From the NCBI GenBank assembly GCA_026387665.1, contig JAPLLG010000005.1, positions 1 through 64,000 of the forward strand: a DNA stretch of 64,000 nt. Direction: 5' to 3'. Below are positions 1 to 64,000 of the stretch, in pieces (the first letter of the stretch is position 1; the number at the start of each line of letters is the position of its first letter). The position numbers and the translations under genes are program-made. This stretch comes from Nitrospirota bacterium (GTDB lineage: Bacteria; Nitrospirota; Nitrospiria; Nitrospirales; Nitrospiraceae). The notes beneath the pieces are model-generated. The model was not told the origin of the DNA and did not search any database. It was given only the letters and a program-made list of their open reading frames with translations.

Positions 1-2028
1 CGCGAGGGTTCGGAGAATCTGCAGGCGCGCCCATTCTGCCTGATCCGGCTCCGGGTTCGAGGCCAGGATCCGTTGATAGAGCTCCACGGCCTGCTGCGGT
101 TTCTTCAGCGTCGTCAAAAGGTCCGCAAATATGAGCCGATCGCTCGGCGACTGTATGAACTTGTGGCGTTCGGCCTCTTCGAATGCCGCCACGGCTTCTC
201 CACGTTGGTGATCGTCCGCCAACGTTTTCGCCAATGTCAGCTGCATCCAGCCTCTCTCCGGTTCGCGGGGGTGCGCACTGAGCCACCGCCGCATGAGCCG
301 GATGGCGCTGCGGCGGTCTTCCTGCTCCAGCATGGCCGTGATCAAGTGCCGCAACACCAGCATCGATCGGGGACTCTGCGGATGCTGGAGACGGAAGCTC
401 TCAAATACGTTCCGCGCAGCCGAGGAATCATGGTGGTCCAAATAACTCTCGCCCAGCCCGATGAGCGCGGCTTCGTGGAACTTGCCCGCCTTCCGATCCC
501 GCACCAAGATTTGATAGAGGCGCGCCGCTTCGACGGAAAACCCCAGACGTTGATGCGCCTCGGCTACCTCCAATAACAGATGCGTACCGGCGTAGTGTTG
601 CTCCGGAACCTGTCCGTGGCTATGAAAGAGCGTCACCACCTGCATATCGTTCTTGGCCTTGAGCGCAGCCTCAACCCGCGGTTTCAGCATCGCGGCAAGA
701 CGAACTCTGGCCACCTGAGGCCACGGATCATGTGCTGCGACACCGGCCCGCTGCGTCACCGCGAGATAGGCCTGTAGGGCGCGTGCGGTCGCACCTTGTA
801 ATTCGTAATAGGCGGCCACCTGAAAGAGCGCCTCGCTGCCGAGGAAGTCACGTGGATGGTCCTTGGCGATTTTTTTATAAAGGGCCTCTCCACGGGACGA
901 CTCCAGATAGGAGACGCGCGAGCCCCGCATCATGTCTCCCACCATTTTCTTCAAGGTAAAACTGCCTGCCGACGCCGCCGACGCCTCCTGATCCATCCGT
1001 GCCAGATGCATACTGGCGATCCCCGCTTCCTGCGAGCCTGAATACTGGGTCAGAGCGGCGATGTAGAACATCTCCGCCTGTTTGTACAAACCCAGCCGCT
1101 GGTGGTTCTTCCCAAGGCGAACGAGTGCCGCGCCTGCATAGGGGGAGGACGGATAGAGGTTATACAGGAGCGTATCGATGGCACGGGCCCGCTGCATCTG
1201 GTCCGTATCCGCCAGGAGTTCGCCATACTGCTGCAAGATCTGAGGGTCGTGCCGAAGGAGGTCCGGCCAGCGCTGATAGAGCAGGTCATACAGTGGTTGC
1301 GCCTCGCGCTTGCGCTGGAGCGTGCACAGGGCGTTGGCCTGGCCCAATGTCGCCCGCATCATGAGCTGGTCGTCGGTCGCGCGTTTCCTGACCGTTTCAA
1401 ACGCCTGTTCCGCTTCCGCCACACGGCCACGAAAATCGAGGATGACGCCAAAGCTGAGCAGGGATCGGTCGGCATCGGCGCGAGCGATCACACGTGATGT
1501 GGCATATTCATAGGCGACGATGGCTTCCTGGAACCATCCCATTTCGACATAGAGGTCACCAATCCGCCAGAGCGCGCGGGACGCATTCGGGTCATTCGGG
1601 TGCAGACGAATGAGGGCACGATATTGCGCAATGGCTTCCGCCTGGCCACGGCCGGCCGGATTCTCGAGCAGCGGCAGTTCGGCCAAGAAGGCCTTCGCCG
1701 ATGCCAACAATGCGCGGTCCTGCTCCTGTTTTACGATCGCGCTAAAACCTGCGTGAGCCAGGGCATGTTGCCCATGCTTGAATGCCTCAACCGCATCCTG
1801 GAACGGCAAGGTGACTGATCCCTCCGCAAGATGCCCGTAGCGGGGTCCCTCATCAGCCAACATCAGCCGTGTTGAGGAAACGGGCAAACTGGCACGAACC
1901 GGTCCGACCTGGATGGGCGATGTCGCGGGGGGTACCGGTCGCAGGTCAGCCGCAATGGCGACGTCCAGCGGGAGACCCTGCGCCAGCAGACAGGCGAGTA
2001 ACCAATGGCAAGAGGTAGTGACTTTCAT
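1..2028 (-). CDS. Secreted TPR-repeat protein, cut by the left window edge
   Basis: The reading frame is open from an ATG at 2028 down to base 1 with no stop, so at least 676 codons are present and the C-terminus is missing. The product begins with a signal peptide (MKVTTSCHWLLACLLAQG), followed by many helix-turn-helix pairs typical of tetratricopeptide repeats, for example LIRLHPNDPNASRALWRIGD and, near the edge, AVELYQRILASNPEPDQAEW. TPR arrays are protein-interaction scaffolds. The protein is probably periplasmic or outer-membrane associated. No enzyme domain is visible in the part present. A sigma-54-like element lies directly upstream, and the next gene upstream on the same strand encodes an NtrC-type activator, so the two may be functionally linked. 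The specific role is unknown. Confidence 0.85.
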   Translation of the reverse strand, partial: MKVTTSCHWLLACLLAQGLPLDVAIAADLRPVPPATSPIQVGPVRASLPVSSTRLMLADEGPRYGHLAEGSVTLPFQDAVEAFKHGQHALAHAGFSAIVKQEQDRALLASAKAFLAELPLLENPAGRGQAEAIAQYRALIRLHPNDPNASRALWRIGDLYVEMGWFQEAIVAYEYATSRVIARADADRSLLSFGVILDFRGRVAEAEQAFETVRKRATDDQLMMRATLGQANALCTLQRKREAQPLYDLLYQRWPDLLRHDPQILQQYGELLADTDQMQRARAIDTLLYNLYPSSPYAGAALVRLGKNHQRLGLYKQAEMFYIAALTQYSGSQEAGIASMHLARMDQEASAASAGSFTLKKMVGDMMRGSRVSYLESSRGEALYKKIAKDHPRDFLGSEALFQVAAYYELQGATARALQAYLAVTQRAGVAAHDPWPQVARVRLAAMLKPRVEAALKAKNDMQVVTLFHSHGQVPEQHYAGTHLLLEVAEAHQRLGFSVEAARLYQILVRDRKAGKFHEAALIGLGESYLDHHDSSAARNVFESFRLQHPQSPRSMLVLRHLITAMLEQEDRRSAIRLMRRWLSAHPREPERGWMQLTLAKTLADDHQRGEAVAAFEEAERHKFIQSPSDRLIFADLLTTLKKPQQAVELYQRILASNPEPDQAEWARLQILRTLA

Positions 2029-2046
2029 AGACAGGTGAGGGATTGA

Positions 2047-2060
2047 GCAATTCCCGTGCC
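2047..2060 (-). promoter_or_regulatory. Sigma-54-type -24/-12 promoter candidate
   Basis: On the minus strand the sequence reads GGCACGGGAATTGC. This has the invariant GG and GC dinucleotides ten bases apart and matches GGCACG-N4-TTGC. It lies 18-32 bases upstream of the start codon of the TPR gene, so the predicted transcript leader would be only about 8 nt and would lack a clear ribosome binding site. The NtrC-type activator encoded just upstream makes this site plausible. Confidence 0.55.
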
Positions 2061-2368
2061 CTTCGCAAGATGAGGGCAAATACTCATTCTGCGAGGGAAA
2101 CCGTGACCTTGTCCGCGGCGCCTTCGTGACGTTCGTCAAATCTTCAACGCGTCGCCCATGGGACTGGTCAAACGATTGACAGGAAGAACGGGAGGAGGAA
2201 GGAATGAGAAATTCGGCGGGAGCGATTCAGACGTACAGGGAACGCACGAAACATCTGCCGGCATTCTTCAGGGCGCCAGGCGCTGCCCTTCCAGGCTCAC
2301 ACAATGGGCCGCCAGGCCAGAGGGGGCGCACCGGAAAGAAGATTTCATCAAGCAATCAGGAGCCCTCG
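2061..2368. other. Intergenic region between TPR and NtrC-type regulator genes
   Basis: About 300 bases without a convincing gene. A GC-rich inverted segment near 2270-2290 (GGGCGCC...GGCGCTGCCC) could act as a terminator for the leftward regulator, but no T-tract follows it. Enhancer sites for an NtrC-type activator could lie here, but I see no clear palindrome. Confidence 0.4.
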
Positions 2369-3787
2369 CTAGAAGGACAGGCAGCCCTGGTCCTTGGTGG
2401 CCAACCCTTTTCGCTTCATTTTCTCCACCAGCGTAGTCCGGTTCACCTGAAGCAACTGGGCGGCTTTGCTCGTAATCCCGTTGGCTCGTCGAAGTGCACC
2501 GACGATGAGGCGGTTCTCAAGCTGTTCGAGTTCCCGTGACAGACTGACCCCCTGATCCGTAAATCCGATGAAATGCGTTTCCAGCTGTTCTGCCGGCGCC
2601 GCTGCCGCTGGCCGAGGAAACACACGCTCGGGAAGATCGGAGACTTCGATCGCTCCTGATTGTTTCAACACCACGAGACGCTCGATCATGTTTTCGAGTT
2701 CCCGAATATTGCCGGGCCATTGATGTTCCATCAAACAGGTCATCGCATCCGGGGAGCAGCCGGTAATGGCGGTCTGCTTCGTGTGATTTAACCGTTCCAT
2801 GAAATAGTTCACCAATTGCGGAATATCACTCCTCCGCTCCTTCAGCGAGGGCGTGGTAATGGGAATCACGTTCAGGCGATAGTACAGGTCCTGCCGGAAC
2901 CGCTTCTGCTGGACAGCTTGCTCCAAGTCTTGATTGGTGGCGGCTACGACGCGGACGTCCACCTCGATCGTTTTCGTCCCCCCCACCCGTTCGAACGAAC
3001 GCTCTTGCAGCACGCGAAGCAGCTTCACTTGCAGCCCGAGGCTCAACTCGCCGATTTCGTCGAGGAAGAGCGTCCCCCCATGCGCCAATTCAAAGCGCCC
3101 GATTCGCGTCTGGGCGGCGCCGGTAAACGCGCCCTTCTCGTGGCCGAACAATTCGGACTCCAGCAGGTTCTCCGGAATGGCCCCGCAGTTGACGGGCACG
3201 AACGGACGGTCTTTGCGTACGCTGTTGAAATGCAGCATCCGCGCGACCAGCTCCTTGCCGGTTCCGCTCTCTCCCTGAATCAACACGGTGCTGTCGTGAT
3301 CCGCAACCTTCGAGACAAAATCCAGGACGCGCTGCACCGGTTCACTCGTGCCGACCAACTGCTCCGCCCGATAGGGTGTCCGCGCAGATTTCCGCGGCCC
3401 GCGAGAATCCTGGCGGCGGCGATGCGTCTCCATGGCTTTATTGATGACAAGGGCCACCGCCTCGTTATCGAACGGTTTCGTGAGGAAGTCGAACGCGCCG
3501 AGCTTCATGGCCTTGACGGCGCCGTCGATCGAGCCGTAGCCGGTCATCACAATGCCCAGCACCTTGGAATCGATCTGAAAGATGCGCTCCAGGACGGCCA
3601 GGCCATCGATGTCGGGCAACTTCAAATCTGTCAGCAGCACATGCACGGGAATCTCTTGGGCCACTCGAATGGCATCTTGGCCATTCCCGACGATCGTGGC
3701 CTGATGGCCTTCTTGCGTCAACAATCTCCGGAGCAGGCTCTGCACCCCTTCATCGTCCTCTACCACAAGAATAGACAAGAGACTCAT
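2369..3787 (-). CDS. NtrC-family sigma-54-dependent response regulator
   Basis: The product is 472 aa. The receiver domain (about 1-120) has the acidic pair D11/D12, phospho-acceptor D54 and K104. The central AAA+ sigma-54 interaction domain (about 143-370) has Walker A GESGTGKE from about 172, the sigma-54 contact loop GAFTGA and Walker B LFLDEIGEL. The C-terminus is a Fis-type helix-turn-helix (about 430-470). All catalytic residues are present, so it should activate sigma-54 promoters when phosphorylated. I chose the ATG at 3787 because GAGGAG lies 7 bases upstream; an in-frame ATG five codons earlier lacks this. No partner kinase is adjacent. The downstream same-strand TPR gene has a sigma-54-like promoter and is a candidate target. 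Confidence 0.93.
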   Translation of the reverse strand: MSLLSILVVEDDEGVQSLLRRLLTQEGHQATIVGNGQDAIRVAQEIPVHVLLTDLKLPDIDGLAVLERIFQIDSKVLGIVMTGYGSIDGAVKAMKLGAFDFLTKPFDNEAVALVINKAMETHRRRQDSRGPRKSARTPYRAEQLVGTSEPVQRVLDFVSKVADHDSTVLIQGESGTGKELVARMLHFNSVRKDRPFVPVNCGAIPENLLESELFGHEKGAFTGAAQTRIGRFELAHGGTLFLDEIGELSLGLQVKLLRVLQERSFERVGGTKTIEVDVRVVAATNQDLEQAVQQKRFRQDLYYRLNVIPITTPSLKERRSDIPQLVNYFMERLNHTKQTAITGCSPDAMTCLMEHQWPGNIRELENMIERLVVLKQSGAIEVSDLPERVFPRPAAAAPAEQLETHFIGFTDQGVSLSRELEQLENRLIVGALRRANGITSKAAQLLQVNRTTLVEKMKRKGLATKDQGCLSF

Positions 3788-4370
3788 AGATGTGCTCCTC
3801 ATGAAAAATGCTGATAGGTGACGACAACGGCCAATGCCTGCATGGGGCCTGCGTAGCGATTGATCGCCCCGCCATTGAGGGACGCGGATGAACAGTTTTT
3901 ATCGCATTGAATGGTCTGGCAATATATGAAGCGCATCGATACTAATCGTAGACGAGATTCCTATAACGGAAAGTGCCTAATGGCCCATGCGCAAATTGCA
4001 TTATGCACATATAGGCCTGGAGCCATTTAGCGCCAAGCATGGAGCCGAACAGCTCTATGCCCTATAACGTATCTTTACTAGCTCCGCTACCCAGTCTATT
4101 TCTATCCATACGCAGCGGCACTATAAACGGTTAACTATCTGAATTGATTACCTAGATAGCTGCATCGGCCGGCCTATTTCCGCACCGGTGGAACTATGCC
4201 GTCAAGGCCCCATGACCCCGCGAGGCAAGACTTACAGAGGGGAAAAGTAGAAGAGGAAGCAATCGACTGGAAGCAGCTAAGGCAGACGAATCGAGAGAGA
4301 TGAGGCCCGTGGCATGAAGCCCCTCACCTGAGAGGCCTCGACAGAACAAGCTCAGCGCAGGACCGAGATC
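3788..4370. other. AT-rich intergenic region with no gene seen
   Basis: About 580 bases between two response-regulator genes transcribed leftwards. It is clearly more AT-rich than its surroundings. One exact DnaA-box-like 9-mer (TTATGCACA) lies at 4001-4009, which may be chance. I see no open frame with a ribosome binding site and no long palindrome. It presumably holds the promoter of the NtrC-type gene and the 3' end of the NarL-type gene. Confidence 0.4.
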
Positions 4371-5078
4371 TCAGTAACCCTTCTCTGTCTTCAGCGACGA
4401 TTGGAGGCTGACCCGCTTCTCGGAGGGAGACTCCCGGATGAAATAGGCAGCCGCTTGAGCGCGACGAGTCACTTTCAGTTTCTGGAAAATAAACCGGATA
4501 TAGTTCTTCACGGTCTTATCGCTCAACTCAAGCGATGAGCCAATCTCCTTGTTCGTTTTCCCCTCGGCCACGAGCGCAAGGACCCGTTGCTGCTGAGAAG
4601 AAAGGGACGCGCGCTGAGGCTCCGAGGCTTCCTCTTTTTGCGACCGCATGCGGGCCAGGAGAGGCTGGGTAATGGCCGGATCCAGGATGGATTGGCCCAG
4701 GGCCACGGAATGAATGGCCCGCAGCAAGGCATCGGCATTGACTTGTTTCAACAGATAGCCATGCGCTCCCCCGATGACCGCAGCCAACACAGCCTCCTCG
4801 TCCTGGTAGGATGTGAGAAAGAGCACCCGCGTGTCGGGACAGGACTCGCGGATGGCGCGGCAGGCGTCCACCCCGCTCCCACCGCCCAAGCGGACGTCCA
4901 TGAGCACCACGTCCGGCTTTAGGGCGCAGGCTTGCTGTATGGCCTCGTCGACCGTGGATGCTTCGCCGACGACATGGATACTCTCCTGCCGGCTCAGCAC
5001 GGTCTGCAACCCCACCCGAACGACTTCGTGGTCGTCCACCAGCAATACTCTGACTGGCTCAGCTTTCGATCCGATCAC
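4371..5078 (-). CDS. NarL/FixJ-type (LuxR-HTH) response regulator
   Basis: The product is 235 aa. The receiver domain has D15/D16, phospho-acceptor D61 (VLMDVRLGG) and K111 (GYLLKQ). The C-terminal LuxR-type helix-turn-helix contains SLSSQQQRVLALVAEGKTNK and a TVKNYIRFIFQKL recognition helix. It is a DNA-binding output regulator of a two-component pathway. I chose GTG at 5078 because GAGGAGG lies 6-7 bases upstream and the protein then begins just before the first beta strand. The open frame extends upstream to 5207, but that extension has no matching family sequence. No sensor kinase gene is adjacent, so the partner is elsewhere. Confidence 0.92.
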   Translation of the reverse strand: MIGSKAEPVRVLLVDDHEVVRVGLQTVLSRQESIHVVGEASTVDEAIQQACALKPDVVLMDVRLGGGSGVDACRAIRESCPDTRVLFLTSYQDEEAVLAAVIGGAHGYLLKQVNADALLRAIHSVALGQSILDPAITQPLLARMRSQKEEASEPQRASLSSQQQRVLALVAEGKTNKEIGSSLELSDKTVKNYIRFIFQKLKVTRRAQAAAYFIRESPSEKRVSLQSSLKTEKGY

Positions 5079-5593
5079 AGGACGCCTCCTCTTCGAAATA
5101 AATACTCGCGCGACGCGCTGTTCAGAGCCACGCAGGAACCTAGGCTTCCTTCTATCTTCCTGCTCCACTGCTCCGGCGATGAGATCAAGACCATCACCAC
5201 GACTCAACTTGCCCGTTATCGTAGTGGTTTCTGCCAGTTATCGCAATGCTGCCATGCAAATTTATTCCACAGGAGCAGCGTAAAGACAAGTAATCATAGA
5301 TATATTTCCACATGCTCGGCCTGCCAATCGGCTACGTATCACTATCTATATTTCTGCGCCAGCGCGCACCAAAATCCTCGGCCAGCCGATATTGCCCTAT
5401 TGCCGCACCAACAGACTAAGGGCATAGCGCTCTACCAGCACAAACCATCAGGCCCTCACGCAGATGCCCGTGCGACCAAGAAGTTCCCCACGATTTGCGC
5501 ATACCATGCGATTAAGGTTCCACCCCAATCTACCGACAAGAGACTGTCCCCCAACACAGTGGACGCAAACCGCGCTTGAGGACTGCCTACCGC
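5079..5593. other. Intergenic region between divergent genes
   Basis: About 515 bases separating the leftward NarL-type regulator from the rightward HDOD gene. It must contain promoters for both. It is mildly AT-rich in the middle (about 5260-5350). I see no convincing small gene, long inverted repeat or sigma-54 motif. Confidence 0.4.
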
Positions 5594-6463
5594 ATGAATA
5601 CTGAGACAGATCTATCCAAGAATATCGACATGCCTGAGCCGGTCGAGCGGGCCTTACTCCAACGGATAGACAAGGATCGAATCGAACTTCCGGTGCTGCC
5701 ACAAGTCGCCGGTCGGGTCATGGCTCTGTCCAGTGATCCATCAGCGGATGCGGCCCGCTTGTCCGCCCTCATTCACCAAGACCAGGCACTGGCGGCCCAT
5801 ATCCTGCGAATCGCCAACTCACCGGCCTATATGCCGCGAACTCCGATTATGTCGCTCCAGCATGCCGTGGCCATGCTCGGCGTGAGTCAGCTATCGGAAA
5901 TCGCCGTCACCATTTCTCTAAAGAGTGGGACCGTCCACGTTCCCGGGCACGACGCGGAAATACAGCAACTGTGGCGCCACGCACTAGCGAGCGGAGCCTA
6001 CGCCAAAGAAATCGCCCGCCTGCGCCGGTATAACGTGGAAAGCGCCTACCTCTGCGGGCTCCTGCATGCCGTCGGAAAACCAGTCGTGCTTAAGACCGTC
6101 ACCGCCATTGCCGCGGAGCTGCGCATCACGCTTAGACCTGATGCGATCCGCGCCTTCATTGATAGCTATCATTCCCGGATCGGCATCTTGATCGCCACGG
6201 AATGGGCCTTACCCTCGCAGGTCGCTGAGGCCATCGCCTACTACTGGGTCTATGAGCAGGCCCCGTCGCATCGACACGAAGCGATGATGACCTGCCTGGC
6301 AGACCGGCTGGCAACCTATGTACTCGTTCCCGAATCCTTCAATGACAGCACCCTGCGCGACCACAGCGTCTTTGCCGATCTCAATCTCTATCCCGACGAC
6401 GTCGACACGCTGCTCGGTCTCAAGGACAAGGTCCTCTGCCTCGTGGATACGATGACACTATGA
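5594..6463 (+). CDS. HDOD domain signalling protein
   Basis: The product is 289 aa. Residues about 15-220 form an HDOD domain, a degenerate relative of the metal-dependent HD phosphohydrolases. Typical family sequence includes LPVLPQVAGRVMAL, AHILRIANSPAY and LQHAVAMLGVSQLSEIAVTI. HDOD proteins are linked to signal transduction, often with c-di-GMP or two-component pathways, and generally lack catalysis. I chose ATG at 5594, with GAGGA about 13 bases upstream; a TTG at 5576 is less likely. The stop overlaps the start of sthA by 4 bases (ATGA), so the two genes are translationally coupled. No signal peptide is visible, so it should be cytoplasmic. Confidence 0.88.
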   Translation: MNTETDLSKNIDMPEPVERALLQRIDKDRIELPVLPQVAGRVMALSSDPSADAARLSALIHQDQALAAHILRIANSPAYMPRTPIMSLQHAVAMLGVSQLSEIAVTISLKSGTVHVPGHDAEIQQLWRHALASGAYAKEIARLRRYNVESAYLCGLLHAVGKPVVLKTVTAIAAELRITLRPDAIRAFIDSYHSRIGILIATEWALPSQVAEAIAYYWVYEQAPSHRHEAMMTCLADRLATYVLVPESFNDSTLRDHSVFADLNLYPDDVDTLLGLKDKVLCLVDTMTL

Positions 6464-7872
6464 GTCCCGCAACTCACTACGACATTGTGGTGATCGGAAG
6501 CGGTCCGGCTGGCCAAAAAGCCGCCATCCAAGGCGCCAAAGCGGGTAAACGGGTGGCTGTAATCGAACGCGAACCAGGCATCGGCGGCGGGTGCGTGTAC
6601 CGCGGCACGATTCCGAGCAAAACACTCCGCGAGAGCGCGCTGCAATTGGAGCGCACAAAACAATCCTCGACCACCTTGGACGTTTGCGTGCCGCCGAACA
6701 TCCCGGTCGCCGCGCTGATGCGCCGTGTGGATGACGTGGTCAAGGCGCATGGCCTCTACATGGAAAATCAACTCCGGCGCAATGGCATTTCATTTTTCCA
6801 TGGCCGCGCCAAGTTTTGCTCTGCCACCCTGATCGAGATGCTCTCCATCGACGGAGTCAAGCAACTCATCACCGCCGACACGATCGTCATTGCCACAGGA
6901 TCCCGGCCTCGTGCGCCGGTCGGAATTCCAATCGACCACGAAAATATTCTGGACAGTGACTCCATCCTCTCCATGATCTACTTGCCACGCTCCCTCACCG
7001 TGCTCGGCGGGGGCGTGGTGGCATCGGAATATGCCTCGATCTTTGCCGCACTGGGCGTGCACGTCACGCTCGTCGATCGGGCTGATCGCCCCCTCCAATT
7101 TCTGGACGAGGAACTCGTGCGCATGTTCGTGCAGAGCTTTGAGCAGGGAGGCGGTCGCTATTGCGCGGGACAGGCCGTCAAGGACGTCCGCTGGGATGGG
7201 ATCTCTCAGGTCGTGACGACGCTCCTGGACGGGCAAATGATCAGAAGCGATAAGATGCTCGTGGCCGTCGGTCGGCAGCCCAACTTAGAGGATCTCAATC
7301 TTAGCGCCACCGGATTGACGCTCACTGAAAAGGGAACCTTGGCCGTCAACGAACATTGCCAAACAGCCATTCCCCACATTTACGGGGTCGGCGACCTGCT
7401 TGGCCCCCCCGGCCTGGCCTCCTCTGCCATGGAGCAGGGCCGGCGAGCCGTGTGCCACGCCTTAGGTCTCCCGGAAGGACGTTCGTCCGACATTCCAATC
7501 GGAATTTACACCATCCCCGAGATGGCCAGTATCGGACTAGACGAAGCGGCAGGTCGAGCACGCTATCGAGAGGTCATGGTCGGCCGGGCACGCTTCGACG
7601 AAATTGCTCGCGGTCAGATCTCAGGCATTTGTAACGGCTTGCTGAAGCTAGTGGCCGATCCGACAGGAGAATACCTCCTGGGAGTCCAGATCGTCGGGGA
7701 AGGGGCAACGGAACTGATTCATGTGGGCCAAATCGCGCTGCAGCATGCAGGCACGATCGATTCATTCGTCGAAAATATCTTCAACTTTCCTACGCTGGCG
7801 GAGGGCTATCGCATCGCGGCTCTTGATATACTAGGCCAACGTCAAAAACGTCTCGCCTCGACCGCCGCATAA
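6460..7872 (+). CDS. sthA: Soluble pyridine nucleotide transhydrogenase (Si-specific)
   Basis: The product is a 470-aa flavoprotein disulfide reductase-family enzyme. It has an N-terminal FAD-binding GSGPAGQKAA motif (about 13-22), a second Rossmann motif LGGGVVASEYASIFAALG and the C-terminal dimerisation domain. The active-site region reads GGGCVYRGTIPSK. C45 is present but the second redox cysteine is replaced by T50, a pattern typical of SthA and unlike dihydrolipoamide dehydrogenase, which has two cysteines. SthA exchanges hydride between NADPH and NAD+ in the cytoplasm. The gene overlaps the HDOD gene by 4 bases and is probably co-transcribed with it. An uncharacterised disulfide-reductase relative cannot be fully excluded. 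Confidence 0.88.
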   Translation: MSPATHYDIVVIGSGPAGQKAAIQGAKAGKRVAVIEREPGIGGGCVYRGTIPSKTLRESALQLERTKQSSTTLDVCVPPNIPVAALMRRVDDVVKAHGLYMENQLRRNGISFFHGRAKFCSATLIEMLSIDGVKQLITADTIVIATGSRPRAPVGIPIDHENILDSDSILSMIYLPRSLTVLGGGVVASEYASIFAALGVHVTLVDRADRPLQFLDEELVRMFVQSFEQGGGRYCAGQAVKDVRWDGISQVVTTLLDGQMIRSDKMLVAVGRQPNLEDLNLSATGLTLTEKGTLAVNEHCQTAIPHIYGVGDLLGPPGLASSAMEQGRRAVCHALGLPEGRSSDIPIGIYTIPEMASIGLDEAAGRARYREVMVGRARFDEIARGQISGICNGLLKLVADPTGEYLLGVQIVGEGATELIHVGQIALQHAGTIDSFVENIFNFPTLAEGYRIAALDILGQRQKRLASTAA

Positions 7873-8013
7873 CCATTGGGGCCCTGACCTGGGTGCGCGC
7901 CTCGCCCCTTCATCACACTCAACGGCTATTCCGTCTCGAAACAGAAAACCTTCCGAAGATTTATCCTTTTGCCACGAAACCGGAAGGCGCGCCTGCCTCC
8001 CCGACTGCAGGCG

Positions 8014-8610
8014 TCACAATGGGCGCACCCGCCCCTCCGACCTCGCCAACAAACCAACGGTCATAAACCGCTCGTCGATCGCATCAAGAATATGCCGTCT
8101 GAGCTCGTCGCGGAACGGTGCAAGACTCTCGTCTTCAACATAACGATCGACGGTTCCGGGCAACCGCCGCCTCCAAGCCTGTGCCGTCTGTCGCGCACCA
8201 TCCGCAGCAGATCCTCCGTGAACCAGGATGGCGCGAACTTCGTCTTCGAAGAACCCCACATGCACTTCTTCATCTTCCAAAATCGAGACCAGATCCGGGC
8301 GCAACCCGATCAACAACTTGGCAAACTCCAATCCCAACGTTTCGTATCCGTAGAGATGCACGGCCAAGGCCCACCATTGGGTGGGCACACGAGGCAGCGC
8401 CGTCTTGCCGTGCGAACGTGTTCCCAGCAGCTGCTCAAACTGCTTGAGATGCTGCGCCTCTTCCTCCTCATGGCGACGCAAAAACTGCAACACCCCGGGA
8501 GGCACATCCTGCGTTTGCGCAGAGCGCACTGCCCACAAGGCCATCGCTTCCGCCTTGAGGAATCGCTCGAGGAGGGCTCGTTCGCAAGTGGAGGGAAGAG
8601 GATGGATCAT
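8014..8610 (-). CDS. Ferritin-like diiron protein
   Basis: The product is 198 aa and predicted all-helical. Candidate ligands follow the four-helix-bundle diiron pattern: E21 in helix 1, E51-x-x-H54 (EEAQH) in helix 2, E90 or E95 in helix 3 and E114-x-x-H117 (DEEVH) in helix 4. Families with two ExxH motifs include rubrerythrins, ferritins and MiaE-like hydroxylases; I cannot tell which is closest. The C-terminal 60 residues lie beyond the bundle and are unrecognised. It is convergent with sthA. Likely roles are oxidative-stress protection, iron handling or an oxygenase reaction. Confidence 0.75.
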   Translation of the reverse strand: MIHPLPSTCERALLERFLKAEAMALWAVRSAQTQDVPPGVLQFLRRHEEEEAQHLKQFEQLLGTRSHGKTALPRVPTQWWALAVHLYGYETLGLEFAKLLIGLRPDLVSILEDEEVHVGFFEDEVRAILVHGGSAADGARQTAQAWRRRLPGTVDRYVEDESLAPFRDELRRHILDAIDERFMTVGLLARSEGRVRPL

Positions 8611-8718
8611 GGCCCTAGTCTACCGGAGCGATGGAGTGGAACCAACCATCGCACAAGCTCATTCTCCGGCTTGAGCACGATGCGACATGGAAGGGAATGA
8701 TGCGCACGAAGCGCGCGA

Positions 8719-8794
8719 TGGTGGCGGTGTCCCGGATTGAACGGGAGACCCGCGGCTTATGAGTCCGCTGCTCTACCAACTGAGCTACACCGCC
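8719..8794 (-). tRNA. tRNA with CAT anticodon (Met, or Ile2)
   Basis: The minus strand folds as a complete 76-nt cloverleaf. The acceptor GGCGGTG pairs with CACCGCC, and the D-arm starts TAGCTCAGTTGG. The anticodon loop CTCATAA has its anticodon at 8759-8761, the T-arm is CCCGTTCAATCCGGG, and a 3' CCA is encoded at 8719-8721. A CAT anticodon fits elongator Met or lysidine-modified Ile2. The acceptor stem does not look like an initiator tRNA. One mismatch closes the anticodon stem next to the loop. Confidence 0.95.
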
Positions 8795-8882
8795 AGAACG
8801 GATGGTACGTAACCGGGCATAGAATACAGGAATGATCTGGAAAGTGTCTACAGGGCTGTAGCAGTCATTTTGCCAGGTTCCG

Positions 8883-9065
8883 TTAGCCGCAGCATCCGCC
8901 TGAAAAGACCTGCCGCTGCTGAGAAGCGGCCCAGCAACGCTCACAGAGTTCGACCGTTGAATGGGTCATTCCATCGACGCAGGCGATTCGTTGCATGACT
9001 ACCGACCCACAGTCGGCACAGGCGCCGACGGCTGACCTCTCCGTCCTACGATCTTGAGTCAGCAT
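8883..9065 (-). CDS. Small zinc-ribbon-like protein
   Basis: The product is 60 aa, starting at ATG 9065. It has two cysteine pairs (CADCGS and CERCW) about 24 residues apart, as in treble-clef or zinc-ribbon proteins, and ends in GGCCG. It overlaps the upstream small gene by 20 bases in another frame, suggesting coupling. With that gene it forms the distal part of a leftward run headed by the LexA-like repressor. The function is unknown. The ribosome binding site is weak, which lowers confidence. Confidence 0.6.
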   Translation of the reverse strand: MLTQDRRTERSAVGACADCGSVVMQRIACVDGMTHSTVELCERCWAASQQRQVFSGGCCG

Positions 9066-9294
9066 GAGACACCATCTTTGTATTCGGACGAATCTGGCGA
9101 TTGCAGACGGCTGACATAAACTCCTGCCCACCCTTGGGACTTACCAAGGTCCGCCACAACCGGACAGGGAGCAGATCTACTTTGGGCCGGCCCAGCTTCC
9201 ATTGCACTTCGCGTAACTGCCCGTTTAAGAAATCCACCGTTCGTTCCAAATCAACCAGCCGTTCCGCCTCACAGGGTCTTCCTCCTGTATACAT
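9046..9294 (-). CDS. Small hypothetical protein in the LexA-like operon
   Basis: The product is 82 aa, translated from the second of two tandem ATGs (9294), which sits 5 bases after an AGGGAGG ribosome binding site; the first ATG at 9297 is too close to it. Residues 12-35 (ERLVDLERTVDFLNGQLREV) look like a short coiled coil, followed by a basic stretch. No known family is recognised. It begins 23 bases after the stop of the LexA-like gene and overlaps the zinc-ribbon gene downstream, so the three genes are probably one transcript controlled by the repressor. Confidence 0.65.
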   Translation of the reverse strand: MYTGGRPCEAERLVDLERTVDFLNGQLREVQWKLGRPKVDLLPVRLWRTLVSPKGGQEFMSAVCNRQIRPNTKMVSHADSRS

Positions 9295-9317
9295 CATATC
9301 CTCCCTCCTCTCATGAA

Positions 9318-9863
9318 TTAGACCGCACAATGCCGAATCACGCCGATGAGAATGCCTTCGATATGAAAAGTATCGGAAGGGGTCACGATAATCGGCTGCA
9401 TCGCCTGATTCGCCGGATGCAGCTCAATGTGTGAATCCTTCTTGAAGTAGGTCTTGATCGTGGCCTCCTGATTCACCAGCGCCACGACGATTTGCCCGTT
9501 CTGCGCCGTCGCCTGCTTTCTCACCACCACGAGATCGCCCGGGAGGATGCCATCATCCTTCATGGACTCCCCTTTGACGCGGAGCGCGAAGGTATCGCCC
9601 CCCCGTAACATGCTCGGAGGCACATCGATGAGTTCGGACTGGGGGACCGGTTCGATCGGTGAACCGGCTGCCACCATTCCTGCCATGGGAATTTCCGATG
9701 CTCCACCCAACTGGTCCAGCGTGATTTGCACCATCCCGGGAATACGGCGCATCCCGGTCTCATACCGAGCAACTGATACGCGGGTTGTTCGCAAGGCATC
9801 CGCCAGCTGCTGCTGGGTCAGCCCGAGCTGTTCGCGAATTCGTTTCAGATCAGTTGGCTTCAT
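9318..9863 (-). CDS. LexA-like repressor: XRE-type HTH plus S24 autoprotease
   Basis: The product is 181 aa. Residues 4-55 form a Cro/CI (XRE) helix-turn-helix (LGLTQQQLADALRTTRVSVA), unlike the winged helix of classical LexA. Residues 60-181 are an S24 peptidase domain with a predicted A66-G67 self-cleavage site (VAAGSP), nucleophile S100 (GESM) and general-base K137 (EATIK). The architecture matches phage CI-like repressors cleaved after RecA activation, so a role in the DNA-damage response is likely. A perfect palindrome lies one base upstream of the start codon. No ribosome binding site precedes the ATG, suggesting a leaderless mRNA. It heads a three-gene operon. Confidence 0.9.
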   Translation of the reverse strand: MKPTDLKRIREQLGLTQQQLADALRTTRVSVARYETGMRRIPGMVQITLDQLGGASEIPMAGMVAAGSPIEPVPQSELIDVPPSMLRGGDTFALRVKGESMKDDGILPGDLVVVRKQATAQNGQIVVALVNQEATIKTYFKKDSHIELHPANQAMQPIIVTPSDTFHIEGILIGVIRHCAV

Positions 9864-9864
9864 A

Positions 9865-9883
9865 ATGTAACCAATGGTTACAT
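9865..9883. promoter_or_regulatory. Perfect operator palindrome of the LexA-like gene
   Basis: ATGTAACC-AAT-GGTTACAT is a perfect 8-3-8 inverted repeat one base upstream of the repressor start codon. It overlaps the predicted -10 element and transcription start. This placement suits an autoregulatory operator. I saw no second copy of the half-site pair elsewhere in the window. Confidence 0.8.
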
Positions 9884-9903
9884 AGACAATGATGCGCCGT
9901 CAA
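9875..9903 (-). promoter_or_regulatory. Predicted sigma-70 promoter of the LexA-like operon
   Basis: TTGACG (9898-9903) is followed after 17 bases by TAACCA (9875-9880) on the minus strand. The expected start point near 9868 leaves a leader of only a few bases before the ATG at 9863, consistent with the missing ribosome binding site. The -10 element is weak. Confidence 0.5.
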
Positions 9904-10279
9904 GCCCCCTGTTCAAGATTTACGAAACAGATGAAGAAAACCCTATCCAGGAGAGTGATCTGTGCATAACTTGTCAGAAACATCGCTGCCAGTGCGGACG
10001 TTCACAATCAAAGAGGATGAAATATCGATATTTGCCTAGGTTTTGTTGTTTTTATCTTATATTTCAGCAAGTACCACTACATCTAGTGGTGGACCATCAT
10101 CATGGACCAATGCCTATTTTTTAGGCAAAGACGTGTTATGAACGAAGAAATGCGCGGAATTTTGCTGGCAGGGTAATCTTATGAACAGACTTATCCACAG
10201 AAGCTGGGGAGGATGATTTTGTACACTTTCCTCTTAATCACCGGCCTGGATTTTTAAATATTTCACCGGCCCTTCCTCT
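9904..10279. other. Structured AT-rich intergenic region with two DnaA-box-like sites
   Basis: No gene is visible in about 375 bases. Elements seen are TTATGCACA on the minus strand (9961-9969), TTATCCACA on the plus strand (10191-10199), the 12-bp palindrome AATATCGATATT (10021-10032), a perfect 7-bp hairpin ACCACTA-CATC-TAGTGGT (10073-10090), a TGGACCA direct repeat (10090-10096 and 10104-10110) and a perfect 6-bp hairpin with a T5 loop (10111-10127). GGCCGGTGA occurs twice on the minus strand near 10237-10275. An AT-rich tract lies at 10040-10065. The region separates two leftward operons. Confidence 0.55.
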
Positions 10280-11374
10280 TTAGACAACTGAGCAAGACAC
10301 CAGATGCACAGATCCGGCCTTGATCGCTGCGATAACGGAGGCCCCAGGCGCCAGACGCAAATCCTCTACAGCGCCACGTGTAATCATCGCCGTGAGCAGA
10401 AAGCCGCAGTCGATCTTCACCTGCACCATCACGCCCTGGGGCACGATATCGACCACCCTCCCGGCAAGATGGTTCCTGGCGCTGGTCATACCGCTCCCCG
10501 CCTGTTCCAACACCACATCTTCCGCGCGGATACAGACATAGACCGACGAACCGACTCCTTCCACGGCCAGAGCCTTGATGGCCATGCCATTGACCACAAC
10601 TGTAGCGAGCCCGTTCTCTGAATCACGCACCTGCCCCTGGATCACCGTCTCGACTCCCACAATCTGTGCCACCGATTCATTGGCCGGACGAGAAAAGACC
10701 TCCTGAGGAACGCCAATCTGAAGTATCTTGCCCTCGCTCATAACGGCAATGAGATCGCCCAGCGTCAGGGCTTCAGTCCAATCATGGGTGACCACGACGG
10801 TCGGGATTTTCAACCTGGTGAGCAAGGAACGTAGCTCGCTGCACAGTGCGCCTCTGGTCGGAGCATCCAAGGCTGACAGAGGCTCATCGAGCAAGAGTAG
10901 CTGCGGCTGACGGGCAATCGCGCGGGCCAAGGCCACCCGCTGCTGCTGGCCGCCGGACAACTGGCGGGGCTTCGACTGTTCCAATCCATGAAGTTGCAAC
11001 AAGGCCAGCACTGCGCTGACTCGTTTACGCCGTTCTTCCTGCGGCAGATCACTCAGCCCATACTCGATATTGCCCGTCACGGTATGAGTGGGAAACAACG
11101 CATAGTCCTGCGACATATAGCCGAGATGGCGCGCTTGCGGCGGCATACTGTGATGGCGGGCGGCATCGACCCATATCTCCGATCCAAATCGGATCGTCCC
11201 CTCCTCCGGCTGTTCAAGTCCCGCCAGACAACGGAGCAGCGTCGTTTTACCGGAGCCGGACGGTCCGAACAGGATCAGCACCGATGGCGGATCAAGAGGG
11301 AGCTCCAGCTCCGCGGCGATCGTCAGCCGGCCGGGAAATATTTTCCGGCAGTTGAGGCTTAACGTTGCGGCCAT
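10280..11374 (-). CDS. modC: Molybdate ABC transporter ATPase
   Basis: The product is about 364 aa and starts at MAATLSL; an in-frame ATG three codons earlier (11383) is possible. The ABC ATPase domain has Walker A GPSGSGKT, Q-loop SQDYALFP, signature LSGGQQQR, Walker B LLLLDEP and H-loop VVVTHD. A C-terminal region (about 270-360) matches the TOBE/MOP-type oxyanion-binding module of ModC. It powers molybdate import with ModB and ModA at the inner membrane. The start lies inside the last codons of modB, so the genes overlap. It is the last gene of a leftward eight-gene run. Sulfate or tungstate specificity cannot be excluded from sequence. Confidence 0.9.
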   Translation of the reverse strand: MAATLSLNCRKIFPGRLTIAAELELPLDPPSVLILFGPSGSGKTTLLRCLAGLEQPEEGTIRFGSEIWVDAARHHSMPPQARHLGYMSQDYALFPTHTVTGNIEYGLSDLPQEERRKRVSAVLALLQLHGLEQSKPRQLSGGQQQRVALARAIARQPQLLLLDEPLSALDAPTRGALCSELRSLLTRLKIPTVVVTHDWTEALTLGDLIAVMSEGKILQIGVPQEVFSRPANESVAQIVGVETVIQGQVRDSENGLATVVVNGMAIKALAVEGVGSSVYVCIRAEDVVLEQAGSGMTSARNHLAGRVVDIVPQGVMVQVKIDCGFLLTAMITRGAVEDLRLAPGASVIAAIKAGSVHLVSCSVV

Positions 11375-12033
11375 ACAGCCCATACCTTTCGATTCATTGC
11401 GTAGACACAAAGCAACACGAGATAGGAGACCACGAGGAGGAAGAAGGCCGTCTTCGCGGCCCCGGCATAGTTCAACGCCTGCACCTCATCGTAAATATCG
11501 ATCGAGACCGTCCTCGTTTCACCCTCGATGTTGCCTCCCACCATCAACACAACACCGAACTCCCCCAACGTATGGGCAAAGCTCAAGACGACGCCGGTAA
11601 TGATTCCTGTGACCGAAAGCGGCAGGATGAGCTTGAAAAATGTTTTGAACTTCGATTGCCCCAGGGTCCAGGAGGCTTCGATCAAACGACGATCTACTTG
11701 ATCGAACGCCGCAGCGAAGGGCTGTACGGCAAACGGCAAACTGTAGAGGATCGACGCAAGGAGCAGACCTTCGAAGGTAAAGGGAAGCGGGTGCCCGACG
11801 AGATCGCTGTAGAATCGACCGACCGGGCTATGGGGACCGATGGCGACCAGAATATAGAAACCCAACACCGTCGGAGGCAACACAAGCGGAAGCGCCACCA
11901 CCGACTCGACAAGAAACTTCCAGCGCCACTTTGAAAAGGTGAGCCAATAGGCGATGGGCATTCCGACGACCAGCAAGACACCGGCCGTCAGGCTAGCTAA
12001 TTTAAATGTCACCCAGATGGCAATCCAGTTCAC
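11359..12033 (-). CDS. modB: Molybdate ABC transporter permease
   Basis: The product is 224 aa with five or six membrane segments and the ModB-type cytoplasmic EAA loop (EASWTLGQSKFKTFFKLILP) that docks onto the ATPase. Length and order match ModB. Its end overlaps modC. A 68-base gap separates it from the small lipoprotein gene upstream. In the same run, ModA and a second ModA-like protein could both deliver substrate to this single permease. The substrate is inferred as molybdate from family and context. Confidence 0.9.
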   Translation of the reverse strand: MNWIAIWVTFKLASLTAGVLLVVGMPIAYWLTFSKWRWKFLVESVVALPLVLPPTVLGFYILVAIGPHSPVGRFYSDLVGHPLPFTFEGLLLASILYSLPFAVQPFAAAFDQVDRRLIEASWTLGQSKFKTFFKLILPLSVTGIITGVVLSFAHTLGEFGVVLMVGGNIEGETRTVSIDIYDEVQALNYAGAAKTAFFLLVVSYLVLLCVYAMNRKVWAVWPQR

Positions 12034-12101
12034 AATCCCACCTTCGTCATCATCGAGACCAGCGCCAACCTGACGAGAAGCCCGTCTTCGGTCGCCTGAG
12101 T

Positions 12102-12431
12102 TTACTTACAACGGAACTGTATGCCCCAGCGCCGTCCGCTCACTTCCCCTTCCGCTCCCTCCACGCTGGACATACTGCCGTATCCCCGCACTTCCCCATC
12201 TTTGAGGACTGTATAGCCGGAGGGACATTTTCGCTCGATGAGCGTCAGCGCCTCCCTGCGATGAGGCGACCCCATCGGGCCACCCCGGTCTTCCTTGAAG
12301 AGGTAGGTCACCACGCCTCCCTGCTCTGTTTCGTGAGTTAACAGAACTGCCTGGGAACAGCCAACGCAAGCCACAAACAGGGTCAACCAGATCGCCTGCG
12401 TCCAGGGCTTACTTGGGCGACGTAAAGCCAT
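12102..12431 (-). CDS. Small lipoprotein within the mod operon
   Basis: The product is 109 aa with an N-terminal lipoprotein signal (IWLTLFVACVGC) giving lipidated C24. The mature part is about 85 aa, with basic patches and two further cysteines (RKCPSGYTVL and the C-terminal FRCK). I do not recognise the family. Its start overlaps the end of modA by 23 bases in another frame, so it is translated as part of the mod operon. The position between modA and modB is unusual and suggests a role in molybdate uptake or envelope assembly, but this is inference. Confidence 0.7.
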   Translation of the reverse strand: MALRRPSKPWTQAIWLTLFVACVGCSQAVLLTHETEQGGVVTYLFKEDRGGPMGSPHRREALTLIERKCPSGYTVLKDGEVRGYGSMSSVEGAEGEVSGRRWGIQFRCK

Positions 12432-13185
12432 AGCGCTGCATAATCTCCTGTCCCTGAGGACCCTTGACGAATTCCAGAAAGTGTCTGGCGGTTTCCGGCT
12501 GTTTGGACTGTTTCAAGATCACGGCTCCCTGTTCCAGGGGCGCATGGGCCGCCGCGGGAATCTCCCAATACTGCCCCGCAGCCTTCATCGCCGGGGCAAG
12601 CGCCAAGGAGAAGGCAATAATGCCTGCGTCACAGGCGCCTGATTCAATGAATTGCGCCGCTTGCGAAATGTTCTCCCCCAAAATAAGCTTGTCTTTCACC
12701 GGCTCATAAACTTTGAAATATTCCATGGCTGCCACGGCCGCCCTGCCGTAGGGAGCATGTTTGGGATTGGCGATGGCGATCTTCTTGATCGTCGGGTCCC
12801 GCAAGAGCTCCAGCCCCTTGGAGAGATCCAGGTGCGACCCCTTGCCGGTCCACAGGACAATCCGTCCGACGGCATAGGGATAGAGGGAGCCAGGCACGAC
12901 GAGGCCTGCCTCCTCCAGCTTCTTGGGGTAACCGATGTCGGCTGAAAAGTAGAGGTCGAACGGGGCGCCATTTTGGATTTGCGCATAGAAATTGCCCGAG
13001 GATCCGAGCGTCAGCTTCACATGGTTACCGGTCGTCTGTTCGTACTCCATCACCAGTTCCTTAAACGCAAAACTCAAATCTGACGCAGCGGCAATCGTGA
13101 TGTCCGCGGCAAACGAGCTCGGAACGAGGCAGGCCAACAGGGCTGCACAGACCAGGACCATCGACAAACGACATTTCACTTTCAT
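12409..13185 (-). CDS. modA: Molybdate-binding periplasmic protein
   Basis: The product is 258 aa with a Sec signal peptide cleaved after SSFAA. The mature start DITIAAASDLSFAFKELVMEY, followed by GSSGNFYAQIQNGAPFDLYFSAD, is characteristic of ModA. These segments supply the serine and alanine backbone contacts that bind tetrahedral oxyanions. It captures molybdate in the periplasm for ModBC. It begins 30 bases after the porin stop, and the following small lipoprotein overlaps its end. Two further ModA-like proteins are encoded nearby at 15761 and 21135. Confidence 0.93.
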   Translation of the reverse strand: MKVKCRLSMVLVCAALLACLVPSSFAADITIAAASDLSFAFKELVMEYEQTTGNHVKLTLGSSGNFYAQIQNGAPFDLYFSADIGYPKKLEEAGLVVPGSLYPYAVGRIVLWTGKGSHLDLSKGLELLRDPTIKKIAIANPKHAPYGRAAVAAMEYFKVYEPVKDKLILGENISQAAQFIESGACDAGIIAFSLALAPAMKAAGQYWEIPAAAHAPLEQGAVILKQSKQPETARHFLEFVKGPQGQEIMQRYGFTSPK

Positions 13186-13215
13186 CGCAACCTCATGACA
13201 CCGGTGAGCGAACGG

Positions 13216-15012
13216 TTAGAAAAATATTTGATATTGGAGCCGGACCGCATTTTCGATCAGCGTCCCTGCCTGGGCATCCAAGGGCACTGAGCCGGACGGG
13301 CAATTGGCCGGGCAAGCCCCCGTCGCTGGCAACGGAGCGCTTCGGCCGATCGCATAGCCACCCTGCCCCATGGCAATATTGCTATAGGTCAACATGACTT
13401 GATGGTCATAGGTTCCGCTCAAAAACCAGTTGAGGGAAAAATCCACTTCCTTGATAAGGTCTCCCCCCGAATGGGTATCGGGATCCCACCAGGCATAACG
13501 GGCGGCGAATTCCAGTTTTCGTGGAATGAGATAGTAGCCAGATTGGACATACCAGCCGGTCGTGTTGCCGAACTGATTTGGCGCATAGGTGGTGCAAGGC
13601 CCCCCGACTCCGTTCGTCACCATGCAAGGCATCCCTTTGTTATGCCGCGTCACCGTTCTAAACCAATATTCTGTTTGTAGGGAGAAGCCCCGATACTTGA
13701 AGGCATAATCCAACGTCCAGGTTGAAAAGTCGACCACGCCTTGTCCGAGGATGCGTGCGTTCCCATATTGGGCCAGCGCTCGTCGAACGGTCAAATTCGC
13801 CAGGTCGATCCCCACAAACGCATTACTTGTACTGGTATCGATCTCTGGATTGTAGGCATAGCCTCCACCGACCGCCATTTGCGGATTCTCAGAATAGGCC
13901 AAATCGCCTTCACCGTACCCGGCCCGGCCCATGATGTTTGCCTGGAGTCTGGCCACATACATCAACTGGTTGACGTTGCTTCGAACATTCGCGTTGAGGT
14001 TGCGCTGATTCGGTTGGCAGCCCCCCGGTGACGGATAGGGATTCCCACTCGTTTGTCCGCCAGGACAGCCGACCGTCGGCTCTTCGCTCGAAAATTGCGC
14101 AAAACGGTTCACAAGGGGACCGACTCCGTTGAACACGCCAACGTAATAATTGACCGGGTACACCTCTTCATCGTTCATGAAGGTGATGCCCACATCGCGA
14201 CGGTTCAGACCGTTCGCCGTGAAGGCATCCATCGCGAGGGCGCGGTTCGCAAACTGCATCGAGGCCGTCGAATTGATCTGCGACCGACTGAAGTAGACCT
14301 TATACTGACCGAGCTGCACGTTCAGCCAGGGAACATGGGTGCTGGTCACGTTCATGTCGAAAACTGAGATAGCTCCCGGCGCCTGGGCATTTTCTGCCGT
14401 CTCGCCGGCAAGCTGAATGTAGTATTTCAAGTCCGGATTAAAGAGGTGCCCCATGAAATAGAGCCGGGCGGTCCTCAAGTTGAACGAGGAGGCCTCACCG
14501 ATGGAGCGATTGGCCCGGTAATCGCCGAACACCCCGAGCAGTTCTGGAAAGTTTTTCGAATCGCCTGAGTTGCGATAGGCCTCATTGCGGGAACGTTGCG
14601 TAAACCGCATCGCAACGCGCGCCCGAATCTTCAACAAGAAGGCATTATCGTTCATGGAGAAATTAAAGCCCCGGTCGTACCAGGCCTTAAAGCTCGGCTG
14701 GAGCAGGTAGGCTCGCTCCTGCGACTCTCTCACGACTGCATCATATTCTTCCCGCGTGATGATGCCTTGCTTAACGGATCGCTCCAGCAGCAATTTAGTC
14801 GCCGGGTCCATGCTCTCCACGAAGACATACTTCCCATCCTTCTCCACCAGTTTCCCCGCATCAGCGGCACAAACCAGCTCTGGACCAAACCAGGCCGCAC
14901 ACAGCACATACAGCGCGAATCCAATATTCTTGCTCCACCGCGGCCCAACATTAAGAATGACGGATAACACCCGCTTGGACAGCACTGCCTTCCACCGGCC
15001 ACTACACTTCAT
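13216..15012 (-). CDS. Phosphate-selective-porin-like outer-membrane porin
   Basis: The product is 598 aa. I chose ATG 15012, with GGGGGA 4-5 bases upstream; the frame is open further upstream to 15285 but without support. A hydrophobic segment (about 34-52, NIGFALYVLCAAWFGPELVCA) acts as the signal sequence behind an unusually long basic N-terminus. The mature N-terminus has a short helical module (KLVEKDGKYVF and QGIITREEYD). The rest is rich in alternating beta strands and ends in aromatic QIFF, as in OprO/OprP-type porins. It shares layout and the GIIT-EEYD module with the porin at 19461. It probably admits anions across the outer membrane to the adjacent ModA-like proteins. Confidence 0.82.
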   Translation of the reverse strand: MKCSGRWKAVLSKRVLSVILNVGPRWSKNIGFALYVLCAAWFGPELVCAADAGKLVEKDGKYVFVESMDPATKLLLERSVKQGIITREEYDAVVRESQERAYLLQPSFKAWYDRGFNFSMNDNAFLLKIRARVAMRFTQRSRNEAYRNSGDSKNFPELLGVFGDYRANRSIGEASSFNLRTARLYFMGHLFNPDLKYYIQLAGETAENAQAPGAISVFDMNVTSTHVPWLNVQLGQYKVYFSRSQINSTASMQFANRALAMDAFTANGLNRRDVGITFMNDEEVYPVNYYVGVFNGVGPLVNRFAQFSSEEPTVGCPGGQTSGNPYPSPGGCQPNQRNLNANVRSNVNQLMYVARLQANIMGRAGYGEGDLAYSENPQMAVGGGYAYNPEIDTSTSNAFVGIDLANLTVRRALAQYGNARILGQGVVDFSTWTLDYAFKYRGFSLQTEYWFRTVTRHNKGMPCMVTNGVGGPCTTYAPNQFGNTTGWYVQSGYYLIPRKLEFAARYAWWDPDTHSGGDLIKEVDFSLNWFLSGTYDHQVMLTYSNIAMGQGGYAIGRSAPLPATGACPANCPSGSVPLDAQAGTLIENAVRLQYQIFF

Positions 15013-15056
15013 AGATCCCCCATCCATCAATACGTTAGGCCTACAAGAGCAAGCGA

Positions 15057-15713
15057 TTAGGGTGACGGAATCGTTTTCAAAAACGTCAGAAAGTCCACTC
15101 CTCGACGGTCGATTGTGGGATCCATCACATAGAATCGACCCGGCTCGAAATAGAGCAGGTAGGTCTTCTCGGGAGTCCAGGGCGTTGGATAGTTGTAATC
15201 GTAAGGATCTGATTGCGTGACTGGCTGCTGAACATGAAAGTAATCGATGGTCAGATGGAGCAGTTGACCATGCACGGCCACCCATCCGCCTGTAACATCG
15301 CGCCGGTAACGAGGGTTCATGCCAGGTGCGAAAAGCTCGAAATAGACCCGCTCTTCCGGCCCGGCCTTCCTCAGCGCATCGGCCAGCTGCGGAGCCAACA
15401 CTTGCAACTCGTCATCCCTGAACAACTTCTTCGGCAATGCCTCTTCGGCAAACCACCGAAGCGGCAGGCGCTGTTGCTCGCGCAGAGAAAAGCCGCGGAG
15501 TATAGCCGCCACCTGCTGCGGAGTAATCTGGACCGGATGCATATATCCAGCCAGCGTGATTTCCCGTTGCAGCATGACGGACAGCCGCTGCTCCTCATGC
15601 ACCACCGTCGTCGTATAGGGCATCCGCGCACAGGCCCCCTGAGACAGGCCGCCCAAGGCCAACAGGATAAATAGCCCCCTTGCTGATTTCTTCGCCACCA
15701 TCACCAGGGACAT
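15057..15713 (-). CDS. Lipoprotein, member 1 of a three-paralog family
   Basis: The product is 218 aa, starting at ATG 15713 with GGGGAGG 6 bases upstream. The signal sequence ends in GLSQGAC, placing a lipidated cysteine near residue 27. The mature part shares a pattern with the products at 21950 and 51896: HPVQIT, a helix ending in ILRGFSLREQ, FRDDELQVLAPQLADALRKA, PEERVYFEL and a GG..HGQLLHLTI strand pair. No named domain is recognised. It sits between the porin and ModA-like genes, and the paralog at 21950 occupies an equivalent context, so a role with that outer-membrane/periplasm system is inferred. Confidence 0.78.
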   Translation of the reverse strand: MSLVMVAKKSARGLFILLALGGLSQGACARMPYTTTVVHEEQRLSVMLQREITLAGYMHPVQITPQQVAAILRGFSLREQQRLPLRWFAEEALPKKLFRDDELQVLAPQLADALRKAGPEERVYFELFAPGMNPRYRRDVTGGWVAVHGQLLHLTIDYFHVQQPVTQSDPYDYNYPTPWTPEKTYLLYFEPGRFYVMDPTIDRRGVDFLTFLKTIPSP

Positions 15714-15760
15714 GAGCAACCTCCCCACCGTTTAGCGCACGCAACACACAACAGCTCCGA

Positions 15761-16636
15761 CTACCGCCCTCGTTCAGGCAGACCGTACCCCAATCCTTTG
15801 AGGATGCTTCGGGCCTCAGAGGATTGGACAAAGGCCAAAAACTCTTCACAAAGTGGACGATCGGGACAATACCGTTCCATTGCCAGCGAATGGACGATCG
15901 GATGGCTAACCTGTTCAGAGGCGACAGCGACCACCCGAACTCGCTCTCGTTGTTCATAGGCGTCCGGACCAAAGATAATCCCGACATCGGCCTGTCCCTG
16001 TAACAGGTGATCCAAGACGGCGCGGGCATCCGTCGCCACATCCAAGCGACGTGTCATCGCCTCTGCGATTCCCAAGGCCTTCAACAGTTCGTCGGTCTTT
16101 TGCCCAACCACAGTCAGCAACGGATCTGCGACGGCCACTCGGATCCTGGTATCCTGGGCCAGCGCCTCAAACGACGACGGCGCATCGACAAGCGATTCCG
16201 GCACGACCAGCACCAACGAAACGGTGGCATAAGGCCGGCGCGTCTGTGGGAGCACGTAATATTTCTGTTCCAAGCGAGTGAGCAGCTCATCGCCGCCCGG
16301 CGCAATAAGGTGAATGGGGCCTGAGCCAATAAAGTATTGTCCCGTGGGATGGTTCTCCATCGCGGCGATCGTGCGACGCAGATCCAGCCCTGAGTCGAAA
16401 TAGAGTCGGACCTTCACCTGTTGGTGGGACGACTCAAAGGCCCTCGCCAGCGCCTCAAGCGGTTGGGCCAGACTGGGAGAGGCAGCAATGACCAAGGGCT
16501 CAGAAGCCTGGGCGTGAGACGCGAAACATGAAGCGAGCGGTGAGACGAGGAAGGCAAGACACCAGCCGAACAGACGTGCACGAACCCCATATCCGCTGAC
16601 GCGCAGCCAACCCACTCTACGCCTGAGGCCCCTCAC
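15761..16636 (-). CDS. ModA-like periplasmic substrate-binding protein (2nd copy)
   Basis: The product is 291 aa with a cleavable signal ending FASHAQA. The mature part is a type II periplasmic binding fold: LVIAASPSLAQPLEALARAF, then FDSGLDLRRTI, a hinge segment PYATVSLVLVVPES and GQADVGIIFG. It is clearly diverged from ModA and replaces the usual APFD segment, so its ligand may differ. It starts at GTG 16636, overlapping the regulator stop by 4 bases (GTGA), so the regulator and the binding protein are coupled. No private permease is encoded, so it may feed ModBC or pass ligand to another partner. Confidence 0.82.
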   Translation of the reverse strand: MRGLRRRVGWLRVSGYGVRARLFGWCLAFLVSPLASCFASHAQASEPLVIAASPSLAQPLEALARAFESSHQQVKVRLYFDSGLDLRRTIAAMENHPTGQYFIGSGPIHLIAPGGDELLTRLEQKYYVLPQTRRPYATVSLVLVVPESLVDAPSSFEALAQDTRIRVAVADPLLTVVGQKTDELLKALGIAEAMTRRLDVATDARAVLDHLLQGQADVGIIFGPDAYEQRERVRVVAVASEQVSHPIVHSLAMERYCPDRPLCEEFLAFVQSSEARSILKGLGYGLPERGR

Positions 16637-17832
16637 GCCTGCCCCTTTACATCTGACGATTGACGAAGGTCATGGACCCTTCCGGTTTCCCTCGTGTCAT
16701 AGCCCCCCAGCGCGTCGATCTCCGCGCGAAAAGAGCGGCTGACGATGGTCTCGAACAGGTGAGCCAATGTCGGATGGGATTTGAGATAGGCTTTGGGCAC
16801 CACAAGATCGTACCGGGCTGCTTGCAGCGGCACGAAATCGAGGCCGAAGAGTTGCGCGGCGGATCGAATCCCGATCCCGATGTCGGCCTGATGGCTGGCG
16901 ATGGCCCTGGCCACTTCGAAGTGAGACGACACCATCGTCTCGTATCCGCGTACGTGAGCCGAGTCGATCCCTGCTGCTCGCAGCCTCTGATCGAGCATGA
17001 GCCTGGCTCCCGCCCCCTCTTCGCGATTCACGAGAGTCACTAGAGGGTCCGCCACATCAGCGATCGTTCGAATGGACTTGGGATTGCCTGGACGGACGAG
17101 GAAACCTTCCTCCCAGGTTGCGAACGTCACCACGTCGTAGTTCGCACTCTTCAGCGCCCGTCTGAGGAAGGGCAGGTTCGATTCCCCAGTCGTCGGGTCG
17201 AAGAGATGAAGTCCTGCGACATGCACCTCGCCCTGCTGCAAGGCCCGCAACGCCGCCATGCTCCCCATCGTCCAGCCGACAATGGACGTCTGATCCTTCC
17301 CCTGCCGCAAATGCGCGCCGGCAAGAAAGATCGCGGGATCGCAGCCAGCGACGGAAATTTCCTCTTCGATCGCCTGACGGTCACGCGACAGAGCCACGCT
17401 CACCCTGGCGCCAGATTCCTGGCCCTGCACATCCGTGGCATACCCATCGGCCGGCACACTATAGGAGAGGACCTCGCCAAGTTCCGTGACCGGTCGCACG
17501 ATCATACGAGCCCCGACCCTCGAGACCTTCACGCGAACTGTTGAAATCTTCTCATCGCGCCGGGGAAGATGACCGATCAGCCTCCCTTCGATGACCTCCT
17601 GTTCATCCGCCAGACTGAAGAGATCTTCCACACGACAACTCAACGCAGCTGCCAGACGAAGCGCGACCGCCGTCGTGGGTAAATAGAGATGCGATTCGAT
17701 GGCAGAGATAGCCTGCCTGGTGATCCCGGCTTTTCCGGCAAGCTCACCCTGTGAAAGATCGTGAGCGATGCGGATCGCTTTCAGATGATTCTGGAAATGT
17801 TCGACAGATTCTGCTTTGTGCGGCTGCCCCAT
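16633..17832 (-). CDS. One-component regulator: XRE helix-turn-helix plus binding-protein domain
   Basis: The product is 399 aa. Residues 10-75 are an XRE-type helix-turn-helix (DLSQGELAGKAGITRQAISA). Residues about 160-380 resemble the PBP-like sensor domain found in molybdate-related regulators, including GWTMGSMAALRALQQGEVHV, LVNREEGAGARLMLDQRL and HQADIGIGIRSAAQLF. It probably senses an oxyanion or molybdenum cofactor directly and controls the divergent operons on both sides. A perfect TTGCTA-A-TAGCAA palindrome overlaps its -35 box. The ATG has no ribosome binding site and lies a few bases from the predicted start point, so it may be leaderless. It overlaps the downstream binding-protein gene. 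Confidence 0.85.
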   Translation of the reverse strand: MGQPHKAESVEHFQNHLKAIRIAHDLSQGELAGKAGITRQAISAIESHLYLPTTAVALRLAAALSCRVEDLFSLADEQEVIEGRLIGHLPRRDEKISTVRVKVSRVGARMIVRPVTELGEVLSYSVPADGYATDVQGQESGARVSVALSRDRQAIEEEISVAGCDPAIFLAGAHLRQGKDQTSIVGWTMGSMAALRALQQGEVHVAGLHLFDPTTGESNLPFLRRALKSANYDVVTFATWEEGFLVRPGNPKSIRTIADVADPLVTLVNREEGAGARLMLDQRLRAAGIDSAHVRGYETMVSSHFEVARAIASHQADIGIGIRSAAQLFGLDFVPLQAARYDLVVPKAYLKSHPTLAHLFETIVSRSFRAEIDALGGYDTRETGRVHDLRQSSDVKGQA

Positions 17833-17841
17833 GATAAAATG

Positions 17842-17870
17842 TGCATAGCATGAATACTTGCTAATAGCAA
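17842..17870 (-). promoter_or_regulatory. Promoter and operator of the XRE/binding-protein regulator
   Basis: On the minus strand TTGCTA (17865-17870) and TATGCA (17842-17847) are 17 bases apart. The perfect palindrome TTGCTA-A-TAGCAA (17858-17870) overlaps the -35 hexamer, a position expected for autorepression. The predicted start point lies about 2-3 bases before the ATG at 17832. Confidence 0.6.
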
Positions 17871-17981
17871 TAATACAATTCCATCATATTTATGGCTGGC
17901 CACATATTTCGCTGACTTAGAAAGCTGAATGATTCTCCATCATAATAATTAAATGATAATAAACAGCAACATATTCAATTG

Positions 17982-18011
17982 TTGACAATCTAGATTCATA
18001 TACATTATACA
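17982..18011 (+). promoter_or_regulatory. Sigma-70 promoter of the rightward oxyanion cassette
   Basis: TTGACA (17982-17987) and TATACA (18006-18011) are 18 bases apart in a very AT-rich stretch. The small inverted repeat ATTGT-TG-ACAAT overlaps the -35 box and could bind a regulator. The predicted leader before the ATG at 18052 is about 35 bases and contains AGGAA. Confidence 0.6.
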
Positions 18012-18051
18012 TATCTCATCATTTACGACCGGAATAATAGGAATTGAAATT

Positions 18052-19098
18052 ATGTTTGCGTTAATCCGACAGATTCACAATCGAAAACTCTTCCTGAGCT
18101 CCCTCGCCTTCTTCCTCCTGACGGCTGCCGTTGCCCCTCCCTCATCTTCAGCGCTGGACTGGGTCCCGACCGATGAGGAGATCAAAAAGTATCGCCAGAG
18201 CTGGAATCCACTCTCCCATGGTCCAGTCCTCCTCCAGGCTGTCGATACGCAGCCGAGGGGGCAGCTCTCAATCAGAGAATTCCTGTTCTCACAAATCGGA
18301 GAGAGCAGCTTCGGCAATCGCCTCGGCGGTCCGACCGACAGCAAAAATGGGCCGGTTCATCTCTACCAACTGTCACCCTCGATCAATACCGCCTACGGAT
18401 TGACCAACCACATCGAAGTAGGCGCCGCCATTTCGATCAATTCATTCTGGGCCACCCAAAACGGGCAGAGCACGAGCTCGACCGGCTTCGGCGACACCTC
18501 GCTCATCATGAAATACCGGCCCATCATCCAAGACCCTGGAGGCTGGCGCCCCTCCATTACTCATTACACGCAGATTGTGCTTCCCACCAGCCGCTGGGCC
18601 GATGCGGAGAAGCCACCAGGAGGATTCTCGCCACTTGGCCGGCTTCCCAGTACGCGATTCGGCGAATATGGGCTGACGCAAGGACTCATGACGAGAAAGA
18701 ACCTCGAACCCATTCGCATCAGCGCAGCCCTGTTCTATACCTACGCCGCGCCAGGAGAGAACAACGGAAAGAACACCTACACCGGCGACATCGTCAATAC
18801 GCGACTGATCTTCGAGCACATACTCAATGACCAGAACGGGTTCGGGTATAACATCGAAGTCAGCACCTTACACGGGCTCACCTGGCGGGCAGATGGACAT
18901 GAAGTCAACGCAGGACAAAAAAGCGGCTTTACGATTATCGGGGTGGAGCCGGCGCTGCAATGGAACTTTTCTCAGAACTGGCTGGTCGCCGTCGGTTGCC
19001 AGTTTACCGTTGCAGGCCAAAATGCCGTTAATGCCATCTATCCGAATCTGTCCGTCTTCTGGTTCTGGGACAAGAGCGGAAAGATTGTCATGCGTTAA
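18052..19098 (+). CDS. Outer-membrane beta-barrel protein (phenol-meta-pathway transporter-like)
   Basis: The product is 348 aa with a signal peptide (LSSLAFFLLTAAVAPPSSSA) and a mature region rich in alternating strands with aromatic girdles, such as LYQLSPSINTAYGLTNHIEV and GDTSLIMKYRPII. It resembles the broad MetA/phenol-degradation outer-membrane family, whose substrates are mostly unknown. It is the first gene of the rightward cassette behind a strong promoter, divergent from the XRE/binding-protein regulator. It may form an additional channel or sensor in the outer membrane. The family assignment is moderate. Confidence 0.7.
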   Translation: MFALIRQIHNRKLFLSSLAFFLLTAAVAPPSSSALDWVPTDEEIKKYRQSWNPLSHGPVLLQAVDTQPRGQLSIREFLFSQIGESSFGNRLGGPTDSKNGPVHLYQLSPSINTAYGLTNHIEVGAAISINSFWATQNGQSTSSTGFGDTSLIMKYRPIIQDPGGWRPSITHYTQIVLPTSRWADAEKPPGGFSPLGRLPSTRFGEYGLTQGLMTRKNLEPIRISAALFYTYAAPGENNGKNTYTGDIVNTRLIFEHILNDQNGFGYNIEVSTLHGLTWRADGHEVNAGQKSGFTIIGVEPALQWNFSQNWLVAVGCQFTVAGQNAVNAIYPNLSVFWFWDKSGKIVMR

Positions 19099-19131
19099 TC
19101 CCTTCACGCGAGAGCCAACAGGACCGTCTTC

Positions 19132-19311
19132 ATGGGAAACACCGAACGATCAGATCGACAGGACCATCAAACCATTGAGCAGGCGATTCGCCTCGCGCTC
19201 AAAGACATCCGCTTTGGATCCATTGAAATCATCGTTCACGATTCCAAAGTCGTGCAGATTGAACGCAAGGAAAAGATCCGTTTTGGCAGCGAACCTTCGA
19301 CCACACGCTGA
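19132..19311 (+). CDS. YezD-like small protein (DUF2292 type)
   Basis: The product is 59 aa and easily missed because of its size. It reads through IEQAIRLALKDIRFGSIEII and then VHDSKVVQIERKEKIRF, the compact beta-rich pattern of the YezD/DUF2292 family (GSIxIxVHDxxVVQIERxEK). Family members are often encoded beside sulfate or sulfur-assimilation genes; their biochemical role is unknown. It lies 33 bases after the barrel gene and 150 bases before the porin, inside the rightward oxyanion cassette. This hints that the cassette handles sulfate-like oxyanions or is tied to sulfur status. Confidence 0.8.
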   Translation: MGNTERSDRQDHQTIEQAIRLALKDIRFGSIEIIVHDSKVVQIERKEKIRFGSEPSTTR

Positions 19312-19460
19312 GAGCACGATGAGACGCCTTACCTGCTGTCACAACTAAAGGAGAACGACCGGCCGACCAGATGACTGGAGGCCCAAGACCGACTATTTCA
19401 ATCGTCAAATTGAGAGCTGACCGGACCACCGGAAGTTCACATGTCACGGAGGGAACCGAC

Positions 19461-21098
19461 ATGAGAATTTCCGGTTTGCTGTTTGTCACACTCGCAGTCG
19501 TGCTGCCGCTCGCAGGCCTCACACCACCAGCGCTGGCCGTCGAGGAAGGCCAGCTCGTCAAGAAAGAGGGCAAGTGGGAATACTATTCCGGCGAGGACCC
19601 TGGCCTTAAATATCTCTATCTCAAAGGAATCATCACCCAAGAGGAGTACGACAAAGGCCTCAGGGTGATCGAGACGAAAGAACGTGTCTCCAAGCCGAAC
19701 TTCAATATCGACGTCAACAACGGCCTGAATATTCGAGTCGGAGAGAAATTCTTTCTGAAGCTCCGGCTGCTCACCCAGGTGCGCTACACCCACAGTTCTT
19801 ACAATTCAGCCTGGGGGTCGGTCGGAGACTCAAGAAATCCTGAGATTCTCGGGGGCCAGGTCGAGTTTCGGGCCATCAAGAAACAGAGCGACTCAAGTCT
19901 GTTTTCAGTCCCCCGCGCTCGCCTCCAATTCCTGGGCTATGCGTTCGATCCTGACTTCCGCTACAACTTTTCTGTGGCCCTGGATCAAACATCGACGGAT
20001 CAAGAAGGTGGCAGCGGCAGGGCTAAACTTCTCGATGCCTATGTCGCCTCCTGGCATATCCCCGTGGCAACAGTGCAGGTCGGTCAACAGCGGGTTTGGT
20101 TCAATCGCGCCCAGATCAGTTCGATCGCCACGTCAACCTTCTCAGACAATATGATTGTCCAAAGAGCCTTTGCCGCCAACCAGATCGACAGTCGTGACGT
20201 CGGAATCAGCATTCTCAGCGATGAGGATCAATACAAATTCAACTACGCGATTGGTATTTGGGGAGGGGTCGGACCAAACTTGACACGGGAGGGCACTTCC
20301 GTCAGTCAACGGGTGCTGCCCCCCAGCGGCGGTGGAGGTCCCGCGTCAGGAACAACTCGAACCTATAATTATGACACCCGTTTCGCAACCGGCGAGATGT
20401 TATACACGGCCCGGCTGCTGTACAAGATCTCAGGCAATCCAGGGTATGGCCAGGGAGATATCTTGAACTCCCGTACGCCTCAGGTGGCCATTGCAGCGGG
20501 CTATGCCTACAACCCGGCCCAAAACTACTTGAGTGCCATCCGATCAGACATTGTGGACCGTGCCTATCGCCAGAGTGTCACCAAAGCGGGAAACGGCCGG
20601 CTCCTCGGTGGAGGGATCTACGACTTCCAGACCTATGCAACGGATTTCATCGCGAAGTACCAGGGGTGGTCCATCCAGTCCGAAGGATACTTCCGGCACC
20701 AGCGGGTGAGGAACAAGGACAGTGGAGCCACACCGTTCGACCTCGCCACCGTACCGGCGGCCCAATATACCGGCCCCCCAGTGGATTTGGGCCAGGCCTG
20801 GGGCTGGTATGCCCAGGTCGGGAAATATGTCATCCCCCGAAAACTCGAGCTTGCCGTCCGGTATGGGGTGATGGATCCCTCAACCAAACAGAAGCACGAT
20901 CTCACGAAGGAATTCGGCACCGCCATCAACTACAGCTTCGACGGCACCTACAACAACCGGCTCGTCGTCGATTACTCCAATATCACCATGGGAAGCGGCG
21001 GGCGCGCACCGGACCGGTATCCGTTCGAGAGCCAAGCAGGATTTGGGCGCGATCTCATCGAAAACCGGATCAATGTGCAGTACCAGTTCTATTTCTAG
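19461..21098 (+). CDS. Second phosphate-selective-porin-like porin
   Basis: The product is 545 aa. I chose ATG 19461, with GGAGGG 7 bases upstream; the open frame to 19371 is unsupported. The signal peptide ends TPPALA. The mature N-terminus has EEGQLVKKEGKWEYY and KGIITQEEYDKGL, the same short module as the porin at 13216. A long beta-rich barrel follows, ending in NVQYQFYF with a terminal phenylalanine typical of outer-membrane proteins. It likely forms an anion-selective channel. It lies 36 bases before the ModA-like gene, so the pair is probably co-expressed. Confidence 0.83.
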   Translation: MRISGLLFVTLAVVLPLAGLTPPALAVEEGQLVKKEGKWEYYSGEDPGLKYLYLKGIITQEEYDKGLRVIETKERVSKPNFNIDVNNGLNIRVGEKFFLKLRLLTQVRYTHSSYNSAWGSVGDSRNPEILGGQVEFRAIKKQSDSSLFSVPRARLQFLGYAFDPDFRYNFSVALDQTSTDQEGGSGRAKLLDAYVASWHIPVATVQVGQQRVWFNRAQISSIATSTFSDNMIVQRAFAANQIDSRDVGISILSDEDQYKFNYAIGIWGGVGPNLTREGTSVSQRVLPPSGGGGPASGTTRTYNYDTRFATGEMLYTARLLYKISGNPGYGQGDILNSRTPQVAIAAGYAYNPAQNYLSAIRSDIVDRAYRQSVTKAGNGRLLGGGIYDFQTYATDFIAKYQGWSIQSEGYFRHQRVRNKDSGATPFDLATVPAAQYTGPPVDLGQAWGWYAQVGKYVIPRKLELAVRYGVMDPSTKQKHDLTKEFGTAINYSFDGTYNNRLVVDYSNITMGSGGRAPDRYPFESQAGFGRDLIENRINVQYQFYF

Positions 21099-21134
21099 AA
21101 CGACACGAATTATTTCACTGTCAGGAGAACAATT

Positions 21135-21953
21135 ATGAAACACGAATGGTTCAGGTCTTTACTCTTCTTCGGAGTCGCGACGGCATCGCTCTGGGTCACC
21201 CCATCCGTGCAGGCGCAACCGGAGACCCTCACCATCGCAGCCGCCAACAGCCTCAGAGAGGTGTTTCGTCACGTGCTGCCGCTTTTCGAGAAGCAGCACC
21301 CCGAAATCAACGTGCGGGTCATCTATGGCCCCTCGCAAACGCTCCGCAGTCAAATTGAACAGGGTGCGCCCGTGGACATCTTCCTGCCGTCGCTGTTTGA
21401 GGAAATTGAACAGCTCGAACAGAAGGGTCTGATCATTCAAGGCACTAAGCGGGCCTATGCCGGCACGTCGCTGGTCTTGATTACCAGTGCCACCCACCCC
21501 GCCCCCATCGGCTCCGTTCAAGATCTGCAGACAGTCCCGGTCCGACGGATCGCCGTCGGGGATCCCAAGTCCTCCTCTGTGGGAAAAGTGGCGGCACAGT
21601 TCATCAAATATACCAAGCTCGATGCCCAACTGAAGTCTCATTACGTGTTCGGCGAACATTCCCGTGCCGTGCTCGATCTGGTCGCTAACGGCGAAGCTGA
21701 AGTCGGCGTCCTGTATCGGACAGACGCCGTCGAGAATGCGAAGGTCCGCATTCTCGATACAGTCCCGGCCGGTTCCCATACTCCCATCCGCTATGGCGTT
21801 GCCGCGACCTGGACCGCCAAGAACCTTTCAGGCGCGGGAGACTTCATCACATTTTTGCTGACGCCAGAAGTGCAAACCCTCTTGCAAGAGCACGGGTTCG
21901 ATCGCGCAGCACCGCAGGCAGGGTCCGCTCAAGGAAAGGAAGGGCAAAAATGA
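21135..21953 (+). CDS. ModA-like periplasmic substrate-binding protein (3rd copy)
   Basis: The product is 272 aa. A signal peptide ends SVQAQ and the mature start is ETLTIAAANSLREVFRHVLP. Next come IYGPSQTLRSQIEQGAPVDI and FLPS, close to the ModA ligand pattern (AASL, S..L..QI..GAP.D), then GDPKSSSVGKVAAQFIKYTK. It is closer to ModA than the copy at 15761. No ABC permease or ATPase is encoded in this rightward run, so it would have to use ModBC from the divergent operon or act as a periplasmic carrier or sensor. Its stop overlaps the next gene by 4 bases. Confidence 0.87.
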   Translation: MKHEWFRSLLFFGVATASLWVTPSVQAQPETLTIAAANSLREVFRHVLPLFEKQHPEINVRVIYGPSQTLRSQIEQGAPVDIFLPSLFEEIEQLEQKGLIIQGTKRAYAGTSLVLITSATHPAPIGSVQDLQTVPVRRIAVGDPKSSSVGKVAAQFIKYTKLDAQLKSHYVFGEHSRAVLDLVANGEAEVGVLYRTDAVENAKVRILDTVPAGSHTPIRYGVAATWTAKNLSGAGDFITFLLTPEVQTLLQEHGFDRAAPQAGSAQGKEGQK

Positions 21954-22666
21954 ATCGCTTCAATAAGACTATGACTGAGCCGTCTGCATGGCCGCTTCGC
22001 GCCCTGTTGCTCATTGCCGGAATATCCATCATCACCGGTTGCGCGAACAAGCCCGTCCCACAGCCGAAATCCATCTATGAGTCGGGGCTGAGCACGGTCC
22101 GATTGGAACAGGACCCCGACTCGATTTCCAATTCTCACCCCGCCACGCTGACCGCCACCGAGGTGGGCACATTGCTTCGAGGGGTTCGCGCTTGGGAACG
22201 GCGGAACGTCATTCACCGGCTGTTTGCCGGTGAAGCCGATCGAACCAGAGCGTTCCGGAACGAAGAGATTGCCGTACTGGCACCTCCTCTTTCCAAAGCG
22301 CTGGCTCAGGCCGCTCCGACAGAACGTGTGTACTTCCATTTGAGTCATGCTACAGATCAGGGGGATGAGGAAACCACCACGGGCTGGATCTCCATCCGGG
22401 GACCGATTCTGCACCTGACCATCAGCGGCGTGCACGACCGACACAGCCCCGGTCCAGATATCAGCAAGTACGACCGGCAACTGCCGAACATTCCGGGAAC
22501 CTCGGTATTGCACGACGTGACGTTCGAGCCGGAGGAGTTCCTGGCCAAGTCGGCGTCGAAGGCGCGTTTCTGGGCGCCAGATCAGCAGGAAGAGTTGCAG
22601 ATACGATACCGGGAAGCATTGGGATCAATACCGGCTCAACCTGGTCTAGAAAAAGGCAAAAGATAA
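21950..22666 (+). CDS. Lipoprotein, member 2 of a three-paralog family
   Basis: The product is 238 aa, starting at the ATG that overlaps the ModA-like stop (ATGA), with GGAAGGG 5 bases upstream. The signal ends SIITGC, giving a lipidated cysteine near residue 27. The mature part shares the family pattern: VRLEQDP, HPATLTATEVGTLLRGVRAW, FRNEEIAVLAPPLSKALAQA, PTERVYFHL and GWISIRGPILHLTI. Relatives are at 15057 and 51896. Coupling to the ModA-like gene strengthens the idea that this lipoprotein works with the binding protein or the porin. No known domain is recognised. Confidence 0.78.
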   Translation: MNRFNKTMTEPSAWPLRALLLIAGISIITGCANKPVPQPKSIYESGLSTVRLEQDPDSISNSHPATLTATEVGTLLRGVRAWERRNVIHRLFAGEADRTRAFRNEEIAVLAPPLSKALAQAAPTERVYFHLSHATDQGDEETTTGWISIRGPILHLTISGVHDRHSPGPDISKYDRQLPNIPGTSVLHDVTFEPEEFLAKSASKARFWAPDQQEELQIRYREALGSIPAQPGLEKGKR

Positions 22667-22817
22667 CCCCGTCAATTCACGAATTGAGGTCTCCCGAAAG
22701 TCCGAGGCGGCAGGGGATTCAATCCCCCGCTGCCCTAGACGGGAATAGGCAGACTAACCGCACGAGGCCTGCGCGCTGGCATCCCACGACCGAACAATCG
22801 GAAAGAGGGACGCTGGT

Positions 22818-24407
22818 GTGCATCATGTCGCTATGATACCTTACGCCATGCGTCGTACCTCCGTCAGCTGGATCGCCTGCCTCTCCATCGGCAAAAAACT
22901 CGCGCTGTCGTTCAGCCTGATCCTTACCCTGCTCATCGGCAGTCTCAGCGCGTCGTTTTTCTACCTCTCCCGTGTGAATAGCTATATCGATCGCCATCAA
23001 CGCATCACCATTCCCGGCGTCGTCACGGCCTCGGAAATGCTCCGCAACCTCTCCGCCATGCAGACCCACATGCACCAGCTTCTTGAACATCAACGCCCTG
23101 CAGTTCAGACCGTCAGCCTGAAGGCCCTCGCAGAGATCGAGCACCGAACGCTCACGGCACTGGACACCTATCAAACCTCCCACGCCGCCCGAACGCATCC
23201 GGTCTTGTACGGCATGTTGCAACAGCACGGACGAGGCGGCCTGGCCGACCAGGAAAACCAGACGATCGTCGCCATCGCCAATGGCCTGAGCGCCTTACGT
23301 GCGCAGCGGGAAGACTTCGAAACGGCAACCAGCCAACAGACGAAACATCTGCCTCCCGCAGAGCCCCTGTACCAACAGACGGTGACCACAACCACAGATG
23401 CGATCGCCTCACTCATCGAGCTGCATCGCAAGATCGATGTGGAAATGAAGGTCGAGGGCGATCGCCTCGTCGAACAGGCGCGGCTCATCGTCCTCAGCAT
23501 CGTCGGCCTGCTAGGGCTGCTCATCCTATCGATCTCCCTCATGATGCAACGGCTCGTGGCCGGACCGCTGAAGCGACTCGCCTCCACAGCCGATCGCGTT
23601 GCCCACCATGACCTCACGACCCAGTTTGAACCCTGGCCCACACAGGATGAGGTCGGCATCCTGACGAGCTCTCTGACGACCATGCTGGCGAATCTCCGCG
23701 AGCGAGGGACCGCCCTCATCCGCAAAACCAAGGAGCTCGAAGCCTTCACCTACTCAGTCGCGCATGACCTCAAAGGGCCCCTTCGCGAAATCGAAGGCTT
23801 CTCCTCGCTCTTGAAAAAACGATTTGAGGGAACCGGAGACCCCCAGGTCACACACCAGCTCGATGTCATCCGAACGTCGGCGCTCCGGCTCACCACGATG
23901 ATCGATGCGCTCCTGAAGTATTCACGATTGGAACAACAGAATCTGCCGCGATCCCGCTTCAACGTGCTGGAAATGATTGGCAGCCTCATCGTCGATCGGT
24001 TCAGCGGCGCGCAAGGCCCCAAACCGAAAATTCATGTGGACCTGCCCTTCGCCGATCTCTATGGTGAGCCGGTCGGCATCCGTCAGGCCGTGGTGAACTT
24101 GCTCGACAATGCGGCCAAGTTTTCCCGACCTGCCACGACGCCGGATATCCGCATCGGCGGCACCAGGACTGCAACGGAACGGATCATCTGGATCCGCGAC
24201 AACGGGATCGGCTTCGGCCCAGAGGATCGCGAGAAAATCTTCGGCCTCTTCGAACGGCTACACCAACCGGCCGACTATGAAGGCACTGGCGTCGGATTGG
24301 CGATCGTGAAAATGGTGATGGAGAAACATAGTGGGCGGGCCTGGGCTGAATCCACCCCAGGCACAGGCAGCACATTTTATTTGGCCTTTCCGGAAACAAC
24401 CGCATGA
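22818..24407 (+). CDS. Membrane sensor histidine kinase
   Basis: The product is 529 aa from GTG 22818, with GAGGGA upstream. TM1 (about 29-50) and TM2 (about 222-245) flank a periplasmic, helix-rich sensor of about 170 residues. HAMP follows at about 246-300. The HisKA domain has phospho-acceptor H316 in SVAHDLKGPLREIEGF. The HATPase domain has NLLDNAAKFS, DNGIGFGPEDREKIFGLFER and GTGVGLAIVK. All kinase boxes are intact. It overlaps the NtrC-type gene by 4 bases and is certainly its partner. It follows the oxyanion cassette by about 150 bases and may respond to the same signal. Confidence 0.93.
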   Translation: MHHVAMIPYAMRRTSVSWIACLSIGKKLALSFSLILTLLIGSLSASFFYLSRVNSYIDRHQRITIPGVVTASEMLRNLSAMQTHMHQLLEHQRPAVQTVSLKALAEIEHRTLTALDTYQTSHAARTHPVLYGMLQQHGRGGLADQENQTIVAIANGLSALRAQREDFETATSQQTKHLPPAEPLYQQTVTTTTDAIASLIELHRKIDVEMKVEGDRLVEQARLIVLSIVGLLGLLILSISLMMQRLVAGPLKRLASTADRVAHHDLTTQFEPWPTQDEVGILTSSLTTMLANLRERGTALIRKTKELEAFTYSVAHDLKGPLREIEGFSSLLKKRFEGTGDPQVTHQLDVIRTSALRLTTMIDALLKYSRLEQQNLPRSRFNVLEMIGSLIVDRFSGAQGPKPKIHVDLPFADLYGEPVGIRQAVVNLLDNAAKFSRPATTPDIRIGGTRTATERIIWIRDNGIGFGPEDREKIFGLFERLHQPADYEGTGVGLAIVKMVMEKHSGRAWAESTPGTGSTFYLAFPETTA

Positions 24408-25762
24408 TGCACATCCTGGTCATCGACGACGAGGAATATATCCGATTGGTGCTGGAGCAGGCGATCCGCGAGGAAGGCTGCGAGGTCACGACCGCCTCAC
24501 GGGGACAAGAGGGCTTGGACCGGCTTACCTCCGGCACCTTCGATTGCGTGGTCAGCGATCTCCGTATGCCTGGCATCGACGGCCGCGCCGTGCTGCGCTG
24601 GATAAAAGACCATCAACCGGATGTGGATGTCATGATCCTCACCGGCCATGGAGACGTGAAGGACGCGGTCGAGGCCATCAAAGAAGGTGCCTGGGATTTC
24701 CTCATCAAAGATACCCCCTTCGACGGAACGGTCATCAAGGCCGCAATCACGAAACTCCGCACCGTTCGCGCTCTCCGACGCGAGAATATCGCAGCGAGGC
24801 TGGGTGGATTCGCGCATACCCACGATCAGATTGTGCCAGGACAGAGTCCGGCCTGGCAGAAGCTCATGGCGCAGGTCGCGCAGGTGGCGCCGGCGAACGC
24901 CCCGGTTCTGATCCAAGGTGAGACCGGATCGGGAAAAGAAGTCGTGGCCCGCACCCTCCATGCGCAGAGCCGGCGCGCCACCGGCCCCTTTCTCGCCGTG
25001 AACTGCGGCGCCGTCAGCCGGGAATTGCTGGAGAGTGAACTCTTCGGCCATGAGAAAGGCTCGTTTACCGGAGCAACCGCCGCAAAGCCAGGGCTCATTG
25101 CCGCAGCAGAAGGCGGCACCCTCTTCCTGGATGAAGTCGGAGAAATGCCGGGACCGATGCAGGTGAGCCTGCTGAGATTTCTTGACCGCAGAGAATACCG
25201 GCCAGTCGGCAGCACGCGCACCCTCCAGGCCGATGTCCGCATCGTCGGCGCCACGAATGGAGACCTCCAGGAACTCGTGCACCAGGGCCGCTTCCGGGAC
25301 GATCTGCTCTACCGCATCAACACCGTCACCCTCCGGGTACCATCCCTCCGCGAGCGGACGGAAGACATCCCTCGCCTGGCAGAATACTTCCTTGCCACGG
25401 TCCGGACCCCGGGAACGGCCGCCAGATCCTTCGCACCGGACGCCATCGCGCGGCTAGTGAGCTATGCCTGGCCTGGCAATATCCGCGAATTGCGAAACGT
25501 GATCGAGCGAGTCGTCCTAATGAACCCCGCTGCCGCTAGCAGGCCTATCTCACTGGAGGACATCGCCCAGGTCTTGCCACAGCCAGCAGCCAACAACGAC
25601 GCCTCACACCAGACCAACCTGTCGATGGACGACATGGAACGGGTCCATATCCTGCGAGTCCTCGACGCGCACCGCGGCAATAAAACCCACGCGGCTAAAG
25701 CCCTTCAGATCGACTACAAAACGCTGCTCACGAAACTCAAGAAATACGGGCTCGCCCCATAA
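24404..25762 (+). CDS. NtrC-family sigma-54-dependent response regulator
   Basis: The product is 452 aa. The receiver domain has D8/D9 and phospho-acceptor D52 (VVSDLRMPG), plus the conserved lysine in FLIKD. The AAA+ domain has Walker A GETGSGKE, a contact loop reading GSFTGA instead of GAFTGA, Walker B LFLDEVGEM and R-finger-like sequences. A C-terminal Fis-type helix-turn-helix (HAAKALQIDYKTLLTKL) completes it. The A-to-S change in the loop occurs in some relatives and may weaken or retain sigma-54 contact. It overlaps the kinase gene (ATGA), so they form a two-component pair. Its target promoters are not evident here. Confidence 0.93.
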   Translation: MMHILVIDDEEYIRLVLEQAIREEGCEVTTASRGQEGLDRLTSGTFDCVVSDLRMPGIDGRAVLRWIKDHQPDVDVMILTGHGDVKDAVEAIKEGAWDFLIKDTPFDGTVIKAAITKLRTVRALRRENIAARLGGFAHTHDQIVPGQSPAWQKLMAQVAQVAPANAPVLIQGETGSGKEVVARTLHAQSRRATGPFLAVNCGAVSRELLESELFGHEKGSFTGATAAKPGLIAAAEGGTLFLDEVGEMPGPMQVSLLRFLDRREYRPVGSTRTLQADVRIVGATNGDLQELVHQGRFRDDLLYRINTVTLRVPSLRERTEDIPRLAEYFLATVRTPGTAARSFAPDAIARLVSYAWPGNIRELRNVIERVVLMNPAAASRPISLEDIAQVLPQPAANNDASHQTNLSMDDMERVHILRVLDAHRGNKTHAAKALQIDYKTLLTKLKKYGLAP

Positions 25763-25854
25763 TAGAGGAAATGGTGCAGCCAAGCGGCCCCTCATGTAGA
25801 ATGAGGAATCCCCCTCTCGTGGAGGCGCCAGCGAAAGACGAAGGAACGGCAGCC

Positions 25855-26472
25855 ATGAAACGCCCGGTATCAGCAGCAGCAGAACAACAGGCACAGAAAC
25901 GGTTTGGCACCAGCACACGCGCCGCGTCGTTTTACGCCAAGCAGATGCTGGATCACCTGAATCCCACGATGCAGCAGTTCATCGCTCGGCAGGAAATGGC
26001 CTTCATTGCCACCGCCGATGCCAAAGGCTCATGCGATTGTTCCTTTCGAGCCGGTGCGCCTGGATTCGTGCAGGTGCTCGATAAAAAAACACTCGCCTAC
26101 CCGGAATATCGGGGCAACGGCGTCCTGGCGAGTGTGGGTAATATCCTGGAGAACCCGCAGATCGGCATGATCTTTCTGGATTACTTCCAAAGCACAGTCG
26201 GCTTGCACGTCAACGGAAAGGCGCGCGTGCTCTCCCCCGATGAGATCACCAGCCTCCCCCATCTGCCGGCGAGCATGGTCGAAGCGGCTAAGCTGAAAAA
26301 GGGCCGCCGCCCGGAGGCCTGGATCGTGGTCGACGTGGAAGAATCCTATATCCACTGCTCCAAACATATCCCCCTCCTCAAGCGGCTGGACAAAAAGATC
26401 GATTGGGGCAGCGACGACGACAGCAGCAAAGGCGGAAACTACTTCAAAACCAAACCGGTCCCTAAGCCCTAA
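25855..26472 (+). CDS. Pyridoxamine-5'-phosphate-oxidase-family FMN-binding protein
   Basis: The product is 205 aa from ATG 25855 (AAGGA upstream); a longer frame to 25771 lacks support. The central split-barrel has MQQFIARQEMAFIATADAKG, SFRAGAPGFVQVLDKKTLAY and GNGVLASVGNILENPQIGMI, typical of the PNPOx-like general-stress or FMN-binding branch rather than PdxH itself. Such proteins bind FMN or F420 and often act in redox stress. The C-terminal tail (WGSDDDSSKGGNYFKTK) is acidic then basic. It is transcribed alone. The substrate is unknown. Confidence 0.82.
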   Translation: MKRPVSAAAEQQAQKRFGTSTRAASFYAKQMLDHLNPTMQQFIARQEMAFIATADAKGSCDCSFRAGAPGFVQVLDKKTLAYPEYRGNGVLASVGNILENPQIGMIFLDYFQSTVGLHVNGKARVLSPDEITSLPHLPASMVEAAKLKKGRRPEAWIVVDVEESYIHCSKHIPLLKRLDKKIDWGSDDDSSKGGNYFKTKPVPKP

Positions 26473-26634
26473 CACCGGCCCTTCCCATCAACAGCAGGTC
26501 CCTCACAAATAGCCCCCGGCACGCCACGCTCCATTCCTCAAGTAATGTTGCTTTTCCCACTGCCGCTCCTGCATGCTGCCGAGGTTTGACCATCACCTCT
26601 GCGTCATGCAGCTGAATCTATGCAAGGAGTTCCC

Positions 26635-27237
26635 ATGGCCGATGAATTACACCCGCGACGAATCGATGTCTTGGCAATTGGATTGTTCGGACTGGCGGTC
26701 GGCGCCCTCACCCTCGGCTCTGCACAGCTAGGTGTGATTCCGGAGCGAGATCATATCGGCACACTGGTCATCGCCCTGGCCTTCGGCGGCATCGTGCAAA
26801 TCCTGGCCGGCATGACCGACATCCGCTATCACGAGCAACTCGGCGGCACGGCACTAACGATGTACGGATTCTTCTGGACCACTGTCTGCACCGCCAAGCT
26901 GGTCAGTGCGAGCACCAACTTCCAGGTCGATATGGTGCTGTTCGCGCCGATCAATCTGGTGTATTTTTTCTTTTCCGCCGTCATGGTCTACCTCACCGCC
27001 TACCGGAATATGACGCTCTGCGCCCTACACCTCGTCATTACTGCGACCTTCTTCCTCACCTTCCTGGCACGCCTAGGTCAAATCGGTGAATTGTTTCCCG
27101 GCATCTTCCACATCCTCGTGGGACTCATGGCGTTCTATCACGCAATAGCCAGCCTGACCTTTGCCTTTACCGGCCATGCCCTGCTTCCGTTGGGTCCGGC
27201 GCTCTTGCACCATCGGGCGGATAAATCGCACAGCTAG
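26635..27237 (+). CDS. GPR1/FUN34/YaaH-type acetate transporter-like protein
   Basis: The product is 200 aa from ATG 26635, with AAGGAG 6 bases upstream. Six membrane segments are visible. The segment GGIVQILAGMTDIRYHEQLG followed by GTALTMYGFFW matches the SatP/YaaH signature region of succinate-acetate channels. The N-terminal segment lacks the common NPAPLGL motif, reading GLFGLAVGALTLGSAQLG, so the substrate may differ. It would transport acetate or a small acid across the inner membrane. It is convergent with tex and has no operon partner. Confidence 0.72.
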   Translation: MADELHPRRIDVLAIGLFGLAVGALTLGSAQLGVIPERDHIGTLVIALAFGGIVQILAGMTDIRYHEQLGGTALTMYGFFWTTVCTAKLVSASTNFQVDMVLFAPINLVYFFFSAVMVYLTAYRNMTLCALHLVITATFFLTFLARLGQIGELFPGIFHILVGLMAFYHAIASLTFAFTGHALLPLGPALLHHRADKSHS

Positions 27238-27261
27238 GACCGGTCGTCCCAGCGCAGCTTG

Positions 27262-29685
27262 CTACGGCTTCTGCTTGGCGCGAGCCAGGGCGAGCGCCAT
27301 CGCCATTGTGCCAGCCGGCTGAGGCTGCTGACGCTCCGGAGCACGCTGGGGCGCGGACGGACGCCGCTCACGCTCGTCACGCGCGATGCCGGACGAGGCC
27401 TCGGCAGATCCACGGCCTGCAGCCGCCATACTGCCAGGCGCATCGTCGAGACGCATAGTCAACGCGATGCGCTGACGTTTCACATCCACCTCCAGCACCT
27501 TCACCTTGACGATCTGGCCCGGCTTCACAACCTCATGGGGGTCCTTGATGAATTTGTTGGCCAACGCCGACACATGCACGAGACCGTCCTGATGGACGCC
27601 AATATCGACAAAGGCGCCGAAGGCTGCGACGTTCGTCACCACACCTTCGAGGACCATGCCTGGATGCAGGTCCGTCAGAGACTCAACTCCCTCCTGGAAG
27701 GTGGCAGTCTTGAATTCAGGGCGCGGATCACGGCCAGGCTTTTCTAATTCTGTCAGGATATCGCGCACCGTCGGCACGCCAAACTTCTCATCGGTAAAGT
27801 CAGCGGGAGACAACCCCTTCAACACCGCCGGCTGCCCCATCACCTCCATCATCCCTTTGCCGATCCGCGCCAGAATCCGCTCGACCACTGGATAGGCTTC
27901 CGGATGGACCGAGGAACGATCCAACGGATTGTCTCCATCGTTGATGCGTAGAAATCCGGCCGCCTGCTCGAAGGTCTTATCGCCCAAACGAGGCACCTTG
28001 CGAATCGTGCTACGATTCGGAAAGGGCCCATTCGCATCCCGGTATTCAACGATATTCTTCGCCAGCACCTTGTTCAAACCCGACACCCGCTCCAGCAATG
28101 GAACCGAGGCCGTATTAACGTCCACCCCCACGGCATTGACGCAGTCTTCGACGGTCGCATCAAGCGAACGAGCCAGCGCCCGCTGGTTCACATCATGCTG
28201 ATATTGACCGACGCCGATGGCCTTGGGATCGATCTTCACCAGCTCCGCCAGCGGGTCTTGCAACCGCCGGGCGATGGAAACAGCCCCGCGCAAACTCACA
28301 TCCAACTCGGGAAACTCTGCCGCAGCGAAGGCCGAGGCAGAGTAGACCGAGGCGCCTGCTTCGCTCACCACGATCTTGGCCACTTTCTGTTCCGGCTTAT
28401 GAGCCGTGACCAATTTAATCACTTCAATGGCCAGCTTGTCGGTCTCGCGACTGCCGGTCCCATTCCCGATCGAAATCAGCTCTACGCCATGTTGCACGAC
28501 CAGCCGCGCCAGCGTCGCCAGCGATCCCTGCCAGTCATTGCGAGGCTGAAGCGGGTACACGGTCGTAGTTTCTAATAGTTTGCCGGTTGCATCGACCACT
28601 GCCACCTTACAGCCGGTACGGATGCCCGGGTCCAGGCCGAGCACGGCCTTCGGTCCTGCCGGCGCCGCCAGCAACAATTCATGCAGATTGCGCCCGAAAA
28701 TCTTAATCGCCTCGGTTTCCGCTGCTTCACGCAACTGCACCAGCAGTTCCACCGTAAGATGTAGGTGCACCTTCACCCGCCAGGTCCAATCGCAGACGCC
28801 CATGAGCCACTTGTCCGCGCGACGGCCCCGGTCCTCGATCCCGACATGAGCCGCGACTGTCGCGATGCAGGGATGCGGCACGACGGCTTCCAGCGCCTCG
28901 CCCAGGCCCAAGTCCATCTTCAACACACCCAGCGTGCGGCCACGGAACAGCGCCAACGCGCGATGCGAGGGGATGGTGCGAATGGTTTCAGAATAGGCGT
29001 AGTAATCCCGGAACTTTTCTTCCTCGGCCATCTCCCGGCCCTTCACCACGGTGGACGTGATGACGCCCTGATCCCAGAGGCGAGTCCGCAATTTCGCGAG
29101 CAGCTCGGCCGTCTCGGCAAAACGCTCGACCAGAATATCCCGCGCCCCCTCAAGGGCTGACTTGGCGTCCGGCACATTGATCGCTTCCACGCCCTCGGCA
29201 GCAGGCTTCACATTCAGATACTTCGCCGCTTCCTGTTCCGGATCGAGCGTCGGATCGGCGAACAATGCATCAGCCAAAGGCTCCAATCCCGCCTCGCGCG
29301 CAATCTGCGCGCGCGTGCGCCGCTTGGGCTTGTAGGGCAAATAGAGGTCTTCCAACGTTTGCTTAGTCGCAGCCGCTTCAATGGTGCCACGCAGGACGTC
29401 CGTCAGTTTGCCCTGCTCCTCGATCGAAGCCAGAATCGCCGCGCGCCGCAGCTCCAGCTCACGCAGATATAGCAACCGCTCTTCCAACGTCCGCAAATGC
29501 GTATCGTCCAGATTGCCTGTGGCTTCCTTGCGATAGCGTGAGATAAACGGCACGGTCGACCCTTCATCGAGCAGGGCGACCGCAGCCGCGACCTGATGCG
29601 CGCCTACACCGAGCTCCTTCGCGATGAGTGGAATGATCTTCAACTGCGCGGTGGCTGAAACTGGCTGAGTCCCTGGCAACATCAT
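27262..29685 (-). CDS. tex: Transcription accessory protein Tex
   Basis: The product is about 807 aa from ATG 29685 (AGAGAGAG upstream); the next codon is also ATG. The order of domains is that of Tex: an N-terminal helical region ([20 protein letters not shown]), the YqgF-like RNase-H fold ([17 protein letters not shown]), helix-hairpin-helix ([20 protein letters not shown]) and a C-terminal S1 domain ([20 protein letters not shown]). After S1 there is a glycine, arginine and alanine-rich tail of about 60 residues. Tex binds nucleic acid and RNA polymerase-associated complexes in the cytoplasm. It is a single-gene transcript, divergent from the J-domain gene. Confidence 0.95.
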
Positions 29686-29948
29686 CTCTCTCTGTGACCG
29701 ATCTTTCCGAAAACGCAGCGCGACGAGCCGACCCACTCGACGTGACGCGCGCTTTCTTTTTATTATGGTGCGCTGAAGGTCTTGGCTTGCGGAATGAATT
29801 CGTCCATGCCGGCATCAACAAGTGGCGGCGAGTTTACTGCAAAAGCCCCCGCGTATCCACCCCATCACGCTCAAAGCCGCACGAGCCACAGATCGCCTGC
29901 TAGATCTCAGCCCGAGACTCCGTTACACTTCCAGAAAAGGAGAGACCG

Positions 29949-30848
29949 ATGCGGGAGGAACGGACTATCAACTATTATACGCTGCTTGAACTCTTGCCCA
30001 CCGCCACGGAGGCGGAGATCAAAAAAGCCTGGCATGAACAGGTCCAGGTCTGGCACCCGGATCGCTTTGGCCATGCCCCGACCCTGCACAAGAAAGCGGA
30101 AGCCAGGACGCAACTGCTCAACCAGGCCTATCAAACCCTCAGCGACCCGGCTGCACGCGCCAGCTACGATGCCAAGACGCAATCCTCGACCGCTCAGAAG
30201 CCGGCCGCGCGCCCGACGCCCACAGCCCATCCCTCGTCCGGAACCTACTCCAGCACCCCGCCCCGCGCTCAACAGACCGCGCAATCCAACCAAGGGCCCC
30301 GCGGACCGCAATCGCTCATCATGCTGCTCTCTCAGCAAGGCCAGCCCAAAACCATGGTACCGGCCATTCATCTCTACGTCGACCCGCGCGAGCACCAGCC
30401 CTACGACTTTCACGGCTTCGTGCGCATTGCCGGAACGATGCGCGAAACATTGCCCGTCAGCGGCTATGCCATTGCGGAAGTCCCCGAGCTCCTGTGTATC
30501 AAGCGCATCGGCGTCGAAGACCTCTATACGGTCTTCTCGAATCCCTCCTACAATCGCCCGCCCTTTCTCCAGGAACTCGAACAGGTTCTCGCCTTCCCTT
30601 CTCGCTTCCTCGTCGTCGAAGGCACGCTCCAGCATCGCAAGGCCGGAGGCCGTCTCAACCAGTACCACAAGATCGGACTGATGGATTTCCTGGACTCTCT
30701 CACGGCGAGATATGGCATCCAGGTTATTTATACGGACACGCGCGACGAGGCTGAAGAACGCATCGCCAACCTTGCAGCCCTGCACTATGCCTATTATTTT
30801 GCCGAGCAACAGGGACTCGGACGCTGTCTGAAAGAGGGAGACCTATAG
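29949..30848 (+). CDS. J-domain protein with an uncharacterised C-terminal region
   Basis: The product is 299 aa. An N-terminal J domain (residues 7-75) has H36-P37-D38 in WHPDRFG, so it should stimulate a DnaK ATPase. A proline/alanine/threonine-rich linker (about 76-120) follows. The C-terminal 170 residues (FHGFVRIAGTMRETLPVSGY onward) form an unrecognised alpha/beta domain resembling restriction-like ERCC4/nuclease folds only loosely (IQVIYTDTRDEAEERIANLA). There is no G/F or zinc region, so it is not DnaJ itself. GGAGAG lies upstream of the ATG. Confidence 0.8.
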   Translation: MREERTINYYTLLELLPTATEAEIKKAWHEQVQVWHPDRFGHAPTLHKKAEARTQLLNQAYQTLSDPAARASYDAKTQSSTAQKPAARPTPTAHPSSGTYSSTPPRAQQTAQSNQGPRGPQSLIMLLSQQGQPKTMVPAIHLYVDPREHQPYDFHGFVRIAGTMRETLPVSGYAIAEVPELLCIKRIGVEDLYTVFSNPSYNRPPFLQELEQVLAFPSRFLVVEGTLQHRKAGGRLNQYHKIGLMDFLDSLTARYGIQVIYTDTRDEAEERIANLAALHYAYYFAEQQGLGRCLKEGDL

Positions 30849-30859
30849 GAACGGGATTG

Positions 30860-30960
30860 AAGAGCAAATAGCATATGGCTGATGGCCGATAGCAGGTGCA
30901 AGACAGGCAGGATTTTCTTTGCTCCGTTATAAGCCCTACGCCATTCGCTATCAGCCCTTC
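30860..30960. repeat. REP-like imperfect inverted repeat (ATGGC/ATAGC type)
   Basis: The left arm GAAGAGCAAATAGCATATGG and a right arm ending GCTATCAGCCCTTC can pair imperfectly. The alternating ATAGC and ATGGC units recur in the element at 40420-40511. The stop codon of trmL (30951-30953) lies inside the right arm, so the repeat overlaps the 3' end of that gene. Confidence 0.55.
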
Positions 30961-31421
30961 ACCCCTGTGCCAAATCCCAGCTGCCGCCAGGCTTCGTAGA
31001 TGACCACCGCCACGGCATTGGAAAGATTGAGGCTCCGGTTTCCCGGGATCATGGGGACGCGAATACATTGCGGCCCTGCCACCAGCCCCAAAATCTCAGG
31101 CGGCAACCCGCGACTTTCCGGACCAAACACAAAGGCATCGCCGGCTGCATATTCCACCAAGTCGTACCGTTGCGTCCCTTTGGTCGAGACGGCAAACAGG
31201 CGGCGATCCTTGAATCGATCGGCGCATTCGGCCCAGCTTTCATACACCGTGATCGTGGCGAATTCGTGATAGTCCAGTCCCGCTCGCAGTAACTGCTTGT
31301 CCTCCAGCGTAAACCCCAAGGGCTTCACCAGATGCAGCCTGGCCCCGGTATTGGCGCAGAGCCGGATGATATTGCCGGTGTTCGGCGGAATTTCAGGCTG
31401 ATACAAAATGACATCGAACAT
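30951..31421 (-). CDS. trmL: tRNA (cytidine/uridine-34 2'-O)-methyltransferase
   Basis: The product is 156 aa and has the length and sequence of TrmL, a SPOUT-fold enzyme that methylates the wobble ribose of tRNA-Leu using S-adenosylmethionine. Family landmarks are YQPEIPPNTGNIIRLCANTG at the N-terminus, KPLGFTLEDKQLLRAGLDYH, FGPESRGLP and IRVPMIPGNRSLNLSNAVAV, the trefoil-knot cofactor site. The last few codons and the stop lie in a REP-like repeat, so the C-terminal tail GTGVKG may have been changed by repeat insertion. Confidence 0.95.
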   Translation of the reverse strand: MFDVILYQPEIPPNTGNIIRLCANTGARLHLVKPLGFTLEDKQLLRAGLDYHEFATITVYESWAECADRFKDRRLFAVSTKGTQRYDLVEYAAGDAFVFGPESRGLPPEILGLVAGPQCIRVPMIPGNRSLNLSNAVAVVIYEAWRQLGFGTGVKG

Positions 31422-31819
31422 CCTGCCTCACCAGTCGGTCCTCACCAAGTCTGCGCAGTATACCACGGAAGGATGGCCGATCTGATGCGAGGCCAGCCAG
31501 TGGGATCTGGATCGCCATCGACAGGACGCTCCCTCCCTCTGCCTGGTCTCCCAAATCGCTCCAGGATGCCGGCCTCTCTGGTTTCATCACCATGACAGAC
31601 GCGCCCATCAGCATCGCAACCCCCTGGCAGCTGCTTAAAGAAACTGAGCAAAAGTGAACAGCGTGAAAAGAAGAGATGTGATGATAATAACCCATCTGTT
31701 AAGGTCGCCCCTAAGCAGGGAATCGAGGTACACGGCAGTACCAACCGCGACCGGTGACGGTAGCCTGGCTGGATGTCTGGAAATCGTCCGGAGCGACCTA
31801 TTATGAAAGAGAGGCGTGC
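31422..31819. other. Intergenic region with no gene seen
   Basis: About 400 bases between divergent genes. Short frames exist on both strands, but none has a ribosome binding site or recognisable protein. It should contain promoters for trmL (leftward) and the radical SAM gene (rightward). Confidence 0.4.
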
Positions 31820-33445
31820 ATGTTGGTGTCTTCGACGCTCCTTGCTCCGACGGTCAACGTCCGGACATTCCGCCCGGCGAATGTACGGCGGATCCTTTGC
31901 GTCTTCCCCGCCTATACAAAGGCCTTCGGCACCTTCGATCACGCCTTTCCCCTGATGGGACCCGTCAAGGCCTTCATGCCGCCCCAGGGGATACTCCTCA
32001 TCGCGGCGCTCGTGCCAAGGGAATGGCAGGTCCGGTTCGTCAACGAAAACATCCGCCCTGTGGCGGAGAGCGAGTTCGCCTGGGCCGACGCCGTCCTCGT
32101 GTCGGGCATGCACATTCAGCGCAGGCAGATTCTCGACCTCGCACGCCGTGCGCACCGCGCAGGCAAGGTGATCGCTCTCGGCGGGCCTTCGGTCTCCGCG
32201 GCGCCCGAGCTCTATCCGGAAATTGACCTCCTGCACTGTGGCGAGGTGGGAGACGGGACGCTCGATCTATTCCACCGGCTCGACGAGACTGCTGCACGCC
32301 CCGAGCAGCAGATCGTGTACCGCACCGTCGACCGCCTTCCGATGACCCAGTTCCCGACGCCCGCCTATCGCCTGATCGACGTCCGTCAGTACCTGCTCGG
32401 GTGCGTCCAATATTCCAGCGGCTGCCCCTTCACCTGTGAATTCTGCGACATCCCCGCGCTCTACGGGAGAAACCCACGACTCAAGAGCCCGCAACAGATT
32501 CTGACCGAACTCGATGAGCTCGCGGACGGCGGAACGCCGTCGATCTACTTCGTGGACGACAACTTCATCGGGAATCCCGGGGCCGCGTTGAACCTCCTGC
32601 CGCACCTTGTCGAGTGGCAGCGGCGCCGCGACTATACGGTTCGCCTCTCCTGTGAACTCACGCTGAACGTCGCCGAGTACCCGGAGATCCTGACGCTCAT
32701 GCGCGAGGCGTTCATGACAAATGTCTTCTGCGGCGTCGAAACGGTGGAGCCGGACGCCTTGCGCGCCATGAGCAAGAAGCAGAACCTCCGCACACCGATC
32801 CTCCAATCCGTGGACACGATCAACAGCTACGGGATCGAGGTCGCTGCCGGGATCATCCTCGGCCTAGACACTGACACCCCGGAGACGCCGGACGCGATCC
32901 TGGAATTCATTGAGGCGGCCCAGATCCCGATCGTGACGCCGAACCTGCTCGTCGCCCTGCCACATACACCGCTCTACGAGCGGCTCCAGAAGGCAAGTCG
33001 CCTGAACTCTGGCGAGGGGCGCGACTCGAACATTGAGTACCTACAGCCTTACGAAACCGTGGTGGCAAACTGGAAGCGAGTAATCCAAGAAACGTACGAG
33101 CCGAGAAAGATCTACGCGCGCTACGCCACGCAGGCGAAGAAGACGTACGTGCACCGCAAGCGGCCGGTACGCCCGCTGGACCAGCTCACCTGGGCCAACG
33201 TCCGGCGCGCAGTCGAGATCTTCTCGCGCACCGCCTGGCGGGTCGGAATCTGTAGCGATTACCGGAAAGAATTCTGGAAGATGACCTGGCGTGAGCTGCG
33301 CCAGGGTAACGTCGAGTCGGTATTCCAGATCGCGATGGTCGGGCACCACCTGATCACCTTCGGGCGCGAGTGCCTCACCCGCGACGTACAGGCCTCTGCC
33401 TATTCCGCCCGCGGACGCGAGGAACCAGCCCTGGTGGCCCAGTAA
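31820..33445 (+). CDS. B12-binding radical SAM enzyme (HpnR-like, DUF4070 type)
   Basis: The product is 541 aa from ATG 31820, with GAGAGG upstream; a longer frame begins at 31754. Residues about 20-150 form a cobalamin-binding Rossmann-like domain. The radical SAM cluster motif is C202-x3-C206-x2-C209 (SSGCPFTCEFCDIP). The C-terminal 150 residues fit the DUF4070 region found in B12-dependent methylases such as the hopanoid C-3 methylase HpnR. It probably methylates an unactivated carbon of a lipid or natural product. No hopanoid genes are adjacent. Codon use is more uniformly G/C-ending than in neighbouring genes and gaps of about 400-640 bases flank it, which fits recent acquisition. Confidence 0.8.
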   Translation: MLVSSTLLAPTVNVRTFRPANVRRILCVFPAYTKAFGTFDHAFPLMGPVKAFMPPQGILLIAALVPREWQVRFVNENIRPVAESEFAWADAVLVSGMHIQRRQILDLARRAHRAGKVIALGGPSVSAAPELYPEIDLLHCGEVGDGTLDLFHRLDETAARPEQQIVYRTVDRLPMTQFPTPAYRLIDVRQYLLGCVQYSSGCPFTCEFCDIPALYGRNPRLKSPQQILTELDELADGGTPSIYFVDDNFIGNPGAALNLLPHLVEWQRRRDYTVRLSCELTLNVAEYPEILTLMREAFMTNVFCGVETVEPDALRAMSKKQNLRTPILQSVDTINSYGIEVAAGIILGLDTDTPETPDAILEFIEAAQIPIVTPNLLVALPHTPLYERLQKASRLNSGEGRDSNIEYLQPYETVVANWKRVIQETYEPRKIYARYATQAKKTYVHRKRPVRPLDQLTWANVRRAVEIFSRTAWRVGICSDYRKEFWKMTWRELRQGNVESVFQIAMVGHHLITFGRECLTRDVQASAYSARGREEPALVAQ

Positions 33446-34031
33446 CAGGACCATGCCTTTGAACAGTGGGCTTGAATACCCTCAAAAATCCCTCATACGA
33501 TCATCGACTGTCCAAAGTAAGAATCCCCTGCCTCGTAACATGTTCGGGAACAGATCGACCAGGTACTGGCCGAGGAGGGATTGCGAGAGAAAGGATGAAC
33601 AAGAAAATGGCTACGATTTGCTGACTACCCCTACAAGAAGTCTTGGGAGAAGGCCCGCCACACACTGCAAAAAGTCTCTCGTTCTTCTCCTCGCGAATCC
33701 TTCCCTCCTGCTGTGCCTCTCAAAGAAATAGGACCGACCCAAAGCCAGGGTCCCCCAAAAGTGACGAACAACGCATCGCCTGGTCGACGGATGGCTCGCG
33801 AGAGGCTGGTTCTGCACGGCCTGCCGAATCTCCTACTGAACGATGAAAACATTCGTGCTGAAAGCAGCAACCAGTCCTGCGACTGCCGAGGTCCCACGCG
33901 ATAAAAAAGGCCGCGTAAGCCACCTCACTAGAAGTCAAATTGGTGTGAATCCACATCATTCGATATCAAGCAGCCTCTCCACACCGAAAGATTTGCCTCT
34001 ATGATATTAGGCGATAACGGCGGTAGCTTAT
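33446..34031. other. Long intergenic region, possible gene remnants
   Basis: About 590 bases without a supported gene. A short in-frame stretch at 33548-33598 reads EQIDQVLAEEGLREKG and then stops, with a stop just upstream as well; it may be the tail of a degraded gene. Other frames in this stretch have unlikely composition. The region follows the radical SAM gene, whose composition is atypical. Confidence 0.4.
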
Positions 34032-34060
34032 TTCACCATCACAGGGCCTCTTGGTATAAT
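34032..34060 (+). promoter_or_regulatory. Sigma-70 promoter of the secreted TPR gene
   Basis: A consensus TATAAT (34055-34060) lies 17 bases after a weaker TTCACC (34032-34037). The predicted leader before the ATG at 34087 is about 20 bases. Confidence 0.55.
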
Positions 34061-34086
34061 GAATCTCAATCATTACCCCCCTGTTT

Positions 34087-35847
34087 ATGAATAAATCGCT
34101 GCCTGCTCACATGCAAAATACTGCTGTCCGGCCACGATACCGCCCCCTCGCCAGGTTCCTGAGCCTATCACTTGCCGCGGCGTTGACGATGGGGGCCTTT
34201 GCGTCCGCGGAGGACCTACAGCCGCGTTCGGAAACGACTGTAGCCGAACGTGCGAAAGCCGTCTGGGAAAGTGGCGCGATACATGCTGCGCTCGAGATTC
34301 TCGATCAAGGGATTCACGACCATCCCTCCGCGCTCACGCTCCACAAATTACGCGGTGATATTCTCGCCACCTCCCGAGACCCCCGAGAGGCGGTGGCGGC
34401 CTATGAAACGGTCCTTGCCAAGACACCAACCGCGCTGGATGTCCGATGGGCCAAGTGGAGTGTGTTGACACGGTGGGGACAGGGAGAGGAATCCGTCGAC
34501 GAATTGCGGCATATGGCACAGGTCGACGTCCAGAATCCCTTGATTCATTTACGGCTGGCACAGGAGCTCAGAAAACTCGATCGTCTGGAAGAATCACTAG
34601 CATTCTATGCCAAAGCCGTCGAACTCGTTCCGGATATGCTCGGCTGGCGATTGGCGATGGCCCGGGCGCGGTTTGACCTCCTGAATTACCAAGACGCGGA
34701 AGCTGACGTGCAATATGTGCTGCACCAGCTGCCGCCTGACTCTCCGCTGGAGCTCCCTGCCGCGAATCTGCTCTCACAAATCCGTGGCATCTCCATCGAT
34801 CGAGGCCGGCGCTTCGACCCGGTCCTCTCGCGAGACATGACTGCGGCACAACGTAAGGAATGGGCCGCCATTCGCGCAGAGGCCTGGAGACTCTTCTCGA
34901 CCGGTCACTACCAGGAAGCCGAGCCGATCTATCGACGGCTGTTGGCACTCAATCCCAACGATCCCCTCGCCAATCATCAATTAGGGCTGACCCTTATGCA
35001 GCTGAGCCGGTGCAAGGAGGCCCTGACTGTCTTTGGCAAGATATCCAACCTGAATCCCAGCGACGAAGACTATGCGGACACGGTCTTTCGAATGGGCCAA
35101 TGTCTCGTGGAACTGGAACAGTGGGAAGAGGCCTTCGTCCATTTTCAAATTCTCTATGAGGCAGCAGTCGAGTTTGAGAAGCACAACAAAAACATGCCAC
35201 TCCCGCCGGACACCAGGGTGCTCGATAAAAAGAAGATCACCCGGTGGATCGAGAAGGTACGGCCCCATGTTCCCGAACTGGCAAAACTGACGGATGAGGC
35301 CACGAACTCAGTCCCATCCAACGATCCCTCTCCCGCCACAGTCCCTCCGGAAGAAGACCTCTATCTGAAAGTCGTCGAGCAGCTGAAACCGCAGAAACCC
35401 CTGGACCAACAGGCCTCGCTCATGGGCCGAGATGCCGATTTCAGCTGGTTTCGATTTGTCATCCCCACTGGCAAGGTCGTGCGGGACGACTTTCCCACCG
35501 GGGCTCATGAATTTATTCCCCTGTACCCAGGCGATAGTTTTCCCACTACACAGAAAGAGATCTACCTGGTCTTTAGGCTGGTATCGTCCTCCTATGATGC
35601 GGTGCCCCTCACGGCACAATGCTCTCCGGAGGCATCAGGGATCACGGGAGCACCACGCGCCATCGCACAGGATCACGTCATGACGACCATGAACGACCAG
35701 TCCGGCTATTTCCTGTTATCCCCTCCTGAGACGGGATGGACCGTTGGTCTCTACCACTGTGGGTTGTTTGCGGGAGAACGAACGTCAGCAGACACGCTTG
35801 TGGATGATGTCCGGTTCCGGATCGTGACGCCAACCGGATCGCCGTAG
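34087..35847 (+). CDS. Secreted TPR protein with C-terminal beta domain
   Basis: The product is 586 aa. A basic N-terminus and hydrophobic stretch (FLSLSLAAALTMGAFASA) form a signal peptide. Residues about 50-370 contain at least seven TPR units, for example NPLIHLRLAQELRKLDRLEE and PNDPLANHQLGLTLMQLSRC. Residues about 430-586 are a beta-rich domain (HEFIPLYPGDSFPTTQKEIY, PPETGWTVGLYHCGLF) of unknown family. Proteins of this layout often scaffold envelope complexes. It is transcribed alone, convergent with the tail-tube gene. Confidence 0.82.
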   Translation: MNKSLPAHMQNTAVRPRYRPLARFLSLSLAAALTMGAFASAEDLQPRSETTVAERAKAVWESGAIHAALEILDQGIHDHPSALTLHKLRGDILATSRDPREAVAAYETVLAKTPTALDVRWAKWSVLTRWGQGEESVDELRHMAQVDVQNPLIHLRLAQELRKLDRLEESLAFYAKAVELVPDMLGWRLAMARARFDLLNYQDAEADVQYVLHQLPPDSPLELPAANLLSQIRGISIDRGRRFDPVLSRDMTAAQRKEWAAIRAEAWRLFSTGHYQEAEPIYRRLLALNPNDPLANHQLGLTLMQLSRCKEALTVFGKISNLNPSDEDYADTVFRMGQCLVELEQWEEAFVHFQILYEAAVEFEKHNKNMPLPPDTRVLDKKKITRWIEKVRPHVPELAKLTDEATNSVPSNDPSPATVPPEEDLYLKVVEQLKPQKPLDQQASLMGRDADFSWFRFVIPTGKVVRDDFPTGAHEFIPLYPGDSFPTTQKEIYLVFRLVSSSYDAVPLTAQCSPEASGITGAPRAIAQDHVMTTMNDQSGYFLLSPPETGWTVGLYHCGLFAGERTSADTLVDDVRFRIVTPTGSP

Positions 35848-35900
35848 GGAGTAGAGAAACATCTAGCGGGTAGCAGAGAGCTGAGGGAAGGGGCTGCCGC

Positions 35901-36344
35901 TCACTTCCGATCAAGCGCGAGCCCTTCACAAGTGAGCTCCAACGTTTCTACCGTCACGTCATTGCCGGTCGCCTTAAAATCAGGCCCCTGACACTTGACC
36001 GGCATGCCATTCGAAAACTTCCAGCGCAGCTTCACGTGACGGGCTTCATCCAACAGAACAATCGACCCACTCACCAGCTGTCTCTCACCCTTGAGAGCAG
36101 CCAGGCGCCAATCCAACAGCTTCTTGCGCTGTGTCCGACCTCTCCTGAGCGTAATCGTGGCAGCCTTCCTTGCGCCGGGAATCTTTCGCCCGACTTCACG
36201 CACCGGCCTGCCATCCCGATAGTCACCGGCATCGACTTCAGCAGTCAGCCCGCTCGCTTCGCTGAAGCCGCCAATAATCACTCCATCAATCTCAACCAAA
36301 AAATTGAACTGCCGATAGGGATCGCTGCCAGGATAATCCGCCAC
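35901..36344 (-). CDS. Contractile-tail inner tube protein (gp19 type)
   Basis: The product is 147 aa from GTG 36344, with AAGGAG 6 bases upstream; the open frame to 36416 runs into the sheath gene. The sequence YRQFNFLVEIDGVIIGGFSE, followed by ASGLTAEVD and a YRDG segment, is the hallmark of the phage-tail-region tube family used by T4-like phages and extracellular contractile injection systems. The tube is the rigid channel pushed through a target membrane. It begins 10 bases after the sheath stop and is the last gene of a three-gene leftward cassette. Confidence 0.9.
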   Translation of the reverse strand: MADYPGSDPYRQFNFLVEIDGVIIGGFSEASGLTAEVDAGDYRDGRPVREVGRKIPGARKAATITLRRGRTQRKKLLDWRLAALKGERQLVSGSIVLLDEARHVKLRWKFSNGMPVKCQGPDFKATGNDVTVETLELTCEGLALDRK

Positions 36345-36354
36345 CAGAGGCTCC

Positions 36355-37851
36355 TTATGCACCGGTCTGTAGTCCGATCTTGAAGATGAGGAATTCGGCA
36401 GGTTTGAGCGGCGCAATCCCGACTAACGCAACCAGTCGGCCCTTCTCGATATCATCTTGGGTCATTGTCGTGACATCACATTTGACGAAAAAGGCTGCCT
36501 CCGGCTTGGCGCCTTGCAACATCCCCTTTCTCCACACTCCAGTCAAAAACTCGTCAATGCTACGGCGCACCTGCGCCCACAAGGGCTCATGGTTCGACTC
36601 AACAGCCACCCAATGCAGGCCTCGCGCAATTGATTGCTCAAGAAATATAGCCAACCGGCGCACATTGATATAACGCCATTCCGGATCTGCACTCATCGTC
36701 CGAGCCCCCCATACGCGATACCCTCTCCCGGGAAAGCATCGCAGAACATTGACGCCTCGAGGATTAAGCACATTTTGCAATGCCGTGGAGACTTGCACGG
36801 CCAGTCCTCTCCCCTGATCGTGTGAATCCACGAGCAGGCCTCGAATCATTTCATTCGCCGGAGCTTTATGCACGCCTCGCTCACTGTCCGTCCTGACATA
36901 GATCCCCGCGAGGTGTCCTCCTGGCGGAATCATTTGCTCCTTCTTCGTTTCAGGATGTTGAATCCGCAGCCATGGCAGATAGTAGGCGCCAAATGTCGAG
37001 TCGCGTGGCGGCTGATGCTGGCCGATATCGGCAATTGCGAGCGGGGCTTGAAGAATCGCGAATCGATCCCGCAATTTTTCACATTGATCCAGCAAATAAC
37101 CTGTCACGCGAGGAAACTGATTCTCGTCCGGAGCGCAGAGGAGACTGATCTCCCCGATGCCCTCCAGCCGGTCCAGTGCATCCTTGAAGTCCTGCTCGGC
37201 TGGACCTGGGCCATCACTCCCCCCCTGCAATAGAACTGGAGCTGAATCTGCCGGGCGTCCCGCAGCGCCAACCCAATTGATCGTCACAAGGCACGATGCC
37301 CCCATGATCAGATCCTCAGAGCTGCCGGCTGCGCCTTGCGCTGAAGAAAGAATGGTGTAACCTTCCTGGACCGTTGGCTGCCCATTCCCTGGAACCCCCG
37401 ATGCCCAGTACCGGACAATGAGCTTGAACGGCCTGGCGCCGGACGCGCTGGCACTCGCGCTTGCGCTCGCCCCACTCGAAATGGTCCTGACCTCGACCGA
37501 AATCCTGTTTCCCCATGCTCCCGGACCGGTCGCCTCCACTCGTATCGTGCCGTCAAGCGTGCAGGCCGCTGCCGTCGCACCCTTCGACGCCACACGCGCG
37601 ATGTAGCACCGCTTACCGCCATGCAGAAAGAATCCGTCTAGGGCATAGGCTAAATAACGGTCCTGGCTCCCCTCGCGCAGATAGCCCCCGAACAGGCGGC
37701 CATATTCCTGGACGCTGGTGATGAGGAGCGGCCCCATCGGACCTCGCTCTGCGATTCCCACAAAGCCAACCGTACTGGTCCCCACACCGGCAATTGGGCG
37801 GAAGCTTGGAATTTCTTCAACATACACACCCGGCGCAAGGTACTCTGGCAT
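36355..37851 (-). CDS. Contractile-tail sheath protein
   Basis: The product is 498 aa from ATG 37851, with GGAGGGAG upstream. The N-terminus PEYLAPGVYVEEIPSFRPIA plus VGTSTVGFVGIAERGP and the C-terminal VAVESNHEPLWAQVRRSIDE, FLTGVW..GML.G and APLKPAEFLIFKI are characteristic of tail sheath proteins of phage and contractile injection systems. An alanine-serine repeat (about 127-137, SASASASASG) marks an interdomain linker. The sheath contracts to drive the tube. It is encoded between the lysin-like and tube genes with gaps of 27 and 10 bases. Confidence 0.93.
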   Translation of the reverse strand: MPEYLAPGVYVEEIPSFRPIAGVGTSTVGFVGIAERGPMGPLLITSVQEYGRLFGGYLREGSQDRYLAYALDGFFLHGGKRCYIARVASKGATAAACTLDGTIRVEATGPGAWGNRISVEVRTISSGASASASASASGARPFKLIVRYWASGVPGNGQPTVQEGYTILSSAQGAAGSSEDLIMGASCLVTINWVGAAGRPADSAPVLLQGGSDGPGPAEQDFKDALDRLEGIGEISLLCAPDENQFPRVTGYLLDQCEKLRDRFAILQAPLAIADIGQHQPPRDSTFGAYYLPWLRIQHPETKKEQMIPPGGHLAGIYVRTDSERGVHKAPANEMIRGLLVDSHDQGRGLAVQVSTALQNVLNPRGVNVLRCFPGRGYRVWGARTMSADPEWRYINVRRLAIFLEQSIARGLHWVAVESNHEPLWAQVRRSIDEFLTGVWRKGMLQGAKPEAAFFVKCDVTTMTQDDIEKGRLVALVGIAPLKPAEFLIFKIGLQTGA

Positions 37852-37878
37852 CTCCAACTCCCTCCTAGACACGAACCA

Positions 37879-38676
37879 TCACGCGATCAGTCTCTCTCCA
37901 ATCGTATAAGCCTCAGAAAAACGATCCAGGCCATGGCTCCCGCCATTCACCAGACGGCGCGCAGCCTTAAGGTCGTTTTCTAGCAGCGCCTCTCTGAGCG
38001 GCACTTCCTTGTCTTTGAGAAATGCGGCCAACAACTGGGCGGCAATGTGGGGGTCGGACGCGCGCTCAGGATTCTTCGACAACTGATCGCTCAGACCGAT
38101 GATCTCGCCATACTTTCCATAATTGAAGCGACCGGTCAGTTGAATGTAGCCCCTGCCCCGGAACCGCTCGCCATCGGGCGGTCCTTGATTACCCAAATCC
38201 TTCCGGTTGTCGTAGAGGTCAAAGGGATGACCATTGGGAGAAGAATTGAACCGTGATCGTCCCTCCGCAATCGGCTCAAACCCCTCGGTCTCAGCCCTGA
38301 TCGTGGCGAGGGCTGCCAGGACCAGAGGCGTCTCGATCAAGTCCGCCGCCACCAACGACTCCAGCACAGGAGGCAAGTTCGCTTTGATGTTCCCGATGGG
38401 CGTATGCGGAAACATTTGGGAGACCACCGCCACGGTGACTCCAGGGATGGCGCTGGGAATCTCCGCCGGCTTGGCAAGATGCAGCGCCGCAAGCGTGCGC
38501 GGTCCCGCAACCCCGTCAGCCAACAACCCTTCGCTCTTCTGAAATGCAAAGACCGCCGCCTCCGTTCCGTTCCCATATTCCCCATCGATAAGCCCCGGAT
38601 CGAAACCTGCCGCCTTCAGCTTCTGCTGTAACTCGCGCACGTCCGGTCCCGTTGATCCAGTCTTTAACGTCGCCAC
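37879..38676 (-). CDS. Peptidoglycan-binding, GH19-like lytic protein of the tail cassette
   Basis: The product is 265 aa from GTG 38676, with GGGGGT just upstream. Residues 1-65 are a PG-binding-1 domain (GPDVRELQQKLKAAGFDPGL, DGEYGNGTEAAVFAFQ). Residues about 85-260 resemble a GH19 lysozyme/chitinase-like domain, with candidate acids in IRAETEGFEP and the substrate-groove motif RGRGYIQLTGRFNYGKYG. It would cut or anchor to peptidoglycan. No signal peptide is present, as in phage endolysins. It is the first gene of the cassette and may help a contractile particle cross a cell wall or release particles by lysis. Confidence 0.85.
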   Translation of the reverse strand: MATLKTGSTGPDVRELQQKLKAAGFDPGLIDGEYGNGTEAAVFAFQKSEGLLADGVAGPRTLAALHLAKPAEIPSAIPGVTVAVVSQMFPHTPIGNIKANLPPVLESLVAADLIETPLVLAALATIRAETEGFEPIAEGRSRFNSSPNGHPFDLYDNRKDLGNQGPPDGERFRGRGYIQLTGRFNYGKYGEIIGLSDQLSKNPERASDPHIAAQLLAAFLKDKEVPLREALLENDLKAARRLVNGGSHGLDRFSEAYTIGERLIA

Positions 38677-38924
38677 TGCACACCCCCTTTGACATGACCA
38701 ATGCTATTTTACGAGCCCTCGCTCCCTCTGCGATTCGATCCTCCCGAAAAACAACATGCCACGAGCAACCAGACAGACAGTCCGCCTGTTGCGCGCAGAT
38801 ATACTCCCGCGATCGAAACGATGCAAAAGGTTAGTCTTTGAAAAGAAACCTGTCAACGGAGGAACCGGCTGGTTCGTGTGAAGTATCTCCGAGCTTCGCT
38901 GAAAGGCGAGAGGCGAGCAACAAG

Positions 38925-39338
38925 TTACGAACGCCGGGGAACGGACTCTGCGGGGGGACTGGGGTTTTCTGAAAAGACTGCTGGCACCATGGTTTCATCC
39001 ACCCGGGACTTCAGCAATTGAATGAGTTCAACACGCAACGTCCGGTTGAGCCGTTGCCGTGCCACCAGTGGCATGCGCAGAAACTCCACCCCGAACTGAT
39101 CGCCCTGAACCCATTTGACCGTGCCGAGTTCGATGGACAAAGCCTGCGTCTGGTTAGGGAGCAGCATACTCACCCGCACCTCGCTGCCACAAAGGACCTC
39201 TCGATCGCACAGGATGGAGCAGCCCTTCAACGACAAGTTGGTCAGCATGCCTTCGCCGACGAACGGCGCCCCACCGAAGATGACAGGATAGTGGAGCGGG
39301 AACCGATGATACGTTCGAAAATACCGAGCTGGCGCCAT
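38925..39338 (-). CDS. PilZ domain protein
   Basis: The product is 137 aa from ATG 39338, with GGAGG 5 bases upstream (inside a longer frame). An arginine-rich RYFRTYHRF segment precedes the barrel and NLSLKGCSI matches the second half of the PilZ c-di-GMP motif (RxxxR and (D/N)xSxxG). It is therefore a probable c-di-GMP receptor. The C-terminal helix and a proline-rich tail have no further domain. It is transcribed in the same direction as the tail cassette, but 248 bases separate it, so co-regulation is uncertain. Confidence 0.82.
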   Translation of the reverse strand: MAPARYFRTYHRFPLHYPVIFGGAPFVGEGMLTNLSLKGCSILCDREVLCGSEVRVSMLLPNQTQALSIELGTVKWVQGDQFGVEFLRMPLVARQRLNRTLRVELIQLLKSRVDETMVPAVFSENPSPPAESVPRRS

Positions 39339-39414
39339 CACAGCCTCCATGACGCCGAATAGTACCGCAGCAGCAGGATGAGCGATACCCTACCTTTGGA
39401 GGGGGATTGAGTGC

Positions 39415-39455
39415 GTGAAACGTAAGACGTGAACAGTGAAACGTTTTGGACGTTT
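39415..39455. repeat. Dispersed GTGAAACGT-type repeat, copy 1
   Basis: Reads GTGAAACGTAAGACGTGAAC and then a second GTGAAACGTTT unit. Similar short units recur at 40321, 41173, 61841 and 62631 in gaps between genes. No known function. Confidence 0.6.
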
Positions 39456-39577
39456 AGCCAGCGCCGAACGACGAAGACCGAGCGCGGAGGCCGCTACGCC
39501 TTAGACTCCCGCACTTTGCTTGCCTCTCGGAAGTAAATAGGAGACAATACTCTCGATTTTAAAGAGGGAGAAACTCC

Positions 39578-39781
39578 ATGGGTCACGCATTAGCCGCGAA
39601 TGTCGTGAAGAAAACAAAAGACAGCCTGCAGATCAAAATCACGAAAGAAAACTTCGAAACGTTCTGTGATTCGATCGGCCTGTATCGGAAGGAATTCCTC
39701 GACGCCCTTGACGCCTCAGCGCAGGACCATCGCGCAGGCCGAATAACAAAGCGGAAGTCACTGCGAGAATTAGTCGACTAA
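39578..39781 (+). CDS. Antitoxin of a RelE-type toxin-antitoxin pair
   Basis: The product is 67 aa with GAGGGAG upstream. It has a short basic helical sequence (ITKENFETFCDSIGLYRKEF, AQDHRAGRITKRKSLRELVD), typical in size and position for the antitoxin preceding a RelE/YafQ-type toxin. The N-terminal part (MGHALAANVVKKTKDSLQIK) may be the DNA-binding part. The gene ends 6 bases before the toxin ATG. Recognition is by context more than by sequence, as antitoxins diverge quickly. Confidence 0.75.
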   Translation: MGHALAANVVKKTKDSLQIKITKENFETFCDSIGLYRKEFLDALDASAQDHRAGRITKRKSLRELVD

Positions 39782-39787
39782 TCGGTC

Positions 39788-40066
39788 ATGATCGATATCT
39801 CGACAACCGCCACGTTCGACCGCCTCTTCGACAAGCTCCCCAAAACCATCCAGCGCAAAGCCGCAACCAAGACCGACCTGTTCCAAACCAATCCTTTCCA
39901 CCCGTCACTCCATGTGGAAAAATTGCATCCGAAACATCACGAAGTCTGGAGCTTCAGGATTGACCGGGCCTATCGCGTCATCTTCAAGTTTGTGCGCCCC
40001 GATCATGCCGAACTCCGCTACATCGGCCATCACCACTCCATCTACGACTACGACATGTTCCGATAA
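39788..40066 (+). CDS. RelE/ParE-superfamily toxin (YafQ/RelE-like)
   Basis: The product is 92 aa. The pattern TTATFDRLFDKLPKTIQRKA, FHPSLHVEKLHPKHHEVWSF, RIDRAYRVIFKF and ELRYIGHHHSIYDY is that of the RelE superfamily, whose members cut mRNA at the ribosome. Candidate catalytic residues are the R/H-rich C-terminus (GHHHSIYDYD). The gene is in tandem with its antitoxin. It lies within the accessory stretch that also carries the Gabija-like genes. Confidence 0.85.
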   Translation: MIDISTTATFDRLFDKLPKTIQRKAATKTDLFQTNPFHPSLHVEKLHPKHHEVWSFRIDRAYRVIFKFVRPDHAELRYIGHHHSIYDYDMFR

Positions 40067-40080
40067 GGGAGCGAACTAGC

Positions 40081-40293
40081 ATGCGTTATGCCGTTGTGAT
40101 CGAAAAATCCCCGTCAAACTACGCGGCGTACGTTCCGGATTTGCCAGGCTGCATCGCCACCGGCTCCACTGTGGCCGAAACCGAATCGCTCATTCGCGAA
40201 GCCATCGAACTTCATCTGGAAGGTCTCAAAGAAGACGGCCTTCCAATCCCTCTCCCCAGCAGCCAAGTCGAATACATCGACATCCCCGCCTAA
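40081..40293 (+). CDS. HicB-family antitoxin-like protein, no HicA partner
   Basis: The product is 70 aa. The sequence YAAYVPDLPGCIATGSTVAE followed by ESLIREAIELHLEGLKEDG is the HicB core that binds and inhibits HicA. The usual C-terminal DNA-binding segment is absent. No HicA-type double-stranded-RNA-binding toxin is encoded before or after it, so it is an orphan. It starts 14 bases after the RelE-type toxin and may be co-transcribed with it. It could protect against another cell's HicA or be a remnant. Confidence 0.85.
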   Translation: MRYAVVIEKSPSNYAAYVPDLPGCIATGSTVAETESLIREAIELHLEGLKEDGLPIPLPSSQVEYIDIPA

Positions 40294-40320
40294 GATCCCG
40301 GCAATCCCGAAAGATCTCTC

Positions 40321-40357
40321 GTGAAACGTAAAACGTGAGACGTGAGACGTGAAACGC
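40321..40357. repeat. Dispersed GTGAAACGT-type repeat, copy 2
   Basis: Reads GTGAAACGTAAAACGTGAGA, then CGTGAGACGTGAAACGCG. It belongs to the same family as the copies at 39415, 41173, 61841 and 62631. Confidence 0.6.
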
Positions 40358-40419
40358 GCGCAAAAGACCGGCGCTCGTGAAGCGTATCTCGTTGGGGAGA
40401 AGAGCGTATGAAGGAAGGA

Positions 40420-40511
40420 AAGAGCTTATGGCCGATGGCTAATAGCTGATGCAGGAAACGGGATGTTTCCTACTCACGCTATCAGCCATAGGCTATACGC
40501 CATCGGCTCTT
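40420..40511. repeat. REP-like inverted repeat with internal hairpin
   Basis: The arms AAGAGCTTATGGCCGATGGC and ATACGCCATCGGCTCTT pair imperfectly over about 35 bases. The centre forms a perfect GGAAAC-GGGAT-GTTTCC hairpin. The ATGGC/ATAGC units resemble the element at 30860-30960. It lies in a 516-base gap that has no gene. Confidence 0.6.
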
Positions 40512-40809
40512 CGTTTTCTGGACGCGGTGGGCGGCTAGCGAGGCAAGACCTTCCGAATAAGCAGCCTGCCACTTTTCTTGCCCCATTCACAGAGAGTTCA
40601 GTCTTCCAATAGGGCTTCTGATAGGTCATGCACACGCTTTCATGCGCATGCTAGGATGAGCGGTGCATACCATTATCTATCCAGAAGCACCTCACCCTCA
40701 TAAATGACATCCCATACAAAGGAAGGAACTTCGGTCATACCTGTCCATGAGACCCCCAACAGGGGGCAGAGTGCCGTATCAAACCTCTAGTTAATCAAGG
40801 AGAGAGATC

Positions 40810-41100
40810 ATGAATTTCAAGAAGAACGTTGCAGTCGCCGTTATCGCAGTGGGACTGATGTGCGGTGCAGGGTACGCTCAGGCAGAGGAATCTTCCCAGA
40901 CTGCCCCAGGCAGCCCCTTTGCCGGAGCGTTCGGCGGTGTGGTGGACCTGAGCGTCCCAGGCGGCGTCAGGAACATGAACAGCGTCAAGCCAGCAAAAGC
41001 GGAAGCAGCAAAGGTTCAGCCTGCTGCAGCGAAAGAGAGTGCACCTGCTAAAGCAGCAGCAACCAGCGCCCCCAGCGCTGCAGTCGGCGCAGCCAAGTAA
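40810..41100 (+). CDS. Small secreted alanine/proline-rich protein
   Basis: The product is 96 aa with a strong AAGGAGAGA ribosome binding site. A clean signal peptide ends GYAQA, leaving about 72 mature residues. A glycine-rich segment (GSPFAGAFGGVVDLSVPGGV) is followed by a lysine/alanine/proline tail (AKAEAAKVQPAAAKESAP). No family is recognised. A strong hairpin terminator lies 12 bases after the stop, so the gene is a single-unit transcript, probably well expressed. It may be a periplasmic or surface protein. Confidence 0.75.
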   Translation: MNFKKNVAVAVIAVGLMCGAGYAQAEESSQTAPGSPFAGAFGGVVDLSVPGGVRNMNSVKPAKAEAAKVQPAAAKESAPAKAAATSAPSAAVGAAK

Positions 41101-41111
41101 CAAGAACGCGG

Positions 41112-41148
41112 GTGGGCTCGGCGCTGTCATACATGGCGCCGAGCCCAC
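41112..41148 (+). terminator. Strong hairpin after the small secreted protein gene
   Basis: A perfect 13-bp stem GTGGGCTCGGCGC / GCGCCGAGCCCAC closes an 11-base loop. No T-tract follows, so it may also act as an mRNA-stabilising structure or a bidirectional block facing the leftward gajB gene. Confidence 0.75.
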
Positions 41149-41172
41149 GTACACGATCCTGTGCGCTTCGCT

Positions 41173-41199
41173 CGTGAAAAGTGAAACGTAAGACGTGAA
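41173..41199. repeat. Dispersed GTGAAACGT-type repeat, copy 3
   Basis: Reads CGTGAAAAGTGAAACGTAAG, then ACGTGAA. It lies between the terminator of the small secreted gene and the end of gajB. Confidence 0.55.
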
Positions 41200-41325
41200 A
41201 TGGTTCAGACGTTCAGCGCAATACAACCAGAACGCGGTGGCCGGCTGACAGGGTTGAACTTTCGAAGCAGGGCTTCCACTCACTTTCCCCCTCCTCACCC
41301 CCTGCTCACGAAGTCCAGCCTGACA

Positions 41326-43137
41326 TCAGACTCTAAGTTTGGCTTCAACCTCACTAACGAATCGTGATCTGCCTTTCTTCCAAATTCTTCCGAAACGGTC
41401 TTGATACCAACCGGAATAGACCATATGGACTTCGTGACGTGCTCGGGTGAACCCCACATAGAACAGCCGCCTTTTCTCACGAAGGGTTTCTCCTGAATCG
41501 TCATAATAAGGCATTCGTCCATCTTCCAACCCAAACATGATCACGACATCGTATTCCAGCCCTTTAGCTGAATGAAGGGTGGTAAGACTCAAATGATCGG
41601 GTGATCCACCTTGCCCTCCAAAGAACCCAACTGTAAAAGCCTCTAATGGGCCATTATTCGAGGTAATCTGAAACAGATTCAGAACTTTTTTCTTGTCATC
41701 CAGTAACCTAGGTTCTCTTCCCAGAGTAACTTCCAACCCCTCTTTGAGGAGCTGAGATAGCCATTCATTAAACGATCGATTGGGGTCTCGCCAGTCCTGC
41801 AGGAAACTAACCAAAGTTATCCGCGCTAGACGCTGTTCCTTTTCCGTTCGCAAGCTCTCATTAAATGCCAACCACTGTCGCACTAGTTCAGATAAACGAA
41901 TTTCTCCGGTCTTCCACGCCCCGGCACACCACGCAGCACAATCCTCAAGCCAGTATGTCACGGTCGAGGGCTGGTATGGGTTATTGCCATCGACACGAAT
42001 AAACTGCCACCCTTCATTCTTTACAGCCCGAGCGATATTACTACCATCACCTTTGTCCAGATAAAGCACTGCGATATCACCAAGCTTGCGACCTGCTCTA
42101 CGCTTGAGCGCCTCAGGTATGAGCGTTCGACAAATGAAGTCGGCCTGATCCTCACTGCCTTTCGGCCGCTCATGAAAATATATGGCCCCTGGTTCATCTA
42201 TTGCGGACTCAAATCCACGCTCCTCACCAAGCGCGACCTCTGATGCTTCGATGATCGCAGCCCCGCAACGATAATTCATTTGCAGCTGCACCATCTCGAC
42301 ATCCTTCCTTGCGGCAAGATTACGGAGCAGCGATGGATCCGCACCAGTGAAACCATAGATGGACTGATCTGGGTCCCCGACTGCCACAAGTCTTATTCCT
42401 GCATCAAAGCAAAGACTTTGAACGATTCGATCCAAGGCATGTCCCAGATCTTGATACTCATCAACAACCAGCACAGGAAAGCGAGCAGCCAGCGCCTTTC
42501 GAATCCAGCTGTAGTTCTGAACGAGATGTAATCCGATTAAGACCATTCCGTCAAAATCAATCAGGCCTAGCTCGTCCAGGAGGAATTCATATTGTTCAAT
42601 GGCACGCGCGGCATCTTCATCGTCAGAATTCCATTCAGGAGTGTTTCTATCCAGGTGGTCCCGCCGATACCTATCAAATCTTGCCGTCCAACGTTCGTCA
42701 CCTATGGTCATACGTAAAGCTTGATCGCGGAGCCGATCGACTTCGTCTACGGAGGCCACGTTTATCGGAAACTTCTTGGGCAATGGCGTGAGATGGGCAT
42801 ATGGCGAAATGATGTGCTGCAAGCAAAATGAGTGAAGCGTTCCGATCGACACTCTACCACCATCTTCGACACCCAATTTCGACAACCGGCGCCTCAGTTC
42901 ACGTGCGCACTGATTATTGTACGTAATACAGGCAATCCCACGAGGCGGCTGGACGTCTTCAGCTAGTATTCGGGCAAGCTTGATGGCAAGAGTCTTAGTT
43001 TTTCCACTTCCAGGACCGGCGAGAATAACGCAGTTACCGACAGAGTTGTACGCCTGCCACTGCTTGGCATTCTTGCGAAGCTGCTCTGCAGCCGAAATAT
43101 ATGCAGGTTTAATCCCGCTTGCATTTTTCGTAGACAT
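41326..43137 (-). CDS. gajB: Gabija-like UvrD-family helicase
   Basis: The product is a 603-aa superfamily 1 helicase. Motif I is AGPGSGKT (40-47). Other motifs are TLHSFC, VVDEYQDLG (Walker B), VGDPDQSIYGF (motif III), MNYRCGAAII, TTLHSAKGLEYD and VGFTRARHEV. Alone it resembles UvrD/PcrA, but it directly follows an OLD-type nuclease gene with a 29-base overlap, the arrangement of the Gabija anti-phage system (GajA nuclease, GajB helicase). GajB is thought to sense or amplify nucleotide or DNA signals that activate GajA. It is somewhat longer than typical GajB (about 500 aa). Local AT content is higher than in surrounding genes. Confidence 0.85.
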   Translation of the reverse strand: MSTKNASGIKPAYISAAEQLRKNAKQWQAYNSVGNCVILAGPGSGKTKTLAIKLARILAEDVQPPRGIACITYNNQCARELRRRLSKLGVEDGGRVSIGTLHSFCLQHIISPYAHLTPLPKKFPINVASVDEVDRLRDQALRMTIGDERWTARFDRYRRDHLDRNTPEWNSDDEDAARAIEQYEFLLDELGLIDFDGMVLIGLHLVQNYSWIRKALAARFPVLVVDEYQDLGHALDRIVQSLCFDAGIRLVAVGDPDQSIYGFTGADPSLLRNLAARKDVEMVQLQMNYRCGAAIIEASEVALGEERGFESAIDEPGAIYFHERPKGSEDQADFICRTLIPEALKRRAGRKLGDIAVLYLDKGDGSNIARAVKNEGWQFIRVDGNNPYQPSTVTYWLEDCAAWCAGAWKTGEIRLSELVRQWLAFNESLRTEKEQRLARITLVSFLQDWRDPNRSFNEWLSQLLKEGLEVTLGREPRLLDDKKKVLNLFQITSNNGPLEAFTVGFFGGQGGSPDHLSLTTLHSAKGLEYDVVIMFGLEDGRMPYYDDSGETLREKRRLFYVGFTRARHEVHMVYSGWYQDRFGRIWKKGRSRFVSEVEAKLRV

Positions 43138-44932
43138 ATTTCAGAGCTTGAGCGACATAGCTAGGGCACGAACTTGTTCCAGACTCCGCAAGGATACTAG
43201 AGAGACGCTGGGCAACGCGCCCTTTGCCCACATGCTCGATGTCATTGAGAAATGATTCGACGTCAAAAGATTTTAGATCTTTGGCCCAGCCCTTTACCCT
43301 TTTCTTCATTGCCTCATTTGTACTGACATCATCCATCACTTTAGACAACTCATCTTTTAGACCGGACTTGAACAAGTCCACCTCAAAGGTATGGGAGCCC
43401 ATGAATATTCCGTTTTTCGAGGCCATCTTCAGCAACGATTCAAAATCATTCTTCCCGTAGGTCTTCTCATCAAGCAATGCTCTCATCATCTCGTTCACAA
43501 CACGCCCTGGACCAAGAGGCTCCTTGGGAGTACCATCATCTTTCGGCTTTCGAGGATCAAAATCAGTCAATGCCACGACAGGCATATCCAAATTTTTCAG
43601 GCCCAATAGCGTGAGATATGGATAGAAGTTAGTCCCTGAAATCGAACAGACGGAAATACCAAGCTCATCAAGGTCGTAGCCTTGGTTTTTTGCCAACACG
43701 GGAACTAGAAACTTTTCGGCATCACCCTCTACCAAGATCACACCTTTGGCAAAAAGGAGTTCACCTCGATTTACATCAATGTACCGCTCGAGGTCTGCCA
43801 CCTCGTCATCCTCTAAGGCAATACAAGCCGTTGATACGGCCTCAGTCGCATTACCCTCTTTATTCAAACGCAAGAGTAGGAAGTCTTCCAGAGGCGTTAC
43901 GCTGGCGATATGAGGCGAATGGGTTGTCATCAAAATCGTTGCAGCATGATCCACATCCTTACCTTCTTCCTCACCACGAACCCGTAGGTAGTTTCGAAAA
44001 ATGAGCCTCTGGAGAGTTGGATGGAGATGTGCCTCCGGCTCCTCAATCGCCAAAAATGTGTGATCGCGGTCTCCATCCTCAACGAGCAGGTCATATTCTA
44101 GACTCTTCAACGCTAGGTACAGCACATTGGCCGAACCAAGACTTGCGTCAGCAATACCACGGCGTCCGCCATCGATGAAAATTCGAAGCGCCCGAACTAA
44201 TTTGGCTGAGTCAGTCGGGGAAAAACGAAGAACCGTTTCCAATGATTGTGCAGAACCGACCATTGCGATGAGTTTCTCCTTGATAGATAGAGCAACTGAT
44301 TTCACTTCTTCTAGCTCGGTCAACTTGTCGGTCGATTTATCGACAGCTTTAGCGAGCTTCTCAAGCTCACCACGATCAATCTCTGCTGCCGCCTTGTCCA
44401 ACAAAGGACGAAGTGGTGAGCGTGTCCACCGAGCGAGATCGCCCTCACAATCTCGAAGTGCTGGCATTAGCTCCATCGGCAAACGCCTGCGCAATTCATA
44501 GCTGATCTGCTTCTCTGGTCGGACCCCGCCATACACCAAGAATTCATAGTCAGCCTCCTTCTTCGGGGCACCAAGCAAAGTTGGCATGGGTTGCCAGACA
44601 TAAGTAAGCTGAGAAACCATTGGCTTTGGATTGATCAAATGCTCTGAAAGAAGTGTGAGCTGACTCTCATCGTCCTCAAAGTCAGCCACATCAACAGAAA
44701 TCGTGATGCGATCATCCTTACCGAGGGGTCTCTCCAATCCATCCCAAAAGTCTTCTTCCCGTAGCCTTCGCGCAGAATCCGGCAATGAAGGGTCAAGAAT
44801 CAAACGTAGCGCGTGTAGTAGGTTTGATTTGCCAATTTTATTTTCACCTACAATGACCGCATGTGTACCAAGCGACACATCCAGCTTGGCAAAGTTCCGA
44901 AAGTTTTGAATCTGAATCCTAGAAATACGCAT
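43109..44932 (-). CDS. gajA: Gabija-like OLD-family ATPase/TOPRIM nuclease
   Basis: The product is 607 aa from ATG 44932 (start of MRISRIQIQNFRNF). An N-terminal ABC-type ATPase has Walker A GENKIGKS (29-36), Walker B FLAIEEPEAHLHPTLQ and the H-loop MTTHSPHIASV. A TOPRIM nuclease domain follows, with ILVEGDAEKFLVPVLA and VVALTDFDPRK acidic sites. This is the architecture of OLD proteins and GajA, an endonuclease restrained by nucleotide and activated during phage infection. It overlaps gajB by 29 bases. A sigma-70-like promoter lies just upstream. Without GajB it could be called a class 2 OLD nuclease; the pair makes Gabija the better call. Confidence 0.87.
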   Translation of the reverse strand: MRISRIQIQNFRNFAKLDVSLGTHAVIVGENKIGKSNLLHALRLILDPSLPDSARRLREEDFWDGLERPLGKDDRITISVDVADFEDDESQLTLLSEHLINPKPMVSQLTYVWQPMPTLLGAPKKEADYEFLVYGGVRPEKQISYELRRRLPMELMPALRDCEGDLARWTRSPLRPLLDKAAAEIDRGELEKLAKAVDKSTDKLTELEEVKSVALSIKEKLIAMVGSAQSLETVLRFSPTDSAKLVRALRIFIDGGRRGIADASLGSANVLYLALKSLEYDLLVEDGDRDHTFLAIEEPEAHLHPTLQRLIFRNYLRVRGEEEGKDVDHAATILMTTHSPHIASVTPLEDFLLLRLNKEGNATEAVSTACIALEDDEVADLERYIDVNRGELLFAKGVILVEGDAEKFLVPVLAKNQGYDLDELGISVCSISGTNFYPYLTLLGLKNLDMPVVALTDFDPRKPKDDGTPKEPLGPGRVVNEMMRALLDEKTYGKNDFESLLKMASKNGIFMGSHTFEVDLFKSGLKDELSKVMDDVSTNEAMKKRVKGWAKDLKSFDVESFLNDIEHVGKGRVAQRLSSILAESGTSSCPSYVAQALKYVYEKCKRD

Positions 44933-44960
44933 AGATGTAACACTCAGAATGGTTTGGCAC

Positions 44961-44989
44961 AGGCTACGACTCGATATCACTAGTGTCAA
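44961..44989 (-). promoter_or_regulatory. Sigma-70 promoter of gajAB
   Basis: A consensus TTGACA (44984-44989) and TAGCCT (44961-44966) are 17 bases apart on the minus strand, about 29 bases before the gajA start codon. Confidence 0.55.
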
Positions 44990-45387
44990 CCCACTAAATA
45001 GGTAGACCGCGATAGCTCGGCTTGGCCCTCGCCAAGCAGTATCCAATGCTCCTTCCAAGCTTGCTCGTCTCTCCCCTCCCCACTAGGGCGAGATGATCCC
45101 TCTTGCGGGTGGCGCTGACATGGGAGCCCAGCCGCCTGCAGCGGGGCCCCACACCGGGCGGGGTGCGAAGCCGGCTGGGCTGGTCAGCGACAGGACCCGC
45201 TCTTTGGACCTTATGGAATTTCTCCCCTCCCCTCTGGAATTCCTCCCCATCCTTCAACTCGTCGCTCGTATCTCGTTGTTCGTCGTTCGCACGGCGCCAC
45301 CAACTCAACTCCCTGTTATCGCTAGTCATTCAATCCACGTGTTCTCATTCTTCAAACCCGGCACAATCCCTGCGATGTCATCTATAT
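44990..45387. other. Intergenic region with no gene seen
   Basis: About 400 bases between divergent gajA and the receiver-protein gene. Open frames run through it in several frames, but none matches a protein. A run of CGTCGCTCGTATCTCGTTG-type direct near-repeats at about 45258-45295 resembles simple dispersed repeats. The promoter of the receiver/efflux operon should be here. Confidence 0.4.
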
Positions 45388-45957
45388 ATGACGACGCATC
45401 CCTCCATCCTCTTGATCGACGACAGCCCAGGCGAACGCGAGCTCTTTCGCCTCGCGCTCGCTCAAACAGGCCTCGACGTCACCCTCTATACCGAACAAGA
45501 CGCCGAGGCTGCGTTCCATTTTTTCGAGACTCAGTGGATGGCACACGCGGCTATCCAGTCCTATTCGTTAAATCATGACCGGTCCCAAGGCGAGGCGGGT
45601 GGCATGGTCTCCACTGCGCGCGTCGAACGAGGGCCTTCTCAGGCCGCGCGTTCCGCGAGCACAGAGACCATGCCACCTGCCTCGCCATCCCTGATTCTTC
45701 TGGACCTAAATCTCTGCAGTCAAAACGGCTGCGACCTACTGAAACGGCTCCGATCCGATGCCCGATTTGCGGCGATCCCCACCCTCATCTTTACCACCTC
45801 CGACGATCCGGCCGATCTTGCGAATTCCTATAGCTGCGGAGCGAACGGTTATGTGATAAAACCAGGCACCTTTGATGAACTTGTCCACTGCATAACGGAC
45901 CTCTGCCGCTACTGGCTCACATGGAACCGCCCGCTAATGGTTGAAACAGCATGCTGA
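45388..45957 (+). CDS. Stand-alone receiver protein with a repeat-derived insertion
   Basis: The product is 189 aa from ATG 45388. It is a CheY/Rcp1-like receiver with the acidic pair D11/D12 (LLIDDSPGE), phospho-acceptor D106 (LILLDLNL), switch threonine in IFTTSDDP and lysine in GYVIKPGTF. In ordinary receivers the phospho-acceptor is near residue 55. Here about 40-50 extra residues separate helix 2 from strand 3. Residues 68-100 of this extra part are encoded by a complete copy of a dispersed hairpin repeat (45589-45686), with the frame kept. There is no DNA-binding domain. The stop overlaps the RND transporter ATG by 7 bases, so it is co-translated with the efflux system. Confidence 0.85.
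   Translation: MTTHPSILLIDDSPGERELFRLALAQTGLDVTLYTEQDAEAAFHFFETQWMAHAAIQSYSLNHDRSQGEAGGMVSTARVERGPSQAARSASTETMPPASPSLILLDLNLCSQNGCDLLKRLRSDARFAAIPTLIFTTSDDPADLANSYSCGANGYVIKPGTFDELVHCITDLCRYWLTWNRPLMVETAC
45589..45686. repeat. 49-nt-core hairpin repeat, copy A, inside a coding region
   Basis: The 49-nt core 45613-45661 (ACTGCGCGCG to GCGAGCA) is bracketed by 23-nt arms at 45589-45611 and 45664-45686 that are complementary except at one position. The core matches copy B (54374-54422) at 45 of 49 positions, while the arms are unrelated in sequence. The element is in frame within the receiver gene. Confidence 0.9.
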
Positions 45958-48900
45958 CCCGCGCTGCCCTCAGGAATCCCTACGCTGTCTTTGCCCTCTG
46001 CATGATCGTGCTCGTGCTCGGAGCCGTCTCCTACCAAAAGATGCGGGTGGACATTTTCCCCGAGATCAAGATCCCGACCATCCTCGTGACGACGTTCTAC
46101 CGGGGCCTGAGCCCCAGCGAGATGGAGGGGGCAATTACGCTCAAGATGGAGCAGCGGTTCGTCGAAGCGAGCTATGTCGAACATATCGAATCCCAGTCGC
46201 TCGCCGGGATGAGCTACATCAAAGTCTTCTTCCAACCTGAGTACAGCATCGATTCGGCCCAATCAGAACTGACCAGCCTGGCCTACAGCATCATCCGCCT
46301 GCTCCCGCCGGGCGTCTATCCTCCGTCCGTCTATAAGTTCGGCGTGGCGAGCCTGCCGGTGGGGCTCCTCTCGATCAGCAGCGACACGCTAGGCGCGAAA
46401 GAAATCCGCGACCTGGCCTATTTCACCGTGCGCCAGCAGATCGCCACCATCCCCGGCATTTCGTTCGGCCCCCCGCTGGGCGGCAAGGTCCGGCAGATCA
46501 CCGTCTTCCTCGACCAGCAACGGATGGTCGCGCGCGACGTCTCCCCCTCGGACGTCGTCAAAGCCATTAACACCCAGAGCGCCATCATCCCGGCCGGCGA
46601 TATCAAGATCGGCGACCTGGACTACTACGTCTATTCGAACAGCCTCATCGAGGCGGTTGAGAAGATCAACGATATCCCGATCAAAATCGTGAACGGCACG
46701 CCGATCTTCGTGCGCGACATCGGCACAGCGGCGGATAGCGCGGCCATTCAAACCTCGATCGTGCGGGTGAACGGGCGCGAGGCCACCTATATCCCCATCA
46801 CCAGACAGGAGGGGGCCAACACGCTGGAGGTGACGGACGGCATCCGCGCGAAGCTCTCGAAGCTGACGGAGATTCCCGCCGGCACGACGGTCAAGTTCAT
46901 CTACGACCAGTCGCTCTATATCCGGCAGGCCATTGCTAATCTGCAAAAAGAAGGGCTCCTGGGGGCTGTGCTGGCCGGCCTGATGATCTATCTCTTCCTC
47001 AGCAGCTTCAAGGCTGCGCTCGTCGTCGGATTGGCGATTCCCCTCTCGCTCACGTCCGCGCTCGTCGCGCTCTATTTGACCGGCCAGAGCGTGAACATCA
47101 TGACCCTCGGCGGGTTGGCGCTCGTAATCGGGACCTTGCTGGACAACAACATCGTGGTGCAGGAAAACCTGCATCGCCATTTGGAAATGGGCAAGGACGG
47201 ACGCTCCGCCGCCGAAGACAGCGCGACCGAGCTGACGCTCCCGATCCTGGTCGCCACGATCTGCATCCTGATCGTCTACCTCCCCATCATGTTCTTCACC
47301 GGCATCATTAAATTCCTCTTCGTGCCGCTGGCCATGACCGTGGCCTTTGCCATGCTGGCCGACTATGCCGTCTCGATGTCCGTCACGCCGGTGCTCCTCG
47401 CCAGTTTTTACCAGAAGGGCCATGGAGGAGACGGCACAAAGGAGAGCTCTGCCTCCAGCGGCTGGTTCCGCTATGTCCTGGCCCTCTATCTCCCGCTCTT
47501 GCGGACCAGCCTGCGCCTCAAGCCGGTCGTGATCGGCCTGGCCCTCCTGGCCCTCCTCGGCACAGCCCTCCTCCTGGTCCCGCTCCTCCACCAGGAGTTC
47601 TTTCCCCGGATCGACGCGGGCAATTTCACCCTGCACATCGTCGCCCCGGAAGGGTCGCGAATTGAAAAGACCACGGCGATTGTGGCGCAGATCGAACAGC
47701 TGGTGCAGGAGACCATCCCCAAGAGCGACCTGGAAGAAGTCATCTCCAACACCGGTCTCTATTTCGGCGATGCGGCCCGTTTCGCCCCCAACACCGGCAG
47801 CCACACGGCCTTTGTGCTGGTCAACCTCGTGACGGGCCACCAAGGGCGCACGGACGACTACATCACGCAGTTGCGCGCCAAACTGCACGATTCCCTGCCA
47901 GGCGTTGAGGTGGCCTTCCAGACCGGCGGCATCATCAGCGACGTGCTGAACTTCGGTCTGCGCGCGCCGATCGACATTCAGGTGAAGGGGCCGACGCTCG
48001 ATATCATCCGGTCGGTGGCGGAAGAGATTCAGCAGAAGGTCGCGCAGGTGCCAAACACGGTGGATGTGCGGATCAAGCAGGGCAAGAGCTATCCGGAGAT
48101 GCACATCGACGTGGACCGGACCAAGGCCGCCTATTACGGCATTACGCAGGAGCGCGTCATCGTGGACGTGATCACCGGCATCAGCTCGAACATTGCCTTG
48201 AGCCCCAACTTCTGGCTCGATCCCAAGACCGGCAATGGCTACTACTTGCTGGCCCAATATCCGGAACAGTCCCTGACCAAGACCGAAGACCTCCTCAACA
48301 CCCCGATCATCGGCGCCCGCACGCAGCTGCGCTCCGCCTCCTCCCTGACCTCGAGTGCGACGAGCGGCTCGACCCAGGCGCTCCAGAACACGCCCTTCGC
48401 CGGACGGCAGCTGGACCTGTCCAGCGGCCTCTATGCGTCGGGAGACGAGCGGCGCGGCCCCCCTGTGCTCCTCCGGGATGTAGCCTCCCTATCCTTCAAG
48501 ACCGGCCCCGATTCCGTGGACCACTACGATCTCTCCCGGATGATCGACGTGCTCATCACGCCGGTCGGCAACGATCTGGGCCACGTCGCGAAAGACATTG
48601 AAGCGGTTCTGGCCACCATCCAGCTCCCGAAGGATGTGACGCTGCAACTCCGCGGCGAGGTGGCCAACATGCGATCCGCCATCGGCAACTTTGCCCTCGC
48701 GCTGCCGCTGGCCGTGCTCTTGATCTATCTCGTGATGGTCGGACTCTTCCGGTCCCTGATCGATCCCTTGATCATCCTGGTGGCAGTGCCGCTCGGCTGG
48801 ATCGGCACCGTCCTCTTGCTGCACCTGACCAATACCTCGGTCAACGTGGAATCCATGATCGGGACCCTCATGATGATGGGCATCGTGGTCTCCAACAGCA

Positions 48901-49220
48901 TTCTCTTGGTGGACTCGGCCAACCGCAGGGTGCGAGCCGGCGCCACCGCGGAGGAAGCCGTCTTCCAAGCCGGCGCCAGCCGCGTCCGCCCGATTCTCAT
49001 GACGGCCCTCGCGACGATTCTGGGATTGCTGCCGCTGGCGATGGGATTCGGCGAAGGGAATGAAACGATGGTCCCCTTGGCCCGCGCCGTCGTCGGGGGC
49101 CTGGCCGTCTCCACCATCATGACGCTGCTCGTCGTGCCGGTGCTGCATAGCCTGGTCCTGACCAATCGTGTGCATGTCGCGCACTCTCCCACACCTCAAG
49201 CCACCTCTGAGGAGATTTGA
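45951..49220 (+). CDS. RND-family efflux transporter permease
   Basis: The product is 1089 aa, the length and layout of AcrB/HAE-type RND pumps: an N-terminal TM helix (NPYAVFALCMIVLVLGAVSY), two large periplasmic loops and twelve TM helices in two repeats. In TM4 the proton-relay region reads IGTLLDNNIVVQEN. One aspartate is kept, but the adjacent position, often a second Asp, is Asn. It exports substrates by proton antiport with the adaptor and TolC-type proteins encoded next. It overlaps the receiver gene by 7 bases and the adaptor by 1 base. Substrate unknown. Confidence 0.92.
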   Translation: MLTRAALRNPYAVFALCMIVLVLGAVSYQKMRVDIFPEIKIPTILVTTFYRGLSPSEMEGAITLKMEQRFVEASYVEHIESQSLAGMSYIKVFFQPEYSIDSAQSELTSLAYSIIRLLPPGVYPPSVYKFGVASLPVGLLSISSDTLGAKEIRDLAYFTVRQQIATIPGISFGPPLGGKVRQITVFLDQQRMVARDVSPSDVVKAINTQSAIIPAGDIKIGDLDYYVYSNSLIEAVEKINDIPIKIVNGTPIFVRDIGTAADSAAIQTSIVRVNGREATYIPITRQEGANTLEVTDGIRAKLSKLTEIPAGTTVKFIYDQSLYIRQAIANLQKEGLLGAVLAGLMIYLFLSSFKAALVVGLAIPLSLTSALVALYLTGQSVNIMTLGGLALVIGTLLDNNIVVQENLHRHLEMGKDGRSAAEDSATELTLPILVATICILIVYLPIMFFTGIIKFLFVPLAMTVAFAMLADYAVSMSVTPVLLASFYQKGHGGDGTKESSASSGWFRYVLALYLPLLRTSLRLKPVVIGLALLALLGTALLLVPLLHQEFFPRIDAGNFTLHIVAPEGSRIEKTTAIVAQIEQLVQETIPKSDLEEVISNTGLYFGDAARFAPNTGSHTAFVLVNLVTGHQGRTDDYITQLRAKLHDSLPGVEVAFQTGGIISDVLNFGLRAPIDIQVKGPTLDIIRSVAEEIQQKVAQVPNTVDVRIKQGKSYPEMHIDVDRTKAAYYGITQERVIVDVITGISSNIALSPNFWLDPKTGNGYYLLAQYPEQSLTKTEDLLNTPIIGARTQLRSASSLTSSATSGSTQALQNTPFAGRQLDLSSGLYASGDERRGPPVLLRDVASLSFKTGPDSVDHYDLSRMIDVLITPVGNDLGHVAKDIEAVLATIQLPKDVTLQLRGEVANMRSAIGNFALALPLAVLLIYLVMVGLFRSLIDPLIILVAVPLGWIGTVLLLHLTNTSVNVESMIGTLMMMGIVVSNSILLVDSANRRVRAGATAEEAVFQAGASRVRPILMTALATILGLLPLAMGFGEGNETMVPLARAVVGGLAVSTIMTLLVVPVLHSLVLTNRVHVAHSPTPQATSEEI

Positions 49221-50485
49221 TGGACGACCTCGACGAACGGACCCCTCTTTCGCCATCCACGCCGCGCCGCTGGCTCATCGCAACTCTAGCGGCGATGACG
49301 GCGCTGTCCATCGGAGGCTATCTCTCCCTTCACGGCACCGGGGAACAGACGACGGCCCTGCCAGGCGACAGCCATCCCTCGTCCTCGCAGGACGCTCCGA
49401 AAGCCGGCGCTCACGATGACAGCCAGCCGGTGGATGCGCAGGTCACGAAACCGACGAGACGGGAGCTGGTCTATACCGTCACCCTTCCGGCGAACATCTC
49501 GCCGCTCTATCAAACGACGCTCTACGCCAAAGTGTCCGGCTATTTGAAATGGATCGGCCCGGATAAAGGCGATCCGGTGAAGAAGGATCAGATCCTGGCC
49601 ATCATCGATGCGCCGGAAGTGGAAGAGCAGTTCCATCAGGCCCTGTCCGACTACCACATCAAGAAGCTGACGTTCGAACGGCTGGCCAAGGTATGGAAAG
49701 AATCGCCGGACGTAATCGCCAAGCAGGATGTCGATGTCGCGGAGGCCTCCGCCCAGGGAGCCAAACATCTCGTAGAGCAACGAATGGCGCTGCGCGACTA
49801 CACGAAGGTGCGCGCGCCCTATGCGGGGATCATCACGGCCCGTTTTGCCGATCCCGGCGCGCTGATCCAGGTCGCCACGGCCTCGTCGGCCGGAGCGATT
49901 CCGCTCTTCACGATCATGGATCTCGATACCGTGCGGGTCTACACCAACGTGCCCCAGGACGACTCTCCCTGGGTGGTGCCGGGCAAGACCAAGGCCACCG
50001 TGATCGTCAAGGGGCTCGACGGACGATCCTTCACCGGCACCGTCACTCGGTCGACTCTCGCGCTCGATCCGTCGACGCGGAGCCTCCTCGTCGAAATCGA
50101 CATCCCGAACAAGGACCATGCGCTCCGCCCTGGCACCTATGTGGAAGTGTCGCTCGGGCTGCGGGAGATTCCCAACGCGCTCGTGCTGCCGCCGCAAGCC
50201 ATCGTCAGCGGGCCAAAAGGCAAGTCTGTGTTCATCGTCGAAGGCGGACGCGCGAAATCGGTGCCGGTGCAAACCGGCATCAGCGACGGCCGCTGGATGG
50301 AGATTACGGAGGGACTGTCGGGCGACGAAAACGTCGTCGTCGTCGGCAAGCGCAGACTGGTGGAAGGGGCCCGCGTGACTCCCGCGCCATTCAATCTGCC
50401 GGACGCCAAGCTCTCGCAACAGAAATTCGAACGGCGGTCACCGGGGAGCAGCCCGGAGGCTCCACCAGCCGCCACCAGTAAATAA
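49220..50485 (+). CDS. RND periplasmic adaptor (membrane fusion protein)
   Basis: The product is 421 aa from ATG 49220, whose A is the last base of the pump stop; GAGGAG lies 6 bases upstream. An N-terminal anchor (RWLIATLAAMTALSIGGYLS) precedes the adaptor domains: a lipoyl-like half (TTLYAKVSGYLKWIGPDKGD), a helical hairpin (QALSDYHIKKLTFERLAKVW), the second lipoyl half (TKVRAPYAGIITARFADPGA), a beta-barrel and a membrane-proximal domain. It links the inner-membrane pump to the outer-membrane channel. A low-complexity stretch follows the anchor. Confidence 0.92.
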   Translation: MDDLDERTPLSPSTPRRWLIATLAAMTALSIGGYLSLHGTGEQTTALPGDSHPSSSQDAPKAGAHDDSQPVDAQVTKPTRRELVYTVTLPANISPLYQTTLYAKVSGYLKWIGPDKGDPVKKDQILAIIDAPEVEEQFHQALSDYHIKKLTFERLAKVWKESPDVIAKQDVDVAEASAQGAKHLVEQRMALRDYTKVRAPYAGIITARFADPGALIQVATASSAGAIPLFTIMDLDTVRVYTNVPQDDSPWVVPGKTKATVIVKGLDGRSFTGTVTRSTLALDPSTRSLLVEIDIPNKDHALRPGTYVEVSLGLREIPNALVLPPQAIVSGPKGKSVFIVEGGRAKSVPVQTGISDGRWMEITEGLSGDENVVVVGKRRLVEGARVTPAPFNLPDAKLSQQKFERRSPGSSPEAPPAATSK

Positions 50486-50527
50486 CCGATGTCGGACCGT
50501 CTCACACCCATCATCAGGAGAACGACC

Positions 50528-51910
50528 ATGACAGCACTCAACACCAGGCTCCTCATCGCGGCAGGTCTCGCGCTCGTCACACTCGGCGCGCTCGATCCTC
50601 ACGCAGGTTTTGCGCAGCCGGCGCAGGACGCTCCGCCAGTCCTGCTACAAGGCAGCTTCCTGGCCCTGCAACAGGCCGTCGATGCGGGACTCAAGAACCA
50701 TCCCCTTGTGCAAGAGGGAGGGGCCAACCTCAAGATGAACGAAGCGCGAACCGAGCAGGCCCGCTCGCTCTACTATCCGCAAGTCTCCGCCAATATGGAT
50801 GCAGCCAATGGGGCAGCCAGGATCAACCCGCGCTTCGTCACGCCGGCCGGCGGCCTGCTGCAACCCAACATGAGCGCCTACTCGACCGGAATCTTAGCGA
50901 GCCAACGGCTCTACGACTTCGGCTACACACAGAACATGGTCCAGGCGTCGGAACTGTCGCAACGGGCCTCCGCGCAGGATGTCGCGGCCCGCCGCGCCCT
51001 CATCGTCGTCAACATCCAACGGACCTACCTCAACAGTTTGAAACGGCGCAAGCTGGTGCAGATCGCCGAAGAGACCGTGCGTGAACGGGGGCTCATCACC
51101 GGCCAGATCGAAACCCTCTACCGCCAACAGTTGAAATCGAAGCTCGACTTCGACCTGGCGCGGCTGGAATTGGTCAATGCGCAGTCGCTGCTGGTGAAGA
51201 GCCGGAACGACCTCAAGTCCAGCTTTGCCGACATCAATCGCGCGATGGGTGTCGTCGGCGCGGCGGACTATGTGCTGGAGGATGTCTCGGTGGAAGTGCG
51301 CGTGCCGCGCGAACTCCCCTCGTTGATCGCCGACAGTTTGACCCATCCGGAACTGCAACGGGCCAAAGAACAGAGCGCCTCGGCGGAAGCCAAGCTCCGG
51401 GCCATGAAGAAGCAGTACCTCCCGACGATTTCCGCCATCGCCAGCGGCGGCCAATACGACACCTTCGACTCCAGCCGGAACGTCACGACCGGCGGCTGGT
51501 GGGCCGGCGGCGCCTCGGTCTCCATGCCGATCTTCACGGGGTTCATGATCGAAAACCAGGTGCGCGAAGCGAGCGCGCAACAGGTGGCGGCCCAGTCCGT
51601 CAGCCTCAGCATCGAACAGGCCCTGACGCAACAGGTCACGAATGCCTACCTCGACACCCTCACCTTCGCGCAACAGATCACGTTGTCAGAAGAACAGGTA
51701 AAAACCTCGCTGGAAGCGCTGCACCTCGCGAAGCAGCGCTATAAGCTCGGTCTCGGTACGGTGGTGGAAGTGACGCAATCGGAAGTCGCCGTCACGGGAG
51801 CGCAGACCAGGCTGGCGGAAGCGCAATACGATTACAAGATCGCGGAAGTCACCCTCGCCTATGCAGCGGGAAGACGGAGCCAGCTGGAGATCGACTCAGC
51901 GCTGCACTAG
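50528..51910 (+). CDS. TolC-family outer-membrane efflux channel
   Basis: The product is 460 aa from ATG 50528, with AGGAGA 7 bases upstream. The signal peptide ends AGFAQ. Two structural repeats typical of outer-membrane efflux proteins are visible, each with long helices (LKMNEARTEQARSLYYPQVS, AKLRAMKKQYLPTISAIASG) and strand pairs. It forms the trimeric exit duct of the RND system encoded by the two upstream genes. Its last 15 bases overlap tail to tail with the convergent lipoprotein gene. Confidence 0.92.
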   Translation: MTALNTRLLIAAGLALVTLGALDPHAGFAQPAQDAPPVLLQGSFLALQQAVDAGLKNHPLVQEGGANLKMNEARTEQARSLYYPQVSANMDAANGAARINPRFVTPAGGLLQPNMSAYSTGILASQRLYDFGYTQNMVQASELSQRASAQDVAARRALIVVNIQRTYLNSLKRRKLVQIAEETVRERGLITGQIETLYRQQLKSKLDFDLARLELVNAQSLLVKSRNDLKSSFADINRAMGVVGAADYVLEDVSVEVRVPRELPSLIADSLTHPELQRAKEQSASAEAKLRAMKKQYLPTISAIASGGQYDTFDSSRNVTTGGWWAGGASVSMPIFTGFMIENQVREASAQQVAAQSVSLSIEQALTQQVTNAYLDTLTFAQQITLSEEQVKTSLEALHLAKQRYKLGLGTVVEVTQSEVAVTGAQTRLAEAQYDYKIAEVTLAYAAGRRSQLEIDSALH

Positions 51911-52603
51911 CGAGGCGGTGGGGCCTGGCGTGAGTTTCGTGAGGTCGATGACAAGTTCATCTCTGGTGTTGGCCAGCACCGTATCCAAAAAACTATGGTG
52001 CTGCTCGACGATCGCTTCGTTCGGATCGAAGAAAATATCGAACCCCTTCGCGGCCGTCGCTCGCAGAGGATAGCGCCGATCGTAGATCATCCCATAGGTT
52101 GGAATGCCGTAGAGCACCTGCCAATTCCCTAACGTGAGATGCAACTCCGTGCCGTGAAGATAGAGGCCGCCTGACGTAATGATGCGCTTGACGGACGTTT
52201 GCGGCTGACTGAGATAAAACGTCACCCGTTCATCCGGTTGGGCTTCGGCCAAGGCCGCGGCAATCTGCCGGGACAAGAGGGCCAGCTCCTCAGGACGAAA
52301 CGCCGGCTCGAGCGGCGCCTCGCCTTGCATCCATGTCTGCAACCAAATCCGATGCTCCCTGACCGAGATGCCGTCAAGGATGCGAGTCAGATCCTCGACA
52401 GGCATCGTGATCGGATGCGCATGGGCGCTGGGCGACCACTCAGGCAAAACCGTTTCATCCCGTTCCAGCCGGACGTAATTGACCGGGTCCTCATAGACCG
52501 CGCGATACGGCACCATGGGAATGGCACAGCCGGCGGCTAGAACGGCGAATGAAAAAATCAAAACGCAAAATGAAAAATGGATGCCGCCGCGGGAAGTCTT
52601 CAT
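51896..52603 (-). CDS. Lipoprotein, member 3 of a three-paralog family
   Basis: The product is 235 aa. The N-terminus MKTSRGGIHFSFCVLIFSFA leads to VLAAGC, a lipoprotein signal whose phenylalanine-rich part is encoded by an A/T-rich inverted repeat. The mature part shares the family pattern seen at 15057 and 21950: YVRLERDETV, HPITMPVEDLTRILDGISVR, FRPEELALLSRQIAAALAEA, PDERVTFYL and GGLYLHGTELHLTL. Here the gene is beside an efflux operon and not a porin, so the family is not restricted to oxyanion uptake. It overlaps the TolC-type gene end by 15 bases. Confidence 0.8.
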   Translation of the reverse strand: MKTSRGGIHFSFCVLIFSFAVLAAGCAIPMVPYRAVYEDPVNYVRLERDETVLPEWSPSAHAHPITMPVEDLTRILDGISVREHRIWLQTWMQGEAPLEPAFRPEELALLSRQIAAALAEAQPDERVTFYLSQPQTSVKRIITSGGLYLHGTELHLTLGNWQVLYGIPTYGMIYDRRYPLRATAAKGFDIFFDPNEAIVEQHHSFLDTVLANTRDELVIDLTKLTPGPTASLVQR

Positions 52604-52626
52604 TTTGAATTTTCCATTTTACATTG
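52547..52626. repeat. A/T-rich inverted repeat at a lipoprotein gene start
   Basis: Runs such as CAAAATGAAAAATGG (52566-52580) and CATTTTGAATTTTCCATTTT (52601-52620) are inversely related. The start codon lies in one arm and the signal-peptide codons in the other. A closely similar arrangement occurs at 57861-57926. Confidence 0.65.
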
Positions 52627-52654
52627 TGACGATCAGCTCTCGCTGATCGTCACA
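52625..52654 (-). terminator. Hairpin spanning the 3' end of the cyclophilin gene
   Basis: A perfect 13-bp stem (TGTGACGATCAGC / GCTGATCGTCACA) closes a TCTC tetraloop. The last sense codons of the cyclophilin gene form the first arm and loop; the stop codon begins the second arm. An A/T-rich stretch follows. It probably ends or stabilises the cyclophilin transcript. Confidence 0.7.
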
Positions 52655-53145
52655 GTCATCTCGACTCGCTCGAACGGATTGTCGCGGCCGTCACGCTTCA
52701 TAGCGACGACCTTATCCACCACGTCCATCCCGCTGACTACTTCGCCGAAGGCCGTGTACTGCCAATCGAGAAAGTTTGCGTCCGCGACGCAGATGAAAAA
52801 CTGCGAACCGGCGCTGTCCGGCTCGTTCGAACGAGCCATGGATACGACTCCGCGCTTGTGCGGCTTGCTGTTGAACTCGGCCTTGATCTGATAGCCAGGC
52901 CCACCCATGCCGTGCGACGCACGGTCGGGACTCTTGCTGTTGGGATCGCCGCCCTGAATCATGAAACCGGGGATGACCCGATGAAAGGTCGTGCCGTTAT
53001 AGAAACTTTCTTGGGCCAGCTTCGTGAAGTTCTTCACATGGCCCGGCGCCACATCATGGAAAAATCGCAATACGATCTCACCCAGCTGGGTTCCCTTGCT
53101 GCTGACAGTAATAGTGGCTCGCGTGTTTTCGGTCGGCTCTGACAT
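52633..53145 (-). CDS. Cyclophilin-type peptidyl-prolyl cis-trans isomerase
   Basis: The product is 170 aa. The core GEIVLRFFHDVAPGHVKNFT, FYNGTTFHRVIPGFMIQGGD (with catalytic Arg in FHRVI), AEFN and GSQFFICVADANFLD is the complete cyclophilin fold, close to PpiB. There is no signal peptide, so it acts in the cytoplasm on prolyl bonds during folding. It lies 20 bases downstream of the beta-propeller gene on the same strand. Its 3' end is part of a perfect hairpin. Confidence 0.93.
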   Translation of the reverse strand: MSEPTENTRATITVSSKGTQLGEIVLRFFHDVAPGHVKNFTKLAQESFYNGTTFHRVIPGFMIQGGDPNSKSPDRASHGMGGPGYQIKAEFNSKPHKRGVVSMARSNEPDSAGSQFFICVADANFLDWQYTAFGEVVSGMDVVDKVVAMKRDGRDNPFERVEMTVTISES

Positions 53146-53165
53146 CGTCCTCTACCCTTTCTTGG

Positions 53166-54194
53166 TTAACGTAAACGGAAGGGAGCCGGAGACTCCCCCC
53201 CTTCAAGACCCTGATTAATGGAATGCCACGTCTGCCCGTCGTCATCGCTGCGGAAGGCCCCTTCGCTCGTTCCGGCATAGAGCAGACCTGCGCCGGACTC
53301 GATCAGCACTTGGACCGACATGCTCGTCAATCCCTTGTTAAGCGGCACCCACTTCTTCCCTTTGTCTATCGTTTTGAAAATCCCATGGCCCGTCGCCACG
53401 AAAAGCCCCCGGCTATTGAAGAGAATTCCGCGGATCGAATCGTTCGGCAAGGCCCGGCTAATAGCGCGCCAGGTCACCCCTGCATCGACACTGCGAAAGA
53501 CCCCTCCGTCGAAGGTCCCGGCATAGATGCTCCCCTCAGGATCGATCGTCAGCACCCGGATGAAGTTCTCGACCATGCCTTCATGGTCTTTAAGTCCCTG
53601 TTGCTGCCGCACCCACCCGGCCGCTTGCGCCTTAAATCGCAAGATGCCTTTCCCTGACGTACCGGCAAAGAGCGTCCCGTCGGAGGAGAGGGCCAAGGCA
53701 TGAACCAGAATATCGCTCAAGCCGGTGGAAACCATCGCCCAACGGTCGTTGGCCGCGCTCAGCCGATAGACCCCATCGGCCGTTCCGGCATAGAGCGCAT
53801 CCCCCGCCGAGAGCAAGGATTTAATTTCCAGATGTTTAAGTCCGCTGTTGATCGCCTGCCAACTCTTTCCGCGATCGCGCGAGCGAAAAACTCCGCCACG
53901 GAAGGTGCCGACATAGATTGCGCCGTCTTTCCCCGTCGTCAGGGTCAGAATGAAGGGGTCCGTCACGCCCTGTCCGGACCTCGTCCAGGTAGCGCCACGA
54001 TCCTCACTGCGGAAGAGGCCATGGCCGAACGAGCCGGCATAGACCAGATCGTTCCCGACAGACGTGAGGGCCTGAATGCTGGTCAACTCCCGCCCGGTTG
54101 GCTCATTATGCGGCGTGCCTGACTCAGCAAACACAGGCCCGGCAGTGCCTGCACAGAGACACAACATGACCAACCACATTCCAACAAGCTTCAT
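53166..54194 (-). CDS. Secreted BNR/Asp-box beta-propeller protein
   Basis: The product is 342 aa from ATG 54194, with GGAAGG 7 bases upstream; the frame upstream to 54326 is unsupported. The signal peptide ends PVFA. At least five Asp-box repeats are visible: FRSEDRGATW, FRSRDRGKSW, FRSVDAGVTW, FKTIDKGKKW and FRSDDDGQTW, alternating with LYAGT-type strands. This gives a six- or seven-bladed propeller as in sialidase-like and YCF48/VPS10-type proteins. No catalytic sialidase residues are evident. The ligand or partner is unknown. Confidence 0.83.
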   Translation of the reverse strand: MKLVGMWLVMLCLCAGTAGPVFAESGTPHNEPTGRELTSIQALTSVGNDLVYAGSFGHGLFRSEDRGATWTRSGQGVTDPFILTLTTGKDGAIYVGTFRGGVFRSRDRGKSWQAINSGLKHLEIKSLLSAGDALYAGTADGVYRLSAANDRWAMVSTGLSDILVHALALSSDGTLFAGTSGKGILRFKAQAAGWVRQQQGLKDHEGMVENFIRVLTIDPEGSIYAGTFDGGVFRSVDAGVTWRAISRALPNDSIRGILFNSRGLFVATGHGIFKTIDKGKKWVPLNKGLTSMSVQVLIESGAGLLYAGTSEGAFRSDDDGQTWHSINQGLEGGESPAPFRLR

Positions 54195-54297
54195 CTCAAT
54201 CCTTCCCACTTCACGCTTTCTAGCAGACTGCGAAAAATTCGGCATATGCAACATGCGCGATAATCTTACACCGTTTGGCCTTGAGGCTTGAAGCACC

Positions 54298-54464
54298 GCA
54301 GGATGCTCAAACAGTTCGTCCAGCAAGGCCGCAACGAACTATCACTTTTTAAGGGGTGGCTGGGATGATCCCAACTGCGCGCGTCCAACGAGGGCCTTCC
54401 GAGGCCGCGCGTTGCGCGAGCACGGTGATCGTCCCAGCTACCCCGCCCCTTTTCAGCATCCTGC
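54298..54464. repeat. Composite repeat: GCAGGATGCT-type element carrying 49-nt-core copy B
   Basis: Outer ends GCAGGATGCTCAAA (54298-54311) and TTTTCAGCATCCTGC (54450-54464) are inverted with one mismatch. They belong to the same family as the element at 56960. Inside lies 49-nt-core copy B (core 54374-54422) with its own arms at 54353-54370 and 54427-54444, mispaired only by two transitions. The right end touches the tatC stop codon. Confidence 0.88.
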
Positions 54465-55237
54465 TAGCGGACACGGTGGCCGGCCGGTCCCATCGGCAAA
54501 TCCGGATCGAGGGGCAAGCTGATTTCGGTCGGGCCTCCCCGGCCAAAGATGCGGGCGCCAAGAATCCCGATCTCATACAACACCATCAAGGGCACGGCCA
54601 TCAAAAGCATGGTGAAAAGGGTCGCGTCTGGCGTCACGATGGCCGAGAAAATCAAGGCGGCCATGATCGCGTGCTTCCGATACTTCGCTAATGTCGCTCC
54701 GGTTACCACGCCAACCCGCGCCAGAATGGTAAGCACCAGCGGCAACTCGAACGCGCAGCCGAAGATCAGCAGGAATTTGACGTTGAAGTCGATATAGGTC
54801 CCGACGCTCAGGAGCGGAGTCACGTCGTGATCCATGCCGAAGCTGACGAAAAACTCGATGACCAGCGGAAGAATGACGAGATTGCAAAAGATCAAGCCGA
54901 GCGCGAACAGCGCCCCGGCCAGCGCAAACAGCGGGAAGCCCCAGCGTTGCTCCTTGGGCAGCAACGCTGGCTCAATAAATTTCCAGCATTGATAGAAGAT
55001 GACCGGCATGCTCGCCAGGATCGCCGCCAGAAACGACACCTTGATGGAGGCGAAGAGCGCTTCAGTCGGTCCGTAGAAGACCAGCTGGTTGGGAAAGGGG
55101 CGGTTCAGCCAGGCGACCATCTCCCCGGAAAAGGTAAAGGACACCATCAGGGCCACCAACAGCGTGGCCCCGATGATGATCAGGCGATGCTTGACGGTCC
55201 GGATATGCGCGGCAAGGGGATTGAGAATCTGTGCCAT
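54464..55237 (-). CDS. tatC: Twin-arginine translocase subunit TatC
   Basis: The product is 257 aa with six membrane segments. Family sequence includes LNPLAAHIRTVKHRLIIIGA at the N-terminus, FYQCWKFIEPALLPKEQRWG and FGCAFELPLVLTILARVGVV with the conserved glutamate. TatC is the receptor for folded proteins carrying twin-arginine signals. No tatA or tatB gene lies beside it in this window. Its stop codon coincides with the end of a composite repeat, so its 3' end may have been set by the repeat. Confidence 0.95.
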   Translation of the reverse strand: MAQILNPLAAHIRTVKHRLIIIGATLLVALMVSFTFSGEMVAWLNRPFPNQLVFYGPTEALFASIKVSFLAAILASMPVIFYQCWKFIEPALLPKEQRWGFPLFALAGALFALGLIFCNLVILPLVIEFFVSFGMDHDVTPLLSVGTYIDFNVKFLLIFGCAFELPLVLTILARVGVVTGATLAKYRKHAIMAALIFSAIVTPDATLFTMLLMAVPLMVLYEIGILGARIFGRGGPTEISLPLDPDLPMGPAGHRVR

Positions 55238-55285
55238 GACTCCGGTCCCGGTTGCTGGTCTACCCCAGCCCCGCGACGATGCTCC

Positions 55286-55528
55286 TCAGCGTATAGCGGC
55301 CTGCAGTTCCTGATCTCGATGGGCGCGGATCAGCTCGGCCATTTTATCTTTCTTCGCCAGCTTCTCTTTTTGCAATTGCTTCTTCGATTGTTCTTCGGCC
55401 GGAGTCAGCACATGGCGCTTCTGCAAGTCGGTCAATTCCAGGTCCAAACGGTGATGGGATTCCTCCAGTGTACGGAATTCGTAACTGGATCGGCGCAGCC
55501 GTTCCGCAATCATACTGTCTGTCAGCAT
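55286..55528 (-). CDS. YdcH/DUF465-family small helical protein
   Basis: The product is 80 aa. The pattern FRTLEESHHRLDLELTDLQK, LTPAEEQSKKQLQKEKLAKK and DKMAELI is that of YdcH-like DUF465 proteins, short helical hairpins of unknown function. GGAGGTGCG precedes the ATG. It lies between tatC and rimI on the same strand, 48 bases from tatC and 22 from rimI, so it is probably in one operon with them. Confidence 0.85.
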   Translation of the reverse strand: MLTDSMIAERLRRSSYEFRTLEESHHRLDLELTDLQKRHVLTPAEEQSKKQLQKEKLAKKDKMAELIRAHRDQELQAAIR

Positions 55529-55550
55529 GTCGCACCTCCTGGTGATGAAA

Positions 55551-56093
55551 TTACTGCAGTGGCGTGATACGTCCTCCGTCGCGACCGAATGCTTCTGTCA
55601 CTCGAGCAGACTCCGATACAATCGGGTCCAGTTCCATCAATACCGCATCTTCTAGGGGATTGGTGTAGTAAGCCGGTCTGGTCGTCACGTCGCGAAACCC
55701 CAAGCTTCGGTAGAGGGCCTGCGCCGCATGGTTCGACGCCCGCACTTCGAGCAGGGCGCGCATCCCAGCCTGTGCCGCCCCCTCCTCCAGGGCCTGCGAA
55801 ACCAAGGCTTTGGCGATGCCCTTGTGCCGCATCGACTCGATGACCGCGAGGTTCATCAGCCTGACTTCCTCAAAGATAACCCAAAAACAGAGATACCCGA
55901 TAATCGAAGAGGAACCAGCGTCGCCTGGCGTCGTCCGCTTGGCTAACAGAAAATGTGCGAAGCGATTCCCGCTCAGTTCCGCCTCCAACATTTTGCGCGT
56001 CCAGGGGGAGGAGAAGCAAGCTTCTTCGATTTGCAGAATATCCGGCAATGATTCAATCGTCGCCGGCTCAATCACCCATTCGACACTCATCAT
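55551..56093 (-). CDS. rimI: Ribosomal-protein-alanine N-acetyltransferase
   Basis: The product is 180 aa with a GNAT fold. Landmarks are LQIEEACFSSPWTRKMLEAE at the N-terminus, VIFEEVRLMNLAVIESMRHK, GIAKALVSQAL (acetyl-CoA loop) and EVRASNHAAQALYRSLGFRD. RimI acetylates the N-terminal alanine of ribosomal protein S18. It overlaps tsaB by 4 bases, the classical tsaB-rimI coupling. The C-terminal 35 residues beyond LMELDPI are extra compared with short RimI proteins. Confidence 0.92.
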   Translation of the reverse strand: MMSVEWVIEPATIESLPDILQIEEACFSSPWTRKMLEAELSGNRFAHFLLAKRTTPGDAGSSSIIGYLCFWVIFEEVRLMNLAVIESMRHKGIAKALVSQALEEGAAQAGMRALLEVRASNHAAQALYRSLGFRDVTTRPAYYTNPLEDAVLMELDPIVSESARVTEAFGRDGGRITPLQ

Positions 56094-56920
56094 GCTCCGC
56101 CCCGCGTCCCGCCCTTGCCGCTCTCGCGTATCGCCTTCGTGCGCCCGGATGGAGTCCGTACCACCGCAGCCCGCGCCTGCACTTTCTTCGCGACCCGTTC
56201 CTGCCGCAAAAGCACAGGCGAAATGCCGCCGGATTCTTCATACTTCAATTCCGCGGCGGTCCGTTGCACATACAGGGGGCTGATGCCGATTCCTGCTCGT
56301 TCACCTCGGCGGAGCCGTTCAATCCCTGCCAACCCGATCGACACGGCCGAAGGTTTCATCGCCTGGCCCGGCGCCTCGATAATCTTGACGGAGGGAGGAA
56401 GCGACGCACGGATAGCTGAGGCTTCGACCGTCCAACCCTCTCCAAACAACAGAACCGATTCCGTGAGGCTGCCCCCCAGCATGACGGGCGTGCCCACCTG
56501 TTCCGAGGCCGCTCGCTCCAACCGGTCTTCGCTAGTCCAGCGAAAGAGCGCCCAATAGAGTTCCCCTCGGCGGCTGTTGAGCACAGGACAGAGCAGCGTC
56601 GAGGTTCCCCGGAGATTCCAGGCCATGCCCTCAAGGGTCGGGACGACGGCCAAGGGAAGCTGGCTGATCGTGCGGAACCCGAGAAGCGTCGCCAGGCCGA
56701 CGCGAAGTCCTGTGAAGGACCCGGGCCCGATCGACACCACCAGCCCATCCAACTGCTTCAGCGTCAAACCAGACTCGCTGAATAACCGGTCGATCACAGG
56801 CAACAGGAGCTTGGCATGAGACCCGCCCGCATCCTGGTCATGCCGGGCCAGCACGCGCGTCCCATCGAGGATCGCCACACTCTGCCAGGAGGTCGCCGTT
56901 TCAACTGCTAGCACCTTCAT
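56090..56920 (-). CDS. tsaB: tRNA threonylcarbamoyladenosine biosynthesis protein TsaB
   Basis: The product is 276 aa with an ASKHA fold: VLAVETATSWQSVAILDG, GGSHAKLLLPVIDRLF, DGLVVSIGPGSFTGLRVGLA and RRGELYWALF. TsaB is the scaffold of the TsaBDE complex that makes t6A37 in tRNAs reading ANN codons. It overlaps rimI. The C-terminal tail from about 235 (KKVQARAAVVRTPSGRTKAI) is basic and not part of the fold. A dispersed repeat lies 40 bases upstream. Confidence 0.94.
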   Translation of the reverse strand: MKVLAVETATSWQSVAILDGTRVLARHDQDAGGSHAKLLLPVIDRLFSESGLTLKQLDGLVVSIGPGSFTGLRVGLATLLGFRTISQLPLAVVPTLEGMAWNLRGTSTLLCPVLNSRRGELYWALFRWTSEDRLERAASEQVGTPVMLGGSLTESVLLFGEGWTVEASAIRASLPPSVKIIEAPGQAMKPSAVSIGLAGIERLRRGERAGIGISPLYVQRTAAELKYEESGGISPVLLRQERVAKKVQARAAVVRTPSGRTKAIRESGKGGTRGGA

Positions 56921-56959
56921 CGCTTCTACCCGTTCTACAAAAAAGCTACATTGCGTCCC

Positions 56960-57087
56960 ACAGGATACTCAAACCGTTCGTCCAGCAAGGCCGCAGGCGA
57001 GTCGAAACCGGAGGCGTACCCTCAGGGGTACGTTGAGGATTTCGATGAGCCGAGAACGAAGCTGGCGAACGGTTTCAGCATCCTGTT
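56960..57087. repeat. ACAGGATACT-type dispersed hairpin element
   Basis: The ends ACAGGATACTCAAACCGTTC and GAACGGTTTCAGCATCCTGT are inverted over about 22 bases with two mismatches. Inside are TCCAGCAAGGCCGCA, shared with the composite element at 54298, and a CGTACCC-TCA-GGGGTACG hairpin. Its right end reaches the stop codon of the lipoprotein gene at 57086. Confidence 0.85.
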
Positions 57088-57901
57088 AGAACTGCGCGAG
57101 ATCAGTGGAAGCCAGCGGTTGATTCGGGATCATCTCGTGAAACGTCATCTCCACGCTCCCCTGCCCCTTCCCATCAACTAATAAAACCTTAAACGGCCGC
57201 CGCAACTGCCCCTCGCTGGTGGTGGAGACTGCCGCGGCTCCACCGATCGCGCGGAAGTCCTCATACTGAATGGTCGCTTCCACAGAACCGGACTCCGTGA
57301 GGCGCTCCTCCCTCACGACGAGCCAGGCCTGCCGCTCAAACCACAGTTTCCGGCGTAGCGCCTGCGCCCCGTTGGATGAGGGACCTGAAACATCCAGCCT
57401 GTACCGATCCCCGTCCTCTACCAATGTGGCAGTCTCATCCTTCGCAATCGTGCGAGTGCCCAGCAGGCCGCCCATCGCCCAGACGCTCAACTGAAACGGC
57501 CTGGCCAGCTTTCCCATCTCGCCCATATCGGACGCATTGCCGGACAGAACACGGCGCATCGTCGGCAACCGCAACGTGAACTGCTCGCCCGTCTGCACGA
57601 ATTCGAAGAGCTCGCTGCCGACTGCGGTAAACCCACGCAGACGCATCGCATCAGGACGGCGATAGTAGAGGGTGCCTTCCACCCGCGACGCGATCGGGAG
57701 GATCCCGCCCCGCACCTTCGCGCTGAAGAGGCCCTTCATCGTCTGAAGCGCCGCTTCTCTCTGACTCAACAAGGCCGTCAGCCCCTCCACCGTCGCCAGC
57801 GGAGGACGAACCTCCTCCCGCGGCGCAATCAACGCGCAACCCGCGAGGAGCGCGAATGTACAATTCAAAATGAAAAATGCAAAAAGACTCCGCCCAACCA
57901 T
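57086..57901 (-). CDS. LolB/DUF4292-like outer-membrane lipoprotein
   Basis: The product is about 271 aa from ATG 57901 (MVGRSLFAFFILNCTFALLA, then GC), with lipidated C22. In-frame ATGs at 57922 and 57949 are alternatives; 57949 would overlap the radA end. The mature part (TMKGLFSAKVRGGILPIASR, GTLYYRRPDAMRLRGF, VREERL..SG) resembles the LolB/LppX-like half-barrel that carries lipids or lipoproteins. It may insert lipoproteins into the outer membrane. The signal-peptide region is encoded by an A/T-rich inverted repeat, and the stop codon lies at the end of a hairpin repeat. Confidence 0.78.
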   Translation of the reverse strand: MVGRSLFAFFILNCTFALLAGCALIAPREEVRPPLATVEGLTALLSQREAALQTMKGLFSAKVRGGILPIASRVEGTLYYRRPDAMRLRGFTAVGSELFEFVQTGEQFTLRLPTMRRVLSGNASDMGEMGKLARPFQLSVWAMGGLLGTRTIAKDETATLVEDGDRYRLDVSGPSSNGAQALRRKLWFERQAWLVVREERLTESGSVEATIQYEDFRAIGGAAAVSTTSEGQLRRPFKVLLVDGKGQGSVEMTFHEMIPNQPLASTDLAQF

Positions 57902-57926
57902 TTTGCATTTTGCATTTTGCATTTTT
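57861..57926. repeat. A/T-rich inverted repeat at a lipoprotein gene start
   Basis: CAATTCAAAATGAAAAATGC on one side and CATTTTGCATTTTGCATTTT on the other are inversely related, with about a dozen bases between. The ATGCAAA unit is repeated. The arrangement matches that at 52547-52626: the repeat spans the start codon and signal-peptide codons of a lipoprotein gene. Confidence 0.7.
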
Positions 57927-57932
57927 ATTTGG

Positions 57933-59294
57933 CTACGCCAACACAACATCTAACGCCTCTCCCACTTCCCTGATCCCGATCAATTCAATCCCATCGATCG
58001 GTTCCAGTTTGGCCAAGTTCCGTTCCGGCAACAGGCAGCGTTTGAATCCCATTTTGGCCGCTTCACGAATCCGCATCTCTGCCTGACTAATCGCGCGCAC
58101 TTCGCCCCCAAGGCCGACTTCGCCCAAGACCAACAGGCCCGGCTCGATCGGCACTTCACGCAAACTCGATGTGACCGCCGCCACAATGCCCAAATCGATG
58201 GCCGGCTCGTCAATATGCATCCCCCCGACGACGTTCACATAGACGTCTTGCCCGGACAGATGCATGCCCAGCCGCTTCTCCATGACCGCAAGCAGGAGTG
58301 AGACTCGATTCTGCTCCACGCCATTTGCCATGCGTTTCGGCATCGCATAACTCGTGGAAGAGACCAAGGCTTGCAACTCCACCAGAATCGGCCGCGACCC
58401 TTCGAGGCTCGACACCACCACCGACCCTGTCGTGCGCTGGGACCGTTCCGCCAAAAATAACTCGGAGGGATTGCTCACTTCCTCCAGGCCTGAGTCTTTC
58501 ATTTCGAAGACGCCGATCTCGTTGGTCGACCCGAAGCGATTCTTCACCGCTCGGAGGATACGGAAACTGTGCCCCTTGTCCCCTTCAAAATAGAGCACCG
58601 TATCCACAATGTGCTCCAGCAACCGCGGCCCAGCGATGGCCCCTTCTTTCGTGACATGGCCGATGATGAAGACCGGCACGCTGCTGCGCTTCGCGTACCA
58701 CATCAGTTGGCCTGCCACCTCCTGCACCTGGCTGATGCTGCCTGGCGCGGACGTAATCTGTTCTGTGTAAACCGTTTGGATTGAATCGATGACCACTGCG
58801 GCAGGCTGGATCTCCTGCGCCGCCTTGAGGATTTGTTCGAGGGAGGTTTCCGCCAGGATCAGCAAATTCGGATGTTCGATGCCGAGCCTCTGCCCGCGCA
58901 TCTTGATCTGCCTCGGAGATTCCTCCCCCGAAACATAGAGCACCGGTTCGTCCTTCGACGAGAGGCGCGGGAGAGCCTGGAGCAAGAGGGTCGTCTTCCC
59001 GATCCCAGGATCGCCGCCGATCAGGATGACCGAACCGGGAATGACTCCCCCGCCCAACACCCGATCAAACTCGCCGATATGGGTCAGCCGCCGGTCCTCA
59101 CCCACCACTTCAATCTCGGCAATTGGGGTGGCCTTGGCCTGGGCAATCTTCATCGCAGCAGGCCGGCCCTTGCCGGTCGGCGCCTGCCGCTCCTCTTTCA
59201 TGGTATTCCAGCCGCTGCAATCAGGACAGCGACCAAGCCACCGAGGCGCCTGATGCCCGCAAGCCTGGCAGGAAAAACTCGTTTTCGCTTTCAT
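57933..59294 (-). CDS. radA: DNA repair protein RadA
   Basis: The product is 453 aa. A C4 zinc finger uses C9, C12, C23 and C26 (CQACGHQAPRWLGRCPDC). The RecA-like ATPase has Walker A GGDPGIGKTTLL. The RadA-specific KNRFG motif is present (VKNRFGSTNEIGVFEM). A C-terminal Lon-like domain (SGQDVYVNVVGGMHIDEPAI) ends the protein. RadA drives branch migration in recombination. All motifs are intact. It overlaps the start region of the LolB-like gene only if that gene's earliest start is used. Confidence 0.96.
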   Translation of the reverse strand: MKAKTSFSCQACGHQAPRWLGRCPDCSGWNTMKEERQAPTGKGRPAAMKIAQAKATPIAEIEVVGEDRRLTHIGEFDRVLGGGVIPGSVILIGGDPGIGKTTLLLQALPRLSSKDEPVLYVSGEESPRQIKMRGQRLGIEHPNLLILAETSLEQILKAAQEIQPAAVVIDSIQTVYTEQITSAPGSISQVQEVAGQLMWYAKRSSVPVFIIGHVTKEGAIAGPRLLEHIVDTVLYFEGDKGHSFRILRAVKNRFGSTNEIGVFEMKDSGLEEVSNPSELFLAERSQRTTGSVVVSSLEGSRPILVELQALVSSTSYAMPKRMANGVEQNRVSLLLAVMEKRLGMHLSGQDVYVNVVGGMHIDEPAIDLGIVAAVTSSLREVPIEPGLLVLGEVGLGGEVRAISQAEMRIREAAKMGFKRCLLPERNLAKLEPIDGIELIGIREVGEALDVVLA

Positions 59295-59449
59295 TCAGCG
59301 AAGCCTCGATTAAAGGAAAAGTCGAAGGTCCAAGGTCCAAAGTCTGAAGGCTTATAGTAAAGGATAGAGGGGGTGAATGGAAGATACGGGAGTCGCTCAG
59401 TCCGACCCCTTCTACTTTCTCTCCGTCGCCTGAAGCGAAGGGTTGTGAG

Positions 59450-60007
59450 TCATTTTGTTGTATCAGCTTTCATCATCGCAATGAGCTCGGCGGAGAGCCG
59501 CTCCAACTTTCCTTTGACTTCCTGGTAATCGGGATCTGATATCTGGAGACCATTCCTTGCATCCAAGACACGATCAAGCTCGGCGTACTTTTCGGAGTAC
59601 TTGCGGGCCTCCGCTGCTTCAGCGGGAGAGAGTTCCAGGACATCGACCAAAGCCTGGATCTTTTGCCGATACCACTCGCGCTTGGCTTCCCAAGTCTCTT
59701 GACTGCCCATGCGACCCTCGGAGGCACCAGTAAAAGCAATCACTTGGGCCAGAGGCAAAGCAATGGCTTTCAGCTTTTCTTCCCGGACGAACAACTCCTT
59801 CTTGGTGTCCTGCAACTCGCGCAGAACAAGACGAAGATTCTTCAGGTCGAGCTCCTGCAGACGACCGAAACCGTGAAGAACGATTCCAAGAAGGGCGACC
59901 GCGGCTACAAGAAAGCAATAGGACGCCTCACCAATGAGACCTAGGTAGAGCAAGGCGGTGAAGACAATGAATGCTATGGTAGAAATTACTAGCGGCATGC
60001 TTTTCAT
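59450..60007 (-). CDS. Membrane-anchored coiled-coil protein
   Basis: The product is 185 aa from ATG 60007; the open frame to 60241 runs into a repeat and is rejected. Two adjacent membrane segments (MPLVISTIAFIVFTALLYLG and EASYCFLVAAVALLGIVLHG) are followed by about 125 residues of charged helix (RLVLRELQDTKKELFVREEK, AEARKYSEKYAELDRVLDAR). No family is recognised. The helical region should face the cytoplasm. Base composition is slightly lower in GC than neighbours. It is a single-gene unit between two repeats or gaps. Confidence 0.68.
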   Translation of the reverse strand: MKSMPLVISTIAFIVFTALLYLGLIGEASYCFLVAAVALLGIVLHGFGRLQELDLKNLRLVLRELQDTKKELFVREEKLKAIALPLAQVIAFTGASEGRMGSQETWEAKREWYRQKIQALVDVLELSPAEAAEARKYSEKYAELDRVLDARNGLQISDPDYQEVKGKLERLSAELIAMMKADTTK

Positions 60008-60178
60008 TATGACCCCAAACTGTAAATTCGGCTGATCCGCATAAAATGAGGAGTTGTGATTTTTATCCGTATAGCACGCATTGGGATTTCTTGTCGAAGA
60101 TCTGCTAACCCCTCTGCCTTCCAAGGCCTCTTCATTTTCCATTTCCTCCCCCCACCAAAGTGGAAGGCATCTCAACAA

Positions 60179-60394
60179 GCGGGTGACCGGGTTGCCCTTT
60201 ACTGCGCGCGTCGGGAAAGAACTTGGACTGTCACTCCTCAAGGGGAGCAGCCGGACGGTTCTTCACTGCGCGCATTGAGGGACCACCCTTTCATCGTGGG
60301 GCCTCAGCGAGCAAGAAGAATGGTCCGGCTGCTCCCCTCCTCCCCTTCTGAGGCCGCGCGTTGCGCGAGCAAGAAGGGCAATCCGGTCGCCCGC
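60179..60394. repeat. Nested 49-nt-core hairpin repeats, copies C (split) and D
   Basis: The outer element has arms at 60179-60199 and 60374-60394 (21 nt, two transition mismatches) and a core split into 60201-about 60224 and 60344-60371. The inner element has arms at 60242-60264 and 60315-60337 (23 nt, two adjacent mismatches) and a full 49-nt core at 60265-60313 that keeps ACTGCGCGC and GCGAGCA at its ends. The outer right end touches the stop codon of the gene at 60394. Confidence 0.9.
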
Positions 60395-61272
60395 TACAAC
60401 TTCCGCCGCACGTCCTTCCACTCCTTCACCACCTTCGCTTTGCGCGGCGCCTCTCCCTTGGCCGGCTCCGGCACCATCACGGCATCGAGACGCCTTTGCA
60501 GGAATGTTTCGGCAAAGGCCTTCGTGCGCCCCACTCCGACTTTCAACGTCTTCCAGCCGTCCGCATGCAAAGCATCGAGCTTCACCCCAAGCGCTGCCGG
60601 ATCGGATGGCAGCACGAGAATATGGCCGACCGGAAACTTTCGATCCTTGAGCCATTGTCTGGCTTGGGCGCTCGCCTGGCTGGTGGAACCAGCCGCCTGA
60701 TCCTGCGTCACCACATAGAGCAGGCTGTAGTAGAACTGCGTGACCTTGCCGAGCTCCTCCGCTGCATCTGGCATCGGGCTCCTGCCCTCCGCTTCCTTCC
60801 CTGGCCAGATCAGGGAAGGCCCCTGCCCGACGGGATCCTCCATGAGCGATGCCATCTCCACCGCCATGATCGGACCGCGCCGTTCCCATACGGCCAGATT
60901 TCCATCAGCCTCGATCGCGGCGACTCTCGGACTATTTCCGATTCGCACGGTGAAAGGGACCGACCCTTTGGCCTTCGGGGTATAGGAAAAGATGGCTCGC
61001 CCATCTCCACCAGTCACTGCAGTCGCGACGACCTTGCCCGCGATAAGCAACTCCAGTGGCTCCCCCCCCAGAACAGCCTCCGTCTTGAAGCCCTTCCAGG
61101 TAAGCGTCGCTTCAATGGTGGCCGATTGATTGGGAGATGTGAGGCGATCCTGAACCGTCAAGGTTCCGGGAATCTTCTCGGCAGCAAATAGGGTGGTGGT
61201 CGCAGTCCAAACGAGGAAGAAAATGAAAAGACCGGCTCTGCGGAAGAATACGCTCATATGCCGCATAGCCAT
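60394..61272 (-). CDS. Secreted protein with Ig-like N-terminal and HAD-like C-terminal parts
   Basis: The product is 292 aa with a signal peptide (AGLFIFFLVWTATTTLFAAE). Residues about 35-125 look like a beta-sandwich (TIEATLTWKGFKTEAVLGGE, FSYTPKAKGSVPFTVRIG). The C-terminal 110 residues (RKFPVGHILVLPSD, ALHADGWKTLKVGVGRTKAF) resemble the lipin/LNS2-like HAD fold without the full catalytic DxDxT motif. The function is unknown. The start is uncertain; ATGs at 61272, 61266 and 61257 are possible. It lies 32 bases after the bcp gene on the same strand, and its stop codon touches a nested repeat. Confidence 0.7.
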   Translation of the reverse strand: MAMRHMSVFFRRAGLFIFFLVWTATTTLFAAEKIPGTLTVQDRLTSPNQSATIEATLTWKGFKTEAVLGGEPLELLIAGKVVATAVTGGDGRAIFSYTPKAKGSVPFTVRIGNSPRVAAIEADGNLAVWERRGPIMAVEMASLMEDPVGQGPSLIWPGKEAEGRSPMPDAAEELGKVTQFYYSLLYVVTQDQAAGSTSQASAQARQWLKDRKFPVGHILVLPSDPAALGVKLDALHADGWKTLKVGVGRTKAFAETFLQRRLDAVMVPEPAKGEAPRKAKVVKEWKDVRRKL

Positions 61273-61304
61273 TCTGACATGAGGAGGAAGGGAATCGATC
61301 CGAC

Positions 61305-61772
61305 TTAGGCCTTGAGGGCAGCCAGCACCTCATCGACATGCCCCGTGACCTTCACTTTTCTAAAGATCGCCTTCAACTTGCCGGTCTGGTCGATCACAAA
61401 GGTGCTGCGTTCGATGCCCCAGTACTTCTTGCCGTACATGCTTTTCTCTTTGTAGACCCCGTAGGCCGTCGCCACAACCTTGTCCTCGTCGCAGAGCAAC
61501 GTGAACGGCAAGGTAAATTTCGCGATGAACTTCTGGTGGGATTTCTGGCCGTCGAAACTCACGCCCAGGACCACGCCCCCCGCCTTTTTGATCGGCGTGA
61601 TGTTATCGCGAAAGTCGCAGGACTCCTGCGTACAGCCTGGCGTACTGTCCTTGGGATAAAAATACAGGACCACCTGCTTGCCAAGGAAGTCCTTCAGCTT
61701 CACCGGCTCTCCCGATTGATCGGGAAGCGCGAAGGCGGGCGCCTTACCACCGATTTCAAGTTCTGTCGCCAT
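61305..61772 (-). CDS. bcp: Thioredoxin-dependent peroxiredoxin (Bcp/PrxQ)
   Basis: The product is 155 aa from ATG 61772; the open frame to 61808 is not needed. The fold is AhpC/TSA with YFYPKDSTPGCTQESCDFRD. Peroxidatic C47 and resolving C52 are spaced as in PrxQ. GIERSTFVIDQTGKL is the conserved C-terminal half. It reduces peroxides in the cytoplasm using thioredoxin. It lies 32 bases upstream of the secreted HAD-like gene and may be co-transcribed with it. Confidence 0.94.
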   Translation of the reverse strand: MATELEIGGKAPAFALPDQSGEPVKLKDFLGKQVVLYFYPKDSTPGCTQESCDFRDNITPIKKAGGVVLGVSFDGQKSHQKFIAKFTLPFTLLCDEDKVVATAYGVYKEKSMYGKKYWGIERSTFVIDQTGKLKAIFRKVKVTGHVDEVLAALKA

Positions 61773-61840
61773 CTCAGTTCTTTCCCTTTGACTAGCGTCA
61801 CACGTCATTCGCAGACGATCATACTGGCTGACTTACGAAA

Positions 61841-61863
61841 TACGTTTCACGCTTCACGAACGA
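61841..61863. repeat. Dispersed GTGAAACGT-type repeat, copy 4 (inverted)
   Basis: TACGTTTCACGCTTCACGAA is the reverse complement of the GTGAA/GAAACGT units found at 39415, 40321 and 41173. It lies in the gap between bcp and the TPR lipoprotein gene. Confidence 0.5.
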
Positions 61864-61883
61864 CGGCCCCTTCAAGCAAAAGA

Positions 61884-62339
61884 TTATCGAGGGCCGCTGC
61901 CAATGCCAGGCCTGCCTGTCGCGATGGGATGTTCTTTGTGCGCCTTGGGAGCGTCCGGGCTGCCGAAGGGGCGGAGCGCAGGCGAATCCCAGATCACTTT
62001 GTCGCCAGGAGCCAGGTTGGCCGCTTCCAGAAACTGCTGGCGCGCTTGCTCCGTGTCGCCCAGGACATTCAACACCAAGGCGTAGTTATAATGCGCCGGC
62101 CCCGATTGAGGCGCCGCAGCGATCGCTTGAAAGAAATACTTCTTTGCATCCTCGAACTGGCTCGCTTGATAAGCCTGCGTCCCCTGTTCCGTCAGCGTCA
62201 CGGCTTGCGGCTTCACCCCTGACTCGAGCGCCAGCGGGGCCAACGGCTTCACCTTGGGCTTGGCGCAGGCCACAGCCCCGACGAGTAAGAAGACCACGCC
62301 CAACAGGGACAGGAATTTCATCGCGCCTCGACGGTCCAT
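61884..62339 (-). CDS. Small TPR lipoprotein
   Basis: The product is 151 aa from ATG 62339, with GAGG 6 bases upstream; a start at 62321 is also possible. The signal (MKFLSLLGVVFLLVGAVAC) gives a lipidated cysteine. Two TPR units follow: VTLTEQGTQAYQASQFEDAK and PAHYNYALVLNVLGDTEQAR. The C-terminal tail is rich in proline, glycine and lysine. It is a probable envelope scaffold protein. It lies 7 bases after the DUF507 gene and so shares its transcript. Confidence 0.82.
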   Translation of the reverse strand: MDRRGAMKFLSLLGVVFLLVGAVACAKPKVKPLAPLALESGVKPQAVTLTEQGTQAYQASQFEDAKKYFFQAIAAAPQSGPAHYNYALVLNVLGDTEQARQQFLEAANLAPGDKVIWDSPALRPFGSPDAPKAHKEHPIATGRPGIGSGPR

Positions 62340-62346
62340 CAACACC

Positions 62347-62622
62347 TCACGGTTTTGCATATTTCCGCATCTCTTCTTCGAACGTTTTTCGATAGAGCAC
62401 GTCCCACTCAGCACTGCCCTCGACGATCCCCCGCGAGTAGGAGGCCAGCTTGGCCTTAACCCTTCGATCAATCTCTGCCTCTTGCGCCAACTCGGAGGCC
62501 AGCACCTTCTTAATCTCTTTCAGGACCCGCCCATCCTCGGTCTGAACCGTCACAAGCGGGCTTTTCTTCACCACCTGGAGAATGACGTGGGAGAGATGGC
62601 TGATCTTGTCTTCGCTCAACAT
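62347..62622 (-). CDS. DUF507 family protein (copy 1)
   Basis: The product is 91 aa. The sequence MLSEDKISHLSHVILQVVKK, EIKKVLASELAQEAEIDRRV and GSAEWDVLYRKTFEEEMRKY is the DUF507 pattern. It is helical and of unknown function. It is in tandem with a second DUF507 gene (62720) with about 97 bases between them, filled by a dispersed repeat. Tandem pairs of this family occur in other bacteria; the two proteins may form a heterodimer. Confidence 0.85.
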   Translation of the reverse strand: MLSEDKISHLSHVILQVVKKSPLVTVQTEDGRVLKEIKKVLASELAQEAEIDRRVKAKLASYSRGIVEGSAEWDVLYRKTFEEEMRKYAKP

Positions 62623-62630
62623 ACAGAACC

Positions 62631-62718
62631 CGTGAGACGTGAGACGTGAAAGGTGAGAGGTGAATCGTACGGAGTTGGACGGCCGCGCATGTTACGTTTC
62701 ACATTTTACCTTTCACGG
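62631..62718. repeat. Dispersed GTGAAACGT-type repeat, inverted pair
   Basis: CGTGAGACGTGAGACGTGAA (62631-62650) extends to 62664. An opposite-strand unit ACGTTTCACATTTTACCTTT lies at 62694-62713, continuing to 62718. The two face each other and can form a weak hairpin. They fill the gap between the two DUF507 genes. Confidence 0.55.
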
Positions 62719-62719
62719 C

Positions 62720-63001
62720 CTAGAGAATGATGCCCCGCTCCCGCGCCAGCTTGGTCTTGACCATCGTGAACATCCGCTGAAAATCCACTTGCCCCCGCTC
62801 GATATCTTGCTCGTAGGCTTTCAACAGCTGCCGCACTTCGGCGTTCAAACGGTCTTCGACCGACAGTTCCTCGACGATGGCATGATCGATCTGCTCGACG
62901 AAGGCCTTGCGATCCCCGACGATCGCCACCTGCCCCTCCTGCTGCAATCTGGTGGCCACCGATTCGGAAATGTGTCGCACCCGTTCTTTCGAAAGTCTCA
63001 T
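62720..63001 (-). CDS. DUF507 family protein (copy 2)
   Basis: The product is 93 aa. MRLSKERVRHISESVATRLQ, QIDHAIVEELSVEDRLNAEV and RGQVDFQRMFTMVKTKLARE match DUF507. It differs from copy 1 by about two thirds of positions, so the pair is old. Its start lies 2 bases after the stop of the cyclophilin-like gene, so both are in one leftward operon. Confidence 0.85.
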   Translation of the reverse strand: MRLSKERVRHISESVATRLQQEGQVAIVGDRKAFVEQIDHAIVEELSVEDRLNAEVRQLLKAYEQDIERGQVDFQRMFTMVKTKLARERGIIL

Positions 63002-63003
63002 CG

Positions 63004-63387
63004 TTAGATCTTCTCGATCTTGATAGTCGGCACGTCCATCACCCGCCGCAGCACCGAGGCATCTCCGACAATACGACCGATCACATTGACCCGGTCGGCC
63101 GGGACCGGATCCTGCCCCATGCTCATCGGGGTGCGTCCGAAGAAAATCGCCAGGACCTGCCCCGCGCCCCAGAAGGCGACATCGCCGACTTTGACTTGAT
63201 TCGTCGCCGTCTCCCGATGGTCCTTCACCCCGGCCAATTTAAAATAGAACTCTTCGCCCCAGGTGTTGACCGGACTTTCAACCGGCAGGGCCGCATAGAC
63301 TTCCTGCGCCGTCTTCGTGGATTTCAATTCCGCATCAAGCTGCACGGAGCCGACGGTAATGCGAATTTTATTGGGAAGGTCAGCCAT
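63004..63387 (-). CDS. Cyclophilin-like-fold protein (TM1367 type)
   Basis: The product is 127 aa. KIRITVGSVQLDAELKSTKT, ALPVESPVNTWGEEFYFKLA and VKVGDVAFWGAGQVLAIFFG match the small cyclophilin-like family without known isomerase activity. The C-terminal RVNVIGRIVGDASVLRRVMD completes the barrel. It is probably cytoplasmic and is the first gene of the run with the two DUF507 genes and the TPR lipoprotein. Function unknown. Confidence 0.82.
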   Translation of the reverse strand: MADLPNKIRITVGSVQLDAELKSTKTAQEVYAALPVESPVNTWGEEFYFKLAGVKDHRETATNQVKVGDVAFWGAGQVLAIFFGRTPMSMGQDPVPADRVNVIGRIVGDASVLRRVMDVPTIKIEKI

Positions 63388-63494
63388 TAGATTCCAATCG
63401 GCGCCTCGTGGCGACCATGAGATGAAAACCCGCTCAGGCCGCGGACTTTAGCTTGTTTATTCGGTGAAATCAAGGCTACAATCCATACCATCAC

Positions 63495-64000
63495 ATGCTC
63501 ACATCATCCTTCGTACTCCTCAAAGGTCTCGGCCAAAGCTCCGAACGCCGCCTCTGGCAGGAAGGCATCCTCGATTGGGGCTCCTTCCTCCGATCGCCGA
63601 CCCTCCCCGGCATCTCCTCGAGCAGAAAAGAATGGTATGACGGCGAACTCGCCGCCGCCCAAACGCGGCTGGCAGCAGGCGACGCGCAGTTTTTCGGCAC
63701 CTGTCTCAAAAGCCGGGAACACTGGCGCCTCTTCGAGACGTTTCGTCCTCGCACGCTCTATCTGGACATCGAAACGACAGGACTCTCCGCCCGCGAAGGC
63801 CATGTCACGGTAGTCGGGCTCTATCGCAACGGACAGATGGCAAGCCTGGTCCGAGGGGAAACGTTGACGGAAGAGCGGTTGCACGCAGAGCTGGAGCAGA
63901 CCGACCTGTTCGTCACATTTTTCGGCAGCGGATTCGACATTCCCTACTTGCAGGCGAAGTTCCCCCGGTTGAATTTCAAGAAACCGCACTTCGATCTCTG
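63495..64000 (+). CDS. YprB-like ribonuclease-H-fold exonuclease, cut by the right edge
   Basis: At least 168 residues are present and the frame is still open at the window end. From ATG 63495 the product has a leader of about 85 residues (LWQEGILDWGSFLRSPTLPG) and then a DEDD-type exonuclease domain. D91 and E93 are in YLDIETTGLS, and D155 is in FFGSGFDIPYLQ. The layout fits the YprB/RNase-H-like nuclease family. It may act in DNA or RNA processing. It is divergent from the cyclophilin-like gene. No clear ribosome binding site is seen, so the start is tentative. Confidence 0.8.
   Translation, partial: MLTSSFVLLKGLGQSSERRLWQEGILDWGSFLRSPTLPGISSSRKEWYDGELAAAQTRLAAGDAQFFGTCLKSREHWRLFETFRPRTLYLDIETTGLSAREGHVTVVGLYRNGQMASLVRGETLTEERLHAELEQTDLFVTFFGSGFDIPYLQAKFPRLNFKKPHFDL

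Follow-up and report, generated by a model that had tools for sequence, protein, structure and literature searches.

Several described systems resemble the hairpin repeat analysed here, which was found in a stretch of 64,000 nucleotides (hereafter the window) from a Nitrospirota bacterium. REP, BIME and REPIN sequences, with their RAYT transposases, are high-copy intergenic hairpins in which one strand is special and many copies lie near stop codons, and the same applies to the present family. In contrast, however, their units are 20-40 nt long and have a conserved sequence with a GTAG/CGTC tag, whereas the unit described here is ~98 nt long with free, covarying arms around a fixed 49-nt core, and, unlike in RAYT systems, this genome encodes no Y1 transposase. 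Integron attC sites are likewise long imperfect hairpins that are read by their structure, with sequence-poor arms and conserved unpaired bases. They also share with our family a location after the stop codon of a gene and strand-selective folding, which is seen here as a ratio of wobbles between the two strands of 180:41. In contrast to attC sites, the present copies are dispersed singly rather than in cassette arrays, and their core is internal and strongly conserved. The R''/R' boxes of attC (RYYYAAC/GTTRRRY) were absent by eye from the ends of 48 aligned copies, and a GTCCAAC inside the core of one subtype in the same alignment had the appearance of a chance match.

Bacterial MITEs and small repeats (Correia/NEMIS, ERIC, RUP and BOX) are also short, non-autonomous, dispersed palindromic repeats of intergenic regions, but the terminal inverted repeats of MITEs are common to their copies, whereas here the terminal arms differ (37-50 dissimilar sets). 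Rickettsia palindromic elements are similar in that a palindromic repeat is able to sit in frame within a protein gene, although, comparing the two in outline, a single coding insertion locus was seen here and the family is overwhelmingly intergenic. The hairpin elements of mitochondria (sponges, Allomyces and the GC clusters of yeast) are dispersed and intergenic, occasionally lie in genes and show evidence of mobility (PMC2800124); these repetitive and double hairpin elements resemble the present family as dispersed hairpins with evidence of mobility. Again in outline, the sponge elements have conserved stems and variable loops, whereas here the stems show compensated variation around a conserved core. 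REP/RAYT systems, attC sites and terminal-inverted-repeat MITEs each differ from the family in at least one defining feature that was tested. The family works most like a structure-recognised, strand-selective hairpin, and on this analysis we would place it in none of the systems compared.

A hairpin nested in the loop of its own family

The original prediction was that one copy of the repeat lies inside another copy of the same family between positions 60179 and 60394, and the sequence at these coordinates has the layout claimed. A 98-nt hairpin at 60241-60338, with a short leader, lies in the apical loop of another hairpin, which belongs to the same family. The 21-nt left arm of the outer copy (60179-60199, + strand) pairs with its 21-nt right arm (60374-60394, +) with two G-T wobbles, and the TAG stop codon of the gene at 60394-61272 (-) lies at the edge of the right arm. 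Judged against intact cores, the outer core stops after ACTGCGCGCGTC (60201-60212, +) and picks up again at CCTTCTGAGG beyond a 131-nt insert, its right remnant (CCTTCTGAGGCCGCGCGTTGCGCGAGCA) occupying 60344-60371 (+). The inserted unit (60213-60343, +) consists of a 28-nt leader, the inner 98-nt hairpin and CCTCC, which together replace ~9 nt lost from the loop of the outer (host) copy.

The inner copy (60241-60338) scores 81 bits with the covariance model R2, described below, on the - strand, its wobble-constrained strand being the + strand, and folds with -66.7 kcal/mol (z = -9.5). Its arms (60241-60264 and 60315-60338, +) are 92% complementary and enclose a 49-nt core (60265-60313, +). As had been stated, the outer and inner arm pairs each pair with themselves and are unrelated to one another, the core ends ACTGCGCGC and GCGAGCA are common to both copies, and the intact cores in the window are all exactly 49 nt long (3/3; shuffle expectation, 0 matches).

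At the orthologous 60-kb site the nested pair is also present in three relatives (G010, G017 and G024), with arms partly rearranged in G017 and G024; the hairpin found there in G004 and G043 is un-nested. Inspection by eye of this site in G000 and G043 revealed three full compensatory changes, together with single changes that keep pairing or a wobble, and a check for target-site duplication gave a possible TTGT repeat, although a consistent duplication did not emerge from the analysis.

The window holds two further intact copies. The first (45589-45686, -; R2 102.8 bits) lies in frame within a response-regulator gene (45388-45957, +); this gene has no insert in two relatives (G014 and G043) and carries one or two in-frame hairpins in others. 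The second (54350-54447, -; R2 90 bits) lies between a tatC-like gene and the next gene, within a shell belonging to a second hairpin family. The composite of this shell (CAGGATGCTGA..TTTGAGCATCCTG) and the hairpin that it holds spans 54297-54467 (-) and has copies 90-96% identical elsewhere in the relatives.

Family distribution and constraint on one strand

A search of the genome and its relatives with the core, as originally proposed, revealed a dispersed family. In the 2.64-Mb genome the core-end pattern was found 48 times and its reversed control 0 times, and core length is identical in 47 of the 48. R2, built from these 48 copies, gave 94 matches in the genome, ~6 of them other-strand duplicates of the same copy; the family has about 85 loci here. 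All 24 of the 24 same-genus genomes contain the family (12 to >100 matches each among the matches listed), and most close relatives have 40-100+ copies, again among the matches listed, the copies from relatives being a sample of the best matches. Most genomes of the same taxonomic family carry it at lower numbers, and genomes from other families of the order have 0-1 copies. Real copies were also found in two Nitrospira/Nitrospirae records, one being Nitrospira sp. CG24C, and a Nitrospira sp. record holds four copies. The hairpin family is previously uncatalogued; Rfam 15 gave no match, and no description of it in Nitrospira was found in the open-access literature. Viral contigs, checked for phage carriage, gave 0 matches to one exact core pattern.

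The ~98-nt unit is made up of two ~22-nt arms and the 49-nt core. The proposed tabulation of arm sequences and test for covariation showed the arms paired in 74% of cells, with two-sided changes in every arm pair; for the structure as a whole, changes on both sides were seen in 30 of 39 pairs. Cells with two-sided changes numbered 335 against 131 when shuffled (0/500 shuffles as high), and sliding the pairing partners as a control abolished the covariation. The structure was specified by hand, RNAalifold having recovered just 17 pairs, with most of the arms left out, and the arm alignments ignore larger indels. The arms themselves fall into 37-50 dissimilar sets at identity cut-offs of 65-75%. 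The core forms a hairpin of its own that has invariant UGC/GCA and CGC/GCG steps and compensating changes, and it keeps one or more fixed mismatches and a two-base bulge. On the CTGCGCGC strand each foot is bordered by a pyrimidine tract, with background reached ~12 nt out, and in some subfamilies a ~22-nt leader (CAAGCTCGCTCGTT...) or a second-family shell is added. In 37 of 129 copies CTAC/GTAG was also observed close to the right foot, frequently within the arm itself (for example in the 5' arms, model strand, of L006, L009 and L012), and is at best an ambiguous counterpart of the GTAG tag of REPs.

If selection for pairing acts on one strand, arm transitions should be seen there as G-T/U and on the opposite strand as A-C. 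Several arm mismatches had been described as G-U compatible, and this holds quantitatively on the strand that had been looked at, the CTGCGCGC strand, which is the + strand at the nested locus, and fails on the opposite strand. Among 119 unique copies, 150 wobbles were counted on the CTGCGCGC strand against 36; in a larger set of 131 copies the ratio was 180:41, the excess always being on the CTGCGCGC strand. After collapse to 50 or 37 dissimilar arm sets, ratios of 53:18 and 36:12 were retained. The bias is present in every gene context, at 105:28 for copies codirectional and sense, 14:2 for codirectional and antisense, 15:3 between convergent and 24:6 between divergent genes. As the asymmetry is independent of the direction of neighbouring genes, it shows that the folding of one strand, be it RNA or single-stranded DNA, is constrained. 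Mutation bias arising from the direction of transcription or replication was considered as a cause and rejected, since the asymmetry tracks the element and not gene direction.

The covariation, and a wobble bias that is independent of context and survives arm collapse, support the second of the two readings first suggested, in which a long hairpin is selected because it displays a constant core. The strand asymmetry is a new result beyond confirmation of the nested hairpin and argues against both neutral arm correction and a hairpin functioning in mRNA sense. The same strand-wobble test offers a general way to tell the functional strand of a palindromic repeat.

Mobility, position and the search for an enzyme

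The empty orthologous sites that had been sought were found, and they contain neither arm; arms and core are gained and lost as one. Copies at dispersed sites, as much as 98% identical, sit in unrelated flanks, their similarity stopping at the foot of the hairpin or at a short leader, and the flanks of copies with 80-95% identical arms are unrelated too. The whole hairpin moves, which makes the family a mobile repeat. Nesting is recurrent: the copy at L279:9544, intact here, is split in its apical loop by another copy in G010, and under strict criteria four nested copies represent three independent events (window/G010, L016 and L314), looser criteria giving seven cases.

Gene positions were taken from a simple home-made gene caller based on codon usage. 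By this caller, the model strand of copies between codirectional genes is the mRNA sense strand in 46 of 55 cases and the other strand in 9. Of 80 placed copies, ~32 have their start at -8 to +10 nt relative to the upstream stop codon, and this stop is TAG in 18 of the 32 near cases, compared with about a third in the background. In two cases examined by eye, one of them a second-family insertion (L281:15164-15299), a TGA stop at the empty site corresponds to a TAG supplied at the edge of the insertion. In a complete relative (G096, contig C1), the model strand is the leading strand, as defined by GC skew, in 23 of 32 copies; this sample, which is small and confounded with gene direction, does not fit a simple model in which the folding strand serves as the lagging-strand template. 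On the same contig the copies in a 3.0-4.3 Mb stretch all lie on one strand, those of the other replichore being mixed (32 copies).

A search for a mobilising enzyme gave 0 matches to the Y1 transposase (PF01797) in the 99.8% complete genome and in several high-copy relatives, and 0 matches to reverse transcriptase (PF00078) in the same genome. The latter led us to reject a retroelement, and the two together indicate that this is not an ordinary REP/RAYT system. No repeated gene that might be an autonomous partner was found among the genes beside the copies, and 12 Y1 loci from relatives gave one partial match to the hairpins, at the far end of the locus. Any trans-acting factor would therefore be host-encoded, of another type, or lost.

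A candidate mechanism and the alternatives

We favour, with a probability of roughly 0.6, a non-autonomous, hairpin-forming mobile repeat that is moved in trans, folds on the strand CTGCGCGC...GCGAGCA and lands after stop codons and in loops. The mobile unit would be the whole ~98-nt hairpin with its pyrimidine-rich flanks. The strand CTGCGCGC...GCGAGCA would have to fold, as RNA or single-stranded DNA, probably during mobility, and the fixed mismatches and bulge of the core would be the likely recognition site of a putative trans-acting enzyme, the existence of which we infer. Arm sequence would be nearly free provided that it pairs on that strand, so that arms drift through wobble intermediates and come to differ between copies. 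New copies would arrive mostly directly after stop codons and sometimes in the apical loops of existing hairpins, including those of their own family, and the latter route would lead to the nested arrangement. Loops and the neighbourhoods of stop codons would then be targets of insertion rather than merely tolerated sites. If this mobile repeat is correctly described, selection in a large repeat family acts on how one strand folds rather than on its sequence, and the spread of bacterial hairpin repeats that have no recognisable transposase becomes a testable question. A bolder form, which we put forward only tentatively, is that of a structure-addressed mobile hairpin, in which a host or distant factor would read the constant core in one strand once folded, accept whatever arms are paired and insert copies by stop codons and in hairpin loops, with several hairpin families replacing or nesting in one another across the bacterial family.

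The orientation bias (46:9) and the proximity to stop codons could instead reflect host regulatory structures in mRNA, a stable stem after the stop stalling ribosomes or protecting or processing the transcript, a role proposed for the REPs of E. coli. Translation is lowered when a REP lies <16 nt from the stop codon (PMC12306157), and some sites keep a hairpin while its sequence family changes between species. This role is unlikely, however, as the mRNA-sense strand carries A-C and not G-U (105:28 in these copies), the opposite of what it predicts, and orthologous sites are often empty. Alternatively, transcription of the CTGCGCGC strand may yield an antisense or small RNA that has its own function, the copies being dispersed RNA genes. 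This would account for wobbles on that strand, for the fixed internal mismatches and bulge and for the independence of context, but the flanks offer pyrimidine tracts only and no conserved promoter-like sequence, Rfam has no match, and presence is not conserved at orthologous sites; we consider it improbable as well.

Long palindromes are prone to correction of one arm from the other by template switching in replication, and such correction, acting alone and without selection, could keep arms paired while leaving their sequence nearly free. It gives no reason for wobbles to fall on one strand only, and the core retains its fixed mismatches and bulge uncorrected, which makes it a very doubtful explanation. 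Movement by a RAYT (Y1) transposase as an ordinary REP/REPIN system would fit the high copy number, hairpin form, intergenic location and strand-specific fold, but is highly improbable given that Y1 genes are absent from this genome and from several high-copy relatives, that these hairpins do not flank the Y1 loci found elsewhere in the genus, and that the hairpins are ~3 times the length of a REP with free arm sequence. Least credible of all is the earlier suggestion that arms arise when insertion of the 49-nt core copies the flanking target DNA in inverted form, which fits variable arms around a constant core but is contradicted at every site compared, neither arm being present at empty sites and common arms being found in dispersed copies with unrelated flanks.

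Unrelated long hairpins were also observed at the same intergenic site in different species (L281:14000-14300, L281:800-1800 and orthologues in L308, L309, L310 and L312), some having arms built from short tandem motifs (for example CTGGTCT or TTCGAA); a host need for some hairpin at these sites could be responsible. The second long hairpin family (CAGGATGCTGAAA..TTTGAGCATCCTG, ~125-170 nt) is represented in the window at ~56959-57085 (-) and by the shell at 54297-54467 (-). It has many copies per genome, also directly 3' of stop codons, and its shells often bear a hairpin of the first family as a head. The second-family insertion at L281:15164-15299 has a clean empty site in three relatives, with no target-site repeat seen, and the wobble test on this family gave a bias in the same direction from few counts (21:3). 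A ~100-bp stretch at ~45102-45203 of the window matches many places in related genomes at 82-89% and is another dispersed repeat.
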